Source of the DNA: Acidimicrobiia bacterium
Lineage (GTDB): Bacteria > Actinomycetota > Acidimicrobiia > Spongiisociales > Spongiisociaceae
Length of the DNA: 64,000 nucleotides
Direction: 5' to 3'
Assembly (NCBI GenBank): GCA_009841105.1
Contig: VXMM01000048.1
Coordinates: forward strand, 1 to 64,000
In this document: piece after piece, positions 1 through 64,000 of the stretch
Position numbering within the stretch: the first letter of the stretch is position 1
How the letters are laid out: the number at the start of each line of letters is the position of its first letter
Translations under genes and position numbers: made by a program
Notes under the pieces: generated by a model
Database searches by the model: none
Seen by the model: only the letters and a program-made list of their open reading frames with translations
What the model was told of the DNA's origin: nothing

Positions 1-1
1 C

Positions 2-424
2 GACCACAGCTGCGCCATCGCCGACGACGACACCATCACCTGCTGGGGCAACAACTCCAGTAGGCAGACCCGCGCCCCGGCGGGAACCTACAAGGCCCTC
101 GCCCTAGGCGACGACCACAGCTGCGCCATCGCCGACGACGACACCATCACCTGCTGGGGCAACAACAGCCACCGCCGGTCCCAGGCGCCGGCCGGTACCT
201 ACCAGACCCTGTCCGCCGGCGCCGCCCACAGCTGCGCGATCGCGCTTGACGGCACCATCACGTGCTGGGGCAACAACACCAACGGCCAGACCTACGCCCC
301 GGCGGGAACCTTCAAGGCCTTGGCCCTGGGCGACGAACACTCGTGCGCGGTCGCCACCGATGACACCGTCACCTGCTGGCCGCGACCGCCCGAAGGGGTG
401 CGCTGGGTACACGCCGGCAGCTAG
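2..424 (+). CDS. RCC1-like repeat protein, C-terminal part
   Basis: The gene enters from the left edge and ends at TAG 422-424, so 140 C-terminal residues are visible. They consist of a roughly 37-residue repeat with the core HSCAIADDDTITCWGNN. About four copies are present, each with two cysteines nine to ten residues apart and a Trp-Gly pair. This is the pattern of bacterial RCC1-type (Alpha-tubulin suppressor-like) propeller repeats. Known proteins of this type are usually secreted or surface-attached and of unknown ligand; the paired cysteines suggest disulphides in an extracytoplasmic location. The final repeat is abruptly cut: after VTCW the sequence runs into an unrelated basic tail of about 13 residues, which suggests that the C-terminus was lost by a frameshift or rearrangement. 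No domain other than the repeats can be seen. Confidence 0.75.
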   Translation, partial: DHSCAIADDDTITCWGNNSSRQTRAPAGTYKALALGDDHSCAIADDDTITCWGNNSHRRSQAPAGTYQTLSAGAAHSCAIALDGTITCWGNNTNGQTYAPAGTFKALALGDEHSCAVATDDTVTCWPRPPEGVRWVHAGS

Positions 425-872
425 CCCCAGTCGCCTCCCGCTCCCGGAGACTTCTGGCGGAGCGATCTCACCTCATGGCTGCTATCTCAGGGTCCTGTCA
501 CAGCCTGGATCCCAGCGCCCACTCGCTGGGCCATGGACTGCTCGGACAAGAGCCTGGAACTGGACAGCATCCTGGACCTCGGCAACTCGCTCGAAACGGG
601 CCAGACCTACGCGGTCAGAGTCAACGGCGAAGCCGCGCTCACCTTCACCGCCCCATGGCCCCTATTCCAGCCCACCCGACGGACCCTCTCCCCCTTCGTG
701 TGGACCCCATCCCGGCCGGGCCGGAGGGGGCTGGCAACCGGGAGGTGGTAGCGACGGGGTCAACTAACCGGTAGCGGCCGCCCGGACCAGTGAACATCTG
801 GCCATCAATGAGGCCGCGGACGACACCAGGCACCGTCCCGGCATTCCGAGCAATCACCGACACCAATATCGG
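425..872. other. Gene-poor stretch with a coding remnant
   Basis: No intact gene is visible. On the plus strand, about 533-655 reads as protein-like sequence (LDSILDLGNSLETGQTYAV, then ALTFTAP) before turning into low-complexity Arg/Pro translation. It looks like the C-terminal tail of a lost secreted protein but is too short to name. Confidence 0.3.
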
Positions 873-1256
873 ATGATCGGTGAGACGTTCTCCACCGAAC
901 GGGACGACATCTTCCCGCGGGACCGGCTCCCATTCAGCGGACTGAACTGGCCGGCGATCATCGTCGCGGCCATCGTGTTCTTCGGCCTGGCCGCCATCTG
1001 GTACCAACCCAAGGTCATGGGCACGAAGTGGATGGAAGCGGCCGGGGTCGAGCCGCCGTCCGACGGACCCAAGCCGGTCTTCTTCGTGATCACCTTCGTC
1101 GCCTACCTGGTGATGGCGACCGTGCTGGCGACGATCGCACGCGGCACCGGCGCTTCCACGTTCGGCGAGGGATTGGTCCTGGGGCTGTAGACCGGAGTCA
1201 CATTCGTAGCGTTGCAAGCCCTGGTCAACGCCATATACGAAGGCCGGTCGCGGCGG
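873..1256 (+). pseudogene. DUF1761 membrane protein, interrupted
   Basis: The first 105 codons (ATG 873 to TAG 1188) match the start of the DUF1761 family of small four-helix membrane proteins. They show the NWPAIIVAAIVFFGLAAIWY helix, then MGTKWMEAAG, then a second hydrophobic helix. The family is normally about 130-140 residues. Reading through the TAG in the same frame gives TGVTFVALQALVNAIYEGRS, which is the expected third helix and EGR turn, so the TAG probably replaces a codon of an originally longer gene. Downstream of about 1256 the expected last helix is missing. I read this as a nonsense-inactivated, C-terminally truncated copy; a sequencing error at 1188 is the alternative. The function of the family is unknown. 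Confidence 0.65.
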
Positions 1257-1345
1257 CGCAAAGGGACATCCTCCGAAGGCCTGGTACTCGGTATGCTCGT
1301 TGGAATGCAGGACTCGGCCCACACAAGGCCGGAGCTTTGTGAGGC

Positions 1346-1388
1346 GTGGGCTCCGGGGGTGGGACTCCAACCTGCTACCAACAGTGGA
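1346..1388 (-). repeat. Partial copy of tRNA-Asn 3' end (att-like)
   Basis: Positions 1346-1366 are identical over 21 bp to 8856-8876. That block holds the acceptor 3' strand and part of the T arm of tRNA-Asn, plus five bases beyond its 3' end. Up to about 1388 there is only fuzzy similarity; the T stem is mispaired and the T loop lacks its conserved bases, so this copy cannot make a tRNA. A 3'-end duplication facing an intact tRNA is the usual scar of site-specific integration. Confidence 0.6.
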
Positions 1389-1413
1389 GCTAACGCTCAT
1401 CTATGGATAAGGG

Positions 1414-2472
1414 ATGCAGTCAATCGTGAAGAGAATGGGCGGAGGAAGGTCGCGTGAGGTTCGTTCGACCTGGAGAACACCGCTGCTGGCATCCCTTCTT
1501 ATGGCTGCTTTAGCTGCGCGGTCGAGTTCAGGCGCGTGGTATTCAACGGATACATCCCCGAGCACGGACAGGTCGCCGGTAGAAGCCACTAGAGCCTTCA
1601 TCGCCACGCTCCGCAACGAGCAGAAGGCTGCGGCAATGTACGAGTTTGCAGACCCGGTACGCTCTAACTGGTCGAGCCTGCCCGTCGGTATGACGGACTT
1701 CGACCTCAACGGCGTTCGAGTCGGCGATCTCGACGACGAACAGACTGTCGCCCTGGTGGACTTCCTCTCGGTCGCGCTGAGCCACCACGGATACGCCCTC
1801 ATTGCCGGCATAGTCGGAGCGGAGCGGCAGCTTTCCGCATCGATCCGAGCACCCCTGGTCGGGTGGAGTCCCGAAAACTACTGGATCGCGTTCTTCGGCC
1901 AGCCCTCCGGCGACCATGTCTGGGGCTGGCAGTTCGGAGGTCATCATCTAGCGCTGAACGTCACAGTGGCGGACGGTCGAAGCTACATGTCCCCCACCTT
2001 CTTAGGAGTGGCGCCCTCGTCCTACACCGAAGACGGTCCCGCCATCGCGCCGCTCGACTCACACGTTCGGGCAGGGCTGTCACTGTTCAACTCGTTGGAC
2101 CAGGACACCCAGGAACTCGCCTTTGTCGACAACAGACCCGAAGTGTCGACGGGAGCAGGCCAGGATGGACTCATACCGGCTCCTGAAGGAGCACCCGTTT
2201 CCGCCTGGAGCGACACCCAGCAACAGTCGCTGCTCGACACCATCGCGCTCTGGGTCGGCATGGTCGACCCAGCCAGCAGCCAAGCCAGACTCGCCGAGAT
2301 ACGAGCGGGCCTCCACGACACCTACTTTGCATGGAACGGAGGACCCGACAGCCAAGGCCCGGTCTACTACCGAATACAAGGGCCCACGCTCATCATCGAA
2401 CTGGCGAGCCAAGCACCGATCAGCCAAGGTGGCCACTACCACTCCCTCTACCGAGACCTGACCAACGGATAA
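1414..2472 (+). CDS. DUF3500 domain protein, exported
   Basis: The product (352 residues) has an N-terminal hydrophobic segment (TPLLASLLMAALAA, about 22-35) and then a DUF3500 domain. Family hallmarks visible are GWQFGGHHLALNVTV with MSPTFLGV shortly after, DQDTQELA, and the C-terminal HYHSLYRDLTN. The family is of unknown function and usually exported. Two features suggest damage. The protein stops just after RDLTN, where relatives continue with a Tyr-Gly and about ten more residues. The best ribosome site, GGAGGAAGG at 1441-1449, points to GTG 1454, which is out of frame with the body and would join it only if one base were changed near 1475. The signal segment lacks a lipobox cysteine (LAARSSS). 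It may be a recently damaged gene rather than a working one. Confidence 0.65.
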   Translation: MQSIVKRMGGGRSREVRSTWRTPLLASLLMAALAARSSSGAWYSTDTSPSTDRSPVEATRAFIATLRNEQKAAAMYEFADPVRSNWSSLPVGMTDFDLNGVRVGDLDDEQTVALVDFLSVALSHHGYALIAGIVGAERQLSASIRAPLVGWSPENYWIAFFGQPSGDHVWGWQFGGHHLALNVTVADGRSYMSPTFLGVAPSSYTEDGPAIAPLDSHVRAGLSLFNSLDQDTQELAFVDNRPEVSTGAGQDGLIPAPEGAPVSAWSDTQQQSLLDTIALWVGMVDPASSQARLAEIRAGLHDTYFAWNGGPDSQGPVYYRIQGPTLIIELASQAPISQGGHYHSLYRDLTNG

Positions 2473-2477
2473 GACAG

Positions 2478-2760
2478 CAAGGCGGATGTAGTCGCCGCCT
2501 CGAGTGTCGGAGGCCTCGTACACAATTAGGTGATAGGTGCCTGCGGACGGCGCCCCGAACACGACCTGAGCGATCCACTGGGCTCCCATCGAGCCTACGG
2601 GGGCCGCTGGATATCACGGGCAACGATGTTCGATGCTGGATCGAAAAAGAGGAGACCAGTATCGGCTGAGATCGAATCGGTACAGACCCCGACGGCCTCG
2701 CCGCGGCGGAGTTCCAGTTTGAACAGGTCGGAGTTGCCGGCGTTAGAGTGCTCGGAACGC
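2478..2760 (-). pseudogene. Remnant of a secreted-enzyme C-terminal domain
   Basis: Two adjacent reverse-strand frames carry successive pieces of one domain. The first reads GNSDLFKLELRRGEAVGV and then FFDPASNIVARD, and stops at 2595. The second, starting near 2589 in another frame, reads QVVFGAPSAGTYHLIVYEAS and ends with GGDYIRLAV. Together they have the layout of the beta-sandwich pre-peptidase-type domain that follows secreted trypsin-like and other exported enzymes (D-x-F-x-x-x-L-x-x-G-E at the start, A-P-x-x-G-x-Y near the end). The catalytic part is absent and the last bases overlap the end of the DUF3500 gene. I read it as a frameshifted relic. Confidence 0.5.
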
Positions 2761-2817
2761 TCGACAGTTCCACAAGCAGCAGCGCAAGTTTCGTGGATGC
2801 GGGAAGAGGGTGAACCT

Positions 2818-3213
2818 GTGACGAAGCGGATTGTGAGGACCGCCATCTCCTGGGCTGGAGTCTGCCTGGACCGAGCGAGGGTCTTCATCAAGGATGTGGG
2901 ATTCAAGATCCTGGACTATGGCCACAAGATCAGGCGGGGACTCGCTCTCACGCGGGAGCAAGCTGTGATGGAGTACTGCTCTCCTACTCCGTCTCAAGGT
3001 TGCCTGGAGCGTTGCTCGGGCGGGTGCCGGGCGGTGATATCTCGGAGGCGTAAGGGTTCGCTGCGTCCTACTCCGTTGTTCCGGTTCGAGGAAGGCGGGA
3101 GCGGTTGTACGGCTCATGTCAGGATTGACTTCCGGTCTGACGAAGAGGCGCGGCAGATGATGGGAGCCGTCCATAGGCAGCTGAAGCGGGACTTCAAGGA
3201 GACCTATGAGTAA
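2818..3213 (+). CDS. Hypothetical protein with a Cys cluster
   Basis: A 131-residue reading frame from GTG 2818, which is preceded by GAAGAGGG at a reasonable distance. An in-frame ATG at 2797 would add seven residues. I do not recognise it. The N-terminal half is basic and amphipathic (RARVFIKDVGFKILDYGHKI). The middle contains three closely spaced cysteines (GCLERCSGGC) with a fourth about nine residues upstream. The C-terminal part is charged (DFRSDEEARQMMGAVHRQ). No signal peptide or membrane segment is obvious. The surroundings are pseudogenes, so it may itself be a remnant, but the frame is open with normal high-GC codon use. Confidence 0.35.
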   Translation: MTKRIVRTAISWAGVCLDRARVFIKDVGFKILDYGHKIRRGLALTREQAVMEYCSPTPSQGCLERCSGGCRAVISRRRKGSLRPTPLFRFEEGGSGCTAHVRIDFRSDEEARQMMGAVHRQLKRDFKETYE

Positions 3214-3403
3214 GCACCTGCTCTCCCAAACCGTCTCGGACCTGTCTCGCCCTCTGCTCCCAACAATGAGGGGCCATCCACCAGGTATATGACTTGTCGA
3301 CCTGTCGAAGTCGATTCGTCCGTAGATGCGGCCTGTCTCCAACTCGATAATCTGGCGGCGGAACTCGGCTGGGCAAACGGACGCACAGCAGGAACTTCAT
3401 CGC

Positions 3404-3468
3404 ATTGCCCTGGGCGGGGATCACTCGTGCACACTGGGCATCAACGGCGCCATCACCTGTCGGGGTCG
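3404..3468 (+). pseudogene. RCC1-like repeat remnant
   Basis: A single degenerate repeat reads ALGGDHSCTLGINGAITCRG, matching the repeat unit of the protein at the left edge (two cysteines, Gly-Asp-His before the first). The Trp-Gly is replaced by Arg-Gly and no flanking repeats survive. The rest of 3214-3689 shows no supported gene. Confidence 0.5.
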
Positions 3469-3689
3469 GAAGTCAACAACGCCCGCTCCGGCGCAATCGT
3501 GGGGTCTTGTTCGAAGAACGGCCCGAGCACCAATCAGGATTCGGGCATATCCGGCGACGTTTCCGCCACTGGAGCCGTTGCGGACAGCCAAGGCGGCTAG
3601 GTCCACCAACGCGACCGTCCGATAACATTGGAGGATGGCAAGACGATCCACAATGCCTTCTTCGATCGCCGGTTCCGGCAGGACGAGCC

Positions 3690-3915
3690 ATGAAACTCCA
3701 CTACTACTCGGAAAACGCCAGCCTCTACATCGAGTTCAAGCCGTTCCCTGGTATTGAAACCCGCGAGATAGTCGGTGGGCTGGACGTGGACCTCGATGCC
3801 GAGGGCGTAGTGGTTGGGCCTCGACGTCGACCATTCGTCGAATTTACTGGAGCTTTCACCTCTCGAGGCCGAGTCGTTGCCCCTGGAACCGGGGGTCGTC
3901 TGGGCAAGCGGTTAG
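3690..3915 (+). pseudogene. DUF2283 protein with one frameshift
   Basis: ATG 3690 opens a typical DUF2283 beginning (MKLHYYSENASLYIEF, then GLDVDLDAEGVVVG). The frame then turns into Arg-rich nonsense. Removing one G from the GGG run at about 3816-3818 restores VVGLDVDHSSNLLELSPLEA, with a stop at 3913-3915. That is a full-length DUF2283 ending, and the restored stop lies just before the ribosome site of the next gene. DUF2283 proteins are small beta-rich proteins, often near toxin genes. A single-base insertion or a sequencing error in a G run explains the break equally well. Confidence 0.65.
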
Positions 3916-3925
3916 GAGTTCGGGC

Positions 3926-6703
3926 TTGAGCCGGTCGCATCTGGCAGTGACCGTTTTCTTCGTCGTGCTCGGCATGGCGCTGGGCGCTCGGATGCTTGAG
4001 GGGGAGGGAGGGTTCCTCTTCGGTGGGCTGGTCGGGTTCTTGGTTGCAGACGTGATGGAGTTGCGTCGTAGGTTGGCGGGGTCAGGACGTGAACCCGTGA
4101 CCGGACGGGGAGTGCCCGACACCGTCGAGCCCGCACCGGCGGCCGAACCTATTCAGGAGGAGCGCGCAGCGGCGGCTCCTGCCGCCGCAGTTCCGGAGGT
4201 CCCGGTTCCGTCTCCTTTGTCAGAGGCAACGGTTCCATCCGCACCATCGCCGATCGAGGAGATTCCCTCGCGACCCGCCGACATCCCGACCGGCGTCCGA
4301 GTACCGGCAGCCGGCTACACCTCGACGAGTGTCGGTAGTCGGATCTTCGATCCGATCAAGAACTGGGCAACGACCGGCAACGTGCCTGTCAAGATAGGGG
4401 TTCTGCTGTCGCTCATCGGGTTGGGATTCCTGCTTGGTATGGCGCTGGACCAGGGTTGGATCACCCTCACCATCGAGGTGCGGCATGTCCTGGTCGCCGT
4501 GTTCGGTGTGCTCTTGTTGGTGGTGGGATGGCGTGTGCGGGGCCGCAACCCGATCTACGGCCTAAGCCTGCAAGGGGGCGGTATCGCGGTTCTCTACTTG
4601 ACGACTTACGTGGCCCATGCCGTATACGACCTGCTGCCGGCGTCGGCGTCGGCCGCCGCGGTCGTGCTGATCACCGCAGGGGCGGGAGTATTGGCGGTAC
4701 TCGAAGACGCCCGTTCCCTGGCGGTGCTGGGCATCATCGGGGGTTTCCTCGCTCCCATCCTCGCCTATTCAGACAGCAGCGACCACGTCCTCGTATTCGG
4801 CTTCTACCTGATTCTCAGCGCGGCCATCGTGGTGGTCGCCTGGTTCAGGATCTGGCCTGAACTCAACCTGCTGGGTCTGGGCTTCACGCTGGGTGTGTCG
4901 GCGTTCTGGCTCCTCAACCGGTACTCGGAGCAGGACTGGGCCACCACCCAGCCCCTGATCGCTCTGCTGGTCCTGCTGTACATGACGATCCCTATCTTGT
5001 TCGCCGCCCGCCAACCGCCGGACGTGAAGGCATGGATGACCAGTCCCTTCGTGTTCGGTCTTCCGTTTGTCGCCCTTGGCCTCCAAGTGGTCCTCACCCA
5101 AGACTTCGAGTACGGAGCGGCGGTGAGTTCCGGGGTCCTCGCCGCGATCCTGGCGTTGTTCGCATTCATAGCTCACCGGTACGGCAAGGAGTCCGGACCG
5201 CTTCGAGATGCCTACGCCGGTCTCTCGGTGGCCTTCGTGGCGATCACTGTGCCGCTCGCACTCGAGGCCCAATACACCTCTGTGGCGTGGGTGCTCCAGG
5301 GTGGAGTCCTCGTCTGGTTCGGCGTCCGGCACCAACGTCGTCTCGCCACCTACGCGGGCAGTCTCCTGCAGGCCATGGGTGGGTTGGTCTTCCTCGGCCA
5401 CCTGATCACGTCGGACCTTGACGCAGCCGATCTGGCTCCGCTCCTCAACGGGTACTTCCTCGGAGCAGCGCTCCTAGCGGTAGTGGGGTTGATCTCAGGC
5501 CGGCTTCTCGACCTGAGCGGAGACGACCGGGATGACACCCGGGCCCTCTGTTGGCTCGCGCTCGTGTGGGGCACCGGGTGGTGGATCCTCGGTGGGCTCC
5601 TGGAGACGATGGTCCACGTTCCACCGGACGGCAGGTTGACCGTGTCGATCGTGTTCGTGACGGTCTCGCTCGGTGGTCTGGCCCTGGCGGCTCCGATTAT
5701 CGGCTGGATGCGACTCCGAACTGTAGGGATGGCCCTCCTCCCCGCCCTGGTGCTGTTCCTAACCCTGGCGCTCATAAGGCAGAGCCATCCCTTCGGGATG
5801 AACGGATGGGTTGGCTGGATGGTTGCCATGACGTCGTACTACTCGGTGGTCCGCTGGCGGGAAGGGGCCTTCCCGTGGGCAATCTCCGTCATGCACACCG
5901 CCGGCTACTGGGTAATGGTGATCCTGCTGGGAAGGGAGGTCTACTGGCAGATCGGCCAAGTTGCCTCCGATGTGTGGCCCATCACCGCAGCCCTGGCGAC
6001 GGTTCTCGCGGTCGTGGTCGTCACGCTGGTCGCACACCGAGCGGTGGCCTGGCCTCTAGGTACCCACTGGCGCACCTACCTGATGGCCTGCGCAGGCCCC
6101 GCGCTCCTGGCAGTGGCCATCATGACCCTTTGGACCAACCTCACTTCGGACGGTGCGGCACCGCCCATCACCTACCTGCCACTGCTCAACCCGCTGGAGA
6201 TCCTCACCGCCCTCGTGGTAGTGGTGGTGCTTATGTGGAAGAAGCTCGCCGACGCACAGAAGGACCATCCACTCGAAGACCTCATCGGACAATCCTGGAT
6301 CCCGGGACTGACGCTCGTCGGGATCATCCTGCTGACCATGGCCGTAGCCCGAACCGTTCACCACTGGCTCAACGTTCCATTCGACTTCGACGCGATGATC
6401 GACTCCACCGTACTGCATGCGTCCCTATCCATCGTCTGGGGCGTCGCGGGGCTCTCGGGCATGGTGGCCGGCGTTCGCCTCGTGCGACGCGCCGTCTGGG
6501 TGGGTGGAGCCTCACTAATGGGAATCGTGGTCGTCAAGCTCTTCCTGTTCGACCTAGCCAACACCGGCACCGTCGCTCGGGTGGTCTCCTTCCTCGGCGT
6601 CGGCGTGCTCCTCATCGTCGTTGGCTACTTCGCGCCTGTTCCCCCATCAACCCCGGCCCAAACCAAGGAAAACGAACCCGAAACGGACACCCCGTCACCA
6701 TGA
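3926..6703 (+). CDS. DUF2339 multi-pass membrane protein
   Basis: A 925-residue integral membrane protein from TTG 3926, preceded by AGGAG at 3914-3918. Residues 1-45 contain one hydrophobic segment, residues about 50-125 are an Ala/Pro-rich cytoplasmic-type linker, and from about residue 145 there are some two dozen membrane helices. The DUF2339 signature is clear at the start of the core: NWATTGNVPVKIGVLLSLIG, then GLSLQGGGIAVLYLTTYVAH and DARSLAVLGIIGGFLAPIL. The family is conserved in many bacteria without an assigned reaction; it has been proposed to be involved in envelope or polysaccharide functions, which nothing here tests. The gene is intact although its neighbours on both sides are broken. 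Confidence 0.85.
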   Translation: MSRSHLAVTVFFVVLGMALGARMLEGEGGFLFGGLVGFLVADVMELRRRLAGSGREPVTGRGVPDTVEPAPAAEPIQEERAAAAPAAAVPEVPVPSPLSEATVPSAPSPIEEIPSRPADIPTGVRVPAAGYTSTSVGSRIFDPIKNWATTGNVPVKIGVLLSLIGLGFLLGMALDQGWITLTIEVRHVLVAVFGVLLLVVGWRVRGRNPIYGLSLQGGGIAVLYLTTYVAHAVYDLLPASASAAAVVLITAGAGVLAVLEDARSLAVLGIIGGFLAPILAYSDSSDHVLVFGFYLILSAAIVVVAWFRIWPELNLLGLGFTLGVSAFWLLNRYSEQDWATTQPLIALLVLLYMTIPILFAARQPPDVKAWMTSPFVFGLPFVALGLQVVLTQDFEYGAAVSSGVLAAILALFAFIAHRYGKESGPLRDAYAGLSVAFVAITVPLALEAQYTSVAWVLQGGVLVWFGVRHQRRLATYAGSLLQAMGGLVFLGHLITSDLDAADLAPLLNGYFLGAALLAVVGLISGRLLDLSGDDRDDTRALCWLALVWGTGWWILGGLLETMVHVPPDGRLTVSIVFVTVSLGGLALAAPIIGWMRLRTVGMALLPALVLFLTLALIRQSHPFGMNGWVGWMVAMTSYYSVVRWREGAFPWAISVMHTAGYWVMVILLGREVYWQIGQVASDVWPITAALATVLAVVVVTLVAHRAVAWPLGTHWRTYLMACAGPALLAVAIMTLWTNLTSDGAAPPITYLPLLNPLEILTALVVVVVLMWKKLADAQKDHPLEDLIGQSWIPGLTLVGIILLTMAVARTVHHWLNVPFDFDAMIDSTVLHASLSIVWGVAGLSGMVAGVRLVRRAVWVGGASLMGIVVVKLFLFDLANTGTVARVVSFLGVGVLLIVVGYFAPVPPSTPAQTKENEPETDTPSP

Positions 6704-6767
6704 GTGACTTCACCCACCCCACGGATGTTTCCGCGCAGGGCCCGATCTCGAGACTCGCCGTTCCCGG

Positions 6768-7059
6768 GGACTGGAGGTGCTGGAACCGGTGGTGCGGGTG
6801 ACCGAACGGCTCCGGGCCGAGGGGCTCGACCCCGAGATCGTGTCAGGAGGCGGTACGGGAACGCATGACATCGACCACGAGTTGGGGGTCTTCACCGAGA
6901 TACAGGCCGGCACCTACGTGCTCATGGACACCAACTACTACCACGTGGTGCAGCGGCGTGACGAGCCGAGTCCGTTCGGACCGGCCCTGTTCGTACGGAC
7001 CACCGTCATCAGCAACACCCAGCCCGGGTTCGCCATCACGGACGCCGGAATCAAGGAAG
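6768..7059 (+). pseudogene. D-threonine aldolase-like fragment
   Basis: The frame carries an internal piece of the alanine-racemase-fold D-threonine aldolase/D-serine dehydratase family: EIVSGGGTGTHDIDHELGV, then FTEIQAGTYVLMDTNYY, then TTVISNTQPGFAITDAG. In whole enzymes this block sits in the middle to C-terminal part of about 370 residues. The N-terminal PLP-lysine region is missing upstream, where a different short frame begins at the end of the DUF2339 gene. The last quarter with the metal-binding His and Cys is also missing. No intact start or domain remains, so this is a decayed fragment. Nothing further is seen up to 7277. Confidence 0.7.
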
Positions 7060-7277
7060 TAGACGAGATGTCCTTGACGCGGCCCGCCTGTCACTCAATC
7101 TCGACCACAGCTACAGCGGTTCCGGTGATCGCGAGACGATGAAAGCGGAGCGAGCGGCCGTAGAAGCGACCCTGGCCGACGTTTTCATTGACCACGGGTT
7201 GAGGGTAAAGAAGCGTCCCAACTTGGCTCGGGACCATGGTTGGTCCCGTTCCCACCTGCACCGCATAGCCCGGTGTT

Positions 7278-8384
7278 CTACTGTTCAACGACGGCGGGCA
7301 ACGTCAGCACTTGGTAGACCTCTTCGGCGTTGAGGCAGTCGAAGAGCCTCGCGGCTTCGTTGCCGAGCCGGGCGAGCTCGCTCTCTTCGAGTTCGTCCAC
7401 GTCGAGCGCGCCAAACCCGAGCGCCAGGATGTGAGGGCTATCCGCGACAAGGGTGGCCATGCACACCCCGGCCTCCTCGCGCAGGCCATCGACCCTCGAT
7501 GAGCTAAACGCGGCGAAGAGGGCCGTCTTGCTCGCCAGGGTGAGGCAGTCGAGCAGGGACACTGCAGGCGCGAACGCTTCCGTGACCGTGGCGCCCAGGA
7601 ACACTGCGAACAGTTCCTCGCCGACCCGTTCTCGGATGCAGGACGCCTCTTCTTCGGGGAGCATCGCTACGATGTCCTGCCCGGTGAACGTGTCTTCCTG
7701 GTCCAGTCTCGTTGTAAGACGGACGAGCACGTCCACCTGGTCTGCCACTTTGAGGCAGTCGAATATCTCCTTGCTGGAGTCGAATAGGGCATCGGCGTCG
7801 GTCGCCTCGAATGCGGGGCGCAGCAACTCGAACCGGACGCGAATTACTTCGGGGTTCTCTCGCGCGGCGTCGACCGAGCACTCGCGCGCCTCGGGATCGG
7901 TTCTTCCGTGATGGGAGTCGATCAGCACCAGGCCCATGAGCACAACGTTGTCGTCGGTCAGACAACCCAGGAAGGAACCCGCGCCTGAAGTCCCGACTTC
8001 CCCAACGAGCCGCTTCATGGGGAGTTCCAGCATGGCTCCGTACAGTTGCTCTCCGATCGCAGCGAGGAGGCAGTCTCTTTCGGTCTGGGAGATGCGCCCC
8101 ATGACCTCGCGACCGGTTGTGGTGTCGGTGATGAACAGGTCCTCCAGAGAGCCTGCCGATTCGACCAGCGGTGTCGTTGTCGGCGGCGCAGTCGTAGTGG
8201 GAGTCTGAGTGGTTTGCGGCGTTGCCACCGTCGGCTGGGTCGCGACTGTCGCCACCGTCGGCTGGGTCGCGACTGCCGTGGGCTCGGCTTCATCGTCGGC
8301 CCCGCAAGCGACGGCGACCAATGCGATCGCGAGCGCCACGATGGCGGTTGAGAGCCACGCCGGATTCGGTGTCTTGACCATCAC
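7278..8384 (-). CDS. Lipoprotein with four Cys-pair repeats
   Basis: A 368-residue protein with a clear lipoprotein signal (AIVALAIALVAVACGADD; lipobox cysteine about residue 27) and a Thr/Pro/Val-rich linker to about residue 75. The body consists of four divergent tandem units of 70-80 residues. Each unit has a first cysteine near its start (RDCLLAA, RECSVDA, ASCIRER, GVCMATL) and a second in a (F/L)xxCL motif (FLGCLTD, IFDCLKV, LLDCLTL, LFDCLNA) followed by a hydrophobic helix. The regular spacing suggests one disulphide per unit in a helical solenoid outside the membrane. I do not recognise the family. Start is ATG 8384 or 8381. It stands alone, with no obvious operon partners. Confidence 0.7.
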   Translation of the reverse strand: MMVKTPNPAWLSTAIVALAIALVAVACGADDEAEPTAVATQPTVATVATQPTVATPQTTQTPTTTAPPTTTPLVESAGSLEDLFITDTTTGREVMGRISQTERDCLLAAIGEQLYGAMLELPMKRLVGEVGTSGAGSFLGCLTDDNVVLMGLVLIDSHHGRTDPEARECSVDAARENPEVIRVRFELLRPAFEATDADALFDSSKEIFDCLKVADQVDVLVRLTTRLDQEDTFTGQDIVAMLPEEEASCIRERVGEELFAVFLGATVTEAFAPAVSLLDCLTLASKTALFAAFSSSRVDGLREEAGVCMATLVADSPHILALGFGALDVDELEESELARLGNEAARLFDCLNAEEVYQVLTLPAVVEQ

Positions 8385-8860
8385 TCCAGTTTAGAGGGTC
8401 GAAGCCGCCGGTTACTCGACTCTGGCAGGGGTAAGTTGCACCGGTGACGGACAGCGAGGTTGGGGCCTAACGAGGGTCCTTGAGTGGGTAGAGATGCATC
8501 GTGTCGGCTTGACACTATAGGGCGGCGGACGAAGAAGATGACTAGCGGCTACGGACTTCACAGGCAATTAGACAGTTCGAGCGCTGTGCCGGTCGCCGTG
8601 TTGCCCGGTCTGATTTCCGATCGCACCTTGGCTGCTGCCAGTTTGGCCATTCCCCCCCTTCCGCCCCTCTGATCATCCCCCTTTGTGTCCCACACCAGAG
8701 TGGAATTACTCCAGACAAGACGGAACGCCGAGCAACCCGTGCGGCATGGCAGGTCTGGGCTGCGCACAGATGAAATATGGCTCAGAAAGGGCGTCTGACC
8801 TAGGAGTATTGTGTAGTCGCGAAACGAGCCGGGACTACGGGAAACGCTATGAGATGTGGG
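8385..8860. other. Long non-coding stretch
   Basis: I find no supported gene. Short frames on both strands have no start context or recognisable motif. The stretch lies between the cysteine-repeat lipoprotein and the 3' end of tRNA-Asn. Confidence 0.4.
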
Positions 8861-8934
8861 CTCCGGGGGTGGGACTTGAACCCACAACCAACGGATTAAC
8901 AGTCCGCTGCTCTGCCGAATTGAGCTACCCCGGA
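8861..8934 (-). tRNA. tRNA-Asn (anticodon GTT)
   Basis: On the minus strand a complete 74-nt cloverleaf can be folded. The 7-bp acceptor stem is TCCGGGG/CCCCGGA with discriminator G. The D stem is GCTC/GAGC, the anticodon stem is GCGGA/TCCGT with loop CTGTTAA (anticodon GTT), and the T stem is GTGGG/CCCAC with loop TTCAAGT. CCA is not encoded. The gene lies 49 bp beyond the end of rpoD on the same strand. Its 3' end is duplicated at 1346-1366. Confidence 0.95.
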
Positions 8935-8982
8935 TGGATCGGCCCGCCATGGTACCAGCCGGTCGGCGGAATCCTGGGCGGA

Positions 8983-10131
8983 TCAGGCGCCGCGGAGGTA
9001 GCTCTGCATGCGGCGGCCGCCTGGCTGGCTGCGCATCTTGCGCAGGGCTCGGACCTCCAACTGGCGGATCCGCTCCTTGGTCACGCCCATCCGGTCGCTG
9101 ACCTCCTGGAGGGTCCTGATCCGGCCGTCGGCCAGGCCGAATCTCATCGTGATGACCTTCCGTTCCCGTTCGTCCAGGCCTTCCAGCGCCAGGGCCACGC
9201 TCTCCTGCAGGAGCGTGAGGACCGCACCATCTGCCGGAGCCCCCGCCGCATCCTCATCCTGGACGAAGTGCCCGAGGGTCAGATCGTCGGAGTCGGTCAC
9301 CTTGGCGTCCAGGGACAGCATCCCGCTGGAGAGCTCGGCCAGCTTCAGGACCCGATCATCGGGTAGGTCCATCTCGGCGGCCAACTCCTCGGTGGTGGGC
9401 TCGCGACCGGACTCCTGGTAGAGCCTCCGCCGGACGACGTCCAGTCTCCTAACCTGCTGCGCCAGGTTCTCCGGGACCCGGATGATCCTCTTGTGCTCGT
9501 TCAGGGCCCGGCCGACCGTCTGGCGGATCCACCAGACCGCGTAGGTCGAGAACTTGTAGCCCCTGCGGTAGTCGAACTTGGCGGCGGCCTTCATCAGGCC
9601 CACGTTGCCTTCCTGGACGAGGTCCAGCATCGGAACCCCCGGTATGACATATCGCTTCGCCACCGAGACGACCAGGCGGAGATTGGCCTTCACCAGCCGC
9701 TCCTCGGCCTGCTCGCCGCGGCGCGCTATGGCGGCCAGCCGGCAGTACTCGGTATCCGAGCGGGACCTTCCGGCTGCGTCCAACTCGGCCAGCTTGGCTC
9801 TGGCCTCGACTCCGGCATCCTTCGCCATGCCCAGGTCGACCTCCTGGCGAGGGGTGAGGAGCGGGACCCGGCCGATCTGGCGGAGGTACTGGTCGATCGG
9901 GTCGGACAGCAACTCGGCATCTCCGGGCTCCGGATCGTCCCGGAGGCGGTCCGGATCATCGTCCACCACCTCGATTCCGGACCCGCGCACGGCCGCAAGC
10001 GCCCGGTCGAGTGCAGCGGCGGAAGCCTCTGCCACCTCGAGTTCCCGCTTGATCTCGGCGGAGGTGAGGAACCCCCGGCGCCTCCCCCGCTTCAGCAGCT
10101 CCTTGATCGCCTCCTGCGCGTCCGAGCCCAA
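8983..10131 (-). CDS. rpoD: Primary RNA polymerase sigma-70 factor
   Basis: A 382-residue sigma-70 factor that directs RNA polymerase to promoters. Region 1.2 (DPIDQYLRQIGRVPLLTPRQ) starts near residue 78. Region 2, including the -10 recognition helix and the YKFSTYAVWWIRQ melting segment, lies at about 148-210. Region 3 follows, and region 4 ends with the -35 helix-turn-helix (TLQEVSDRMGVTKERIRQLE). The N-terminal region 1.1-like segment (KELLKRGRRRGFLTSAEI) and the location directly behind dnaG mark it as the housekeeping factor. Start is TTG 10131, five bases after AAGGAG. The gap to dnaG is 19 bp, so the two are co-transcribed. At 382 residues it is short for a primary sigma factor, mainly through a short spacer before region 1.2. 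Confidence 0.92.
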   Translation of the reverse strand: MGSDAQEAIKELLKRGRRRGFLTSAEIKRELEVAEASAAALDRALAAVRGSGIEVVDDDPDRLRDDPEPGDAELLSDPIDQYLRQIGRVPLLTPRQEVDLGMAKDAGVEARAKLAELDAAGRSRSDTEYCRLAAIARRGEQAEERLVKANLRLVVSVAKRYVIPGVPMLDLVQEGNVGLMKAAAKFDYRRGYKFSTYAVWWIRQTVGRALNEHKRIIRVPENLAQQVRRLDVVRRRLYQESGREPTTEELAAEMDLPDDRVLKLAELSSGMLSLDAKVTDSDDLTLGHFVQDEDAAGAPADGAVLTLLQESVALALEGLDERERKVITMRFGLADGRIRTLQEVSDRMGVTKERIRQLEVRALRKMRSQPGGRRMQSYLRGA

Positions 10132-10150
10132 ACCTACTCCTTAAACCGCC

Positions 10151-11911
10151 TCAGAATCCTTCTTTCTGTAACGCTAACAGTTCGTCACGTGCTTGGGAAT
10201 AGGCTTCCTGATCTTGTATTGGATCCATCTCTCCTAGCATCACCAGAAGTTCGTTCTTGCGGCGATGAACCTTCCGTCTTTCGAGATGGGTCATCACATC
10301 ATCGAACGGCTCCAGCGGCGCATCAGTTAAGGCCAGCCGATGAGCCAGAGCCGACATGGCCTGATCCTTGAGACGGTCCAGCGGGATCGGAGTGCCCTCT
10401 TCCAGGTGCTTTCCCTCCTCGAGCAACCACTCGACCAGTTCGGCGGCCTGATCATCGTCGAACAGCTCCGGCTTCACCCGTTCGCGCTCCGCGGTCCCCG
10501 CCATGAGGTGGCGGAGCACGTCCCGTTCCGACCGATCCATCGGGCCGGAGGCGACGGGCCCGGTCACGGCGGGCCGTCCATGAGCGCGAGGGTGACCCTG
10601 AGACCGGCCTCCCCTGCCGGTGGTGGCGTTCCTTTCGATCTCCGCAAGGACAAGATCGACTTCCATGTGGGTACGCGCTGCGACATAGACAGCGTGCTGG
10701 TGACGAGCCACCGTGTCAGGATGGCGGGCGATCAACTCCACCGCCGCCTTCAACGCCTGGTTGCGCGCGTTCCGCTCCCCCAGGTTGTACTGACCGAGCA
10801 GCCGGTTGAGCCGGAACTCGGTGATCGGCGCCGATCCGTCGACCGCATCCCGGAGCAGGTCCCCCTTGTCCTCGAACACCAGGTCGGCCGGGTCACGGCC
10901 CTCGGGCATCATCGCCACCCGCAGATCGAGACCCAGCTCGGACGTGATGCGCAGATCGTCCCCGCGCACGGCGGCGCCGGCGCCCGCCGCGTCGGCGTCG
11001 AACGCCAGCACGATGCGGCTGGAGAAGCGGCGAAGCAGGTCGAAATGGGCCTCACCGAGCGCCGTCCCGCAGGTGGCCACCGCCAGGGGCAGATCAGCCA
11101 GATGGAAGGCGATCACGTCCGTATACCCTTCGACCACCACCCCCAGCTCCTCCCGGCTGATGGCGGACCGAGCCTTGTCCAGGCCGTACAGGAGCTCGCT
11201 CTTCTTGTAGAGCGGGGTCTCGGGGGTGTTCAGGTACTTGGGCCCCTCGCCACGCAGGAGGCGGGCTCCGAACCCGACCATCTCCCCGCGCACGTTGTGG
11301 ATGGGGAACATCAACCGGCCCCTCATCTGGTCGATGAGGCGCCCGCGGCCCACCCTTCTCGCCAGGCCGGCCGCGAGGATGTCGGAATCCTTGTGCCCCT
11401 TGCCGCGCAGGTGGGAGACGAGGGCTTCGGACTGGTCGGGCGCGTAGCCGAGCTCGAACTGGTCCACTACCTCAACGCCGTAGTTGCGTCCCCGCACGTA
11501 GGACCGGGCATGGCCGGCATCGGATGCGGACTTGAGGCGGTCCTGGTAGTAGCGACCCGCCTCGGCCACCGCTTCGACCAGCCGGGAGCGCCGTTCCCGC
11601 TGCTGCGCCGCCCGGGGGTCGCGCCGGATGACGATGCCGGCCCGGTCCGCCAGCACCTCCATCGCCTCGACGAACGACAGCCCCTGGGTCTCCTGAACGA
11701 ACGTGAAGACATCCCCGCCCACGCCACAGCCGAAGCAGTGGTAGAGCCCGCGGACCGGGTCGATCGACATCGAGGGGGTCTTCTCCGTATGGAAGGGGCA
11801 TAGGGCCTTGAAGCTGCCCCGAACCTTCCTGACGGTGGTCACTCCCTCGAACAACTCGACCAGGTTGACCGCTTGGCGAATACGCTCCAGGTCGTCGCGA
11901 TCGGCTGCCAT
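10151..11911 (-). CDS. dnaG: DNA primase
   Basis: A 586-residue primase that makes RNA primers at the replication fork. The N-terminal CHC2 zinc finger is complete (CPFHTEKTPSMSI, then YHCFGCGVGG, residues about 38-65). The catalytic core follows (RGRLMFPIHNVRGEMVGFGA) with a TOPRIM domain containing EGYTDVIAFH and the acidic pair in LAFDADAAGAGA. The C-terminal helicase-binding region is short and weakly conserved, as usual. It heads a dnaG-rpoD operon of the classic macromolecular synthesis type, without rpsU. All key residues that I can check are present. Confidence 0.95.
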   Translation of the reverse strand: MAADRDDLERIRQAVNLVELFEGVTTVRKVRGSFKALCPFHTEKTPSMSIDPVRGLYHCFGCGVGGDVFTFVQETQGLSFVEAMEVLADRAGIVIRRDPRAAQQRERRSRLVEAVAEAGRYYQDRLKSASDAGHARSYVRGRNYGVEVVDQFELGYAPDQSEALVSHLRGKGHKDSDILAAGLARRVGRGRLIDQMRGRLMFPIHNVRGEMVGFGARLLRGEGPKYLNTPETPLYKKSELLYGLDKARSAISREELGVVVEGYTDVIAFHLADLPLAVATCGTALGEAHFDLLRRFSSRIVLAFDADAAGAGAAVRGDDLRITSELGLDLRVAMMPEGRDPADLVFEDKGDLLRDAVDGSAPITEFRLNRLLGQYNLGERNARNQALKAAVELIARHPDTVARHQHAVYVAARTHMEVDLVLAEIERNATTGRGGRSQGHPRAHGRPAVTGPVASGPMDRSERDVLRHLMAGTAERERVKPELFDDDQAAELVEWLLEEGKHLEEGTPIPLDRLKDQAMSALAHRLALTDAPLEPFDDVMTHLERRKVHRRKNELLVMLGEMDPIQDQEAYSQARDELLALQKEGF

Positions 11912-11950
11912 ACCTTGCGAGTGTACGTCTCCGAGCCGGTGCCCGGGGGC

Positions 11951-12766
11951 TCAGGCTCCTGCCGGGACAGCCACCAGATCTATCACCAGCAGTATCTCGT
12001 CCGCCACGTCGCTCACGCTAGGAACGTCCGGGATGGTTAGGCCGAAGTCGGACCTCAGTACCGTGGCCGCGCCCGTCACCTCGACCCTGTCGGCTGACAC
12101 CACAGTCACTTCAGTGTCGAAGGTCACCGGCCGGGACTCACCGCTCAGGCTGAACGTGCCCGTGATACGGAGCGGGACCTGATCGCCCATCGTCACGCTG
12201 TCGGGAAATCCCTCGATGTCAGTCGGCTCGAACGTGGCGAACTCGTTCTCGTCGCGGGACGATCCGAGGATGGGCCCTCGGATTGCCCTGTCGCGGAAGT
12301 TGGAGTCGGTGGCAAGGGTGCGGACATTGATGACGATCGTCCCCAGCTGGGAGGCGCCCGGGTCGCCGAAGTCGATCAGGACCTCGCCCGCGACCTCGGT
12401 GGTGACTCCCACTACCCGGAACGGATTGCCCCCGAGGATCTCGTCAATCTCGAAACTGACCGAGGACTCCGCCTTGTCGATCTTGTAGAGGACGGCGGAG
12501 GCATCCGCGACCTCTGCCGGCTCGGTGGTTTCCACAACTGCGGTGGTCGCCGTGGTGCCCTCCGAGACGGAGGTGGCGTCCGTTGCTGCCGTCGTGGTTG
12601 CCGTGGTCGCCGTGGTCGCCACGATCGTCGTGACCCGTGAGGTGATCGGTGGAGCGGTCACCTCGGTGCTGGGCTCACCACTGCCCCCGGAGAACCACAC
12701 GTAAGCCACGGCGCCCAGAACGACCAGGACGAGCACCGCCAGCGCGACACCGATCCGTCTAACCAT
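11951..12766 (-). CDS. YceI-family protein, membrane-anchored
   Basis: A 271-residue protein with one N-terminal membrane segment (IGVALAVLVLVVLGAVAYVWF, residues about 4-24). A Thr/Ala/Val-rich extracytoplasmic linker runs to about residue 90, and a YceI lipocalin-like domain follows. Family features are SSVSFEIDEIL with GVTTEVAGEVLID at the start, NVRTLATDSNFRDRAIRG in the middle (an asparagine-arginine turn typical of the family) and FGLTIPDVPSVSDVADEI at the end. YceI proteins bind polyisoprenoid or other lipids in the cell envelope. The gene lies between dnaG and the glycyl-tRNA synthetase gene on the same strand, with gaps of 39 and 26 bp, but nothing ties it functionally to either. Confidence 0.85.
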   Translation of the reverse strand: MVRRIGVALAVLVLVVLGAVAYVWFSGGSGEPSTEVTAPPITSRVTTIVATTATTATTTAATDATSVSEGTTATTAVVETTEPAEVADASAVLYKIDKAESSVSFEIDEILGGNPFRVVGVTTEVAGEVLIDFGDPGASQLGTIVINVRTLATDSNFRDRAIRGPILGSSRDENEFATFEPTDIEGFPDSVTMGDQVPLRITGTFSLSGESRPVTFDTEVTVVSADRVEVTGAATVLRSDFGLTIPDVPSVSDVADEILLVIDLVAVPAGA

Positions 12767-12792
12767 CCGCCTTCTCCTAAAGATCAGTCACG

Positions 12793-14106
12793 CTAGCCCG
12801 CCCCGAGGCGCTCGCCCAGGTAGTCGCAGAGTTGCCCGATCCCGATCCGATCCTGTGCCATCGTATCCCGATCCCGAACCGTGACCGCCCCGTCATCCAG
12901 AGTGTCGAAGTCGACCGTCACGCAGTAAGGCGTCCCGATCTCGTCCTGGCGGCGGTAGCGCCTCCCGATCGCCTGGGTGACATCGACCTCGATGTCCCAG
13001 CGGGGACGGAGTGCTTCGGCCACCCGATCCGTCACCTCCACCAGGTCGGGCTTCTTGGAGAGCGGCAGCACCGCCACCTTGATCGGAGCAAGGCGGGAAT
13101 CGAGCCTCAGCACGGTGCGGGGCGCATCACGCACGGTCTCTTGGTGGTAGGCGTCGATCAGGAAGGCGAAGGCCGCCCGGGTCGCTCCGGCCGCCGGCTC
13201 TATCACGTAGGGGAAGAAGCGCTCGCCGGCCGCCTGGTCGAAGTAACGCAGGTCCTTTCCCGAGGCCTGGGAGTGCTGGCGCAGATCGAAGTCGGTCCGG
13301 TTGGCGATGCCCTCCAGCTCGTCCCATCCCCACGGGAACCGGTACTCGACATCTTGGGTGGCGACCGCGTAGTGGGCCAACTCATCCTCGGTGTGGCTGC
13401 GCAGCTTGATGTTGTCGGGGTTCATGCCCAGGTCCAAGTACCACTGATACCTCTCCTCCACCCAGTATCGGTACCAATCGTCGGCATCATCCCGATGGGT
13501 GAAGAACTCCATCTCCATCTGCTCGAACTCCCGGGTGCGGAAGACGAACTGTCCCGGGGTGATCTCGTTGCGGAACGACTTGCCGAGCTGAGCGATCCCG
13601 AAGGGGAGCTTGAGCCGGGCCACCCGTCGCACGTTCTCGAAGTTGGTGAAGATGCCCTGAGCGGTCTCGGGGCGCAGGTAGACAAGGTTGGAGTCGGAGG
13701 CGACCGGGCCCATGTGGGTCCTGAACATCAGGTTGAAGTCACGAGCGTCGGTGAAGGTGCCACGGGCGCCGCAGGTGGGACACCGGTCCGGGTCTTCGAG
13801 CCGGTCGAACCGGTGCCGGGCATGGCAGTTGCCGCACTCCACGAGCGGGTCGTTGAACTGGCCCACGTGCCCGGAAGCCTCCCAGACCTGGGGCGCCTGG
13901 ATGATCGCGGAGTCGAGCCCGACCACATCGTCACGAAGCTGCACCATCGACCGCCACCAAGCCGACTTCACGTTGCGGAGCAGGGCCACGCCGAGAGGGC
14001 CGTAGTCGTAGGCAGACCGGAGACCGCCGTATATCTCCGATGCCCTGAAAACGAAGCCGCGTTTGCGGGCCAGGTTCACGATCGTCTCGAAACTCGGAGC
14101 GGCCAT
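12793..14106 (-). CDS. glyQS: Glycyl-tRNA synthetase, alpha2 type
   Basis: A 437-residue class II synthetase of the homodimeric kind, charging tRNA-Gly. Start ATG 14106 gives MAAPSFETIVNLARKRGF, the usual beginning; the reading frame extends further upstream but with unrelated sequence. Class II motif 2 is seen in FRNEITPGQFVFRTREFEQM. The zinc-binding insertion has two pairs of cysteines (CGNCHARHRF, RCPTCGARG). The C-terminal anticodon-binding domain starts near APIKVAVLPLSKK. The length is normal. It is probably transcribed alone, because a 560-bp non-coding stretch lies upstream. Confidence 0.93.
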   Translation of the reverse strand: MAAPSFETIVNLARKRGFVFRASEIYGGLRSAYDYGPLGVALLRNVKSAWWRSMVQLRDDVVGLDSAIIQAPQVWEASGHVGQFNDPLVECGNCHARHRFDRLEDPDRCPTCGARGTFTDARDFNLMFRTHMGPVASDSNLVYLRPETAQGIFTNFENVRRVARLKLPFGIAQLGKSFRNEITPGQFVFRTREFEQMEMEFFTHRDDADDWYRYWVEERYQWYLDLGMNPDNIKLRSHTEDELAHYAVATQDVEYRFPWGWDELEGIANRTDFDLRQHSQASGKDLRYFDQAAGERFFPYVIEPAAGATRAAFAFLIDAYHQETVRDAPRTVLRLDSRLAPIKVAVLPLSKKPDLVEVTDRVAEALRPRWDIEVDVTQAIGRRYRRQDEIGTPYCVTVDFDTLDDGAVTVRDRDTMAQDRIGIGQLCDYLGERLGAG

Positions 14107-14188
14107 CAGAAACCTCAGCCGGAAATGGGTACGGGGACCGGGACGATGGTACCCGGCCCTGGCTCCATACCCGGCAGCTCCGGCCATC

Positions 14189-14375
14189 GGATGTACCTCA
14201 GGATCAGAACGCCACACACGGTGCCCTGAACCTCAGGAACACCGCACCACCCATGACGCCCTGAACCTGAGGAACAGGGCACCACCCATGATGTCCTGTG
14301 CATCGAGAACGGTGCAGGCGCTGAACTTGAGGCTCAGGGCGTCATATATGGCGTCCTCTGCCTCAAGTTCCAAAA
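14189..14375. repeat. Degenerate tandem repeats, about 35 bp
   Basis: Within the 560-bp gap 14107-14666, a unit of 33-36 bp recurs about six times with growing divergence. The two best copies, 14223-14257 and 14258-14292, differ at only a few positions and share ACCACCCATGA. Flanking pieces are recognisable by CCTSAGGA- or CCTCAAG-type cores. Related sequence in the opposite sense (GGCTCCATACCCGG near 14162 and CCCGGGATGGAGCC near 14453) brackets the array. No coding frame spans it. The rest of the gap shows nothing that I can name. Confidence 0.5.
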
Positions 14376-14666
14376 CTCGCGAAAAACGGTGCTCCACACC
14401 GGGCCCTCCCCCGCCACCACCTGTCCTTGGCTTTGGGGCGTGTTGGGCCATGCCCGGGATGGAGCCGGGTGATGGCGGGTTCGCCCCATTGGAGCCTCTG
14501 TGTGTTCCCTGCGGGCCAGACCGGTCCGATCGGTGAGACGCTTGCGGCTGGTGTAGGTGCTTGGCGATAAGCAACGTATCTAAGGGCTGTGACACTTTCT
14601 CGCCCTTCGCTCCGAACGGGTGGGTTTATCACCGCGAGCGCCGGTCCTAACGCGGGGTTCGGCAGA

Positions 14667-15446
14667 CTAGGGGGACCGGTTCGGTAGGGCGCCGCCGAAG
14701 CGCCTGCGGCGGCGTTGGTACTCGACCACGGCATCCACCAGATGCTGGGCGCCGAACTCCGGCCACAGCGTTTCGGTGAAGAACAGCTCGGAGTAGGCGC
14801 TGCCCCAGAGCAGGAAGTTGGATATCCGCATCTCGCCCGAGGTGCGGACGATCAGGTCCGGATCGGGCATGTCGGGAACGTACAGGCGCTGGGCGATGTC
14901 GTCCTCGGTGATCTCGCCGGGTTCCCGGCCCCCGTCCGATACCTCGGTCGCCAGCGCCCGGACGGCGCGGGCGATCTCCGCCCGTCCCCCGTAGTTGAAG
15001 GCCAGCACAAGGCTCAGGCGGCGGTTGGCGGCGGTGCGTTGCTCCGCATCCTGCATTAGCGCCCGGTTGCGATCAGGAATGCGTGGATCAGCCAGGTCAC
15101 CGGCGAAGCAGATCCGGACCCCCATGTCCGCCAGGGAGTCCAGCCGGCGCAGCAGGATGTCCTCGTTGAACCACATCAGGAACGAGACCTCATCCGGGTG
15201 GCGGGTCCAGTTCTCCGTGGAGAACGTGTAGGCGGAAAGCCAACTCAGCCCGATCTCCAGCGCCCCTTCCACGCATTCGAACAGCACGGTCTCGCCAGCT
15301 GCGTGACCGCCGGTGCGAGGCAGGTTGCGGGCCAGCGCCCAGCGTCCGTTTCCGTCCATGATCAGACCGACATGGGAGGGCAGCCGACGCCGGTCCAGCC
15401 GGCTCAGGTCGAGGGGGGCAGGGCCCGCCGCCGATCCCTCTCTCAC
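14667..15446 (-). CDS. uppS: Isoprenyl diphosphate synthase (cis)
   Basis: A 259-residue cis-prenyltransferase that extends farnesyl diphosphate with isopentenyl diphosphate to make the C50/C55 lipid carrier for cell wall synthesis. The catalytic start HVGLIMDGNGRWA carries the essential Asp and Gly-Asn-Gly-Arg. The conserved STENWTRHPDEV, LAFNYGGRAEI and the C-terminal DLIVRTSGEMRISNFLLW are all present. The start codon overlaps the recO stop by four bases (ATGA), so recO and uppS are translationally coupled, a common actinobacterial pairing. Whether the product is C50 or C55 cannot be told. Confidence 0.93.
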   Translation of the reverse strand: MREGSAAGPAPLDLSRLDRRRLPSHVGLIMDGNGRWALARNLPRTGGHAAGETVLFECVEGALEIGLSWLSAYTFSTENWTRHPDEVSFLMWFNEDILLRRLDSLADMGVRICFAGDLADPRIPDRNRALMQDAEQRTAANRRLSLVLAFNYGGRAEIARAVRALATEVSDGGREPGEITEDDIAQRLYVPDMPDPDLIVRTSGEMRISNFLLWGSAYSELFFTETLWPEFGAQHLVDAVVEYQRRRRRFGGALPNRSP

Positions 15447-16174
15447 CGCGATCCCCTACCGATACCGAAGGCGAGGCCGGCCAGCCCGGACTCGATGTGG
15501 TACTCGACGAACCTCCGTACCAGCCCCACCGCGTCGGTCGCGAGGTTGCTGTCGGGGGTAGTGAAGCCGGACAGATCGGCCGCTGACAGCCGGACCAGAT
15601 GCTCGCTCAGGCCCTCCCTCAGCCGGAAGGTTCCTCCGGCGTCACAGCGCTCGCAGATCAGACCCCCGCCCGCCATGCTGAACCTGCCGAGGCGGTTCCG
15701 GGCGCCGCAGGCCGCGCAATGCTCGAGGGCCGGGGCCTGGCCGATGGCCTCCGACAGCTTGAGCAGGAAGGATGCCAGCAGGTCCATGCCGCCGGCTCCC
15801 TCCTCCAGGGCGCGCAGCCCCCGCAGGAGGAGCAGGAATATCCGGTGCGAGGGCTCCTCCTCGACCACCACCTTGCCCACCGCCTCCGCCATGGTGCCGG
15901 CCACCATCACCGCGTCGAGGTCCAGGCGGAGTCTGGGGAAGGCCTCGATCACTGACACCTGGGTCACCGTGGCGAGGTTCCGGCCCTGGTACAGCACCAG
16001 ATCGACGTGGGTGAGGGGTTCGAGCCGGCCCCCGAACCGGCTCCTGGTCCTCCGGACACCCTTGGCGACCGCTCTCACCTGGCCATGATTGGGGCTGATG
16101 ATGACCAGGACGCGGTCGGCTTCACCGAACGGGTAGCCGCGCAGGACGATTCCCTGATCGTGGCGGATCGACAT
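15443..16174 (-). CDS. recO: DNA repair protein RecO
   Basis: A 243-residue RecO that helps RecF and RecR load RecA on single-stranded gaps. The N-terminal OB fold starts with QGIVLRGYPFGEADRVLVII. The helical domain contains ALEHCAACGARNRLGRFSM, with the zinc cysteines completed by ICERCDAGG. Start ATG 16174 follows GGGGAG at good spacing; the frame continues upstream without sequence support. It is coupled to uppS downstream. Confidence 0.93.
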   Translation of the reverse strand: MSIRHDQGIVLRGYPFGEADRVLVIISPNHGQVRAVAKGVRRTRSRFGGRLEPLTHVDLVLYQGRNLATVTQVSVIEAFPRLRLDLDAVMVAGTMAEAVGKVVVEEEPSHRIFLLLLRGLRALEEGAGGMDLLASFLLKLSEAIGQAPALEHCAACGARNRLGRFSMAGGGLICERCDAGGTFRLREGLSEHLVRLSAADLSGFTTPDSNLATDAVGLVRRFVEYHIESGLAGLAFGIGRGSR

Positions 16175-16345
16175 TTCTCTCCCCGGATCGCAGCCAGAGC
16201 GCGTGTCCGGCGAGGGTACCCGGCCCGCCACCGGATACGGTGTTAACCCGGTTCTTCATGCCTGGATGGCCGGCTGCCTGAAACGAAGTGAAGGGCACCC
16301 GGACCTCTGCCCGTGCATATGAAGAATGCGGGTTATCGTGGGTGG

Positions 16346-16627
16346 ATGGCGCTCCTGAGCGGACCCGAGAGACAGGCCTTCCTCGAGTCCCATCCGGGCT
16401 GGGAGATACGGGATGAGACGATCTCCAGGACCTTCGTCCTCGCCGACTTCGCCTCGGCCATCGGCTTCGTTGCCGCGGTGGGGGTGGTGGCCGAGCGGGC
16501 CTTCCACCATCCCGACATCGACCTCCGCTACCGGCGTGTCACCATTTCCCTGACCACCCACGACGAGGGCGGCCTCACCCGCAAGGACACCGACTTGGCC
16601 GCCCGGATCGACCGGCTCGCCTCCTGA
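16346..16627 (+). CDS. 4a-hydroxytetrahydrobiopterin dehydratase
   Basis: A 93-residue pterin-4a-carbinolamine dehydratase, which dehydrates 4a-hydroxytetrahydropterin to recycle the cofactor of aromatic amino acid hydroxylases. The family signature FHHPDIDLRYRRVTISLTTH, with its catalytic His pair, followed by GGLTRKDTDLA, is complete and the length is normal. I chose ATG 16346 because the upstream residues do not belong to the domain. No hydroxylase gene is in the window, so the protein may act on another pterin, as is suspected for many bacterial members. Confidence 0.88.
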   Translation: MALLSGPERQAFLESHPGWEIRDETISRTFVLADFASAIGFVAAVGVVAERAFHHPDIDLRYRRVTISLTTHDEGGLTRKDTDLAARIDRLAS

Positions 16628-16670
16628 AACGAACCTCTGCCACACCACCGAGCCGGTATAACCTGAAGTC

Positions 16671-17354
16671 GTGAGCAGTGGAAGGCTTCTCGTCGTAGAG
16701 GACGACCAGGAGGTCCGCCGGGCCCTGCGTAGAGCCCTCCGGTTGGAGGGATACGAGGTCACCACCGCCGGAGACGGCATGGCGGGGCTCGAACAGCTGT
16801 CCATCCAGCCCGCCGACGCCATCATCCTCGACGTCATGATGCCTCGTCTCGACGGACTGGGAATGGCTCGTCATCTCCGGGCCCTCGGCGACAGGACACC
16901 CATCCTGATGCTCACCGCCCGCCACGACGTCTCGAACCGGGTGGAGGGCCTCGACGCCGGCGCCGACGACTACCTAGTCAAACCCTTTGCCTTGGACGAG
17001 TTGCTGGCCAGGATCAGGGCTCTGCTCCGCCGCAGCGGGGCTTCGGACATCGACAACGCCCTCCAGCTCGCAGACCTCACCCTCAATCCCGCCACCCGGC
17101 AGGTCTACAGAGGGGACCGCGAGGTCCACCTGACCAAGACCGAGTTCGACCTGCTGGAGCTACTGCTGGCCAACAGCAAGATCGTGCTGTCCCGGGACGT
17201 GATCATGGACCGCATCTGGGGGTATTCCTTCGAGACCTCCTCGAACCCGCTGGAGGTCTACATCGGCTACGTGCGGCGCAAGCTCGAGGCCGGCGGGGAG
17301 CCTCGCCTCGTCCACACCGTGCGGGGCGTCGGCTACGTGGCAAGGGAGCCATGA
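16671..17354 (+). CDS. OmpR-family response regulator, MprA-like
   Basis: A 227-residue two-component regulator from GTG 16671. The receiver domain (1-120) has the acidic pair in [16 protein letters not shown], the phospho-acceptor Asp in [15 protein letters not shown] and the conserved Lys in [15 protein letters not shown]. The C-terminal winged helix (about 135-225) ends with [12 protein letters not shown]. The histidine kinase gene overlaps it by four bases, so the two form one operon. The arrangement and sequence resemble the actinobacterial MprAB envelope-stress pair; no DNA target can be inferred here. Confidence 0.9.
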
Positions 17355-18736
17355 GCCTGCGCTGGCGATGGGCGGTGGGGCTGGGCCTTGTGGCGGCCCT
17401 CGCCATCGGCCTCCTCACCCTGGCAGCCATCCTCTCGGTGGAGGGCCGGCTGCGCGGGGCCATGGACGAGGACCTCAGGGACCGGGCCACCCAGGTGCAC
17501 GAGCTGACCGGGGGCTTCGAGGAGGGCGAGGAACGGCGAGAGGAGACACTGCCCCGGATCGTCAACGACGCCACCGTCCAGGCCTTCGACGAGACCGGCG
17601 CCGTCCTGCTCCGGTTGGGACCGGCCGGCGTCACGCCACCCGTGGACGCTGCCGACCTGGAGGTGGTCGCCGGCACGAGGCCGGCGCTCCTCCGGGACGT
17701 CCGCATCGGCGAAACGCCGTACCGGATGATCACGGTTCGGGTTCAGCTGCGGGAGAGCGCTCCAGGTACGGTCGTCGCGTTCCAGATACTGACCGACCAG
17801 TCCCAACTCGAGAGCAACCTGGCGGCTCTGACCCGACAGCTCATCTCCATCGGCGCCATCGGAGTCCTGCTGGTGGCGCTCACCGGATGGATCATGGCCT
17901 CAAGAGCGGTACGCCCTATCAGCGATCTGACCGACGCAGCCGAGCACGTCGCCTCCACCGAGGACCTGTCCGCCGCGGAGCGCCTGGACATCTCGGCCCC
18001 TGCCGAGATCGGACGCCTGGCCACCTCCTTCCGGTCGATGCTCAACTCGCTCCGGGTCTCGCGCCAGGAGCAGCAGCGCCTGGTCTCCGACGCGGGGCAC
18101 GAGTTCCGGACTCCGATCACCGCCCTCAAGACGAACCTCGAGGTCCTGCGGCGCCAGGACGACCGGCTCACCGGCGATGAACAGTACGAGCTGATCGAGG
18201 CGGCGCTCCGGGAGTCCAACCAGTTGGCTCAGCTCGCCGCCGAAATGGTCGACCTGACCTCAGATGTGCGGCATGCCGCGGAACCGATCCGGGAGGTCGA
18301 CCTGGGGACGTTGGCGCGGGAACTCCGCTCTCGGTACGTCCGGCTCCCCGGCAAGGAGGTCACCGTCACGGGCGGGAGCGTCGTGGTAGCCGGACGCCGG
18401 ACCCAGCTGGAGCGCGCCATGAGCAACCTGGTCGACAACGGCATCAAGTGGGCGGATCGCCGGGTGGTTATCGTGCTCGACAACGGAACGGTGACGGTGC
18501 GGGACGACGGCCCCGGCATTCCCGAGGAGGATCTGCCCCATGTCTTCCGGCGGTTCTACCGGTCGGCGGAGGCCCGTACGATGCCCGGATCCGGGCTGGG
18601 GCTGGCGATAGTGGACCACCTGATCGGCGCCCACGGAGGAGAGGTCTTCGCCAGGAACTCCGCTGACGGCGGTGCTGAGGTGGGGTTCACCCTGCCCCCG
18701 GCGAAGCGGGAGGAGGCGAGTCCGGAGGCAGGGTGA
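17351..18736 (+). CDS. Sensor histidine kinase, MprB-like
   Basis: A 461-residue membrane kinase partnered with the preceding regulator. It has two transmembrane segments (about 7-30 and 161-184) enclosing an extracytoplasmic sensor of about 130 residues, then HAMP ([16 protein letters not shown]). The HisKA box has the phospho-accepting His in [20 protein letters not shown]. The ATPase domain has an N box ([10 protein letters not shown]), a G1 box ([20 protein letters not shown]) and a G2 box ([11 protein letters not shown]). All catalytic motifs are intact. It is the MprB or BaeS/CpxA type; the stimulus is unknown. Confidence 0.9.
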
Positions 18737-18769
18737 ACCCGGGTTGGCCTCGTTTTGGGCGGCTCGGCC

Positions 18770-18936
18770 TCACTCTCGGAGAAGGGGTTGCGGCCGGTCA
18801 GCCTGCGCCCCTTCCCCGATTCTGTCGTTGCCGGCCTCACCGGGCTCTACGGCCGACACCGGGTCGGCCCGGGCCAGGGCTACGGCGGCGGCACCGACCA
18901 CCAGCGCCGCCGCTCCTTTGTGTACCGCTAATCGCA
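18770..18936 (-). CDS. Possible small exported peptide
   Basis: A 55-residue frame from ATG 18936, preceded by AGGAAGGA at six bases, which is a strong ribosome site. It begins with a signal-peptide-like segment (MRLAVHKGAAALVVGAAAV, then ALARADPVSA) and ends after about 30 polar residues. I do not recognise it. It may be the stump of a larger secreted protein, since it lies beside an insertion sequence relic. Confidence 0.3.
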
Positions 18937-19042
18937 TTCCGGGTCCTTCCTGTCGCATCTGTCCGGATCAATATGGAACCCCGGTCTGTGATTGCCCTGA
19001 GTGCGTCCTGAAAGGACCCTGAGAATCGGCACCCCCGACCAA

Positions 19043-19160
19043 GCCGACTGGGCCATCCTCAAGTACGTGGACCGGTACCACCACCGAAGGCCTCTCACAA
19101 CCCCATCGGGCACATGCCGCCGGCTAACCGAGGTCAACTACCATCCCGAAAACGCCCCGG
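19043..19160 (+). pseudogene. IS3-family transposase C-terminal remnant
   Basis: One plus-strand frame reads ADWAILKYVDRYHHRRPLTT and then LTEVNYHPENAP. This matches the end of the IS3 OrfB integrase core, where relatives have a Trp-Val-Asp-Trp-Tyr-Asn-x-x-Arg block followed by Pro-Pro-Ala-Glu and an Asn-Tyr-Tyr. Catalytic residues and the rest of the transposase are gone, and no inverted repeats could be recognised. The rest of 18937-19345 is non-coding. Confidence 0.45.
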
Positions 19161-19345
19161 CACCACTGGCAGGACTCAGGCAAGACACTCTCCGGCGCTC
19201 TTGGTGCGGTTCACTTGGGACGGCCACGGACGCTGAACCACCGCGAACCACGGCCAACAGTCGACGACCCACAGGGGGTGGAGCCGCTGAGCGCTCCCGT
19301 GACGGTGGCACGATCACGCCAAGACACGCGCAGAGAGTTAGCCCG

Positions 19346-20662
19346 ATGATCCGACAGAACCCGCTCTTCGACCAGCCTCTCGAGTCCAACGATCCCTTCG
19401 GACTCTCCAAGTTGTCGCTCAGGCGCTACTCGGTCCAGTACCTGCTCATGGTGCTCGTCGTCATAGGCCTTCTGGTAGCCACCAATGTCCAGGCTGCCCT
19501 ACACGGCAACCTCACGTTGAGGGTCCTGGCCGCAACGATGCTCGGGGTGACGCTCGCGAAGACCGTCTTCCTCGTCTACGTCGGGGGCCGGACCGTAGCC
19601 GTCGAAGCGTGGATCCGACGCCTGGGAATGGGTGACTACGAATACAGCATCGAACCCAGAGGCCGTGACGAGGTCTCTAAGTCCTGCGAGGCCCTCGAGA
19701 CGCTGAGGCAGAGTTCCATCCGGGCGATGCAGCTTGACCTGGTGCAGGAGCTTTCGGACGAGCTGCGGGAGAAGAACGTCGCCCTGGAAAACACCCTCGA
19801 CGAGTTGAAGAGCGCCCAGGACCGGATCATCAGCCAGCAGAAACTGGCCGAGTTGGGAGAGCTGTCCGCCGGTGTCGCCCACGAGATCCGCAACCCGCTC
19901 CAGTTCATACGGAACTTCGCGAGTTCCTCCCGGACCATGGTCCACGAGGTCGGGGAGATGTCGCGACAGCCCGAGATCGACGATCCGGACGAAATGGACG
20001 AGCTGACCAGAGCCATCGGCGAGAACATGGAACGGATCGTCGCGCACACGGACAGGGCGGACCGGATCATCGCCGACATGCTGGCCATGGGACGCAGGAG
20101 CACCGGGACCTTCGGTTCTGTCGATCTGAACCGGCTGCTGGCGGAACAGGCTCGCCTCGCCCATCATGCGGTACAGGCCCAGATCCCGGGCTTCGACGCC
20201 ACTGTCCGCTTCGACCTCGATCCGGACCTGGGACCGATCTTCGGGGTGGAGGAGGACCTGGCGCGCCTGTTCACCAATCTGGTGACCAACGCCTGCCACG
20301 CCATGGCGGAACGGGCCGCCACCTCAGGTGACGGGTTCGAGCCCGAAATGGGCATCGAAACCCGGCAGACCGAAGATGGTGCGTCCATCCGGGTCCGGGA
20401 CAACGGCGTGGGCATGACCATGGAGGTCATGTCAAGGATCTTCAACCCCTTCTTCACCACGAAGGCGGGCAACAGGCACACCGGACTGGGGATGACCTTG
20501 TCCCACGACATCGTCCGGGAGCACGGAGGGGAAATCACACCGGTCTCCGAACCCGACGAGTACACGATCATGACGGTGCGACTGCCCCAGAGCCCCGAGA
20601 ACCAGGAATCACCAGCTCCGTCCACTCCAGCCTCGTCGCCCAACCTCCGGGATGGGGGCTAG
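19346..20662 (+). CDS. Orphan membrane histidine kinase
   Basis: A 438-residue kinase starting at ATG 19346; the frame is open further upstream, but that part is the IS3 relic. There are two adjacent membrane segments (SVQYLLMVLVVIGLLVATNV and LRVLAATMLGVTLAKTVFLV) with almost no external loop. A HAMP-like segment and a coiled coil follow. The HisKA box is ELSAGVAHEIRNPLQFIRNF, the N box NLVTNACHAMAE, G1 RVRDNGVGMTMEVM and G2 GNRHTGLGMTLSH. This H box and the short sensor are of the NtrB/ZraS class. No response regulator is next to it. An internal or membrane signal seems likely given the lack of an external sensor. Confidence 0.85.
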   Translation: MIRQNPLFDQPLESNDPFGLSKLSLRRYSVQYLLMVLVVIGLLVATNVQAALHGNLTLRVLAATMLGVTLAKTVFLVYVGGRTVAVEAWIRRLGMGDYEYSIEPRGRDEVSKSCEALETLRQSSIRAMQLDLVQELSDELREKNVALENTLDELKSAQDRIISQQKLAELGELSAGVAHEIRNPLQFIRNFASSSRTMVHEVGEMSRQPEIDDPDEMDELTRAIGENMERIVAHTDRADRIIADMLAMGRRSTGTFGSVDLNRLLAEQARLAHHAVQAQIPGFDATVRFDLDPDLGPIFGVEEDLARLFTNLVTNACHAMAERAATSGDGFEPEMGIETRQTEDGASIRVRDNGVGMTMEVMSRIFNPFFTTKAGNRHTGLGMTLSHDIVREHGGEITPVSEPDEYTIMTVRLPQSPENQESPAPSTPASSPNLRDGG

Positions 20663-20698
20663 CGGCCAGCAGAGCCTCGGTCCCCTGGGACTACCCGT

Positions 20699-21505
20699 CT
20701 ATACGTCGAAAGGCGTGTCTGTGAAGAACTCGCTCGCCTTGGGCGTCCTGCTCGAGGCCCTGGGAGCCGCAATGCCCAGGCGAGATCGCACGGCCCTGTA
20801 CCCGCCATCCTCCAGCTCGTCCGCCAACTCCGGCCCCCCGGAGTCGACGATCTGGCCGTCCATCATGATGTGCACCCGGTCGGGCCTGACGTAGTTGAGG
20901 ATGCGGCTGTAGTGGGTGATTATCAAGATGGCCACCTCGTCGCTCCGCACCTCGTCAACCGCACCGGCGACCTCCCGAACCGAGTCGATGTCCAACCCGG
21001 AGTCGATCTCGTCCAGCACTATCACCCGCGGCTCCAGGACCGCCAGCTGGAACATCTCCGACCGCTTCTTCTCTCCTCCGGACAGATCGTCGTTCACGGA
21101 CCGGGCAAGGAACCGTTCCACTCGGTGGCGCCTGGCTTGGGTGGCGATCCGCTCCCTCGCTTCCTCCGGACCGGCGCCCAGTGCCACCGCTGCTTCTTCG
21201 ACCAACACGGCCAGATCGAGACCGGGAATCTCCACCGGATACTGCAGGGCTTGGAATAGACCGGCCTGAGCCCGCTCATGGACGTCGAGGTCCACGATCG
21301 ACGCCCCATCCACTGCCATGGCCCCGGACACTTCGTAGGCGGGCTTTCCCGCCAGGACGTGGCAGAGGGTGGACTTGCCCGACCCGTTGGGACCCATGAT
21401 GGCGTGTATCTCGCCGAACGGAACGTCGAGATCGACTCCCTTGAGGATGTCGAGCCCACTGATGGAAGCGTGGAGATCCCGTACCCGAAGCGCAGTCCTG
21501 CTCAT
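20699..21505 (-). CDS. sufC: Fe-S cluster assembly ATPase SufC
   Basis: A 268-residue ABC-type ATPase that powers the SufBCD scaffold for iron-sulphur cluster assembly. Walker A is MGPNGSGKSTLCHVLAGK, the signature is NDDLSGGEKKRSEMFQ (the Lys-Lys-Arg form typical of SufC), Walker B is VIVLDEIDSGLD and the switch His is in LIITHYSRIL. The last 20 residues or so (ASRTPKASEFFTDTPFDV) extend beyond the family's usual end. The start overlaps the Rieske gene stop by four bases, so sufD, the Rieske gene and sufC are one operon. sufB lies 5 kb away. Confidence 0.94.
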   Translation of the reverse strand: MSRTALRVRDLHASISGLDILKGVDLDVPFGEIHAIMGPNGSGKSTLCHVLAGKPAYEVSGAMAVDGASIVDLDVHERAQAGLFQALQYPVEIPGLDLAVLVEEAAVALGAGPEEARERIATQARRHRVERFLARSVNDDLSGGEKKRSEMFQLAVLEPRVIVLDEIDSGLDIDSVREVAGAVDEVRSDEVAILIITHYSRILNYVRPDRVHIMMDGQIVDSGGPELADELEDGGYRAVRSRLGIAAPRASSRTPKASEFFTDTPFDV

Positions 21506-21825
21506 GCGGAATCCCCGCCCGCATCCACGTCCACCATCACGCGACCCTGCTCAAGCCTCACATCGTAGGTGGCCACCGGCTGGGTGGCCGGTAGGTTCCG
21601 TGGCACTCCGGTGCGGACGTCGAACTCCGATCCGTGAAGCGGGCATTCCACGTCGTAATCCCACAGCTCACCCTCGGACAGGGACGCCATGGCGTGGCTA
21701 CAGGTGTCTCCGATGACGTAGAAGTCGTCCCCGATCCGGAACAGGGCCAGGGTACGACCGGCCAGGTCCACCCTGGATCCACCCTGAGGGAAGGCTTCGG
21801 CGCCGCCGGCGTCCAGCCATGCCAT
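21502..21825 (-). CDS. Rieske [2Fe-2S] ferredoxin
   Basis: A 107-residue Rieske protein from ATG 21825. The cluster ligands are complete: CSHAMASLSEG supplies Cys-x-His and CPLHGSEFDVRTG supplies Cys-x2-His. It resembles the small ferredoxin subunits of ring-hydroxylating dioxygenases and the NirD-like proteins that sit inside actinobacterial suf operons. Its start shares one base with the sufD stop and its stop overlaps the sufC start, so the three are coupled. A role as electron carrier in cluster assembly is inference from position. No oxygenase is nearby. Confidence 0.9.
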   Translation of the reverse strand: MAWLDAGGAEAFPQGGSRVDLAGRTLALFRIGDDFYVIGDTCSHAMASLSEGELWDYDVECPLHGSEFDVRTGVPRNLPATQPVATYDVRLEQGRVMVDVDAGGDSA

Positions 21826-23084
21826 CAGGACGCAGCCCGCTGTTGCGCCCCGGCGAACTTGGTGGCCACAGCCCGCCGCGATGGCGCGGCCAGCTCGGGC
21901 GCGGCGAAGCCCGACAGTATCTCGTTGAAGAAAGCTCTGACCAGCAGGTGCTCGGCCGGGCTCCGGGGCAGCCCGCGGCTCATCAGGTAGTAGAGCTGCT
22001 GTTCGTCCAGCGGACCCGAGGAGGACCCGTGCCCGCACTGGAGATCGTCGGTGAGTATCTCCAGGTTCGGAACCGAGTTGACCATCGCGCCGTCCGAGAG
22101 CACCAGGTTCCGGTTGGTCTCGAACGCGGAAGTGCCCTCGGCACCTTTCTCGATCCTCACGAGCCCGGTCCAGACGGCCTGGGCGTCATCGGCGACGGCG
22201 CCTTTGAGGAATATGTCGGACGTGGTGCGGGGACCCCGGTGGGTGACGTGGGTCCGGTAGTCCAGGACCTGTGAGCCATCGCCGAAGTAGATGCCGCTCA
22301 CCTGGGCCGACGATCCCCGCCCGTCCAGGGAGATCCCCAGCCGTTGCCGTGCATATAGCCCTCCGAGACCGACCTCTCCGATCCGGAGGGTGGAGTCCCG
22401 CTCGGCGACATACTCATGATGCGCCACGATGCGGGCCGCACCGGACAGGTTCTGGACCACCGAAACGGACAGGCGGGCGCCGCGATCCGCGAGCGCCTCC
22501 ACTATGGGACTGATCAGCAGTTCGGCACCCGGGGCCGAGCGGTACAGGACCACCACCGAAGCTTCCGAATCGGGCCCTGCTACGACCGTTACGTGCGGGA
22601 AACTGACCGCCCCCGCAGCCACGGCCTGGATATCGACGACCACAGGCGCAGTGAGCGTCCTGCCAGCCGGGATCGCCACCACCGCACCGGGCGGCGCTAA
22701 GGCGTGGTTGGCGGCCGCGAACACGTCCACCTGAGGGGATGCCATCGATCCGTAGAGACCTGCCAACCGACCGTCCGGGATGTCAGCTGACCGATGAATC
22801 TCGACCTCGCCGGCCTCGATGTCCACGACGGTGCCGTCCACCATGGTCAGACGGCTACTTGCCTCTCCCAGCTCTTCGAGGTACACGTCGCGATCCAGGC
22901 CTCCGGACGGTCCCTCGGCAGGACGAAAGTCGTCCAGGTCGAAGTCGATGTCCACGTACTTCCAGTCCTCGTCGTAGGGGAGGGGCATGGCAGCTGACGC
23001 CAAGGCTTGGCGGCCCCGGTCGCGCAGGCCGGCCAGCCAGGCGGGCTCGGCGGCAGTGGTCATGGTTGTCGGGGGTGAGGACAA
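21825..23084 (-). CDS. sufD: Fe-S cluster assembly protein SufD
   Basis: A 419-residue SufD, the second subunit of the SufBCD scaffold. The N-terminal part has the family's LPYDEDWKYVDIDFDLDDF. The C-terminal beta-helix contains SQVLDYRTHVTHRGPRTTSD, FLKGAVADDAQAVWTG, LLSDGAMVNSVPNLEI-like sequence, CGHGSSSGPLDEQQLYYLMS and SRGLPRSPAEHLLVRAF, all core SufB/D features. I favour TTG 23084, which has AAGGA seven bases upstream, over ATG 23063, which has no ribosome site. It heads the sufD–Rieske–sufC operon. Confidence 0.92.
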   Translation of the reverse strand: MSSPPTTMTTAAEPAWLAGLRDRGRQALASAAMPLPYDEDWKYVDIDFDLDDFRPAEGPSGGLDRDVYLEELGEASSRLTMVDGTVVDIEAGEVEIHRSADIPDGRLAGLYGSMASPQVDVFAAANHALAPPGAVVAIPAGRTLTAPVVVDIQAVAAGAVSFPHVTVVAGPDSEASVVVLYRSAPGAELLISPIVEALADRGARLSVSVVQNLSGAARIVAHHEYVAERDSTLRIGEVGLGGLYARQRLGISLDGRGSSAQVSGIYFGDGSQVLDYRTHVTHRGPRTTSDIFLKGAVADDAQAVWTGLVRIEKGAEGTSAFETNRNLVLSDGAMVNSVPNLEILTDDLQCGHGSSSGPLDEQQLYYLMSRGLPRSPAEHLLVRAFFNEILSGFAAPELAAPSRRAVATKFAGAQQRAAS

Positions 23085-23259
23085 GTAGAGATCCTTCTCT
23101 CCGGAATCCGGCGGACGGATGGTAACGGGTAAACCGATGCTATCTATCCGCCGTCAACTGGCCAAAGGCACAGCGTTCGTCTGTGGAGTGGCGGTGTGTT
23201 GTGGCGTCGCACCACGGGACGCCTATGACCGCCAGAGCACGCCTGGTTGTTTCGCAGCA

Positions 23260-23991
23260 CTAACTACCGATCAGGTGGGCCGCTCGGTCGAACAGCGCGT
23301 CCAGCATGGACTCGGTCAGCTTCCCGGTGAAGGTGTTCTGCTGGGAGGGGTGATAGCAGCCGATGATCGTGGGGGCTTCTGCACCGGGGTGCACCTCCAC
23401 ACCATGGGAGAAACGCGGCTTGGGAACCGGGATATCCCACCCTCGGCGACGGCCGATGCGCAGGGTCTGGTCGAAGGCCATGCCGCCGAGCGCCACGATC
23501 ACCTCGACACGCCGGCACAGGTCGAGTTCCTGCTCGATCCAGGAGGCACAGGCATCCCGTTCGGCCGGGGTGGGCCGGTTCTGCGGTGGGACGCATCTGA
23601 CGATGGCAGTGATGGCGGCGTCGATCAGACGGAATCCGTCATCCCGGTGGCCCGCGACCGGACGATTGGCGAATCCCGCCCGGTGGAGGGTCCGGAACAG
23701 CCACTCCCCGGACCGGTCCCCGGTGAACATCTGCCCGGTACGGTTCGACCCGTGGGCGCCGGGGGCCAGGCCGATGATCAGCAAACGGGCCTCAGGACCC
23801 CCCAGCATCGGCACGGGTCGGGCCCAGTAGTCGTGGTCCGCGTAGGCGGCCCGCTTCGTGACCGACAACTCTTCCCTCCAAGCCACCAGACGGGGGCACA
23901 GCCGGCACTCGATCAACTCGGCCTGGAGCCGATCGAACGCCGCCGTTGGCGCAGGTGGGTTCAGCGAGTCTTCGTCTGGGGCCTTGATCAC
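23260..23991 (-). CDS. Type 5 uracil-DNA glycosylase
   Basis: A 243-residue family 5 (UdgB) uracil-DNA glycosylase, which removes uracil and related deaminated bases from DNA. Motif A is GLAPGAHGSNRTGQMFTGD, where the usual catalytic Asp or Asn of other families is absent, as is normal for family 5. Motif B is CYHPSQQNTFTGKL. Four cysteines for a [4Fe-4S] cluster are present: two in ECRLCPRL, one in IVRCVPPQN and one in ERDACASW. The stop of the glycosidase-like gene upstream overlaps its start by four bases (ATGA), so they are co-transcribed. Confidence 0.9.
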   Translation of the reverse strand: MIKAPDEDSLNPPAPTAAFDRLQAELIECRLCPRLVAWREELSVTKRAAYADHDYWARPVPMLGGPEARLLIIGLAPGAHGSNRTGQMFTGDRSGEWLFRTLHRAGFANRPVAGHRDDGFRLIDAAITAIVRCVPPQNRPTPAERDACASWIEQELDLCRRVEVIVALGGMAFDQTLRIGRRRGWDIPVPKPRFSHGVEVHPGAEAPTIIGCYHPSQQNTFTGKLTESMLDALFDRAAHLIGS

Positions 23992-25616
23992 GGGCTCTCC
24001 GGGTCAAGCGCTTCCACGTTGAACACGCTGGCCGCATTCCACAGCATCCAACCCAGCGAGCGAGCCTCGGCAGCATCGATCTGCTCTCGCACCTGTTCCG
24101 GTGTGTAGTAGAAGTCCTGAAGCCAGGGGCGGATGATGGACTGGCCCTCGAGCCGCCTCAGACCGGCGTCGAGCGCTCCGGCCACGACCTCTCCCGGGTG
24201 GTCATTGGGCGTATCGAAACCGAACCATCCGGTCGAGTAATGGCTCGGATAGACCATGGGCGATACCACGTCGGCGGTGGCCGACAGTGCTGTGAACTCC
24301 TGACCGATCCCCCCGTCCCCGATCACGGTGGTGATGAAGCCGAATATGTCGGCCCCGACCAGGCAGCCGAGCGGGTGGAGGCGAGCGGCGGCCTGGTCCA
24401 AGAAGCTGGTGATCGTCCCTATGCGGATGTCCTCCGAGTCACCCAGGTCGAAGACCGCCGTGGCCGGATAGCCATCGGGGAACCTGACGTAGTCGAACTG
24501 GATCTCGTCGAACCCGGCCGCACAGACCTCTTCGGCGATCCGCAAGGCGTATTCGCGGGCTTGTGGATCGGTCGGGTCGAGAAAGTACTGGTTGCGTTTG
24601 CGAAAGGACGTGCCGGTGGCGGTGTCATATACCGCCATATCGACCACCGCCCGCGCGGCGATGGGGTCCTGGAAGGTCACGAGTCGCGCGATCTTGTACA
24701 GGCCCCTAATGTCCATCTGCGCTACCACGCGGTCGATATCGAACAAGACGTCCACCGCACCGATCTCGCGGGCCAAATCCACTTCCGTGTCGTAGAGCAC
24801 CCGGCCCGACTCATCCTTGACATCGACTACGAGGGCGTTGACCACCGTATCCTCTGCGATCGAGAGAAGCTCCGACCATTGCGCGTCATCCACGAACACG
24901 GTATGTCCGACATGTAGAGCCCGGATCAGATACGGCTCCAGGATGATCTCGTGTACAAGTATCTCCCCATCCCATGCAAACTCGGTTGTGACCCACCCGG
25001 GGCGCTCGACAGTGATGGTGCCCGGGGAAGCCCGTGATATCTCGAAGCTACCCTGGTCGTCGGTCATCACGTTGATGTCACCCAGCGAAACCGAAGCGAT
25101 CGGTAACCCGAATCCCTGGTGATCCACTACCGCACCCCGCAGGACTACGGGTCGCAGGGCCAGTTCCACGGGTTCGTCATTGAAGGCATCGACTACCACC
25201 GCTCCCGGGAAGAATCCCGGTGCCTGCACAGAGGCCGAGGTCGACCGGCCTTCCCAACGGACCTGAAACAGACCGCTTCCATCGGTGACCTCCGGACCGT
25301 ACTCCGTGTCGGCCATCGCACCGACGATCGGGGCTCCCACATCGTCCTTGACCAGGATCGCCACGGTCGGGACCTCGGAAGGCGGCGGGATCGGCGTTTC
25401 CCCGACCACAACCGGCGACTGCGCCAGGCAGGCGGTCAGGAGGACCGATCCCAGGCCGGGCAACAGCCACGTCCCCACGCCACGCCTTAACGGCGGAGCG
25501 GGCCGTCCACGAGAGCACTCAAGAACCCCGTGGAAGAGGGTTCGCCCGCCATCCACCCGCGCTCTGACCACGTAGTCAGCCAGCCGGCGATCCCATCCGG
25601 ATTCCTTCTTGAGCAT
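23988..25616 (-). CDS. Putative glycosidase lipoprotein (DUF4015)
   Basis: An exported protein with a lipobox-like segment (GLGSVLLTACLAQ) followed by two Ig-like or carboxypeptidase-regulatory-like beta domains (VTDGSGLFQVRWEG; MTDDQGSFEISRASPG) and a C-terminal TIM-barrel-like domain of the DUF4015/GHL13 putative glycosidase family. Marks of the barrel are NALVVDVKDESGRVLYDTEV, FDEIQFDYVRFPDGYPAT and ADVVSPMVYPSHY. The substrate is unknown; relatives are thought to act on cell-surface polysaccharide. The start is unsure. ATG 25616 has GAGG right against it, and GTG near 25470 has AAGG at six bases but would give a very short signal. The frame extends to 25676. Confidence 0.75.
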   Translation of the reverse strand: MLKKESGWDRRLADYVVRARVDGGRTLFHGVLECSRGRPAPPLRRGVGTWLLPGLGSVLLTACLAQSPVVVGETPIPPPSEVPTVAILVKDDVGAPIVGAMADTEYGPEVTDGSGLFQVRWEGRSTSASVQAPGFFPGAVVVDAFNDEPVELALRPVVLRGAVVDHQGFGLPIASVSLGDINVMTDDQGSFEISRASPGTITVERPGWVTTEFAWDGEILVHEIILEPYLIRALHVGHTVFVDDAQWSELLSIAEDTVVNALVVDVKDESGRVLYDTEVDLAREIGAVDVLFDIDRVVAQMDIRGLYKIARLVTFQDPIAARAVVDMAVYDTATGTSFRKRNQYFLDPTDPQAREYALRIAEEVCAAGFDEIQFDYVRFPDGYPATAVFDLGDSEDIRIGTITSFLDQAAARLHPLGCLVGADIFGFITTVIGDGGIGQEFTALSATADVVSPMVYPSHYSTGWFGFDTPNDHPGEVVAGALDAGLRRLEGQSIIRPWLQDFYYTPEQVREQIDAAEARSLGWMLWNAASVFNVEALDPESP

Positions 25617-25730
25617 CCTCGCAAGGCATTGAATCTGTCTCACGCGCACCGCACAATCAAAAGAACGCATTGCCAAATCGCTGCCGGGGTGATACGTTGC
25701 CTCGTACCCGTAGAGAGGGGGTAAGAAGGC

Positions 25731-26669
25731 GTGGTCTTAACAGCGAGGGAGACACCGCTATCGACCGACGGCGTGGACCTGTACCTCGACGAGGTATCGG
25801 CACACCCCCTGCTGACCGCCCAGGACGAAGTAGACCTGGCTCTCAAGATCGAACTGGGCCGCCAGGCCAGCGACAAACTCGAAACCACGCCCGACTTTGA
25901 CCGGATCGACCGGCTGAAGCTACGCCGGCTGGTAAGGGAGGGCGAGAGAGCCAGAGCCGTCTTCATCCAGTCGAACCTCCGCCTCGTCATCTCGATCGCC
26001 AAGCGCTATTCGGGCCGAGGCATGGACCTGATCGACATGATACAGGAGGGCAACCTCGGCTTGATCCGGGCTGTCGAGAAGTTCGACTGGCGCAAGGGCT
26101 TCAAGTTCTCCACCTACGCCACCTGGTGGATCCGTCAGGCCATCACCCGGGGGCTCGGCAACCAGGCTCGCACCATCCGCCTGCCGGTCCACATGGTCGA
26201 CATCGTGAGAACGGTGAACGAGACGGTCTACACGCTGACCGAGGAACTCCGACGCCGTCCGACCCGCGAGGAGATCGCTGCCGCCAGCGGTCTCGACATC
26301 GACCGAGTGACGACCGCCCTCGCCACCCCTACCAGCACCACCTCGATAGATCGACCGGTCGGCGAGGATGGAGACGCGGTGCTGGGTGACTTCGTCCAGG
26401 ACAAGACCGCCATCGATCCATTCGCTCATGCCGCCGCGGCGGTGAGACGAGCCCGGATCGAAGAGGCTCTGGGCATGCTCACCACCGATGAGCGCACGGT
26501 CGTGGTCAACCGATACGGGTTGGCGGGAAACCAGATGCTGACCCTGACCGACATCGGCGCGAGGCTGGGTATGACCAGGGAGCACATCCGCCAGATCGAG
26601 CGCCGAGCCCTCTCGAAGCTCCGGCATCCCAGCAACGCATACGAGCTGAAGAACCTGATAGATCTCTAG
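25731..26669 (+). CDS. Sigma-70 family factor, group 2
   Basis: A 312-residue sigma factor with regions 1.2 to 4 but no region 1.1. Region 1.2 begins [16 protein letters not shown]. Region 2 contains [20 protein letters not shown] and [20 protein letters not shown]. Region 3 starts [20 protein letters not shown]. Region 4 ends with [20 protein letters not shown]. It is a SigB/HrdB-type non-essential relative of the primary factor encoded at 8983-10131. GTG 25731 follows a GAGAGGGGG stretch. It is transcribed alone, divergent from the glycosidase-like gene and convergent with sufB. Its promoter set cannot be read from the sequence. Confidence 0.9.
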
Positions 26670-26874
26670 TTGCTAGTTGCTAGTTGCTGTTTTTAGCTGT
26701 TAGCCATTGGTACGTACCAACCAAGGCTGTCCCATTCGCCCCCCACCTGCTGTTCCACGAGGGTTCGCCCCAGCGCGATGGGTAGCTTGGACAGCCTGCG
26801 GACACTAGAACGATATAACCAGCGATAATCTGGCGTAGATAACTAGTGACTAGCAACTACCGACTAGCAACTAG
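26666..26874. repeat. Inverted-repeat-bounded spacer
   Basis: The spacer between the sigma factor stop (26667-26669) and the sufB stop (26877-26879) starts with three tandem CTAGTTG heptamers at 26666-26686. It ends with GACTAGCAACTA and GACTAGCAACTAG at 26849-26874, which is the same motif in reverse complement. Inside are a perfect 14-bp palindrome TTGGTACGTACCAA (26707-26720) and an AGGCTGTCC/GGACAGCCT pair (26724-26732 and 26789-26797). It could be a bidirectional terminator or a small non-coding mobile element. Confidence 0.6.
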
Positions 26875-26876
26875 GT

Positions 26877-28292
26877 TTAGCCGATCGCTCCGGCATCCGC
26901 CATGTTCAACTCGATGAGCCGATTCATCTCGACCGCGTACTCCATGGGGAGTTCCTTCACGATCGGCTCGATGAATCCGGCCACCACCATCGACGTGGCT
27001 TCGTCCTCGGTAAGGCCCCGGCTCATCAGGTAGAAGAGCTGCTCCTCCCCGACCTTGGACACCGTGGCCTCGTGACCGATCTCGGTCTTCGCCTCCTCGA
27101 TCTCCATGGAGGGGTAGGTGTCGGAGCGGCTGGCGTCATCCATGATCAGGGCGTCGCAGCGGACGAACGCCTTGGCGTTCTCGGCACCTGGTTCCACCCT
27201 CACCAGACCTCGGTAGCTGGCCCGGCCCCCCTCCCTGCAGATGGACTTGGACAGGATGGTGGAGGTGGTGTTCGGAGCGACATGGACCATCTTGGCGCCC
27301 GCGTCCTGGTGCTGATCCTCGCTGGCGAACGCGATCGACAAGACCTCGCCGTGCGCCCCGGGCTCCATCAGCCACACCGCCGGGTACTTCATCGTCAGCT
27401 TGGACCCGATGTTGCCGTCGACCCACTCCATGGTGGCGTCGGCATAGGCGGCTGCCCGCTTGGTTACCAGGTTGTAAACGTTGCTCGACCAGTTCTGGAT
27501 GGTCGTGTAACGGCAGCGCCCGCCCCGCTTGACGATGATCTCGACCACGGCCGAGTGGAGGGAGTCGGTGGTGTAGACAGGCGCCGAGCACCCCTCAACG
27601 TAGTGGCAGAAAGCACCCTCATCCACGATGATCAGGGTCCGCTCGAACTGGCCCATATTCTCCGAGTTGATCCTGAAGTAGGCCTGGAGAGGCTGGTCCA
27701 CATGGACTCCCGGCGGGACGTAGATGAACGAACCCCCCGACCAGACCGCCGAGTTCAGGGCGGCGAACTTGTTGTCGTTCGGCGGGATCACCGTCCCCAA
27801 GTACTCCTTGACGATGTCGGGATGATCCCGCACCGCGGTGTCCATGTCCATGAACAGGACACCCAGCTCCTCCAGGTTCTCCCGGTTGCGGTGGTACACG
27901 ACCTCCGACTCGTACTGGGCGGTGACTCCGGCCAGGAACTTGCGTTCCGCTTCGGGAATGCCCAACTTCTCGTACGTGTCCTTGATGGACTCGGGCACCA
28001 TGTCCCAGTCCCTGGCCTGGTCTTCGGCCGGCTTGACGTAGTAGTAGATGTCGTCGAAGTCGATGTCCTCCAGCAGACCGCCGCCGCCCCACGTGGGCAT
28101 GGGTCGTTGCTGGAACCGCCGGTAGGCCTTGAGGCGGAAGTTGAGCATCCAGTCGGGCTCGCCCTTCATGAACGACATCTCTCGGATGATCTCCTCCGAG
28201 AGGCCCTTCTCGGGCTTGAAGACGTAATCGTCCTCCGGGTCGCTCCAGCCCAACTCGTAGGCGCCGAGGTCGATATCAACTGTGGTCGTCAT
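26877..28292 (-). CDS. sufB: Fe-S cluster assembly protein SufB
   Basis: A 471-residue SufB, the scaffold subunit on which the cluster is built. Start ATG 28292 follows GGAGG at seven bases. Family blocks visible include [64 protein letters not shown] (with conserved Cys), [20 protein letters not shown] and [20 protein letters not shown]. It is separate from sufD–Rieske–sufC, from which it is divided by four genes, one on the opposite strand. An inverted repeat just upstream could be a regulatory site. Confidence 0.94.
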
Positions 28293-28334
28293 GGTGAGGC
28301 CTCCGTTACGGGTGAAAGGCCCGTTCGTTCGGAT

Positions 28335-28355
28335 GGTATCTGCACAGATGATACC
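28335..28355. promoter_or_regulatory. Palindrome upstream of sufB
   Basis: The sequence GGTATC-N9-GATACC contains a nested ATCTG-CA-CAGAT, so two palindromes share nearly the same centre. It lies 43 bases before the sufB start and 110 bases before dinB, in the divergent promoter region. The position suits an operator for sufB. It does not match the actinobacterial LexA box or the iron box that I know. No regulator is assigned. Confidence 0.35.
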
Positions 28356-28465
28356 AAGGCGCGGCCGGAACCAGAGCCCCAAAATCCAAACCCGATTCCT
28401 AGTTGATCGGATGTGGGGAGACGCTGGCATGATCACGAGGTCGAAGGGCCTAGTGTTGGACGCAC

Positions 28466-29668
28466 ATGGACGAGCCGCGCATCGCCGAGCCCATTCTCCA
28501 TGTGGACATGGATGCGTTCTACGTGGAAGTGGAACGACTCGACGACCCCGGGCTTGTGGGACAGCCTGTGGTCGTCGGTGGCGAGGGACCGAGAGGAGTG
28601 GTCGCGTCCGCTTCCTACGAGGCCAGAGCTACCGGTGTTCGCTCGGCCATGCCGATGAGCACCGCCCGGCGGGCGTGTCCGGGAATGGTGATCGTGCCAC
28701 CCCGCCACCGGCGCTATGGCGAGATCTCGGAGCGGGTCTTCTCGATATTCCGGGACTTCACTCCCCTCGTGCAGGGGTTGTCGGTCGATGAGGCTTTCCT
28801 CGATGTACGCGGGCTGCGCCGGCACTACCCGGACAGCCGCGCGGTGGCCGAGGCCATCCGGGCTCGGATCAGGAGCCAATTGCTCCTCCCGGCATCGGTG
28901 GGCGCGGCCACCTCCCTGTACCTGGCCAAGATGGCGTCCGGATACGCCAAGCCGGACGGCGTCCTCATCGTCACCGAGGGAAGCGAGAAGGCGTTCCTGG
29001 AACGCCTGGACGTGCGGGAGTTGTGGGGGGTCGGCAAGGCCACCCGGAGCAAGCTCGCCTCGATGGGGATAGGCACGGTGGGTCAACTGGCCCGCGTGCC
29101 CCTTCCCGTCCTCCGCCGCCACCTGGGAGAGGCGACCGGGGCTCACCTCCACCGCCTGGCGAACGGAATAGACGAGAGGGTCGTGGAACCCCGCAGCGAC
29201 GCAAAGTCGATCTCGGTCGAGCAAACCTTCGAGCATGACATCTCCGGTACCGAGGCGCTGCGCTCCCAGCTGTTGCGGCAGGCCGATCAGGTCGCATGGA
29301 GGTTACGTCGGGCGGGACTTTCGGGACGCACGGTGTCTCTCAAACTCCGGTTTCCCGACTTCAGGACCATCACCCGCGCCGAGACACTGCAGTCCGCGAC
29401 CGATGTGGCCCGGGAGCTCTACCGGTCCTGCTGTCGGCTGCTGGACCGGACGGGCGTGGGCGACCGGCCCGTCCGGCTTCTCGGCGTCGCGGTCAGCGGT
29501 CTGCAACCCGGCGACGCGCCCCGGCAGATGATGGCCGGCCACGAGGAGCGCTGGGAAAGTCTGGCGGAGACCGTGGACGACCTGAGAGTCCGTTTCGGTC
29601 GGCACGCCGTGGAGCCCGCCCGGCTCCGAAGCGGAGAGTACGACCCGGCCCACGACGCACAAGGCTGA
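28466..29668 (+). CDS. dinB: DNA polymerase IV
   Basis: A 400-residue Y-family translesion polymerase. Catalytic acidic residues are in [14 protein letters not shown] and [14 protein letters not shown]. The steric-gate and finger region contains [14 protein letters not shown]. The helix-hairpin-helix region has [20 protein letters not shown], and the little-finger domain starts at [15 protein letters not shown]-terminal clamp-binding peptide is not obvious. No ribosome site precedes ATG 28466; a TAGTGT at 28451-28456 would fit a -10 element of a leaderless transcript. No LexA-type box is visible. Confidence 0.92.
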
Positions 29669-29711
29669 AGCGCCGACGTACGGCCGGATTGGGGAATGTC
29701 AATAGTCAGGG

Positions 29712-31175
29712 CTAGCGCCAGGGAGTGTCGGTCGGGGTGACCGGGTCCGGAAGCATGGTGTCGCCCATGAGATAACGGTCCGCCGCAGCCGCGCAGCTCC
29801 TACCCTCGGCGATGGCCCACACGATCAGCGACTGGCCTCGGCCCATGTCACCTGCCACGAAAATCCCCTCCACGTTCGTGGCCCATCGATGGTCGCGGGC
29901 CACGTTCCCCCGGTCGGTCATCTCCACGCCCAGCTGTTCCAGCATGGGTGATCGATCCGGCCCGGCAAAGCCCAGCGCCAGGAGCACCAGGTCGGCGGGA
30001 TACTCCTCGGTGGAATCGTCCTCTCGCTCGAAGATCGGCCGACCGTCGCGGAGGGTCATGTCGACCCGGTGGGTCCTAAGCGCGGTGACATGTCCGGCGG
30101 AGTCGCCCACGAACTCCTCCGTATTGATGGCGAACTCGCGTTGCCCGCCCTCCTCGTGGGCGGCCGACACGCGGTACATGAGGGGCCAGACCGGCCACGG
30201 TGTCGAATCGGCCCGCTGATCGGGAGGCCGGGGCATGATCTCGAACTGGTGCACCGATGCCGCGTCCTGGCGGTGGGCGGTACCGAGGCAGTCCGCGCCG
30301 GTGTCGCCGCCGCCGATGATGATCACCCGCTTGCCACGGGCGGAGATCGGGGATTCGGACAGGTCGCCCGCCTGCAACCGGTTGGACGGCGTCAGGTACT
30401 CCATCGCTTGGTGGATGCCGTCCAGGTCCCGACCGGGGATCGGCAGGTCACGAGCCAAGGTGGCACCGCCGGCCAGTATCACGGCGTCGAACTCGTCCCG
30501 GAGCCGGTCGGCGGGCGGGTCGACCCCGACGTCGGCGTTCACCCGGAACCGGGTGCCCTCGGCCTCCATCTGGGCCAGGCGTCGATCTAGGAACCGCTTC
30601 TCCATCTTGAAGTCGGGAATGCCGTAGCGGAGCAGCCCCCCGATCCGGTCATCCCGCTCGAAGACTGTGACGGCATGGCCGGCCCGGGTGAGCTGCTGCG
30701 CCGCCGCCAACCCCGCCGGTCCGGATCCGACCACCGCCACGCTGCGGCCGGTCACGGTGGTGGGCATCACCGGGGTGACCCACCCCTCGGCCCAGGCCTT
30801 CTCGACGATCTCCAGCTCGATCTGCTCGATGGTCACCGGGTCGGAGTTGATGCCGAGCACGCAGGCCGCCTCGCAGGGCGCCGGGCACAAACGCCCGGTG
30901 AACTCGGGGAAGTTGTTGGTGGCATGCAGCCGATCCATGGCCTGGCGCCAGCTGTCGCGATACACCAGGTCGTTCCAGTCGGGAATCAGGTTGCCGAGCG
31001 GGCAGCCCCCACTGCAGAAGGGGATCCCGCAGTCCATGCACCGGGAGGCCTGATCCCGGACCTGCGTGACCGGAAACTCCTCGTAGACCTCTCTCCAGTC
31101 GAGCACCCGGAGCCCCACCGGGCGGCGCACCGGGGTCCGGCGCCCGTGCGCGAGGAAGCCCCGGACATCACCCAT
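29712..31175 (-). CDS. gltD: Glutamate synthase small subunit
   Basis: A 487-residue NADPH-dependent subunit that feeds electrons to the large subunit for glutamate formation from glutamine and 2-oxoglutarate. The N-terminal [4Fe-4S] cysteines are in [19 protein letters not shown] and the later [12 protein letters not shown]. The FAD-binding Gly motif is [18 protein letters not shown] and the NADPH-binding one is [15 protein letters not shown]. The C-terminal [19 protein letters not shown] closes the FAD site. Start ATG 31175 overlaps the gltB stop by eight bases, so translation is coupled. Confidence 0.94.
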
Positions 31176-34100
31176 GGGCCGCCGCCATGATCGCATCGAG
31201 CACCGGCTCGCCGGTCTCCTCGGCCTGCCGGACCGCCTCACGCACCCGCTTGTAGTCGTCCGGCATCACCTTGACGAAGCGGCGCACCTCCCGGTCCCAT
31301 CGATCCAGTATCCGGGCGGCCACGGCGGAACCCGTCTCCTCGAGGTGGGCGCCCAGCGTGGTGCGGAGGAAGGCCAGATCATCCTTGTCGAGGGGGTCGA
31401 GCGACACCATCTCGGTGTTGACCTGGCCGGCGAAGGAGCCATCCCGGTCGTAGACGTATGCGATCCCGCCGGACATTCCGGCGGCGAAGTTGCGGCCTGT
31501 ACGGCCCAGGATCACCGCTCGCCCACCGGTCATGTATTCGCAACCGTGGTCTCCGACCCCTTCCACCACGGCCACCGCGCCCGAGTTGCGGACGCAGAAG
31601 CGCTCCCCCACCACGCCCCGCAGGAACATCTCTCCCGAGGTGGCGCCGTAGAGGATCACGTTCCCCGCGATGATGTTCTCCTCGGCCACCAGTGGGGCCT
31701 CCGGCGGGGGTGTGACCACGATCCGACCTCCGGACAGGCCCTTGCCGACGTAGTCGTTGGCGCTCCCGACCAGCCTCAGGGTCACGCCCTTGGGTAGGAA
31801 AGCCCCGAAGCTCATACCGCCCATGCCGGTGAAGTTCACCGAGATGGAGTCATCCGGGAGCCCGGCCGCTCCGTGACGGCTGGTGACGTGGTAACCGAGC
31901 AGGGTTCCCACCGCGCGGTTCACGTTGCGGACCGGGAGGTCCAGGGTCACCGGAGGACCACCGGCCAGGGTCCCTTCCGCGAGCTGGATGAGCGTCTGGT
32001 CGAGGGCCTGGGCGAGACCGTGGTCCTGCTCGGTGGTCTGCCTCCTTGCCTGGCCGGGAGCCAGCTCGGGCACATGGAAGATCGGGGAGAGGTCGAGACC
32101 GTCGCCCTTCCAGTGATCCACGGCTTCGCGCACGTCGAGCAGCTCGGCATGGCCGATCGCCTCGTCCAGGCTGCGGAAGCCCAGTTCGGCGAGTAGTTCC
32201 CTCACCTGTTCGGCCACGAAACGCATGAAGTTGACGATGAAGCGCGCCCTACCGTTGAAACGCTTGCGCAAGTCCGGGTTCTGGGTCGCCACCCCCACCG
32301 GGCACGTGTCGAGGTGGCAGACCCGCATCATGATGCATCCGGAGACCACCAGCGGCGCGGTGGCGAATCCGTACTCGTCGGCGCCCAGCAGCGCGGCGAT
32401 CACCACGTCGCGGCCGGTCTTCAGCTGCCCGTCCGCCTGCACCACGATCCGGTCCCTCAAACCGTTCAGCAACAGTGTCTGCTGCGTCTCGGCTAGGCCG
32501 ATCTCCCAGGGGCCGCCGGCGTGCTTGATGGAGGTCAGGGGAGAGGCTCCGGTGCCGCCGTCGTGCCCGGAGATGAGAACTACGTCCGCCTTGGCCTTGG
32601 CCACCCCGGCCGCCACGGTACCGACACCCATCTGGGCCACCAGCTTGACGTGGATCCTCGCTTCCGGGTTGGAGTTCTTCAGGTCGTGGATGAGCTGCTT
32701 GATGTCCTCGATCGAGTAGATGTCATGGTGGGGCGGGGGGGATATCAGCCCGACGCCCGGAGTGGACATCCGGGTCTCGGCGATCCATGGGTAGACCTTG
32801 TAGCCGGGAAGCTGGCCTCCCTCCCCCGGCTTGGCGCCCTGCGCCATCTTGATCTGGAGATCGTCGGCGTTCACGAGGTACTCGGAGGTGACGCCGAACC
32901 GGCCCGAAGCCACCTGTTTGACCGCGCTGCGCCGCAGATCACCGTTGGGGTCCGGGATGTTGCGGACCGGGTCCTCACCGCCCTCGCCGGTGTTGGACTT
33001 GCCGCCGATCCTGTTCATGGCGATGGCGAGGGTCTCGTGCGCCTCCTTCGAGATGGACCCGTAGGACATGGCGCCCGTGGTGAACCGCTTCACAATCTCC
33101 GACGCCGGCTCCACCTCTTCGATGGGCACAGGGGTGCGTTCCCCGGTCTTGAACCGGAAGAGACCCCGTAGGGTGCCCAGCCGTTCCGCCTGCTCGTCCA
33201 CGAGGCGGGCGTATTCGTTGAACAGGTCGTAGCGACCGGCCCGCGTCGAGTGCTGGAGCTTGTACACCACCTCCGGGTTGAACAGGTGGTACTCGCCCTC
33301 CCGCCGCCACTGGTACTCGCCCCCTCCGTCCAGGTCGCGGTGGGCGGTCTCGCCGGGGTTGTCCGCGAACGCGCTGTGGTGCCGGTGGACCGCCTCGGCC
33401 GCGATCACGTCAAGGCCGACACCTCCGATGCGGCTCACAGTCCCGGTGAAGTAGGGGTCGATCACCTCGGCGCCGATCCCCACCGCCTCGAAGATCTGTG
33501 CCCCGATGTAGGAGGCGATGGTCGAGATGCCCATCTTCGACATCACCTTCAGGATTCCCTTGCCGGCCGCTTTCGCGTAGTTGGCATGGGCCTTGGCGGG
33601 GTCCATCCCGGCCAGGCCGTGACTGCCGTTCTCGATCATGTGGTCGATGGCGGCGAAGGCCATGTAGGGGTTGACGGCCGTGGCGCCATACCCCAGCAGG
33701 AGGCACAGGTGATGGACCTCCCGGGCGTCCCCGGTCTCGACGATCAGGCCGATCCGGGTGCGGTTCCTGGTGCGGATCAGGTGGTGGTGAACGGCGGCCG
33801 TCGCGAGGAGTGACGGAATCGGGACCCGGTCCGGGCCCACGTCCCGGTCGGAGAGCACGATCGCCCACACCCCGGACTCGATCAGCCTGTCGACCTCGGC
33901 GCACACCCGTTCAAGGGCTCGGCACAGGGAGTCGCCCCCACCGTCGCGGCTGAAATGGCAGCTCACCACGGCGGCCTTGCCCCCCACTGCCGGGACCTCG
34001 TCCATGCGGAGCAGGGAAGCGAGCTGCCCGTTGTCGATCACGGGACTGTCGAGCTCGATCATGTTGCAGGAGTGGGGCCCCGGACGGAACAGGTTGGACT

Positions 34101-35760
34101 CCGGGCCGATGGTGGTCCGCATCGAGGTCACCAACTCCTCCCGGATGGCGTCCAGCGGCGGGTTGGTCACTTGGGCGAACAGCTGCTTGAAGTAGTCGAA
34201 CAGGAGCCGGCTGCGCTCGGACAGCACCGCGGGCGGCGTGTCGGTGCCCATCGATCCGAGTGCCTCCTCGCCCCCGGCGGCCATGGGCGCGATCAGCATC
34301 TTCAGGTCCTCGTGGGTGTAGCCGAAGGCTCGGAGCCGCTCCTGCACCGGAAGGTCGCCACGCGTATCCGCGGTCACATCGGGAAGCTCCCGGAGCCGGA
34401 CCAGGCCCTCCCCCAGCCAGGCTGTGTAGGGCCGAGCCGTGGCAAGCTCGCTCTTTATCTCCACGTCCCGGACGATGCGGCCCCTGGCGGTGTCCACCAG
34501 GAACATCCTCCCGGGGCGGAGCCGGCCCTTCTCCACGATGCGGGACTGGGGAACGTCGGTGACGCCCACCTCCGAGGCCATGACCACTAGGTCGTCATCG
34601 CTGACCCAGTAGCGGGAGGGACGCAGCCCGTTGCGATCGAGAACCGCGCCGATCTGCCGCCCATCGGTGAAGGCGATCGACGCCGGACCGTCCCAGGGCT
34701 CCATCAGGGAGGCGTGATAGCGATAGAAATCCCGCACCGCCGGGTCCATGCTCTCGTGCTTCTCCCACGGCTCGGGGATCATCATCAGGACCGCCTCGGG
34801 CAGCGAGTACCCGCCCATGTAGAGCAGTTCCAGCACCTCGTCGAAGCCGGCCGTGTCGGAGACGCCAGGGGTGCAGACCGGGAACACCTGTTCGAGGTCC
34901 GGTATCAGGTCAGTGGCCAGGAGGCTCTCGCGGGCTCTCATGAAGTTGCGGTTGCCCTGGATGGTGTTGATCTCGCCGTTGTGGGCGATCATCCGGTAGG
35001 GATGGGCCAGCGGCCACATCGGGAAGGTGTTGGTGGAGAACCGGGCATGGACCAGTGCGATGGCGCTCTCGACCCGGTCGTCGTGCAGGTCGATGAAGAA
35101 GTCGGGTAGCTGCAACCCGGTGAGCATGCCCTTGTAGATGAGCGTCCTGCCCGACAAGCTCGCGAAGTAGACACCCTCGTGCATCGTGGGCGCCCCGCCG
35201 ATCGCCTCCCGCGGGCCCTGGGCGCCCGGCCGCAGGCGCACCTCGTGCTCGATCCGCTTCCGTACTACGTAGGCTCGCCGCTCAAGCGCCATCCCGGAAG
35301 CGCCCCGCCCGTCGATGAACACCTGGTGCATGGCCGGCATCGTCTTGCGGGCATCGCTTCCTATCACGGACGGATCGGTCTGCACCTCCCGCCAGCCGAG
35401 CACCTCGAGGCCCTCGTCGGCCACGATCTCCTCGACCCTCCGGATTCCCTCCGCAGTCAGATCATGGTGGTCTGGGAAGAAGGCGATACCCGTGGCGTAG
35501 CGACCGATCGGCGGCAGTTCGAAAGGAACGGCGGCCCTCAGGAACCGATCGGGAACCTGCAGCAGGATGCCGGCCCCGTCTCCGGTATCGGGGTCGGACC
35601 CCGTCGCACCACGATGCGTCATGCTTTCCGCCGCCCCCATCGCCAGCGCGACGAGATGATGGCTTCGCCTCCCCTTCAGGTCCGCGACGAAGTTGACTCC
35701 GCAAGCCTCATGCTCGAATTGGCTCCGGTACAAACCGGGCATCAACTTCTTCTCCCCCAT
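31168..35760 (-). CDS. gltB: Glutamate synthase large subunit
   Basis: A 1530-residue large subunit. The N-terminal amidotransferase has its nucleophile Cys in [18 protein letters not shown], normally exposed by cleavage of the short leader. The central domain follows, then the FMN-binding synthase domain ([35 protein letters not shown]) with the [3Fe-4S] cysteines in [15 protein letters not shown], and the C-terminal beta-helix ([15 protein letters not shown]). Length and order are those of standard bacterial GltB. I start it at ATG 35760 (MGEKKLMPG); the upstream 18 residues are Arg-rich and unlike the family. It forms an operon with gltD. Confidence 0.95.
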
Positions 35761-36014
35761 CGCATCCCTATTACGAATCCTCCGGCAGCGTCGGGAGGGG
35801 TGTTGGTCGGTCACGAGTCCAACCGGGACGGCCTCCTCGGGCGGAGGGCCGAATCCGTCATGCTAGGCGGGTACTGTGAAATGTCCAGTTGGTCCGCTAG
35901 CCGGCAACAAACCCCAGAATACAGGGACGGGGCCAACCCATCCCGTCTTTGTGCACACACCTACACACCCGTGCGGGCCAGGCCCGAATCCCCCAGCTGA
36001 TAGTTTGGGTGATC

Positions 36015-36473
36015 ATGCCAGTCATAGTTGTGGGAGCCGACACGCGTATCGGCCATGCCATCATCTCGACGGTCTGCCGGTCGGCAGCCGAGGTTCGGGC
36101 CTTCATCACCCATGATGCTGACGCCGACCGCCTCAAGAAACGAGGCGTGAAGGTCGCAATCGGGGACGTGTCCGACAGTTCGCACGTGGAAGCGGCGGCT
36201 CTCTACTGCTTCTGTGCGGTACTGGTGACCGAGGCGGCCTACGACGGCCGCGACCGGGCCTTCGCCCAACACCCGGATGACGTCCTGGCCGGATGGGCCG
36301 AGGCGGCCCGTAACGCCGGGGTACGAAGGGTGATCTGGGTGGGGGCGGAACACCGTGAGGAGCCGTATCCGGAGTCCGCCGGCGAGGTGGCCACCGTGAT
36401 CGTCGAGGGTGACTTGGAAGGCGCGGCCCGAGCCGTGGGACAGCTTGAGGAGGCCGAAAGGCTTAGCTGCTAG
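36015..36473 (+). CDS. NAD(P)-binding protein, NmrA-like
   Basis: A 152-residue protein starting MPVIVVGADTRIGHAIISTV, a Rossmann-type first strand with a Gly-x-x-x-x-Gly turn. It continues DADRLKKRGVKVAIGDVSDS, which is the spacing of atypical short-chain dehydrogenases of the NmrA/NAD(P)H-binding group. At 152 residues it is about half the usual length, lacks the substrate domain and any Tyr-x-x-x-Lys, and cannot be a complete dehydrogenase. It may be a sensor-like or truncated member. It is convergent with the aminotransferase gene, with the two stop codons adjoining. Confidence 0.6.
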   Translation: MPVIVVGADTRIGHAIISTVCRSAAEVRAFITHDADADRLKKRGVKVAIGDVSDSSHVEAAALYCFCAVLVTEAAYDGRDRAFAQHPDDVLAGWAEAARNAGVRRVIWVGAEHREEPYPESAGEVATVIVEGDLEGAARAVGQLEEAERLSC

Positions 36474-37583
36474 TCATCCGGCCAGCACTTTGCCCATGGC
36501 CGCGGGGGCGTCGGGGTGGGTGCTGGCGTGCGGCGCGACCCGCAGCATCCCGTTTCGCTCGGTCAGCGAGAAGCCTTCCCCCACGAGGCGGGCGTACGCA
36601 TCCTCAGACGGCCCGCCGGCGGGGGTGAAGCTGACGATGCCGCTGCGCTCGTCATCGTTCATCCACGGACTCAGTACCCGGGCGCCCGCCCTGCGAGCCT
36701 CCTCCTCCACAGCAATGGATCGGGCGAGGACCGCCGCCTCCACGTATTCCATCGGAACGGTTTGCAGTGTCCGTAACGATTCGCAGAGGGCTGCGACCGC
36801 GGTGAAGCCGGCGCTACCCATGACGAACCGGTCGGCGCCCTCCAGGGGCGGATGCGGGAGCGGAGCGGAGGTGTCAAACGGATCACCGACCCCGAGCCAC
36901 CCCGTCAGGGTAGGACGGAGTCGTTCCAGAGCCCGCTCGGATACGGCGAGCAGTCCGGCCCCTCCCCCGGCCCGGAGCCACTTGTGGCCGCCCGCCACCA
37001 TCACATCCACATCCTCCATCGAGAACCTCAGGGCGCCCAGGCCCTGAACCGCATCGACCACCAGGAGCGCGTTACCGGCCGCCTCCCGGATGGCGGGCAG
37101 GTCGCACCGGTAGCCCGTCCGGTAGTCGACATAGCTGAGCGACACTGCCGTGGTGCGGGCATCGACCGCCCGCGCCACCAGATCGGCCGTCAACCGGCCC
37201 TCGGGAACCGGAAACGTTCTCAGGTCGATGCGTCCCGCCTCAGCGGCCCGCACCCAGGGGTAGAGGTTGGCGGGGAACTCGGTCTCGGGGACCACCACCG
37301 AACCGCCGGCCAGGCCGAAGGCGACCGCGAAGAGGCCTGCGGAGGTGCTGGGCACCGTGGTCACCTGTTCGGTGGGGACCCCCACCAACCGGGCACCGAG
37401 GCGGCGGGCCGTCTCGACCCGCTCCATCACCAGCGGCACCAGCTTGCCCCGGCTGCCCGACATTGCGTCAGCCATCTCTCCGATCCCGGCCCGGGCCGGG
37501 ATCGACATGGCGCCGATCGAGGCGAAGTCCATGAAGCCGAAAGGCTCGTCGAACTGATCAAGAAAAGACTGCGGAAGCGGCAT
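36474..37583 (-). CDS. Class V aminotransferase (PLP)
   Basis: A 369-residue fold-type I PLP enzyme of the class V group (cysteine desulphurase/isopenicillin N epimerase-like). The PLP Lys is in MVAGGHKWLRAGGGAGLL, preceded by the cofactor-binding Asp in LLVVDAVQGLGAL. The phosphate-binding region is TTVPSTSAGLFAVAFGLAGG. The substrate is unknown. It resembles enzymes of the kynureninase/epimerase branch more than the SufS branch, since there is no mobile-loop Cys near the C-terminus. I start at ATG 37583; the frame continues upstream without family sequence. It is divergent from the AcnX genes, 106 bp away, so a shared promoter region is possible. Confidence 0.85.
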   Translation of the reverse strand: MPLPQSFLDQFDEPFGFMDFASIGAMSIPARAGIGEMADAMSGSRGKLVPLVMERVETARRLGARLVGVPTEQVTTVPSTSAGLFAVAFGLAGGSVVVPETEFPANLYPWVRAAEAGRIDLRTFPVPEGRLTADLVARAVDARTTAVSLSYVDYRTGYRCDLPAIREAAGNALLVVDAVQGLGALRFSMEDVDVMVAGGHKWLRAGGGAGLLAVSERALERLRPTLTGWLGVGDPFDTSAPLPHPPLEGADRFVMGSAGFTAVAALCESLRTLQTVPMEYVEAAVLARSIAVEEEARRAGARVLSPWMNDDERSGIVSFTPAGGPSEDAYARLVGEGFSLTERNGMLRVAPHASTHPDAPAAMGKVLAG

Positions 37584-37689
37584 CGACCGCCGAGGGTAGT
37601 GGTGACCGGCGCCTCCCACCGCAACCGGCAAGTCCCGGCCGGCCGCACCAATACAATCCGCGGCCGGGCGCCGACCACACAGGACGTAC

Positions 37690-38937
37690 ATGGATCCCTT
37701 ACTGACCGGCCAGGATCAGGCCATGCTGCGCGGAGAGGGCAGCGAGGCACAGGCACTCGCCATGCGGGTACTGGTGAGCATGGCCCGCGCCACCGGGGCC
37801 CGCCGGATGATCGACATCTCCGGGGCCCACATCGACGGCACGCTCTATCTCGGGCGCGCCAGCCTCGATTTCGCCACACGATTGCGTGACGGGGGTGGCC
37901 GGGTGGCCGTACCCACCACCCTCAACGTCTCTTCGCTCGACCTGCTCCATCCCGACCTGTTCCGTGGGGATGAGGCGACCCGGAGTGACGCCCTGACCAT
38001 GATGACGGCCTACCTCGACATGGGAGCCTCCCCCACCTGGACGTGCGCCCCATACCAACTGGCGGATCGTCCCGGCTTCGGTGATCGCGTCGCCTGGGGA
38101 GAGTCGAACGCCATCGTGTTCGCCAACTCGGTGCTCGGCGCCCGGACACCCCGGTTCGGCGACTTCGCCGACATGGCCGCCGCCGTCACCGGCCGGGCGC
38201 CGGAGTTCGGTCTTTACCTCGACCGGCACCGGCGCGCCAGCGTCCGGATCGATGTCTCTGGGATCGCGAAGGAGGCACGGCTTACCGACGAGTTCTTCGC
38301 CGTACTGGGATTCCTGACCGGCATCGAGGCCGGATCCGAGGTCCCCGCCGTCACCGGCATCGAATCGGCCACGGAGGATCAACTCAAGTTACTGGGCGCG
38401 GGGGCGGCCACCTCGGGAGCGGTCGGCATGGTCCACGTGGTCGGGATCACGCCCGAGGCGCCCACCTTGGCGAGCGCCACCGGTGGCATCGCGCCCCGCC
38501 TGGTGAAGGTCACTCCGGACGTGATCACCCGCGCCTACAAGGCGCTGTCGAGCACCGATGCGGAGACCATCCACACGGTGAACCTGGGCACGCCCCACTA
38601 CTCGACCCGCCAGATCGTCCGGCTCCAGGACCTGCTGGCCGGTCGCCGGATTCACCCCGATGTGAAGCTCTACGTGAACACGGGAAGGGACGTCCTGGCT
38701 TCGTCCTCCGAGATCGTGAAGCGCCTGGAGGAGAGGGGCGTGGTGTTCGTGGTGGACACCTGCACTTACGTGACCTCGATTCTCCCCGCCGGTCCGGATG
38801 TTGCCATGACCGACTCCGCCAAATGGGCCTACTACGCACCCGGCAACCTCGGCGTCGATGTGGTGTTCGGTTCCACCTCCGATTGCGTGGAGTCCGCGGT
38901 GGCCGGCCGGGTGATCAGGGAGGAGCAGCCGTGGTGA
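37690..38937 (+). CDS. AcnX-type dehydratase, large subunit
   Basis: A 415-residue protein of the aconitase X catalytic domain (DUF521). Marks are AMRVLVSMARATGARRMIDI, HIDGTLYLG, PTTLNVSSLD, TWTCAPYQLADRPGFGDRVA with its conserved Cys, WGESNAIVFANSVLGART, DTCTYVTSI and the Ser/Lys region near DSAKWAYYAPGNLG. Characterised members dehydrate cis-3-hydroxy-L-proline in bacteria or mevalonate 5-phosphate in archaea. The split into two subunits, with the small subunit overlapping by seven bases, fits the two-chain form. The substrate is not settled by context, and no hydroxyproline genes are adjacent. Confidence 0.85.
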   Translation: MDPLLTGQDQAMLRGEGSEAQALAMRVLVSMARATGARRMIDISGAHIDGTLYLGRASLDFATRLRDGGGRVAVPTTLNVSSLDLLHPDLFRGDEATRSDALTMMTAYLDMGASPTWTCAPYQLADRPGFGDRVAWGESNAIVFANSVLGARTPRFGDFADMAAAVTGRAPEFGLYLDRHRRASVRIDVSGIAKEARLTDEFFAVLGFLTGIEAGSEVPAVTGIESATEDQLKLLGAGAATSGAVGMVHVVGITPEAPTLASATGGIAPRLVKVTPDVITRAYKALSSTDAETIHTVNLGTPHYSTRQIVRLQDLLAGRRIHPDVKLYVNTGRDVLASSSEIVKRLEERGVVFVVDTCTYVTSILPAGPDVAMTDSAKWAYYAPGNLGVDVVFGSTSDCVESAVAGRVIREEQPW

Positions 38938-39344
38938 GCGTCGGAGGTACCCCCATCGTTCCGGGCGTCGCCGAGGGCCCAAGCCTGGTTCTCGACCAAC
39001 CACTGAGCTGGTGGGGAGGGATCGACCCGCGCGACGGAACCATTGTCGACCTCCACCATCCCCAGCATGGACAGCCGACCGCCGGCCGGGTTCTCGTCCT
39101 TCCCGGTGGCAGGGGGTCATCGGGCGGTTCCGCGGTGCTAGCCGAGTCCGTCCGGCGCATGACCGCCCCGGCCGGGCTGGTGCTCGGCGATGTCGACCCG
39201 ATCCTGGTAGTGGGGCTGATCGTGTCCGCCGAACTCTATCCGGACCGGAACTGCCCTCTGGTGGTGGCCCGTGAAGGCTACGACCTACTGGTCTCGGGCC
39301 GCACCACCCGCATCCGGACGGACGGAAGGATCGAGCAGTTCTGA
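38931..39344 (+). CDS. AcnX-type dehydratase, small subunit
   Basis: A 137-residue swivelling domain (DUF126) that completes the AcnX active site. GTG 38931 follows GGAGGA; GTG 38934 is an alternative. The domain reads LDQPLSWWGGIDPRDGTIVD, then VLVLPGGRGSSGGSAVLAES with its Gly/Ser-rich catalytic loop, then DPILVVGLIVSAELY. The length is normal. It overlaps the large subunit gene and must be co-expressed with it. Confidence 0.87.
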   Translation: MVSVGGTPIVPGVAEGPSLVLDQPLSWWGGIDPRDGTIVDLHHPQHGQPTAGRVLVLPGGRGSSGGSAVLAESVRRMTAPAGLVLGDVDPILVVGLIVSAELYPDRNCPLVVAREGYDLLVSGRTTRIRTDGRIEQF

Positions 39345-39408
39345 TCCCCTAGTCGTGTTACCCGCAGCGGTACGTTGAGGACACTCCTAGCTGTTTGACA
39401 GACAGACC

Positions 39409-39879
39409 TCAGCTACCTCGCGCCCCGGGCACCCGGCGGGTCCGCTCCAGAACCCGAAAGGGGATCCGGAACACTTCGTCGTCCTCCACAAAGATCGCAA
39501 AGGAGTAGCCACCCGGCTTCGGGAATACCAGGTTGTTGAACGTGAAAGCCCGGATCATACTCATTCCCGCTCCTGGGAGGCCCCGGACCGGTGGACGGAC
39601 CCGGACTGTACGGGAGAAGCGGTTGCCCCCGAGGAGGCTCCGGCCGTCCTCATCCCTCATGTCCACCGACAGCTTGAAGGAGTCAGCGAAGGGCCACGGA
39701 ACGCGCAGCCGGATTCCGATACCCACGGACGGATGGCGGGCCGGGAAGGACTCTACGTAGAGCAACTCCCAGCCTCCACCCAGGATGTAGAGCTTGCCAC
39801 CCACCGCCTGGACCGAGTCGGCCACCATGGCGAACTCCACACTCGGCTTGGGATCGAGCGACGCCTCTAACGAATCCAT
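39409..39879 (-). CDS. DUF6941-like protein
   Basis: A 156-residue soluble protein. The first part FAMVADSVQAVGGKLYILGG and the middle and end (FAFSVDMRDED-like strand, RPPVRGLPG, then LVFPKPGGYSFAIFVEDDE and RIPFRVLERT) follow the layout of a widespread actinobacterial beta-sandwich family annotated as DUF6941. Its function is unknown. It has no signal peptide or membrane segment. It is transcribed alone, convergent with the AcnX genes. Confidence 0.7.
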   Translation of the reverse strand: MDSLEASLDPKPSVEFAMVADSVQAVGGKLYILGGGWELLYVESFPARHPSVGIGIRLRVPWPFADSFKLSVDMRDEDGRSLLGGNRFSRTVRVRPPVRGLPGAGMSMIRAFTFNNLVFPKPGGYSFAIFVEDDEVFRIPFRVLERTRRVPGARGS

Positions 39880-40049
39880 TCACCTCCTACTCTAGGAGGG
39901 TGCCCGAAGCGTCCGTCCTAGGGGGTTCATCCGCGAGCCCGTGTGACCAGGGCTAACACATGTCCCCGTACTCCGGAACTCCTCGAGCAGGCGCCCATCA
40001 CCGTTCACATCCTGACGGCAGGACTCCGACCGGAGTGCTCCTCCTCGTC

Positions 40050-40712
40050 GTGAGGCGCCTCGCCCTCGGTCTGACACTGTTGGTCGCCGCGTGCGGATCG
40101 CCGGAGCCGGACATCGCCTCCGACCCGTTCGATGCGATCGCTCAACTGCGCGGTCGGGTCTGTGACCAGGACATGGTCGGCTCGGCGGTGGTCATCGACC
40201 GGCACTACCTGGTAACGGTCGCACACAACGTGGCCGGCTCGGAGGGTGGCCTGACGGTCACGTTCGAGGACGGCTCGGAGCACGCCGCCACGCTGGTCGG
40301 CATCGACTTCGATCGAGACTTGGCCCTGCTGCGGGCGCCGTCCGTGGACCGACCCATCCTCACGGTTGCCCGAGCCGTGGCCGGAGAAGATGGACGCCTG
40401 ATCCGGCTCCGCGCGGATCAGGAGAGGGCCGAGGTTCCGTTCGCCGACGCCGATCTGATAGTCGCCGTGGGTCGCAACATCTACGACGAGGAGACTTCGG
40501 TACGCCGGGACAACGTCCGGGCTCGCGCCCATGCCGGAGCCGGCTACTCGGGCGGACCGCTGCTCAACCATCAGGACGAGATGATCGGAGTGGTCTACGC
40601 CGCCGCCCGGCTCGATGAGATGACCTACGCCACCGCTTCGCAGGAAATCGACATCTTCCTTGAGTCAATCGACTCGACAACGGAGTCCCCCTCGGGCCGC
40701 TGCCCGGGCTGA
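40050..40712 (+). CDS. Trypsin-like serine protease lipoprotein
   Basis: A 220-residue protein with a lipoprotein signal (MRRLALGLTLLVAACGSPEP, lipobox Cys about residue 16). An S1C-like protease domain follows with a full catalytic triad: His in YLVTVAHNVAG, Asp in IDFDRDLALLRAP and Ser in AHAGAGYSGGPLLN. No PDZ domain follows, and the length matches a bare protease. It should act outside the membrane, perhaps in protein quality control. I start at GTG 40050 because it gives the normal basic n-region; other GTG codons lie upstream in frame. Confidence 0.82.
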   Translation: MRRLALGLTLLVAACGSPEPDIASDPFDAIAQLRGRVCDQDMVGSAVVIDRHYLVTVAHNVAGSEGGLTVTFEDGSEHAATLVGIDFDRDLALLRAPSVDRPILTVARAVAGEDGRLIRLRADQERAEVPFADADLIVAVGRNIYDEETSVRRDNVRARAHAGAGYSGGPLLNHQDEMIGVVYAAARLDEMTYATASQEIDIFLESIDSTTESPSGRCPG

Positions 40713-40756
40713 ACAACTCCCATGGCACCCGCCATCGGGGTTAGGATGATCGGCGC

Positions 40757-41917
40757 GTGCCCACCCGCCTCCCCTCCTCCTACCGGCTTCCCCGGATAGT
40801 CCTTCTCTGCTACATCGGCACTCTGGCGACGGGTATCGGCGTCATCTTCTCGCTCCTGGCCGTCATCCAGGACCGGTACGGCTTCCCCACCTGGTCCCTG
40901 GGCCTGCTCGCCGGCATACCCTTCGCGATGACCCTATTCGGGAACATCTGGCTGACCCCGCTGGCCGACCGGGGCTGGGAGCGGCGCCTGATCGCCCTGG
41001 GGTGCCTCCTGCTGGTGCTGTCGCTGCTCTGGATGGTCTTCGCGGTGGCCCTCTGGCAATGGGTCGCGGCGCGAGCGCTCATGGGCATCGCCGAGGGCGT
41101 CTCGGTGGGCGCAGCGCGGCGGGTGATGCTGAGCTGGTCTCCGGACCGCCATGGACAGGCCCTGAGCTCGCTGATGGTGGCGATGCTCGCGGGGATCCTG
41201 ATCGGGCCGGTGCTCGGAGGGGTGCTGAACGAGCTCGGCTGGGCCATTCCCTTCCTGGTGCCCGCCGCGGCGGGAGTGGTGGTGCTCCTGGCCCTGCCGG
41301 CGGTCCGGCCCGGAGAGTACGAGCGGCCCACCATGAGGCTCACCCGGCGCCGCCTTACAGCCCTGCCGGGCTTCCTATCGGGGCTGCTTCTGGCCGCCTC
41401 CAACTGGCTCTACGTCGGCGTCATCGATGCGATCTGGGCTCGGTACATGACCGACCTCGGGGCCCGCCCGTGGCTGATAGGCGTGGGATTCCTGGTGATA
41501 GCCCTTCCCGCGATCGTGCTCACACCGATCAGCGGCCGGTTGTCGGACCGTGTGAACCCGATCCGGCTGGGCCTGGTGTCGGCGGTGATCGGACTCCCCC
41601 TACTGGCGGGCTACGGGTTGGTGTCGGCGGTGGTCCCCCTCCTGGTGGTAGGCGCCCTGCATTCCGCCTGCTGGGCCTTCGTGACCCTCCCCGGTCAGGC
41701 CGCCGTGGCCAGGGCCGCGCCTGCCAGCCAAGCGGCCGAGGCGCAGGGCCTCGTGGAGGCATACGGGTTCGTGCTGGCCGCCGTGGGCGCCTTCGCCGCC
41801 GCGCCTATCTACGAGGCCGTCGGACCTAGGTCCCTCTTCCTGGTAACCGCGGTAGGGGTAGCGGCGACCCCGCTGGTGGTGTTCCTGCGCCGACCTAAGT
41901 GGAGGAACGCCTTCTGA
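40757..41917 (+). CDS. MFS transporter
   Basis: A 386-residue major facilitator with about 12 membrane helices. The loop between helices 2 and 3 reads PLADRGWERRLIALG, the family's Gly-x-x-x-Asp-Arg-type motif in altered form. Helix 4 contains RALMGIAEGVSVGAARRV, and the second half repeats the loop as SGRLSDRVNPIRLG. It is of the drug/sugar efflux type; the substrate is unknown. Start is GTG 40757. The spacing to the neighbouring genes suggests a single-gene unit. Confidence 0.87.
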   Translation: MPTRLPSSYRLPRIVLLCYIGTLATGIGVIFSLLAVIQDRYGFPTWSLGLLAGIPFAMTLFGNIWLTPLADRGWERRLIALGCLLLVLSLLWMVFAVALWQWVAARALMGIAEGVSVGAARRVMLSWSPDRHGQALSSLMVAMLAGILIGPVLGGVLNELGWAIPFLVPAAAGVVVLLALPAVRPGEYERPTMRLTRRRLTALPGFLSGLLLAASNWLYVGVIDAIWARYMTDLGARPWLIGVGFLVIALPAIVLTPISGRLSDRVNPIRLGLVSAVIGLPLLAGYGLVSAVVPLLVVGALHSACWAFVTLPGQAAVARAAPASQAAEAQGLVEAYGFVLAAVGAFAAAPIYEAVGPRSLFLVTAVGVAATPLVVFLRRPKWRNAF

Positions 41918-42007
41918 GGGACGGGCGCCGGTGCCCGGACGGAGGCGGTACGGTATCCTCTCCGCTTCTGTTCGAAGCAAGTGCTTACGCGTTCGAGGAG
42001 CGAAGTC

Positions 42008-42988
42008 TTGGGTTACCGGATCTGGTTCGAGCGCAGAGTGGCGCCGGAACTGATGCCCTTCGTGCCTCCGTCAGTAGACATGCTGGGTCCGGGACGGGAC
42101 TACGACCCTCAGGCGGGAATCTCGACCGCCCAGGCCGCCATCGCCGCCCGGCTCGTCTACGACGACACCCTCTTTGATCGGGCCACTGAACTCCTGGGCG
42201 TGTTCCGGACCGGTATCGGCTACGACACCGTCGATCTGGAAGCCGCCACCCGCCGCGGGATCGCGGCGTGCAACGTCCCGCAAGGCCCGACGGTGCCGAC
42301 TGCCGAGCACTCCGTGGCCCTCCTCCTCGCCGCCGCCAAGGAGCTCGTACGGTCCAGCGGCCGGCTCCGCGCGGGCACTGGCAACTATTTCTCGAAGCAC
42401 GGCGCGATGGAGTTGGACGGGAAGATCCTGGGCCTGGTGGGATACGGACGGATCGCCCGCAGGGTCGGTGACGTCGGGCTAGCCCTGGGTATGGGAATCC
42501 TGGCCTACGACCCATACCTGCCGGACGAGGCGTTTCCGCCGGGAGTGGAACGGGCCCGTACGCTGGAGGAACTCCTAGGGCGGAGCGATGCCGTCTCGGT
42601 TCACATCCCGATGAGCGCCGGCAACTACAGGATGTTCAACGCCGGTACCTTCGCCGCCATGAAGAAGGGCGCATTGTTCGTGAACGCCGCCCGGGGAGGA
42701 CTGGTCGATCACGATGCCCTGACTAGCGCCCTGGACAGCGGGCACCTGTCGGGCGCCGGGTTGGACGTAACCGACCCCGAGCCCCTCCACCCCGATCATC
42801 CGTTACTGCACCGTACGGACGTGATAGTGACGCCCCACGTGGCCTCGGCTACCCCGGAGGCCCGGGAGCGCATGTTCAGGATGGCCGTTCGCCAGGCTCT
42901 AATGGTGCTGGACGGGCAGCGACCGCCCCATCTCCTCAATCCGGACGCCTGGCCCGGCGTACTCGACCGTCTTGCCGGCGCCCGATGA
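42008..42988 (+). CDS. D-2-hydroxyacid dehydrogenase
   Basis: A 326-residue NAD-dependent dehydrogenase of the D-isomer-specific 2-hydroxyacid family (phosphoglycerate dehydrogenase-like). The NAD site is LGLVGYGRIARRVGDVGLAL with Asp in LAYDPYLP. The catalytic Arg is in VNAARGGLVD, Glu/Asp in VTDPEPLHPDHPLL and His in VIVTPHVASAT. TTG 42008 follows GAGGAG at seven bases and is my start; a GTG 27 bases upstream lacks a site. An SDR gene follows 21 bp later, so the two probably work in one pathway on a small oxidised acid or sugar acid. Confidence 0.87.
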   Translation: MGYRIWFERRVAPELMPFVPPSVDMLGPGRDYDPQAGISTAQAAIAARLVYDDTLFDRATELLGVFRTGIGYDTVDLEAATRRGIAACNVPQGPTVPTAEHSVALLLAAAKELVRSSGRLRAGTGNYFSKHGAMELDGKILGLVGYGRIARRVGDVGLALGMGILAYDPYLPDEAFPPGVERARTLEELLGRSDAVSVHIPMSAGNYRMFNAGTFAAMKKGALFVNAARGGLVDHDALTSALDSGHLSGAGLDVTDPEPLHPDHPLLHRTDVIVTPHVASATPEARERMFRMAVRQALMVLDGQRPPHLLNPDAWPGVLDRLAGAR

Positions 42989-43009
42989 AGCGACACTAGG
43001 AGGGCGTTC

Positions 43010-43813
43010 ATGGGACGTTTCGGCGGCAAGGTAGCGCTGGTAACCGGTAGCACCCAGGGCCTGGGCGAAGCGATCGCCGTCCGGCTGGTGGACGACGGCC
43101 TGTCGGGGCTGGTGGTGACCGGGCGGAACGAGGAGAGAGGCGCAGCGGTTGCCGCCCGCCTGAACGATGCCGGGTGCCGGACGGTGTTCGCGGCCGCCGA
43201 CCTGGCCGATCCGGGCGCGGTTGGCAACCTGATCGACATGACCGACCGGGAGTTCGGGCGGATCGACGTTCTGGTCAACGCGGCCGGCGACACGCAGCGC
43301 GGCACAGTCGATGACACCACCGTCGATCTGTTCGATCACCTCACGGCGGTCAACCTCCGCGCCCCGTTCCTGCTCATGCAAGGCGCCATCCGCCTCATGC
43401 GCCGCGAGGGCATCGAAGGCTCGATCGTGAACATCGCCTCGGTGGCGGCCCACGGCGGTCCGCCCTACCTGACCGTCTACGCGACGACCAAGGGCGCCCT
43501 GGTGACCCTCACCAAGAACGTGGCCAACTCGGTGCTCTGGGATCGGATCCGGGTCAACGTCATGAATATCGGCTGGACGGACACCCCCGGCGAACATGCC
43601 GTAAGGACCGGCTTCCACGCCGGAGACGAAGGATGGCTCGAGAAGGCCGAGGCCAGCCAGCCCTTCGGAAGGCTCCTAAAGACCTCTGAGGTGGCGAGGG
43701 CGGTGGCCTTCCTGGCGTCCGACGAGTCGGGCATGATGACCGGAGCGGCCGTCGACTTCAACCAGATCGTGGTCGGCTGCATAGCGGTCCAGCATCCGCC
43801 CTCCGACGACTGA
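43010..43813 (+). CDS. SDR-family oxidoreductase
   Basis: A 267-residue classical short-chain dehydrogenase. The cofactor motif is LVTGSTQGLGEAIAVRL, and NAAGDTQ supplies the Asn-Ala-Ala-Gly. The catalytic Ser is in NIASVAAHGGPPYLTVYATT with the Tyr and Lys of YATTKGAL. ATG 43010 follows AGGAGG. It is co-transcribed with the hydroxyacid dehydrogenase gene. The substrate is not known. Confidence 0.88.
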   Translation: MGRFGGKVALVTGSTQGLGEAIAVRLVDDGLSGLVVTGRNEERGAAVAARLNDAGCRTVFAAADLADPGAVGNLIDMTDREFGRIDVLVNAAGDTQRGTVDDTTVDLFDHLTAVNLRAPFLLMQGAIRLMRREGIEGSIVNIASVAAHGGPPYLTVYATTKGALVTLTKNVANSVLWDRIRVNVMNIGWTDTPGEHAVRTGFHAGDEGWLEKAEASQPFGRLLKTSEVARAVAFLASDESGMMTGAAVDFNQIVVGCIAVQHPPSDD

Positions 43814-43820
43814 GAGCCGT

Positions 43821-44231
43821 TTACAGCTCGAAGAGGGGCGACCCCAGTTGCCAACCCATGTCGACGCCACCCGCCGATAGCGCGAAGATGATCAGGCCAG
43901 CGCCGGCCATGGAGACGTTCTTCATGAACATGGACATCTCGAGCTGCAGGTCGCTCGCCTCGTCCGTCCAGAAGTGGTGGACCAGCAACGCGGTGAGCAG
44001 GCAGTAGACGGCCAACCCGAGCGCGGCCAGGTCCATCCAGACGCCGAACATGACACCCAGCCCACCCGCGGCGATCAGCACACCCGAGAGCCGGATGACT
44101 ATTCCGCTGGAGGGTGCGTCCCTCGACTCCGCATACCCGGCAGAACCCTCCGCGTCGGCCAGGTGCCCGATGCCGGCCCCGATGAAGATCAGCGAGAAGA
44201 GGATCCGCCCGATCAGTACCAATGCTTCCAT
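43821..44231 (-). CDS. DoxX-family membrane protein
   Basis: A 136-residue protein with four membrane helices. It begins MEALVLIGRILFSLIFIGAG, then IRLSGVLIAAGGLGVMFGVW, then ALGLAVYCLLTALLVHHFW, and ends near FMKNVSMAGAGLIIFAL. These are the blocks of the DoxX/SURF4-like family. ATG 44231 has AAGGAGG six bases upstream. Members are linked to thiosulphate or redox metabolism in some organisms, but the role here is unknown. It is convergent with the SDR gene, seven bases apart. Confidence 0.85.
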   Translation of the reverse strand: MEALVLIGRILFSLIFIGAGIGHLADAEGSAGYAESRDAPSSGIVIRLSGVLIAAGGLGVMFGVWMDLAALGLAVYCLLTALLVHHFWTDEASDLQLEMSMFMKNVSMAGAGLIIFALSAGGVDMGWQLGSPLFEL

Positions 44232-44330
44232 CTGGACCTCCTTGTCCGGCCCCACGCTTCGATGCAGGTAAGCACGATAGAGGCCGAGCGGTACACTCGC
44301 CGGGGACGGCACCGGGATATGTAAGGCAGG

Positions 44331-45281
44331 ATGGAGCGACCGCGAAAGGGAACGGCGACCTCGGCCTTCGGCTCGGGCCGGCGTGAGGGTCACGACTCCT
44401 CCGCCTTCTACGATCGCTTCCCGGCGCCCGACATCTCCGACGACGACCGGGTGGTGCCGGTGCCGGGCTTCGACCAGCCCCGCGCCATCCTGGGCGACAG
44501 CCGCGGCATGCACCACCTTCCCGACAACTGCGTGGCCCTGGTGGTCACCTCGCCTCCCTACTTCGTGGGGAAGGAGTACGAGAAGGCGGTGGCCGGTCGC
44601 CGGGTACCCGAGTCGTACATGGACTACCTAGGCCTCCTCAGGGAGGTGTTTACCGAGTGCGTGCGGGTACTGGAACCGGGCGGGCGGATGGCCGTCAACG
44701 TGGCGAACCTGGGACGCAAGCCCTACCGCAGCCTGAGCGCGGACGTGACCGGCATCCTCCAGGACGATCTGGGCCTCCTGCTGAGAGGCGAGATCGTCTG
44801 GACCAAGGCCAAGGGCGCCGGCGGGTCCTGTGCGTGGGGTTCGTGGCGCAGCCCGGCCAATCCGGTCCTACGCGACCTGACCGAACGGGTGGTCATAGCC
44901 AGCAAGGGCCGGTTCGACCGCGCCCTGTCCCCCGCCCGGCGGCAGGCCGCCGGGCTTCCCCACCGCTCCACGATCAGCCGGGACGCTTTCATGGAGGCGA
45001 CGCTGGACGTGTGGGAGATACGGCCCGAGTCCGCCACCCAGGTCGGGCACCCCGCCCCGTTCCCGGTGGAGCTCCCGAGGCGCCTGATCCAGCTGTACAC
45101 GTACGAGGACGATCTGGTCCTTGATCCGTTCATGGGTTCGGGGACCACCCTGGTGGCCGCCGCGGCCACCGACCGCCGGGGCGTCGGCTACGACATCGAC
45201 CCGACCTATGTGGAGCTGGCCAGGACCCGCCTCGCCGACCTCGAACAGCCGACCTCCCGACCGATCCCGACTTCCGGCTGA
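44331..45281 (+). CDS. Orphan DNA methyltransferase (beta class)
   Basis: A 316-residue DNA amino-methyltransferase. Motif IV comes first (ALVVTSPPYFVGKEY), followed by a target-recognition region, and motif I comes last (LVLDPFMGSGTTLVAAAATD). This is the beta-class order. The Ser-Pro-Pro-Tyr form of motif IV is common in N4-cytosine enzymes but also found in N6-adenine ones. No restriction endonuclease or specificity gene is near, so it is a solitary methylase with an epigenetic role or part of a system elsewhere. The start ATG 44331 follows AAGGCAGG directly. Confidence 0.87.
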   Translation: MERPRKGTATSAFGSGRREGHDSSAFYDRFPAPDISDDDRVVPVPGFDQPRAILGDSRGMHHLPDNCVALVVTSPPYFVGKEYEKAVAGRRVPESYMDYLGLLREVFTECVRVLEPGGRMAVNVANLGRKPYRSLSADVTGILQDDLGLLLRGEIVWTKAKGAGGSCAWGSWRSPANPVLRDLTERVVIASKGRFDRALSPARRQAAGLPHRSTISRDAFMEATLDVWEIRPESATQVGHPAPFPVELPRRLIQLYTYEDDLVLDPFMGSGTTLVAAAATDRRGVGYDIDPTYVELARTRLADLEQPTSRPIPTSG

Positions 45282-45288
45282 ACGGTCC

Positions 45289-46194
45289 ATGGACCGTCGC
45301 CCTCTATATGCCGCCATAGCGTCCATCGTGGGCTACAGCGTCGGCCCGGTGCTGGTGCAGGTTTCCAGCGCGTCGGCGCCGGTCTTCACCTTCTGGCGGG
45401 GCTGGCTCACGATACTGGCGACGCTGGCGGGATCGGCTGCGCTGCGGCGCCTGAGCTTCCGCTGGCCCAGGGGGCGGGAGTGGTGGCCACCCCTCGTAGC
45501 GGGTCTTCTGAGCAGCGCATCGACGCTTGCCTTCATCCAGGCTGTCAAGTTGACATCGGTGGCCAGCACATCGCTGATCCTCCTGCTCAGTCCGGTGCTC
45601 ATCGCGCTCTGGGCGATCCCCCTATTCGGCGAACGACCCGGTATCCGGTTCCGCCTCTGGACGCTGGTAGCCGTCATCGGAGCTTCCGTGGTCGTTCTGG
45701 GCGGCTCGTCAGGCCCGAACGGCGACCCGGTGGGCGTGACCCTGGCGGTCATCTCGGTGGTGCTTCTAGCCACGCAGTTCGTGGTGACCAAGGTGGGCCG
45801 GAGGACGCTCGACACGGTCCCCTTGCACATCGCGACGGTCTTCTCCGGCGCAGTCTTCGTAACCATCTTCGGTCTGGTAACCGGTCACGACTTCGGCGAG
45901 ATGACCCGGACCGACTTCCTTTGCGTGCTTGGCGTGGTGGCCCTGGCCAGCACCTTGAGCGCCTTGCTTCTGACCTGGTCCCTCCGCTGGCTCCCCGCCA
46001 ACATCCCTCCTCTCATCCACCTGCCCATCCCGTTCCTCGCCGGTGCGATCGCGTGGGTGTTCCTGGGAGAGGCGATGACCCTCAATCATCTATTCGGAGG
46101 CGGCGTCACCGTGGTCGGGGTGGCGGCCGCACTGCTCAGCACATCCGGCCGGAGGTTGCTCAACGCGGGCTCCGTTCCCGGCCCACCGGTATGA
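45289..46194 (+). CDS. EamA-family (DMT) transporter
   Basis: A 301-residue protein with ten predicted membrane helices made of two EamA repeats. In the first, the helix before the break reads STLAFIQAVKLTSVASTSLI, with LLLSPVLIALWAIPLFGERP following. The equivalent block in the second is LPANIPPLIHLPIPFLAGAI, then WVFLGEAMT. The family exports or imports small metabolites; the substrate cannot be predicted. The start lies seven bases past the methyltransferase stop, so the two are probably one transcript. Confidence 0.85.
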   Translation: MDRRPLYAAIASIVGYSVGPVLVQVSSASAPVFTFWRGWLTILATLAGSAALRRLSFRWPRGREWWPPLVAGLLSSASTLAFIQAVKLTSVASTSLILLLSPVLIALWAIPLFGERPGIRFRLWTLVAVIGASVVVLGGSSGPNGDPVGVTLAVISVVLLATQFVVTKVGRRTLDTVPLHIATVFSGAVFVTIFGLVTGHDFGEMTRTDFLCVLGVVALASTLSALLLTWSLRWLPANIPPLIHLPIPFLAGAIAWVFLGEAMTLNHLFGGGVTVVGVAAALLSTSGRRLLNAGSVPGPPV

Positions 46195-46262
46195 CCCTCC
46201 CGATCAAGGGCTAGTTGATCGGGACCCGCGATGACTAGCGAGCGCGCATAGCGTGTACACAC

Positions 46263-46703
46263 CTAGTAGTCGTCAGGTGGGCGCCTGAGACGTTTCGTCT
46301 CGGATCGGCGCCGCTTGGCCTCCAGACGCCTCCGGCGGGCGGACCGGCCGGGTTTGGTAGCCCGCCGGACCGGTGGCTGGGGCGCCAGAGCGCTGTCGAG
46401 CAGCGCAGCCATCCGCCGCAACGCCTCCTGGCGGTTCCGCCACTGCGAGCGGTGGTCGTCGACCACGATCCGTAGCGTTCCCGACCGCAACCTCGCCCCC
46501 AGGCGATCTTCCACACGCCGTTTCTCATCATTGCTGAAGGACGTGGACCTGGTGATCGACAGGGTGAGACCGACCCTCGTGTTCGAGCGATTGGCGTGCT
46601 GGCCACCCGGACCCGAAGCAGGGCCGAAGTCCCACCGTAGCTCCCGGGCCGGCACGATCGGACCATGCCGGAGCCGGAGGTCACTTTTGGATTCCGCTGC
46701 CAT
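46263..46703 (-). CDS. arfB: Ribosome rescue factor ArfB-like
   Basis: A 146-residue peptidyl-tRNA hydrolase of the ArfB/YaeJ type, which frees stalled ribosomes. The catalytic Gly-Gly-Gln is in ASGPGGQHANRSNTRVGL (about residues 30-47). The C-terminal tail is highly basic (KPGRSARRRRLEAKRRRSET), as needed to enter the empty mRNA channel. There are no stop-codon-reading domains, which sets it apart from release factors 1 and 2. Its start codon at 46703-46701 overlaps the menA start on the other strand by two bases. Confidence 0.87.
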   Translation of the reverse strand: MAAESKSDLRLRHGPIVPARELRWDFGPASGPGGQHANRSNTRVGLTLSITRSTSFSNDEKRRVEDRLGARLRSGTLRIVVDDHRSQWRNRQEALRRMAALLDSALAPQPPVRRATKPGRSARRRRLEAKRRRSETKRLRRPPDDY

Positions 46704-47610
46704 GCCTAACGAAACTACCCGCATGAACGCCGTACGTCCCAAACCCTGGGTGATGGCCGCCCGGCCCCGCACGCTGCCTGCTGCCGTGGCCCCGGTGTTG
46801 GTGGGTGGCGGCCTGGCCCTCGGGGATGGGGTCTTCCGGCTGGATGCGCTGCTGGCCACCCTCGTCTGCGCTCTCGCCCTCCAGATCGCCGCCAATTTCG
46901 CGAACGACGCCTCCGATGCGCTCCGGGGCGCGGACCCGGAGACGAGGATCGGACCGACCCGTGTCGTGGCGGCAGGACTGCTCCCGGCCCGCCGGGTCTG
47001 GGCTGGCGTCGCGGTCATGTTCGGCATCGCAGCACTGTGCGGCATCTACATCGCCGCCATCACCAGTTGGGCAGTACTGGTAGTGGGTGTGGCGGCCCTC
47101 ATCGCCACCGTGACCTATACGGGAGGTCCCTCCCCCTACGGGTACCGGGGCATGGGCGAGGTGTCGGTGTTCGTGTTCTTCGGGCTGGTCGCCACGGTGG
47201 GAACGCGCTACGCGCACGACGGGACCATGCCTGCCGAGGCGTGGTTGCTGGCTGTCCCGGTCGGCTTCACGGCTTCCGCCATCCTGGTGGCCAACAACAT
47301 CCGGGACATCGATACCGACTCGGCGGTCGGTAAACGGACCATGGCCGTGATCCTGGGCAGGCGCCATGCCCGGACGCTCTACGTGGCGCTGGTGGGCGGC
47401 GCCTTCGGGCTGGCAACCGTCTGGGCCCTCCTCGGGTTGGCCCCCCGGTGGACCGCCCTGGCGCTGCTGGCCGCTCCCCTGGCCGTGCCGCTGGTCCGGA
47501 CCATCCGATCCGACTCCGACGGTCCCGCCCTCATCCGCGTGCTGGAGGGGACCGCCCGGCTCCATCTTCTCTTAGGCATCGGTCTGGCGGTCGGCGCCGC
47601 GCTCGGCTGA
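46702..47610 (+). CDS. menA: DHNA polyprenyltransferase (menaquinone)
   Basis: A 302-residue UbiA-family prenyltransferase that attaches the side chain to 1,4-dihydroxy-2-naphthoate in menaquinone synthesis. The first block is [20 protein letters not shown]. The first Asp-rich motif lies in [20 protein letters not shown] and the second in [20 protein letters not shown]. About eight to nine membrane helices are present. Start is ATG 46702 or ATG 46723; neither has a clear ribosome site. No other men gene is in the window. Confidence 0.9.
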
Positions 47611-47630
47611 TCGAGCCGGCGCGCCCGGAC

Positions 47631-49247
47631 TCAGGCGAGCAGGTACTCCCGGGCCACGACACGGGCCTCGTCCCGAGTCTCCACAATCCGATCGGCGGGT
47701 ACTCCCCGCAGGACGTCCAGCGCCTCCAATGTCCTGGCCACCGGGTCCGGCAGCGCCATCATCACGCATGCGGTGTCGGATCTGGAAGCAACCTCGATAA
47801 GCTGCTCGATCATCATTGCGGCACTGTCGTCGATGTAGGTCGTATCCGAGAAGTCGAAGATGACGACCTCATGGTCTCCGATCTCGGCTCCGATGACGCT
47901 AACCAGCTTGTTGGCCGACGATACGGTGAAGCTACCCCTTAGAGCCACCATGCCGACCCGGGCAGAGAACCTATCAGTGGTTCCCAACTCGCTGTCCTCG
48001 CCGAAGAAGGTCCGGTCGAGCAGCGGCACCGAGATGACGCTGTCCAACTCCAGGCGTTCCAGCTGGCGGGCATGCGCCAGACCGCCGGCGATCAAGCCGA
48101 TCGCCACCGCGGTGATCAGGTCCACCGAGACGGTCAGGACCAGCGTCACCAACATGACAACCAGGTGCTGGGAACGCAAGCGGTGGATCCGGACCAGCAG
48201 GCGCCGGTCCATGATGTCCCAGCCGACCTTCATCAGCACCCCCGCCAGCGCAGCCAACGGGATGGGCTCTGCAAACCTCCCCAGTCCGAGAACCACGGCC
48301 AGCACGAGCAGGGCTCTCAGCGCGCCGGACGCCCGGGTCGTCCCGCCGGAGCGGATGTTGATGACCGTCCCCATGGTTGCCCCGGCGCCCGGCAGCGCCC
48401 CGAACAGCCCGGCAACCATGTTGCCGATTCCCTGACCGATCAGTTCCCGGTCGGGGTTGTGCCTCTGGCCCGTGAGTGAATCAGCCACCAGCGATGTCAG
48501 CAAGCTGTCAACCGAGCCCAGGAGGGCCAGGATCAGCGCCGGCTGGAGAGCGGTCACCAGGAATCCGGCGGCCGGCATCTCCCACACCAGGCCCGGCAGC
48601 CCGGTCGGGATCTCACCGATCACCGGCGCGTCCGAGAGCCACAGGACACCCAGCAGGGTCCCGGTGATCAGCGCCACGAGAGGTCCGGGCGCGTAGCGAG
48701 ACAGCCGCCGCGGCCAGAGGAATCCGACCACCAGCGTTACGACTGCGATGGCCAACGCGCTCGTGTTGGCGTTGCTTAGCGCGTCGGGCAGGGCCCGGAG
48801 CGCTCCGATGACTCCTCCGGAGGCGGAGTCCGCTCCGAGAAACGGCATTATCTGGAGGACGATGACGATGACACCGATGCCCGACATGAAGCCGGACACC
48901 ACCACATGGGGCGTATAGGCGACGAACCGACCGATCCTCGACAGGCCCAGCAGGACCTGGAGCAGCCCGGCTAGCAGGACGACTGTCAGCGCTTCGGGGA
49001 GCGTGTCGGCATGGGTGGTGAGAACCACGGCCATCGCCACCGCCATCGGCGCGGTCGGGCCGGAGATCTGGGAGCGCGTCCCGCCGAAGACCGCGGCGAA
49101 GAACCCCACCGCGATCGCGCCGTAGAGCCCGGCGGCCGCCCCCATGCCCGAGGCGATGCCGAATCCCAGTGACACCGGCAACGCCACCACCATGGAGGTG
49201 AGCCCGCCGAAGAAGTCGCCCCGAAGGGTATCGAGATCGTACTTCAC
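47631..49247 (-). CDS. SulP-family anion transporter
   Basis: A 538-residue SulP transporter. The membrane part (residues about 10-400) shows SMVVALPVSLGFGIASGMG and GTRSQISGPTAPMAVAMAVV, a family signature. The C-terminal STAS domain reads MVALRGSFTVSSANKLVSVI and VVIFDFSDTTYIDDSAAMMI. It overlaps the upstream carbonic anhydrase gene by four bases if GTG 49247 is used (GTGA); GTG 49253 is possible. Pairing SulP with carbonic anhydrase is a known arrangement that points to bicarbonate rather than sulphate, as in cyanobacterial BicA. That is inference from context. Confidence 0.88.
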   Translation of the reverse strand: MKYDLDTLRGDFFGGLTSMVVALPVSLGFGIASGMGAAAGLYGAIAVGFFAAVFGGTRSQISGPTAPMAVAMAVVLTTHADTLPEALTVVLLAGLLQVLLGLSRIGRFVAYTPHVVVSGFMSGIGVIVIVLQIMPFLGADSASGGVIGALRALPDALSNANTSALAIAVVTLVVGFLWPRRLSRYAPGPLVALITGTLLGVLWLSDAPVIGEIPTGLPGLVWEMPAAGFLVTALQPALILALLGSVDSLLTSLVADSLTGQRHNPDRELIGQGIGNMVAGLFGALPGAGATMGTVINIRSGGTTRASGALRALLVLAVVLGLGRFAEPIPLAALAGVLMKVGWDIMDRRLLVRIHRLRSQHLVVMLVTLVLTVSVDLITAVAIGLIAGGLAHARQLERLELDSVISVPLLDRTFFGEDSELGTTDRFSARVGMVALRGSFTVSSANKLVSVIGAEIGDHEVVIFDFSDTTYIDDSAAMMIEQLIEVASRSDTACVMMALPDPVARTLEALDVLRGVPADRIVETRDEARVVAREYLLA

Positions 49248-49867
49248 TGCCACCGCCCACTGTCCAGCACCAGACCGCCGAGGCCGGTTTGCCGGCATAG
49301 CCGCTCCAGACGGCCATCGTCGATGCGGTAGATCAGGCCATGAACCTCAAGGTCCGCGCCGGCACGCCAGGCGTCGCACACGATGTCGGTGGCCGCGACC
49401 TTGCGCACCTGTTCGATCACGCTCAACTCGCACAACCTCTGCCACAGAGCATCGCCCTGTAGCTTCGCCAGGTCTGATCGGTGGGTGCGCACCACCGGGA
49501 GGAGATTATCGAGCCACTCCCCTAGTGGGCCGGTGGCATGCTCGTCCAGGAATGCGTCCACGCCACCGCAACCGTAGTGTCCGCAGACCACCACGCGGCG
49601 CACCCTGAGCGTCTCCACCGCGAATTGCAGCACCGCGAGAAGGCTGGGGTCCGACGGGACGACCAGGTTGGCAACATTGCGGTGAACGAACACTTCCCCC
49701 AGTGACAGGTCCATGATCAGGTTGGGTGACACCCGGCTGTCGGAACACCCGATCCAGAGCATCTCCGGTTGCTGCCCCCGAGCAAGGAGGCGGAACACAT
49801 CCGGGTCAGCCCGAGTCTGCCGTTCCGCCCAGGCGCGGTTCCGTTCGAGTATGTAATCGATGTCGAT
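49244..49867 (-). CDS. Beta-carbonic anhydrase, ATC start
   Basis: A zinc enzyme interconverting carbon dioxide and bicarbonate. Zinc ligands are Cys in LWIGCSDSRVSPN and His/Cys in VVVCGHYGCGGVDAFL; the Asp-Arg dyad is also there. The first canonical start, GTG 49798, would remove a conserved N-terminal helix. Reading further upstream in frame gives IDIDYILERNRAWAERQTRA, the normal start of this family, and the first codon ATC (49867-49865) sits eight bases after GGGGAGG. There is no ATG, GTG or TTG between the in-frame TGA at 49960-49958 and GTG 49798. I therefore infer an ATC start and 207 residues. It is translationally coupled to the SulP gene. Confidence 0.82.
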   Translation of the reverse strand: MDIDYILERNRAWAERQTRADPDVFRLLARGQQPEMLWIGCSDSRVSPNLIMDLSLGEVFVHRNVANLVVPSDPSLLAVLQFAVETLRVRRVVVCGHYGCGGVDAFLDEHATGPLGEWLDNLLPVVRTHRSDLAKLQGDALWQRLCELSVIEQVRKVAATDIVCDAWRAGADLEVHGLIYRIDDGRLERLCRQTGLGGLVLDSGRWQ

Positions 49868-50097
49868 GAGGACGACCTCCCCAGCCGACCCGGAATCGTA
49901 ACCAACCCGGCCACGCCCTCCGACCAGAACCCGGCCGTCGAACCTGACCAGGCTGGTTCACCGCCTGTCGCTTCGTCACCCAACGTTCCCAGTACCCGTC
50001 CTCAAGCGGGACAGTCGCAGCATGCATAGGGTTGGTAGAGAATCGCTAACCCGCGGGTCGGCGGCGTCCCGCGAGGTCGGGTAGTCCATCATGTACC

Positions 50098-51684
50098 ATG
50101 AGCCTGGTGGAGGCCACCGACACGGATGCCTGCGACATCATCGACCAGATCGAGCGCATGGCGCTAGGCATGGTCGGTCCTGCCTTCAGGGGCCAAGCCG
50201 ATGCTAGCTGGCCTCTGCGTTCGGGAGCGGTCCACCGTCTCGTCGAGACACACGGTGAGTCTGTCTTGAGCGATGAGGGCTATCTCAAGCAGTTGCTGTC
50301 TGGCTATCACCGCGACATCAGCAGAAGAGCTGAGATTATTGAGGGAGCGCAAATGACGCCCCTGCAGAGGCTGTCCGTTCTCCAGCATTTCGGCGCAGGG
50401 ACCGGACTCTTGGATTTCACCCGCAGCGCTTTGGTTGCGCTCTGGTTTGCTTGTGACGGTGAACCCCATAGCGACGGCAGGGTGTTCGCCTTGGACATCG
50501 CAAATCCCCTGGTTGCCGTCGATGGTCGAGGACTCGATTCTGAAGGACTATTCGACACAGGCCAGGCAGTGTATTACGAGCCCGACCGATCGCTGGGGGC
50601 GCGGATCGTCGCGCAGCAAAGCGTTTTCGTGATCTGCAACCCACCACCGATCCTCGATCAGCATGTGCCGTATGTCGACGTGCCAGCGCAATCCAAGATG
50701 CCGATCCAGGAGCGACTGGAACGCCTCGGGCTGTCTCGCGAATCACTGTTCTGTGATCTGCCGGGGTTGGCGCGTGCAAACAGCAGAACCCGTCCGCTCC
50801 TGATGGACTGGCTGACGCCTGAAGAGCACCTACGGCTGGGAACCCATGCCTACCGGATGCAAAGGTACGCGGATGCCCTCGCGAGCTACGAGTCCTATGC
50901 TTCTGCGTATCCCGATGTGGCCCAGTCACACTGTTTGATCGGCGACGCGTATTCCGCGATGGGGCGGTTTGACGAGGCGTCGACCGCCTACACGCGCGCC
51001 ATCGAGAACATTGATCGGCCGATGCCCCAGCTAGAAGGGTCCACGCCCACGCAAGAGTTCAAGGATTGGATGCTGCGACCGATCTACTACAACCGCGGCA
51101 ACGCGCATGCCGCGGTCGGGAGACACTCAGAGGCGATTGCAGACTTTGACCGATCCCTAGCTCTTGAGAAGTCCTCGGCTCTTGACTCCGGGGACGGGCG
51201 AAATGTGCTGTTCAACCGCGGAAACTCGAAGTACGCGCGGGGACGCTTCCAAGAAGCCTCACGGGACTTCGAGGAAGCATGGTCGCTACGCGAAACAAGC
51301 GACGCCGCGCTTGCCCTCGGAAACACCAAGATGCATCTCGGAGAGTTCGCCGAAGCCTTGATTCGGTACCACGACGGCGCGAACCTTGAGAAGCCCGAGA
51401 GTGCGGACGCGCCGTGTCGTACGAATGCCAAGCAATGCAGCGACCTTCTTGAAGCCTTGGCTGGGCATGATTTTGCAGTGCGGCCCAGCGAACGAAGCGA
51501 CGTAATTGTGACCGTGGAAGCACCGTTATCTGGACCAGGGGGCTTTGTGTTCGTCGGCAATCGGGGCAATGTCGGCAACACCCCTTCGGGCATGGTGGGT
51601 GCGCCGGGCGGGGAAGGTTATGGCGGGATGGCTGGCTTCGCGGTACTGCTGCGACCGGCACAGGGGCAAGCGGCAGGCCGGTAG
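50098..51684 (+). CDS. FRG-domain/TPR/Gly-rich protein
   Basis: A 528-residue three-part protein. Residues about 10-215 are an FRG domain: PAFRGQADASWPLRSGAV carries the naming Phe-Arg-Gly, and LSVLQHFGAGTGLLDFTRSA with ALWFACDGEP is the second conserved block. Residues about 240-430 are TPR repeats (RLGTHAYRMQRYADALASYE, IYYNRGNAHAAVGRHSEAIA, LFNRGNSKYARGRFQEASRD). The last 50 residues are a Gly-rich tail (GNRGNVGNTPSGMVGAPGGE). FRG domains have no established activity and occur often near defence genes. Codon use and GC are lower than in core genes. It is monocistronic, at the left border of an accessory island. A role in defence is inference. Confidence 0.8.
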   Translation: MSLVEATDTDACDIIDQIERMALGMVGPAFRGQADASWPLRSGAVHRLVETHGESVLSDEGYLKQLLSGYHRDISRRAEIIEGAQMTPLQRLSVLQHFGAGTGLLDFTRSALVALWFACDGEPHSDGRVFALDIANPLVAVDGRGLDSEGLFDTGQAVYYEPDRSLGARIVAQQSVFVICNPPPILDQHVPYVDVPAQSKMPIQERLERLGLSRESLFCDLPGLARANSRTRPLLMDWLTPEEHLRLGTHAYRMQRYADALASYESYASAYPDVAQSHCLIGDAYSAMGRFDEASTAYTRAIENIDRPMPQLEGSTPTQEFKDWMLRPIYYNRGNAHAAVGRHSEAIADFDRSLALEKSSALDSGDGRNVLFNRGNSKYARGRFQEASRDFEEAWSLRETSDAALALGNTKMHLGEFAEALIRYHDGANLEKPESADAPCRTNAKQCSDLLEALAGHDFAVRPSERSDVIVTVEAPLSGPGGFVFVGNRGNVGNTPSGMVGAPGGEGYGGMAGFAVLLRPAQGQAAGR

Positions 51685-51857
51685 CGGGGCCAGCTGGCAG
51701 AGGTATGGTCGAGGGACGCTCGGGGACAACCATCAGGAGACCCGCTGCGCGGGACAACCGACCTCACAGGACATACGGCCGCAGCCGCTTCGGTCCGGCC
51801 GGCCGTGGTCGTACAGTATGTAGGAACGTTTCCACCCGAATCGGGAGGTAGGTCGAA

Positions 51858-52121
51858 GTGTTGGGACATGTGCACAGCATGAGCAGCCGGGAGTTCAACG
51901 AGGCGACTGGTGAGGCGAAGCGGGCCGTACAAGCTGGCACCGTCCATATCGCCGATCGCGGGTGCCCGTCCCACGTGCTGATGAGTTACGAGCACTACCG
52001 GGAACTTACCAGCGACAGGCTGCACTTCGCCGACATACTGTGCAGAACGTCGGGCATCGGCAAGCTCGACGTGGAGTTCCCGAGACCTGGCGATCCGGCG
52101 AGACCTGCCGCCTTTGAGTGA
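51858..52121 (+). CDS. Phd/YefM-type antitoxin
   Basis: An 87-residue type II antitoxin. The N-terminal DNA-binding fold reads SSREFNEATGEAKRAVQAGT, then VHIADRGCPSHVLMSYEHYR, the Phd/YefM pattern. The C-terminal toxin-binding tail is LDVEFPRPGDPARPA. GTG 51858 follows GGGAGG at nine bases; ATG 51879 is an internal alternative. Its stop overlaps the ATG of the VapC-like pseudogene (TGATG), so the two were a coupled pair. The frame is intact although the toxin is not. It could still repress its own promoter. Confidence 0.82.
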   Translation: MLGHVHSMSSREFNEATGEAKRAVQAGTVHIADRGCPSHVLMSYEHYRELTSDRLHFADILCRTSGIGKLDVEFPRPGDPARPAAFE

Positions 52122-52563
52122 TGTAGCTCGCCTACAACCGTTGTCGTCTCGGAGAGCCGCGAGATCCACTCCTGCCGAGCCGATCCTGGTGTGCGTCCTG
52201 CGTGGCCCGAGTCGACCACGGCTTGGGCTACATGTCGACCATCACCATTCATGAGCTCGAACTCGGTGTGTTGCTGGCCCAAGGTCGCGACCCGGCGTCT
52301 GGCGCCGTACTGCGACGGTGGCTCGATAACGATGTGTACGAGGCCTTCGATGGACACATTCCGCCAGTGAGCACCACGATGGCGCGATTGGCCGCCTGCC
52401 TCCATGTAACAGGATCCGGCGCCTGTGAGTGCGCTCTCATCGGCGGCACCGCCATGGCGAGACAACACGGTCCTGGCGACCCGTAACACCAGAGACTTCG
52501 GAGAGTTTCCGGGGCTCACGGTCCTGAACCCGTGTGAGTTCACCGCGACGACGAAGCCTTGAG
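52121..52563 (+). pseudogene. VapC-like PIN toxin, inactivated
   Basis: Three frames in turn carry a PIN-domain ribonuclease. The ATG at 52121 is followed at once by TAG. Next, TTVVVSESREIHSCRADPGV appears in one frame, then VARVDHGLGYMSTITIHELE with LGVLLAQGRDPASGAVLRRW and RLAACLHV in a second. A third frame holds VLATRNTRDFGEFPGLTVLN and ends at TGA 52561-52563. At least three frameshifts and one nonsense codon are needed. The first catalytic Asp, normally in Leu-Leu-Asp-Thr, is lost. The recognisable C-terminal Thr-Arg-Asn-x-x-Asp-Phe shows the family. Toxin function is certainly gone. Confidence 0.8.
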
Positions 52564-52611
52564 TCGGTTTCAACTTCGGAAATGACCAGGTTCAGCGTTC
52601 CGAAGTGTGTT

Positions 52612-54210
52612 TTATGTTGGTGGCACTAAGCAGGACGCGAAACGGCGATAGGGAATCGATGGTATGACCTCCCTCAGCGGGAACCATCGAGACCGACGAT
52701 CAGCTGGAACTGGTTCAACGTGCATTATTGCGATTGATCGCTCTACAGCCGTATCCTCTACATCAAAAGGCTCTATTGCACGCAATGTGACATCGTCAGG
52801 TGGTCTTGCTAGACAGGCAAGTCCAGTTTCTTCGTCTGCCAACCAGTAGCGTGTCTCGCCATTGATGTAATCAACGCGTACAAGTTTGCCTCGTGTCGTG
52901 TCTCCGACGGTAGGCATGTCAGGTGCCAAGAACCGCTCGACTTCGTACCTCCACACTTTAAAGGCTTCTACCGGGTCTGATCCGAAAAAGCTCTGAGTCC
53001 CTCGTTCCCATGCTAAGTGACGGGTCTTGCTTAGGTTTCGAATCCGGTCGTGACCACGCAGAAACACCGTAGCGAACGGGTATTTGTCAACTACGCCGGT
53101 AAGACGGTCGCTTACGTAACGCTCGAGATGGTAAGTTGCATCCAGTGAACGGCGTACCTCGGCCGCATTCGGCTCATATCCCATATGGACTATCTGATCA
53201 CGGAGGTCAGCTACGTGACGTTTCCATTCAGACACAGGCCCCTTACCGTCGAGTGTCCAATTACCACCCAGACGATTGTGGAACGCTCCTTTTGCTAGTC
53301 TAGTAACGGATCTCATAGCACGCATCTCTCGCACCGCCTCCTTAGGTTCCAAGCCTTCATCCCACATTATGGCTAGGTGAAGCTCGCGCAAGAGCGCTTC
53401 CGCCGCAGCTCCATTGAGCACAGAGGCTGTTAACCGATTCCCATCTCGCTGTGCGATAGATGTTTCCCGGCGAAAGTTAGCATATGTCGCGAATGGCCCA
53501 GGCCACAACCGTACATCGAGGGTCATCTGTTGTAGCTTTTCTTCCGGTAGTTCATCTGATGGAGCAATACACGTTAGGGAGGATGAGACGTCATTGATTA
53601 GAAAAGTGAAATGACTTGGCTGACTAGACGGACGCAGTTCACATGATTCACCAAGGGTCATGGCTGTAATAGCGACCGGAATTGCCATCGGGAGAGTCTC
53701 TCTCGTAACTAGCGTGACAGGTGTTTGAGAGACAAGATAATACATCTGCTGAATTCCTCGAATCTGTTCGAGACCGTAGTTGAATGCCTCCTCTAGCTCG
53801 GTGATATCGACATCCGTTTCACATAGGACCGCGACTTCCACAACCGTGGAGGCCGTAGCCTGTGGAACTATTTTCTCGTGTGCCTCACTAGGAATCTGAG
53901 CATCCTCTGGATTGATGTCCGCATCTGAGCCAGCGAAAGCCTTCGCCGCTGCTATAAAGGCTGGTCTGGCAAAGATCACGGGATTGCCTCTTGCCTCATC
54001 ATCTATCTGGCGGAATAACAGACTCCCTACTATCTTGCGGTCAAGTCCATCTTCAGTCTGAAATGGCGCTCCGACGCGACTGCCATCAGCCATTTCTACT
54101 AGGCGGATGATCCAACCATCTGGGACAGCAAGCCGCTCTGGTAAAGAGACAAAAAAATAGGCGACATTAGGCAATGGGCTCATGTTGTCATCCATCAGTG
54201 GTGCTATCAC
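52612..54210 (-). CDS. HEPN-motif protein, AT-rich foreign gene
   Basis: A 532-residue protein that I cannot assign to a named family. A helical central part (about 265-375) contains LRDQIVHMGYEPN, an Arg-x4-His motif (R337, H342) with Asp after the Arg, as in HEPN ribonuclease domains. Nearby sequence (EALLRELHLAIMWDEGLEPK; HVADL; LDATYHLERYV) suits the paired helices of that fold. The N-terminal 250 residues are mixed alpha/beta without known motifs; the last 90 include a beta-rich stretch (GKLVRVDYINGETRYWLADE). There is no signal peptide. The gene is visibly more AT-rich than its neighbours and uses codons such as AGA and ATA freely, which marks recent transfer. Similarity to Abi/ApeA-like defence HEPN proteins is inference. 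Confidence 0.7.
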   Translation of the reverse strand: MIAPLMDDNMSPLPNVAYFFVSLPERLAVPDGWIIRLVEMADGSRVGAPFQTEDGLDRKIVGSLLFRQIDDEARGNPVIFARPAFIAAAKAFAGSDADINPEDAQIPSEAHEKIVPQATASTVVEVAVLCETDVDITELEEAFNYGLEQIRGIQQMYYLVSQTPVTLVTRETLPMAIPVAITAMTLGESCELRPSSQPSHFTFLINDVSSSLTCIAPSDELPEEKLQQMTLDVRLWPGPFATYANFRRETSIAQRDGNRLTASVLNGAAAEALLRELHLAIMWDEGLEPKEAVREMRAMRSVTRLAKGAFHNRLGGNWTLDGKGPVSEWKRHVADLRDQIVHMGYEPNAAEVRRSLDATYHLERYVSDRLTGVVDKYPFATVFLRGHDRIRNLSKTRHLAWERGTQSFFGSDPVEAFKVWRYEVERFLAPDMPTVGDTTRGKLVRVDYINGETRYWLADEETGLACLARPPDDVTLRAIEPFDVEDTAVERSIAIMHVEPVPADRRSRWFPLREVIPSIPYRRFASCLVPPT

Positions 54211-54244
54211 CTCACTTCGATTGCGGATATTAGTATTCTCTAGG

Positions 54245-54521
54245 TCCTAAGGTTACGGCCACGGCCCGGTCCCGTATCGCCTGTCTTGGTCGGAGAGACG
54301 TGGTCCTGTCGACCATCAGGCTGCACGTTCGTGCAGACCGTTCTTCTCATCGGGAGTAACCGATAGGCAGATCAGGGCGCCTCGGTCGATGAGTCGTGAA
54401 AGCACACACCGTCACCAAGTTGGCGGCATCGAAAGTGATCGTCCTAGGACGATCACGACGGGCCGGGGTTGCCCGCGTAGCGAATACCGCCCGTCGCCGT
54501 CGGTATCTCGCCCTGCCTCAT
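54245..54521 (-). pseudogene. MazF-like toxin, inactivated
   Basis: The ATG overlaps the stop of the MazE-like gene (ATGA). Reading on the minus strand, MRQGEIPTATGGIRYAGN is followed in a second frame by QPRPVVIV, and in others by FDAANLVTVCAFTTH, VTPDEKNGLHERA and SLMVDRTTSLR. These are consecutive blocks of a MazF/PemK endoribonuclease, split by at least four frameshifts over about 270 bases. The Lys-Pro-Arg-Pro and Asn-Gly-Leu-His-Glu blocks are family hallmarks. No working toxin can be made. Confidence 0.75.
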
Positions 54522-54709
54522 TGGAGGTCAAGGCCGAGAGCGTCGATGAACGCCTGGTCGTCATCAGCACGGTCGCTTCCGGCAACGGCCGCCGACTGCC
54601 GGTGTGCTTCTGCCACGAATGACGGGGCACGTACGTCGACTACCCACATCTGGATCGGGCGCATGCCCTGTTCACGCATCCGCTTGCGGTAGTCACGAAC
54701 CTGCCGCAT
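54518..54709 (-). CDS. MazE-like antitoxin (DUF3018)
   Basis: A 63-residue protein: RDYRKRMREQGMRPIQMWVV, then DVRAPSFVAEAHRQSAAVAG, then DDQAFIDALGL. This is the DUF3018 family annotated as antitoxin MazE-like, normally encoded directly before a mazF gene with a four-base overlap, as here. ATG 54709 is preceded by an in-frame stop, which fixes the start. The frame is whole while its partner is destroyed. Confidence 0.8.
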   Translation of the reverse strand: MRQVRDYRKRMREQGMRPIQMWVVDVRAPSFVAEAHRQSAAVAGSDRADDDQAFIDALGLDLQ

Positions 54710-54783
54710 GCTCGTCTCGTCTCATGCGCTGTCATCGGATCCAAGTTACATGAAACAGCGCCGTTAGCGGCCTACGTCCACCG

Positions 54784-55614
54784 CTACGAGAAGGTCTTGA
54801 GCGCGTCTGCTATCTCGGAGGCGACCAGGTCGGGGCGTTCCACCGGGACCAGGTGACTCTGGCCCGCCATGTAGGTGGTGGTGACGTTGGGAAGCGCCTC
54901 CGGCAGCAGCGCCAGGGAGGGTCCCAGCTCGCCGGCCCGGTCGGTGACGACGAGCCGTACCGGAGTGGCCAGCTCGTCGAGGCGGGCGAAGGCGCCGCAT
55001 TCGGCGCCGGTGGCGAACAGCTCCGCCTCGACCTCTCGTCGGCAGCGCAGCGCCAGCCCTTCCGCTACCTCCTCGAAGCCGTGTTCCACGTAGGCCCGGA
55101 AGGCCTCCGGGTGCCAGCGCTGGAACAACGGCTTGGCCAGGTAGCTCTCGATCAACTCGTCCCGGGAGCCGAAGACCGGGCGCCTCCGGGCTGCTCCCTG
55201 TGCCAGCGAGAACTCGGGGTTGCGCACGAAGGGCGGCGGGATGAGGACCGGTTCGACCAGCACCAGCCCGGTGAAGGTACCGGGACGCAGAAGCTCGGCC
55301 AGGACCAGCACGGTGCCGCCCATCGAATGGCCTACGCCCACCAACGATTCCGGTAGCCTTCCGGCGCCGGCCAGGCTATCGATCAGGCCGACGAGATCCC
55401 TCCCGAATGTCCACCACGACGCCGGAAGCTCCAGTGCCGGCGCCCGTCCGTGGCCGCGGACATCCCAAGCCAGCGCGGCAGCCGTAGCGCCCTGATCCCG
55501 GAGGCTCGACACCACCGGACGCCAGAGCTCTTTGCAGAATCCGGTGGCATGGGCCAGTAGGAGCAGTTCATCGCCCGCGCCGTCATGCCACTCCAGGGCC
55601 TCCTGATTCACCAA
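54784..55614 (-). CDS. Alpha/beta hydrolase
   Basis: A 276-residue alpha/beta hydrolase. The nucleophile elbow is VGVGHSMGGTVLVLAEL, the oxyanion region LLLLAHATGFCKELWRPVV and the acid and His positions are RLVVTDRAGELGP and AGQSHLVPVERPD. Early in the chain WDVRGHGRAPALELP matches the family's Asp-x-Arg-Gly-x-Gly turn. The substrate is unknown. TTG 55614 or GTG 55611 lies 12-15 bases after the aceE stop, so it is probably the second gene of an aceE transcript. Confidence 0.85.
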   Translation of the reverse strand: MVNQEALEWHDGAGDELLLLAHATGFCKELWRPVVSSLRDQGATAAALAWDVRGHGRAPALELPASWWTFGRDLVGLIDSLAGAGRLPESLVGVGHSMGGTVLVLAELLRPGTFTGLVLVEPVLIPPPFVRNPEFSLAQGAARRRPVFGSRDELIESYLAKPLFQRWHPEAFRAYVEHGFEEVAEGLALRCRREVEAELFATGAECGAFARLDELATPVRLVVTDRAGELGPSLALLPEALPNVTTTYMAGQSHLVPVERPDLVASEIADALKTFS

Positions 55615-55625
55615 ACTGCGTCCGC

Positions 55626-58325
55626 TTAATGGTCTGCGCGCCAGGGCTCGACCGCATCGGGGTCGACGGCGTAGCGATCGATCGCTGCCGCCACCGCCCC
55701 CGGATCGACCCCGCCGGTCCCTGCCAGTTGGGACAGGACCGCTACCACCACGTTCGGGCCGTCCACTTCGTAGAACCGGCGGAGGTCCTCACGGGCATCC
55801 GAGCGTCCGAAACCGTCCGTGCCGAGCGACGTGTATGAACCGGGTATCCAGCGGGAGACCTGATCGGGAACCGCCCGCATGTAGTCCGTCACCGCCACCA
55901 CCGGGCCGCCAACAGCGCCGAGACGCTCGGTGACCAGCGGGGTTCGGGGCGCCCGGTGGGGATGCAGACGGTTCCACCGCTCCACCGCGATGGCATCGTC
56001 CCTTAGCCGCCCGTACGAGGTCACGCTCCACAGCTCCGCCCCCACCCCGTAGCGTTCGGCCAGCTCGTCGCGGGCCCACCGGGCGGCGCTGTGACTCGGC
56101 CCGGAGAACAGGATCGTCGCCCCGCGCTCCAAGCCTTCGGGTACTCCGGCAAACCGGTACATACCGCTGACTATCCCCTCCCTGGCGCCGTCGGGCATGG
56201 GCGGCTGGGCATAGTTCTCGTTGTAGATGGTGAGGTAGAAGATGACGTCGTCCTGATCGACGCACATGCGGTGGAGGCCATGCTCGACGATGACCGCGAG
56301 CTCGTAGGCGAACGCCGGGTCGTAGCTGACCACCGCCGGGTTGGTGGAGGCAAGGATCAGGCTGTGCCCGTCCTGGTGCTGGAGGCCCTCTCCTGCCAGG
56401 GTGGTACGGCCGGCGGTCCCGCCCATCAGGAATCCCCGGGCCCGGGCGTCAGCGGCCTGCCAGATGAGATCCCCCACCCGCTGGAACCCGAACATCGAGT
56501 AGAAGGTGAAGAACGGAACGGTCATCACGCCGCGGTCGGCGTAGGAAGTGCCCGAAGCGATGAAGCTGCACATCGACCCCGCCTCGGTGATGCCCTCCTC
56601 CAGGATCTGGCCGTCCTGGGACTCCTTGTATGACAGGAGCAGCGCCGCGTCGATCGGCTCGTACTTCTGCCCTCCCGAGGCATAGATCTTCAGTTCACGG
56701 AACAGCCCGTCCATGCCGAAGGTGCGGGCCTCGTCGGGGACGATGGGCACCACCCTCTCCCCGAAGGCCTCGTCCCTGGCCAGACCCCGGAGCAGCCGCA
56801 CGAAGGCCGAGGTGGTGGAGACCTCGTAGTTACCCGTACCTTCGTGGAACTCGTCATAGATCGAGGGGTCGGGCAACTCGATCTGCCGCCTGACCCGCAC
56901 CGTCCGGAAGGGCAGCATCCCGTTGAGCGCCTTCCGCCGGTCCATCATGTACTGGTACTCGGGAGCGTCTCTCGCGAACCGGCAGTAGGGGAGGTCCCGT
57001 CCGTCCTCAAGCTGCTCCGCCGGGATGTCCTCCTGGAGGCTGAGGCGCTCCCGGAGATCCCGGAACTGCTCGTTGGACATCTTCTTGATCTGATGGGTGG
57101 CGTTGCGCCCCTCGATGTCCGGGCCCAGCGTCCAGCCCTTGATGGTCTTGGCGAGGATCACGGTTGGAGCGCCGGTCTGCTCGGTGGCGGCCTTGTAGGC
57201 GGCGTAAAGCTTCTTGTAGTCGTGGCCGCCTCGGGGCAGCTTCTCGAGTTGGCGGTCGGTCAGGTGCTCCACCATGCGCCGCAACCGGGGATCAGGTCCG
57301 AAGAACTCCTCCCGGATCTGGGCCCCGGGTAGCGACTTCAGGCGCTGGTAGGCGCCGTCGACCGTCTCGTTCATCTTCTCTACGAGCACACCGTCCACGT
57401 CGTTGGCTACCAGCCCGTCCCAACCCCACCCCCAAATCACCTTGATCACGTTCCATCCCGCACCCCGGAACACCGCCTCGAGCTCCTGGATGATCTTGCC
57501 GTTGCCCCGCACCGGACCGTCGAGGCGTTGCAGGTTGCAGTTGACCACCCAGATCAGGTTGTCCAGCTGCTCCCGGGCGGCCAGCGAGATGGACCCGAGT
57601 GTCTCCGGCTCGTCGCACTCGCCGTCGCCGATGAAGCACCACACCCGCGACTCGGCGGTGTCATCGAGACCCCGGTTGTGGAGGTATCGGTTGAAGCGCG
57701 CCTGGTAGATGGAGGCGATCGGTCCGAGACCCATGGAGACGGTCGGATACTCCCAGAAGTCGGGCATGAGCCGGGGGTGCGGGTAGGACGACAGGCCCTT
57801 CGGCGACAGCTCGCGGCGGAAGTTGTCCAGGTGCTCCTTGTCGAGGCGCCGCTCGAGGAAGGCCCGGGCGTAGATTCCAGGAGCGGCATGACCCTGTATG
57901 TACACATGGTCGCCGGGCTGCCCTTCCGCCTTGCCCCGGAAGAAGTGGTTGAAGCCGACCTCGTACTGGGCCGCCGACGATGCGAACGTGGAGAGATGCC
58001 CACCGATCCCCTCGACGGCCTTGTTGGCCTTGACCACCATCACGGCCGCGTTCCAGCGGATGAAGCGCCTGATCCGCTTCTCCAGGTATTCGTCACCGGG
58101 GAACCAGGCCTGCTCCTCGGCGGGGATGGTGTTGACGTAGGGTGTGGAGACGGTCGGCGGGTATGCGACCCCCATCTCCCGGGCACGGTTGAGCAGGGTA
58201 CGAACCAGGAAGCGGGCCCGGGCCTCACCCCGGAATTCGACCACCGCCTCCAGGGAGTCGAGCCACTCCTGGGTCTCCTCCGGATCGATGTCTGGTAACT
58301 GCCGGAAGAACCCGTCAATCTTCAA
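55626..58325 (-). CDS. aceE: Pyruvate dehydrogenase E1, homodimeric
   Basis: An 899-residue AceE, the thiamine diphosphate-dependent E1 that decarboxylates pyruvate and acetylates the E2 lipoyl domain. The ThDP/Mg motif is WCFIGDGECDEPETLGSISL with Asn in NLIWVVNCNLQRLDGPVRGN. Catalytic His and Glu regions are GHAAPGIYARAFLE and EGITEAGSMCSFIA. The family blocks YGVGAELWSVTSYG and TDGFGRSDAREDLRRFYEVD close the C-terminal domain. The length is normal. No E2 or E3 gene is in the window, though in many actinobacteria aceE is likewise unlinked. Confidence 0.95.
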   Translation of the reverse strand: MKIDGFFRQLPDIDPEETQEWLDSLEAVVEFRGEARARFLVRTLLNRAREMGVAYPPTVSTPYVNTIPAEEQAWFPGDEYLEKRIRRFIRWNAAVMVVKANKAVEGIGGHLSTFASSAAQYEVGFNHFFRGKAEGQPGDHVYIQGHAAPGIYARAFLERRLDKEHLDNFRRELSPKGLSSYPHPRLMPDFWEYPTVSMGLGPIASIYQARFNRYLHNRGLDDTAESRVWCFIGDGECDEPETLGSISLAAREQLDNLIWVVNCNLQRLDGPVRGNGKIIQELEAVFRGAGWNVIKVIWGWGWDGLVANDVDGVLVEKMNETVDGAYQRLKSLPGAQIREEFFGPDPRLRRMVEHLTDRQLEKLPRGGHDYKKLYAAYKAATEQTGAPTVILAKTIKGWTLGPDIEGRNATHQIKKMSNEQFRDLRERLSLQEDIPAEQLEDGRDLPYCRFARDAPEYQYMMDRRKALNGMLPFRTVRVRRQIELPDPSIYDEFHEGTGNYEVSTTSAFVRLLRGLARDEAFGERVVPIVPDEARTFGMDGLFRELKIYASGGQKYEPIDAALLLSYKESQDGQILEEGITEAGSMCSFIASGTSYADRGVMTVPFFTFYSMFGFQRVGDLIWQAADARARGFLMGGTAGRTTLAGEGLQHQDGHSLILASTNPAVVSYDPAFAYELAVIVEHGLHRMCVDQDDVIFYLTIYNENYAQPPMPDGAREGIVSGMYRFAGVPEGLERGATILFSGPSHSAARWARDELAERYGVGAELWSVTSYGRLRDDAIAVERWNRLHPHRAPRTPLVTERLGAVGGPVVAVTDYMRAVPDQVSRWIPGSYTSLGTDGFGRSDAREDLRRFYEVDGPNVVVAVLSQLAGTGGVDPGAVAAAIDRYAVDPDAVEPWRADH

Positions 58326-58451
58326 ACGCCCACGCTCCCTTCACGGTCCGTGACCCCACCAACTCTATCGGGGTCGGAACCATGTTGAACCCGGTATCCG
58401 CGCTCCGAGCGGGCGCGGTCGTCTTGGAAGTGCTCCCAGGAGGCCGGTAGC

Positions 58452-59633
58452 GTGGCGATCATGAGTTTCTGGCGCCTGGATCCAGATGTGATCCACCTCA
58501 ATCACGGTTCCTTCGGAGCCACGCCCGGACCCGTCCTGGAGGAACAACGGCGCCTCCGGGAAGCCATGGAGTCCAACCCGACCAGGTGGTTCCTGGCGGA
58601 TTACCAGCCCGCTCTCGACGAGGCTCGATCGAAGGTGGCGGGTTTCGTGGGAACGGATCCGGCCGGGCTGGCATTCGTCAACAACGCCACCGAAGGAGTG
58701 AACTCGGTGCTCCGGTCGCTGGAAGCCGACCTGAAGCCCGGCGACGAGATCGTGGTTACCGACCACGAATACAACGCCTGCCGTAATGCGGCGATGGTGA
58801 CGGCGGCCCGTACCGGCGCCCGGGTGGTGCCTGCCGCTATCCCCTTTCCGCTGCAATCAGCCCGGGAGGTCACCGACAGCATCCTCGATGTGGTCATGGA
58901 CCGGACCCGCCTGCTCATGGTCGATGCGGTGACTTCTCCGACCGCTCTCGTCTTCCCGCTGGAGGAGATCGTGGCGGCGCTGGAGCCGGAGGTCCAGGTG
59001 TTGGTGGATGCGGCGCACGCGCCCGGCATGATCGACTTCGATCTGACCGCCCTCGGCGCCTCCTACGTCACTGCCAACTGCCACAAGTGGATGTGCGCCC
59101 CCAAGGGCTCCGCCATCCTGTACGTGCGGGAAGACCGCCGGGACCGCATCTACCCGGCGGTGATCAGCCATGGCTACAACGGGGGCTGGCCGGCGGAGGG
59201 CGGGCATCTCCACACCCAGTTCGACTGGACAGGCACCGACGACCCGACCGCCTGGTTGGCAACCCCGGCCGCGCTGGATGCGATGGCGGGGCTCCAGCCG
59301 GACGGATGGGACGGCATCAGGCGGTCCAACCGGGAACTGTGCCTGGCAGGGCGGGACATGTTGATCGAACTCCTGGACACCGAGACGCCCGCGCCGGATT
59401 CGATGATCGGAGCGATCGCATCCGTTCCGCTGCCCCGCACACCTTCGGAGGGCGGGACCATCTTCAACCCCCTAATGAAGACCCTCCGAGATCGGTGGCA
59501 CATCGAGGTGATGGTGATGAGTTGGCCGGACCCCTCCGCCAGCTTGCTGCGCATTTCCACCCAGCAGTACAACTCGATCGAGGATCTCGAGCGGCTGGTA
59601 GAGGCGGTGGCCGCCGAATTGGACAAATGCTGA
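58452..59633 (+). CDS. Class V aminotransferase, epimerase-like
   Basis: A 393-residue PLP enzyme of the isopenicillin N epimerase-like branch. It begins with HLNHGSFGATPGPVLEEQRR, a feature of that group. The cofactor Asp and His are in VLVDAAHAPGMIDFDL, and the PLP Lys is in VTANCHKWMCAPKGSAILYV. GTG 58452 has AGGAGG eight bases before it; ATG 58461 is an alternative. The true substrate is unknown and cephalosporin chemistry is unlikely. It is divergent from aceE. Confidence 0.87.
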   Translation: MAIMSFWRLDPDVIHLNHGSFGATPGPVLEEQRRLREAMESNPTRWFLADYQPALDEARSKVAGFVGTDPAGLAFVNNATEGVNSVLRSLEADLKPGDEIVVTDHEYNACRNAAMVTAARTGARVVPAAIPFPLQSAREVTDSILDVVMDRTRLLMVDAVTSPTALVFPLEEIVAALEPEVQVLVDAAHAPGMIDFDLTALGASYVTANCHKWMCAPKGSAILYVREDRRDRIYPAVISHGYNGGWPAEGGHLHTQFDWTGTDDPTAWLATPAALDAMAGLQPDGWDGIRRSNRELCLAGRDMLIELLDTETPAPDSMIGAIASVPLPRTPSEGGTIFNPLMKTLRDRWHIEVMVMSWPDPSASLLRISTQQYNSIEDLERLVEAVAAELDKC

Positions 59634-59698
59634 GGCGGCTGCCGTAGCCTCGCTGACACAACAGACTGGCGGGCACCGGCCTGTGCCTCACCGTATGT

Positions 59699-60580
59699 TC
59701 AGGACCCCTGGTGGACCGGCGCCACCCCGCGTCGGATCACCATCGTCACGGCGCCCAGGACGACCATACCGCCGATCACCACCCAGACAGTGGGTCGTTC
59801 GTCCAGCAAGAGCCAGCCGATGAGCGCGGAGAGGGGCGGCGTGGCGTAGAGCGCAGACGACACGACGGCGGCCGGAGCTCCCACCATCGCCCGCCCCCAC
59901 AGGACGAAGCCCAGGGCGGAGCCGCACACCCCCAGGTAAATGAAGGAAAGCAACGAGTCCCACGGGGCGTCGGCAACCTGACCCGGAGCACCGAGCAGCA
60001 GCGGCAGCGAGGTGACGGCACCTACCCACATCGACCAGGAGGCCACTTGAAGAGGGCTGTACCGGGCGACCAGGGACTTTGCGAGCACGTTGTATAGCGC
60101 GTGAGCGAAGGCGGCGACCAGCAGCAGAAGGCTGGACCCGCCGATATCGAGACCGCCGCCTTGACCGAGGATCACCAACGCCGCCCCAGGGAACGCCAGC
60201 AGAAGGCCCGACCATCCCCAAACTGTCAGGCGCTCCCCGATCATCGGACCTGACAGCACCGCCACGAAGATCGGGGTCAGGGCGATCAGGATGGCGGCGG
60301 AGGCCGACTCCACGTCTTGGAGGCCGATGTAGAGGATGGCCAGATAGAAGGTCATGCCGACTAGCCCGGCTCCGACGACCCGCAGCCGGTCGCCTCGGTC
60401 GGGAAGGCCGACGCGGCGGGGCAACGCGATGACCGAAAGGGCCAGGGCGGCGACCACCAGACGGAGCCCGGAAAGGTGCAGCGGGTCGAAGTGGCGTAGA
60501 CCCACCCTGGCGACCGGATAGGAGAACGACCAGATCAGGATGGCGGCGAATGCAGCCACCATGGCCGACCGGTAAGCCAT
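59699..60580 (-). CDS. EamA-family (DMT) transporter
   Basis: A 293-residue transporter with ten membrane helices in two EamA repeats (LPRRVGLPD loop; AILYIGLQDVESASAAILIA in the first; LYATPPLSALIGWLLLDERP in the second). The gene follows the PIG-L deacetylase after 11 bases, so the two are co-transcribed, and it might move a substrate or product of that enzyme. It is not closely similar to the other EamA protein at 45289-46194. Confidence 0.86.
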   Translation of the reverse strand: MAYRSAMVAAFAAILIWSFSYPVARVGLRHFDPLHLSGLRLVVAALALSVIALPRRVGLPDRGDRLRVVGAGLVGMTFYLAILYIGLQDVESASAAILIALTPIFVAVLSGPMIGERLTVWGWSGLLLAFPGAALVILGQGGGLDIGGSSLLLLVAAFAHALYNVLAKSLVARYSPLQVASWSMWVGAVTSLPLLLGAPGQVADAPWDSLLSFIYLGVCGSALGFVLWGRAMVGAPAAVVSSALYATPPLSALIGWLLLDERPTVWVVIGGMVVLGAVTMVIRRGVAPVHQGS

Positions 60581-60591
60581 ACCAGGCCAGG

Positions 60592-61461
60592 CTAACTGGC
60601 CGTCACCCGCCGCCCGTCTCGGAGTGCCTCGAACAGGTCTGTCTCCCGGAAGGGGGCGTCCACCCTCGAGTGGACACGCTGGAAAGCCTCGATGCCCAGC
60701 ACGTTCGGCACGTCCTTTTCGGGAACCTGCAGCATGAACCAGTCCTCAGGAATCTGGGTGCGGTGAGCTCGTAGGGCGGCAACTTTCTTGTCGATCCAGC
60801 GCCTCACGTCGACCAGCGTGGTGATGTCCTCATCCGGGGTACCCCAGCCTTCCGATTCCTTAGCTTCCTCCTCCGTGATCAGGCCGGCCTCGAGCCGGGC
60901 CATGGTCATCACCCGAACGCGGGAGCGCGGCCAGGTGCTCATGTAGAGCTTGGCCGGTCTCCAGACTTCGTCACCCTCCTCGAGCGGGAACCGGCCGGTG
61001 TCCTCGGCCCCGAAGTAGGCAGCCATACCGACCCGGTGGACCTGGATGTGGTCGGGATGTCCATAACCGCCGAACGGGTCGTAGATGGTCATCACGTCCG
61101 GGCGGTGCCGGCGGATGTGATTGATGAGGCGGGCGGTGGCCTCCGTGAAGTCTGCCTGCCAGAAGCAGTCCGGGTGATCGTTGGGATCAGATCCCATCAT
61201 GCCCGAGTCCCGGTATCCGAGAAAGTGGTGCTGCGAGACGCCGAGGATCGAAACAGACTCGGCCATCTCTTGCGCCCGCACCTCCACCAGACGAGTCCGG
61301 ATCTCGTCGGGATCGTCGTAGTTGTGGACCTCACCCTCGCAGCCGTCGGTGGCTGTGACCACCACCACGTGCTCACCGGCCTCCGCGTACCGCGCCAGGA
61401 CGCCGCCCGTCGAAGTGACCTCGTCGTCAGGATGGGCGTGGAAGGCAAGCAGCCCGGACAT
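60592..61461 (-). CDS. PIG-L deacetylase, Mca/MshB-like
   Basis: A 289-residue zinc-dependent N-deacetylase. The metal site is FHAHPDDEVTSTGG with the second His in YDPFGGYGHPDHIQVHRVG. LGYRDSGMMGSDPNDH and VVVVTATDGCEGEVHNYDDP are typical of the actinobacterial branch that includes MshB and mycothiol S-conjugate amidase (Mca). The length also fits that branch. Whether the organism makes mycothiol cannot be told from this window. ATG 61461 is chosen since the upstream residues lack family sequence. Confidence 0.86.
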   Translation of the reverse strand: MSGLLAFHAHPDDEVTSTGGVLARYAEAGEHVVVVTATDGCEGEVHNYDDPDEIRTRLVEVRAQEMAESVSILGVSQHHFLGYRDSGMMGSDPNDHPDCFWQADFTEATARLINHIRRHRPDVMTIYDPFGGYGHPDHIQVHRVGMAAYFGAEDTGRFPLEEGDEVWRPAKLYMSTWPRSRVRVMTMARLEAGLITEEEAKESEGWGTPDEDITTLVDVRRWIDKKVAALRAHRTQIPEDWFMLQVPEKDVPNVLGIEAFQRVHSRVDAPFRETDLFEALRDGRRVTAS

Positions 61462-61748
61462 GCGCAGTCTCCGGTGGTTAGACGGCGGGTGATTCCGACC
61501 GGGAAGGATAGATGGATCCGCCAGTGTCCACGCCCACACCTCAACTGTCCACCGCAGTCAGACCCGGCGTTCGGTGGGGCTTGCGAGCTCCAACCAAAGG
61601 GATTCCGCCGGCCGGATGAACCGGGCAGATGGTTACGGACGGCCGTCGGTCTTGAGCCGCCCGCCGCTGCGGGAGTTAGCCGAGACCCTTGAGGCTCATC
61701 GGTCGGCTCGCTCAAGCCACCAGACGAAGGACTCGGTGTCGCTGAGCG

Positions 61749-62183
61749 TTGAGCCGTCACGAGGTGACCGTTCTCGCGGCCCATCAACTCGCCGAGCTTT
61801 GCCGGAGCCATTCCCGGACACCACAGGGACTGGCTGACTACCGCTTCATCTTCGATATCCCCGGAGAAGCCGATCTCACGGAGTTGAACAAACGCGCCGC
61901 GGAGACCGAACGCCTGCGCGTATTCGCAGCGGAAATCTGCCGGGAACTGGCAGACCGGGGTCACAGGTTGGGGTATCACACCGCTAGGGACCTCCGGATG
62001 GTCCTGTCTCAACCAAACGAAGGCATGATCCAGTCCGTGCTCGACGCCGTGGCCAGCCCGTTGGTAGGTGCCATCCAGGGCAATCCTCAGAAAGGATATG
62101 TCCTAGCCACCGATCCAAGCGTGACGCAACGCCGCCTCGCCCTCCTCGGCAAGGAACTCACGGGCACCGAGCCAACTCCGTAG
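61749..62183 (+). CDS. Hypothetical protein, possible fragment
   Basis: A 144-residue frame from TTG 61749. I do not recognise it. The sequence is helical and soluble (LAAHQLAELCRSHSRTPQGL; RLRVFAAEICRELADRGHRL; LRMVLSQPNEGMIQSVLDAV; VTQRRLALLGKELT), of the kind seen at the ends of larger nucleotide-binding or regulatory proteins. There is no clear ribosome site, and the 290 bases upstream (61462-61748) show no gene. It may be the C-terminal remnant of a larger gene. Confidence 0.35.
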   Translation: MSRHEVTVLAAHQLAELCRSHSRTPQGLADYRFIFDIPGEADLTELNKRAAETERLRVFAAEICRELADRGHRLGYHTARDLRMVLSQPNEGMIQSVLDAVASPLVGAIQGNPQKGYVLATDPSVTQRRLALLGKELTGTEPTP

Positions 62184-62216
62184 GCAGATCAGCCTGCTAG
62201 TCGTGGATTTGCGGTG

Positions 62217-62417
62217 TCAAACGGTTTCGAACTGCAGGGAAGAAAGGTTCGGCACGGTGGAACGCTCGGAGAGGTTCAACATCTCAACGCCCACAACTTC
62301 GTTGCGCCGGTTGTAGTCGAACACCACTCCCGGAGAGACCTCCTCAGATCCGACAATCGGAGTCTCGTCGAGACGTAGGTAGAGGGCGTCGGCCGCCCTG
62401 TCGACGCTGAGTTTCAT
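62217..62417 (-). CDS. DUF2283 protein (second of pair)
   Basis: A 66-residue DUF2283 protein: LSVDRAADALYLRLDETPI, then SEEVSPGVVFDYNRRNEVVG and VEMLNLSERS. ATG 62417 follows GAGAGG at good distance, preferred over an upstream GTG at 62465. It follows another DUF2283-like gene after 44 bases. DUF2283 proteins are suspected antitoxins in some loci, but no toxin lies here. Confidence 0.82.
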   Translation of the reverse strand: MKLSVDRAADALYLRLDETPIVGSEEVSPGVVFDYNRRNEVVGVEMLNLSERSTVPNLSSLQFETV

Positions 62418-62461
62418 AGCATGCCTCTCATTCTGCGATCGGCGGCGCGGCAGCGAGGGAG

Positions 62462-62725
62462 TCACATGATGATGGTCGAGCCCGGCGTACCGTCGTAGGG
62501 TCTAGTCTGGCTGAGGGCCTGGCGGATGAGGTCCTGGTCGTCGGGGTGTATGCCCTCCAGTGAGATTCCGTTGCTCGCCCAGAGAAACTCGTAGGCGACC
62601 GCCGTGCCCACCTCGTCGACATAAAGAATGCGGCTGCTGTCCAGGCGACGGCCACCACGTTCTTCGCGATCAGGCCGCACGGTCACGTATATGAGATCCC
62701 CTTCAGGGTCATACGTAACTTTCAT
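62462..62725 (-). CDS. DUF2283-like protein (first of pair)
   Basis: An 87-residue protein whose first half (MKVTYDPEGDLIYVTVRP, then RILYVDEVGTAVAYEFLWAS) follows the DUF2283 beta-strand pattern. The second half differs from the short form (GISLEGIHPDDQDLIRQAL). It starts at ATG 62725, 32 bases after moaA stops, and could share its transcript. Tandem DUF2283 genes of different length may have arisen by duplication and divergence. Confidence 0.72.
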   Translation of the reverse strand: MKVTYDPEGDLIYVTVRPDREERGGRRLDSSRILYVDEVGTAVAYEFLWASNGISLEGIHPDDQDLIRQALSQTRPYDGTPGSTIIM

Positions 62726-62757
62726 CGGACGTCCCGTATCGGTCTACCCAGCATGAG

Positions 62758-63765
62758 TTAGCCGCCTATATAGCTCATTTCTATCTTTGGCAGGGCTACG
62801 GTGGCCTCGGAGCGGATCTCCGAGTAGCGATCGTCCCGGGCCGTCCAGATCTGCTGGATGGTGCGGACTATCTCCTCCTCATCCGCTCCGGATCGCAGAA
62901 TTTGGCGGAAGTCGGTGCCCTTGACGGCGAATAGGCACGTGTAGAGCTGTCCTTCGGCCGAGATCCGGGCCCTCGTACACGTTCCGCAGAAGGGCTGGGT
63001 AACCGAGGCGATGAAGCCGATCTCGCCGGCGCCGTCCACATACCGCCAGCGCCTGGCCACCTCGCCCCGGTAGTTGGGAGCCACCGGCTCGATCGGGAAC
63101 TCGGCGTCGATGGTCCGGATCAGCTCGGCGGCCGGTACCACGTCGTCCATCCGCCATCCGTTGGTGGCGCCCACATCCATGTACTCGATGAAGCGGAGAA
63201 TGTGGCCGGTGCCCCTGAAGTGGCGCGCCATGTCCACCACCCCACCGTCGTTTACTCCCCTCTTGACGACGGCGTTCACCTTGACGGGGAGGCCCGCCGC
63301 CGATGCCGTCTCGATCCCGTCCAACACGGCCGCCACCGGGAAGCCCACGTCGTTCATAGCCATGAAGGTGGCCTCGTCCATGGAGTCGAGCGAGACCGTG
63401 ACCCGGGCCAACCCGGCCGCGACCAGCCCCTCGGCCTTGCGGGCCAGCAACGAGCCGTTGGTGGTGAGGGTCACTTCGCAGCTGGTGGCGCCGGCGAGCA
63501 TGGCGACCAGTTTCTCGATGCCCCTGCGCAATAGGGGTTCACCACCGGTAAGCCGTATCTTCTGCACCCCCAGTTGCTCGAAGGCGCGGGCGAGGACGAC
63601 TATTTCTTCGAAGCTCAGCAGCAGGTCGCGCTTCAGGAACACATATTCCCGGTTGAAGATCTCGGCCGGCATGCAGTAGCGGCACCGGAAGTTGCACCTG
63701 TCCGTCACCGAGAGCCGAAGGTCACGAACGGGACGCCCCCTGGTATCCACCACCGCTGGAGTCAT
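62758..63765 (-). CDS. moaA: GTP 3',8-cyclase MoaA
   Basis: A 335-residue radical SAM enzyme that starts molybdenum cofactor synthesis from GTP. The N-terminal radical cluster motif is [17 protein letters not shown] (Cys-x3-Cys-x2-Cys). The SAM-binding block is [20 protein letters not shown]. The second cluster uses [19 protein letters not shown] (Cys-x2-Cys-x13-Cys). The C-terminus ends SYIGG with the required double Gly. No other mo gene is in the window. Confidence 0.95.
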
Positions 63766-64000
63766 CCAGACAGCTTAATGGTGGCCCGGACTTCCCGAAC
63801 ATCTCAAGCTCGACTGGTGGGCATGGTGCAGAATGAGAAAAAAGGTCTCGGATTGCTCCAGTGGTTCAGCAATTGTTTACACTAGATTGGCCGCTGATCC
63901 ATGTTGTTCAGGATAACAAGTCGCAGCTACCGCTGCTACATGACCGGAAGGTGGTTCAGGACGCGTTCGAGAGCCCGAAGGCTCGGCGATGAGTCCGGCG
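63766..64000. other. Right-edge stretch without a visible gene
   Basis: No gene can be supported. The stretch is locally more AT-rich around 63836-63920 (runs of A; TTGTTTACACTAGATT) than the surrounding genes. That could be a promoter for a gene beyond the edge, but no start codon with a ribosome site is seen. Confidence 0.3.

Follow-up and report, generated by a model that had tools for sequence, protein, structure and literature searches.

Which codon starts a carbonic anhydrase gene whose conserved N-terminal region is encoded in frame without any ATG, GTG or TTG? The question is raised by a β-carbonic anhydrase gene in the window, by which we mean the whole 64,000-nucleotide stretch of Acidimicrobiia DNA that was analysed. 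The coding sequence occupies positions 49244–49867 on the reverse strand and, read from an ATC, encodes 207 amino acids. The gene is single-copy in its own genome; the protein matches Pro_CA (PF00484; E = 1.1e-47, 162.6 bits against a cut-off of 25.7), and its residues 2–190 align with residues 3–191 of E. coli Can (YadF, PDB 1i6o), which belongs to the same family and has a similar length. Residues C41, D43, H97 and C100 are invariant across seven sequences, and correspond to the Cys-Asp-His-Cys zinc ligands of the Can-type β-carbonic anhydrases. The closest NCBIfam model, the PRK10437 equivalog for E. coli carbonate dehydratase, scores 179.2 bits and thus lies under its cut-off of 251. The gene is predicted to encode a functional Can-type β-carbonic anhydrase. 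E. coli Can begins at Met1 through an ATG, whereas the gene studied here has an ATC and the alignment begins at residue 2. The 22 codons past the ATC align with anhydrases of solved structure, E. coli Can among them, and codons 2–23 evolve as protein, with a pN/pS of 0.33.

The anhydrase frame is open from a TGA located 93 nt upstream of the ATC through the TGA at 49244, and contains no ATG, GTG or TTG between the upstream stop and a GTG at 49798. The proposed start codon ATC (49865–49867, reverse strand) lies 8 nt behind the Shine-Dalgarno sequence GGGGAGG (49876–49882, reverse strand), exactly as placed in the preliminary description. When the 47 predicted genes of the window were ranked by coding signal ahead of the first canonical start, the anhydrase came second, after a gene at the window edge. 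The comparison set for the genus comprised the own genome and nine congeners (G001–G009), the relatives being metagenome-assembled Acidimicrobiia whose sponge association was read from isolate names. The gene is present in seven of these nine and absent from G002 and G005; one carrier, G009, is a more distant congener (59% identity) and makes up an eighth genome, while the start is readable in seven close congeners, namely the own genome, G001, G003, G004, G006, G007 and G008. All seven share the sequence GGAGG-TCGTCCTC-ATC-GAC-AT, and the start block GGAGGTCGTCCTCATCGACAT is identical in every one of them. These seven genomes contain no in-frame canonical start from -57 to +66 and lack ATG in every reading frame between -45 and +66, which agrees with the earlier claim that the conserved N-terminal region is encoded without a canonical start; in G009, a TTG stands one codon upstream of the ATC position. 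In the seven genomes, the ATC alone among near-cognate codons is suitably placed.

The ten columns 5' of the ATC include no variable site in six genomes, compared with 23 of 45 fourfold sites that vary within the gene. Genes of the own genome with canonical starts and a GGAGG show gaps of 3–14 nt, with 3 of 27 at 8 nt, so the ATC stands at a normal Shine-Dalgarno distance while a canonical start is unusable, as in genes with AUH starts. The own assembly contains no 16S gene, which was sought for a check of the anti-Shine-Dalgarno sequence. Isoleucine is mostly encoded by ATC here (47 of the 54 Ile codons of the anhydrase gene in six genomes), so that conservation of the ATC alone is weak evidence, and the start region is so highly conserved overall that it could hold an unrecognised signal. 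Further upstream, the DNA beyond about -60 is not common to the congeners, a promoter scan found nothing, and a TACGAT at 49895–49900 on the reverse strand (TACCAT in G003 and G006) may be a -10 element. A divergent gene with FRG-domain and TPR features (50098–51684, forward strand) adjoins the anhydrase. From the frame, its conservation and the shared Shine-Dalgarno sequence, the best reading is a true near-cognate start, with initiation at the AUC itself, in a lineage tolerant of such starts; the identical block in all seven congeners supports the ATC start put forward in the preliminary description.

The anhydrase is followed by a SulP-family (BicA-like) transporter gene (47631–49247, reverse strand; PF00916 and STAS) with a proposed GTG start at 49247. 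The anhydrase stop and the transporter start overlap as GTGA in the own genome, and as GTGA or ATGA in all six complete congener pairs, in line with the operon suggested earlier. Since the overlap recurs in all six pairs, SulP is probably translated partly by the same ribosomes, that is, by translational coupling to the anhydrase, and the ATC probably limits both proteins. The arrangement resembles pairs of a carbonic anhydrase and an adjacent SulP bicarbonate transporter of the BicA type, with shared SulP and STAS domains, although here the transporter start overlaps the anhydrase stop; the best NCBIfam model is BicA (NF050096), but its 484 bits fall below the curated cut-off of 880, which leaves the substrate unproved. 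In G002 and G005, the SulP transporter stands alone with a GTG start. Additionally, a second SulP paralogue with 53% identity (6623–8233 of contig C58 in the own genome) occurs in all ten genus genomes.

We also scanned a sample of 489,728 bases (~490 kb) of the own genome, including the window, in which 383 predicted genes were examined for coding signal ahead of the first canonical codon. Besides the anhydrase, four candidates hold up, namely gmk, priA, xerD and sthA. In the own genome, the CTG starts of gmk and priA overlap the stops of mihF and metK, respectively, each as CTGA, with mihF and metK named from sequence features; xerD begins at a CTG, and sthA at an ATT behind AAAGGA. In the ten genomes, gmk has CTG in nine and ATA in G009 (overlap ATAG), while priA has CTG in all ten, six of which carry a GTG 17 codons further in. 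One codon of xerD reads CTG in the own genome, G002, G005, G006 and G007, ATC in G003, and ATG in G001 and G008; an upstream GTG is also present in G006 and G007, and the region differs in G004 and G009. The non-canonical starts of gmk, priA and xerD are thus each common to several genomes. For sthA, the ATT is found in the own genome and an ATG at the same codon in all nine others, and this single-genome ATT could be an error. At one locus of the own genome (L095, position 12989 and the priA start), the CTGA overlaps of mihF-gmk and metK-priA are conserved in the genus, and termination-reinitiation at the CTG is possible. Two further frames were rejected as cases of a missing start. The SelD frame (L118, contig C50, 4355–5350, forward strand) opens straight after a TGA, as MSEIRLTSFSPGGG-TGA-ASKLG, and a peroxiredoxin/Bcp-like frame (L104, contig C8, 12591–12911, reverse strand) reads MTRG-TGA-TRQSC, its TGA sitting at the usual position of the active-site Cys. 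Because these frames follow a TGA that is preceded by matching sequence, both are probable selenoproteins. An ArsP-like permease (L105), an ambiguous case, was left out of the candidate count.

With the anhydrase excluded, the candidates amount to 4 of 382 own genes, against 0 of 205 in G110 and 0 of 313 in G161, two control genomes of the class (0 of 518 together; Fisher p = 0.03). This difference is marginal and only a hint, since the candidates were picked by eye from the highest-ranked genes of each list, the G+C content of G110 is lower and short cases, infC for instance, escape the scan. The gene model for G161 was seeded from the own genome. For reference, CUG accounts for 0.024% of bacterial initiation codons in one published figure (PMC11497404). 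Reports on this lineage were absent from the open-access literature that we searched. That the genus uses several near-cognate starts is an added finding, less certain than the anhydrase case. We give even odds to a relaxation of start-codon selection in the genus, and perhaps more widely in the class, with AUC, AUU, AUA and CUG serving as routine starts in ~1% or more of genes, housekeeping ones such as gmk, priA and infC included.

All 31 genomes examined contain infC. Of the 30 loci fetched, 29 have an ATC start, the own genome among them, and that of G016 has an ATT; G028 additionally carries an in-frame ATG six bases upstream, tight against the Shine-Dalgarno sequence. An ATGTAA, a start followed by a stop, occurs just 5' of the infC ATC in eight genus genomes (own locus L034, contig C59). 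The infC comparison drawn in the preliminary description therefore fits unusually well, as the own infC itself begins at ATC. In E. coli, infC has an AUU start through which IF3 regulates its own synthesis. Like E. coli infC and its counterparts in other bacteria, the anhydrase has a non-canonical AUH codon behind a Shine-Dalgarno sequence that is conserved among relatives; infC, however, encodes an initiation factor with feedback, whereas the anhydrase is a metabolic enzyme without a feedback loop of its own. A dedicated switch of the E. coli infC kind, in which the ATC makes the levels of anhydrase and transporter depend on IF3, would have the anhydrase gene and the own infC respond alike, and is consistent with the retention of the ATC in seven species and with the general discrimination of IF3 against AUC (PMC4611024). 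No second shared element was found, however: the 21-nt start block has its exact match solely at the anhydrase gene, with three-mismatch matches occurring elsewhere. Moreover, the unrelated housekeeping genes gmk, priA, xerD and sthA also lack canonical starts, which points to tolerance: the lineage may simply put up with an ATC start, which would then be no dedicated sensor. The link to initiation factor status that had been proposed earlier is therefore not borne out for IF3 in particular; we consider such a switch doubtful, and IF3-specific regulation of the anhydrase operon possible.

Changes in the initiation machinery itself were also considered. An unusual initiator tRNA was rejected, as the anticodon stem-loop is canonical in the own genome and eight congeners; an exact match is absent in G009, and ARAGORN called a CAT tRNA at the initiator stem-loop in both exact matches tested, those of the own genome and of G001. 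In the IF3 comparison, for which 16 of 20 chosen sequences were alignable, the genus differs at several sites, but the His to Arg change in the C-domain also occurs in further families of its order. Because this change extends beyond the genus, an IF3 variant was rejected and no cause is claimed from IF3.

An RNA hairpin at 49862–49889 (reverse strand) could instead mask the start and open conditionally, so that the conserved sequence would serve the hairpin and not the codon. The candidate pairs the Shine-Dalgarno sequence as well as the ATC, folds with -14.6 kcal/mol on 30 nt (z -2.8), and is exact in five of the seven genomes. This 30-nt stretch, however, was picked by eye as a self-complementary block, and with longer flanks z is only -0.5 to -0.7, so that excess stability is absent. 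Covariation does not support the fold either, as compensatory changes are absent and two of three arm substitutions break pairs. We regard a hairpin of this kind as unlikely.

Among start positions, the main rival to the ATC is the CTC one codon ahead of it (49868–49870, reverse strand), which is invariant in all seven close congeners, with a gap of 5 nt to the GGAGG. The more distant G009 has its TTG at this position, three of five distant homologues have a GTG aligned with it, and since residue 3 of E. coli Can corresponds to residue 2 here, the Met1 of Can falls on the CTC. The homologue starts, however, spread from -9 to +9 nt around the ATC point: the remaining two of the five show an ATG at -9 and only a GTG at +9, respectively, and outside the genus, where 395 genomes of the class gave 13 further matches with the start read in seven, the four closest homologues have ATG at -9, -9, -6 and +3. 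Because of this scatter, the alignment leaves the start codon unfixed. Two of the three bases of CTC are unlike those of ATG, none of the other genes examined here starts at CTC, infC uses ATC, and the bacterial start triplets listed in a passage of PMC4611024 include AUC and not CTC. A start at the CTC is accordingly improbable.

Other entries were rejected outright. The only upstream in-frame near-cognates of the own genome are CTG codons at -60 and -84, neither of which is conserved, and a TTG at -38 in the +1 frame, a possible entry from another frame, is missing in G001. The first in-frame canonical codon, GTG at 49796–49798 (reverse strand), is GTG in two genomes, CTG in G003, G006, G007 and G008, and ATG in G004. 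Although the window comes from a single metagenome-assembled genome and annotation rules would pick the GTG at 49798, a normal ATG hidden by faulty sequencing or assembly or by pseudogene formation, or a start at that GTG, is very unlikely. Short of an error common to all of them, the seven genomes with the same start sequence refute a hidden ATG; the codon at 49798 varies, and a protein starting there would lose a part that is under purifying selection. Both objections that the preliminary description had raised against an ATC start therefore fail.

We thus return to the start at AUC 49867, and place at roughly 80% the reading in which this Can-type anhydrase start is inherited in the genus, probably moderates output together with the flow onto SulP, and forms part of a wider habit. 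The strong GGGGAGG would place the ribosome at the AUC, which the ordinary initiator fMet-tRNA would read. Output from a near-cognate AUC start is probably lower than from AUG. The inherited start would probably keep anhydrase output moderate and, via the stop-start overlap, probably also set the ribosome flow onto SulP; sensitivity of the AUC start to IF3 may be expected as well. The anhydrase AUC would then be one case of a lineage habit in which AUC, AUU, AUA and CUG start several housekeeping genes, including infC.

Near-cognate initiation is a known phenomenon, to which the anhydrase adds another instance. To our knowledge, conserved non-canonical starts beyond infC and pcnB are rarely documented. 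Proteogenomics of Deinococcus deserti reportedly revealed non-canonical starts, ATC and other near-cognates, in ordinary genes; those starts rest on peptides, whereas the evidence here is comparative. In the present genus, a metabolic gene keeps its AUC across seven species, alongside an infC that likewise starts at AUC in those genomes. Under relaxed start-codon selection, standard gene finders would truncate or miss such proteins. A genuine wider habit would mean that many N-termini of these symbionts are wrongly annotated by automatic methods, and the genus would then offer natural pairs for testing how far the identity of the start codon matters, such as ATT versus ATG in sthA, and CTG, ATC and ATG in xerD.

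Follow-up and report, generated by a model that had tools for sequence, protein, structure and literature searches.

The window, by which we mean the whole stretch of 64,000 nucleotides that we analyzed, carries on its minus strand an intact open reading frame of 532 codons at positions 52612-54210, which is the gene under study. The GTG listed as its start (54210) sits within a GAGGTG stretch that resembles a Shine-Dalgarno sequence, and the ATG at codon 6 (54195), which would give a protein of 527 amino acids, is the more plausible start; residues are nevertheless counted here from the GTG at 54210. The features of this gene, and the segment in which it lies, are as follows:

52612-54210, minus strand: HEPN-family gene, 532 codons from the GTG at 54210; homologues are full-length or near full-length
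53506-54174, minus strand: N-terminal alpha/beta domain (residues 13-235), a candidate sensor, from an AlphaFold domain model
53095-53490, minus strand: HEPN helical domain (residues 241-372), pLDDT about 90 or above, PDB matches 2q00, 2hsb and 1wol
53398-53400, minus strand: E271, the acidic residue upstream of the motif, invariant in 18 of 18 aligned members
53200-53202, minus strand: R337 of the R-x4-H motif, invariant in 18 of 18
53185-53187, minus strand: H342 of the R-x4-H motif, invariant in 18 of 18
52666-52893, minus strand: partly beta C-terminal tail (residues 440-515), found only in a subset of members
52541-54533, no strand: segment of about 2.0 kb, essentially the HEPN gene only, missing from the sister genome G008 by empty-site comparison

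Using the 38 other open reading frames called in the window as the baseline for composition and codon use, we observe that the HEPN gene has a GC content of 51.6% and a GC3 of 0.469, against a GC3 of 0.819 ± 0.057 for the other genes (z = -6.2), and that its codon-adaptation-like index lies 5.7 SD under theirs. The gene is therefore foreign in composition and was recently acquired horizontally, and "AT-rich", as the original prediction described it, is a relative term at 51.6% GC. The site of acquisition is flanked by a SulP-type transporter (47631-49298) and an alpha/beta hydrolase (54784-55614), names that we assigned by reading the sequences; these flanking genes are 65 to 1647 bp apart in seven genomes of the same genus and about 5489 bp apart here. 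The sister genomes G003, G007 and G008 show a carbonic anhydrase gene, then a region alignable to window positions 51815-52563, and then the hydrolase, and compared with them the window contains two separate insertions, one with an FRG-TPR gene (about 49927-51814) and the other with the HEPN gene. Relative to G007 the HEPN insertion spans about 52535-54778, and it amounts to about 2.2 kb against G007 and G003. Since the HEPN gene occupies its own separate insertion relative to the sister genomes, it came essentially alone, and it was found in none of the 58 close relatives searched (0/58, the window's own genome aside).

These findings agree with the original prediction on each point that concerns the locus: a frame of 532 residues (for which no strand had been named), codon use unlike that of the surroundings, as the GC and codon-adaptation calculation proposed at the time now demonstrates, the lack of a partner on the same strand, since the inserted segment contains no co-directional partner gene, and a stand-alone layout, the inserted segment being essentially the HEPN gene alone.

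The same site holds a Phd antitoxin with an intact PIN toxin in G007 and a different pair, VapB-like with PIN, in G006, and on this basis we class it as a toxin-antitoxin hot spot. The window itself contains a Phd-like antitoxin gene (51858-52121, plus strand) and a frameshifted remnant of a PIN toxin gene (about 52130-52560, plus strand); the intact Phd/PIN pair of G007 is located at 869-1132 and 1129-1572 of locus L089, and the VapB-like/PIN pair of G006 in locus L091. The FRG-TPR gene (50098-51684, plus strand) encodes an FRG-domain and TPR protein that matches PADLOC PDC-S15 (8.7e-30) and Pfam FRG (6e-14), and this gene, missing from the sister genomes, is a candidate for a second defence gene at the same site.

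The HEPN motif, predicted structure and known families

The protein contains LRDQIVHMGYEPN, which holds R337 and H342. HEPN RNases are characterized by an Rx4-6H motif with a polar residue after the Arg and by an upstream acidic residue or Ex3[KR] (PMC3710099). We aligned 18 members of the family, which were found by sequence similarity or profile without use of the motif and are mostly about 20-30% identical to the window protein. This alignment demonstrated that no columns other than R337, H342 and E271 are identical throughout, and that the residue after the motif Arg is N, D or H in all 18 members (RDQIVH in the window protein), in agreement with the rule given in PMC3710099. A second set of 19 loci, from GTDB contigs, was collected with a motif-containing pattern and is excluded as evidence of motif conservation. 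By our own arithmetic, one chance R-[NDH]-x3-H is expected in about 7% of proteins of such length, and we consider the match to be more than chance because it is invariant in 18 divergent members collected without the motif. The Ex3[KR] companion is kept only in part across the family: the window protein has E271 and R275, while the relatives mostly have D in place of R275.

AlphaFold was given the window protein together with 19 relatives. The full-length model has a mean pLDDT of 74.7 and a pTM of 0.68; residues 241-372 are mostly alpha, and R337 and H342 sit at the C-terminal end of a helix (325-343). Among the Foldseek matches listed against the PDB, the best probabilities belong to 2q00 (0.97, TMt 0.67), 2hsb (0.85) and 1wol (0.80), all of them HEPN proteins, with only the probability being high, since their E-values of 0.6-1.1 (0.6 for 2q00) are not significant; no PDB match to the full model was found at E < 0.001. 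Two of these structures, 2q00 and 2hsb, are classed as HEPN in the literature (PMC3710099). The N-terminal domain, when modelled alone, reaches a pLDDT of 80 and a pTM of 0.78, with its elements in the order strand-strand-strand-helix-strand-helix-strand-strand; it has no PDB match by Foldseek (best probability 0.21 in the best 50), and a search against viral structures gave no match.

The original reading of the protein has thus held up in most respects: R337 and H342 as a HEPN ribonuclease pattern with a polar residue after the Arg are borne out in 18 of 18 members, the helical context of the motif is what the model gives, the proposed comparison with HEPN folds returns HEPN proteins as its top Foldseek probabilities, and the N-terminal half is still unrecognised. 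The description of the tail as beta-rich stands in part, in that AlphaFold models beta structure within residues 442-511, but the tail is only partly beta.

The window protein has no significant match in Pfam, NCBIfam, PADLOC or PDB sequences; a TetR match (E 0.04) and ribosomal L25 matches (E 0.16-0.5) were dismissed as noise. A Pfam search with 20 members returned two weak DUF4145 matches (best E 0.02) and one weak HEPN match. HEC-08 and DUF3644 were each matched by two members, one of which (L048) matches at 6e-6 and 3e-4 across the motif region. This likeness of L048 to PADLOC HEC-08 and to the DUF3644/EC042_2821 HEPN proteins is confined to the HEPN part, and neither is matched by the window protein or by almost all other members. 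A further family of about 300 amino acids (loci L010-L014) has a HEPN domain related to that of the window protein by profile comparison (98.4%, E 6e-15) and carries an RNxIVHxG motif, but differs in having a zinc-ribbon-like N-terminus with Cys pairs, which is a different domain, in being shorter, and in its lower-GC hosts. This Zn-ribbon-HEPN family (L010-L014 and L016) recurs in one family of actinobacterial genomes; G105 has it twice, and one of these copies looks truncated.

Among named families, ApeA (HEPN_Apea, PF18739) is similar in its length (about 475-490 amino acids), in combining an N-terminal part with a C-terminal HEPN domain, and in its R-N-x-x-x-H motif, and is found in R-M operons of epsilonproteobacteria (PMC3710099). 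We found no PF18739 match, and hhalign with a thin two-sequence ApeA profile gave 4.8% for the HEPN domain and 0.8% for the full length. The DUF4145 HEPN proteins (PF13643), which are also associated with R-M operons (PMC3710099), share R-x4-H but have other N-terminal parts; the window protein gave no match, and 16% by hhalign with a five-sequence DUF4145 alignment. Both negatives are weak, because these profiles are thin (two and five sequences). The AbiJ proteins likewise fuse a novel alpha+beta N-terminal domain (AbiJ-NTD1-5) to an active HEPN domain, and some are solos within R-M operons (PMC3710099), but the family described here has no Pfam or PADLOC AbiJ match and its N-terminal domain is unrecognised. 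PrrC and RloC, which are HEPN RNases frequent in R-M operons (PMC3710099), carry an ABC ATPase fusion, whereas the window protein has no ATPase domain. As there is no ApeA or DUF4145 profile match, and with those negatives weak, we file the window protein as a predicted HEPN RNase of an unnamed family, with an AbiJ/ApeA-like layout and, by the tests made, a member of neither.

Distribution and genomic context of relatives

A tblastn search of plasmids identified divergent homologues in Corynebacterium maris, Arthrobacter, Gordonia and Rhodococcus fascians, and a further plasmid-borne homologue in Kocuria rosea, and these are annotated as hypothetical proteins in their records. Searching the phylum with a profile, we obtained matches from 10 of 396 genomes, about 2.5% of the actinobacteria sampled; five of the ten (G078, G093, G105, G139 and G257) contain the related Zn-ribbon family and one (G391) is marginal. 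A profile search of one class gave a match in 10 of 395 genomes. The 19 loci from the pattern scan of GTDB contigs extend to three MAG contigs of Spirochaetia and to Cohnella lupini. Members are located on plasmids and integrative elements and, judged from these sequence searches, the family is rare, patchy, cross-phylum and without a name. A scan of genome contigs with the window protein alone found no relative, an alignment scan of viral contigs found none either, phages gave no match, and a five-sequence alignment was too divergent for usable pattern scans. Searching with the N-terminal domain alone returned the same HEPN proteins and one other frame (L103), which was rejected as a relative of this domain, its translation being an unrelated TPR-type open frame.

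Reading of the member loci, in which most neighbour genes were judged by eye from sequence starts and several contigs are short, showed a recurrent proximity to R-M genes of different types. In L056 and L063 the member lies with a type I R-M system containing HsdM, with HsdS confirmed in L056, and with HsdS in L063 and a downstream HsdR in L056 called from sequence starts. The L061 member, likewise at type I genes, is downstream of an HsdR and a weak GIY-YIG match, the L059 member is downstream of a Type ISP enzyme, and the L003 member is downstream of a Mod/ResIII pair that is type III-like; in L056 and L061 the member and the gene upstream of it share 4 bp. A DNA methylase and a DUF4365-TPR gene are near the member in L017, TIR, AAA ATPase and N-6 DNA methylase genes are near the member in L114, and AAA_21 and RloB genes are beside the member in L056. 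Other adjoining genes encode TIR_2 (L042), SIR2_2 (L041), DUF4917 (L049) and KAP NTPase (L038 and L063). R-M, TIR, SIR2, KAP and RloB neighbours thus occur across several unrelated lineages, as raw adjacency, and many members, for example those of L040, L048, L050, L055, L057 and L060, have no recognised defence gene adjoining them (judged mostly from sequence starts).

Some loci have arrangements of their own. Two divergent members are located back to back in genome G547 (L038, 8426-10015 on the minus strand and 10086-11795 on the plus strand), beside the KAP NTPase gene, in a region that looks like an integrative element; a GntR gene lies further along, as does an apparent integrase, both called from sequence starts. 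In two genomes that belong to one genus, the HEPN gene faces a similar-looking gene of 275 residues in convergent orientation (L018, 7590-8417; L039, 8342-9169), which is a possible lineage-specific partner. The member on the C. maris plasmid is immediately preceded on its own strand by a DUF5677 gene (L002, 4940-5992).

Predicted function and alternative explanations

We consider it highly likely that the window protein is a HEPN RNase, and the mobile, defence-associated context of the family fits an RNase effector. An antiviral defence role for the family is probable, on the strength of this genomic context, and context and architecture together incline us, with some reservation, towards the gene being a single-gene, horizontally acquired, abortive-infection-type defence effector with a built-in sensor, a part that the architecture suggests for the N-terminal domain. 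In such an effector the C-terminal HEPN domain would dimerise, with R337, H342 and E271 forming a metal-independent RNase site, and the N-terminal alpha/beta domain would restrain the HEPN domain and free it on a phage- or restriction-related signal. The freed enzyme would then cut cellular RNA (tRNA or mRNA), halting growth or killing the cell before phage progeny form. The anticodon nucleases PrrC and RloC serve as a second line when restriction fails or is blocked, and the R-M-embedded members may likewise be a back-up that fires under those circumstances, whereas the HEPN gene in the window is a solo.

Other explanations account for parts of the same evidence. The gene could encode the toxin in a toxin-antitoxin or addiction module whose antitoxin is unlinked or antisense, and would then maintain mobile DNA rather than provide antiphage defence: HEPN toxins are common in such modules (PMC3710099), several family members are plasmid-borne, and the gene was inserted at a toxin-antitoxin site (Phd-PIN in G007, VapB-PIN-like in G006). 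We nevertheless think this unlikely, given that reading the member loci turned up no small neighbouring gene conserved as a partner, that the protein has its own N-terminal domain of 230 residues, unlike minimal HEPN toxins, and that several members lie embedded within R-M operons. That embedding, seen in several independent members that sit inside R-M operons or immediately after them, and the 4-bp overlaps in L056 and L061 could instead mean that the protein depends on an R-M enzyme for its activity, in which case the lone copy in the window would be inert. The R-M types vary (I, ISP and III-like), however, which argues against any one fixed partner for the family, many members lie away from any R-M gene, and none was noticed near the window gene among the selected open reading frames scanned between 46 and 62 kb, and we give little credence to this dependence.

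Two further explanations would remove the ribonuclease itself. There are HEPN families in which the R or the H has been lost and which work as part of nucleotidyltransferase complexes (PMC3710099, Table 1), and a non-catalytic role here, as a binding or nucleotidyltransferase partner with a regulatory or housekeeping function, is conceivable on that precedent but very improbable, because R, H and E are strictly kept while nearly all else diverges, no nucleotidyltransferase was noticed nearby, and the patchy distribution and foreign origin speak against housekeeping. It is harder still to credit that the motif is a coincidence in a protein that is not HEPN: the window protein may lack a Pfam, NCBIfam, PADLOC or PDB sequence match, but the 18 of 18 invariance in divergent relatives, a helical-bundle model for which HEPN structures are the top PDB matches by probability, and the HEC-08/DUF3644 match in one relative (L048) all point the other way.

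A predicted HEPN RNase with a built-in sensor is thus the reading that we favour. HEPN RNases are a major effector class of bacterial immunity, already known as such, and the triggers of many of their families are still to be found; what is new here is the family and its unrecognised N-terminal domain. The family combines strict predicted catalytic residues, a well-modelled unrecognised N-terminal domain and repeated pairing with differing R-M types, and the window gene, being a solo member, makes the question of the sensor addressable with one gene. It is likely to be missed by defence-annotation tools, because no Pfam, NCBIfam or PADLOC model covers it. More speculatively, these proteins might form a cross-phylum, one-gene HEPN RNase defence family in which a new sensor fold reads a restriction- or infection-linked signal, acting either solo or as a plug-in back-up across R-M types I, ISP and III-like.

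One further protein (L111, contig G115:C70) has an N-terminal region that resembles FRG (FRGQCQ...), followed in the same chain by a HEPN region of the DUF4145 type (RNSVVH). This fusion is of interest since the window has an FRG gene and a HEPN gene close to each other as separate genes.
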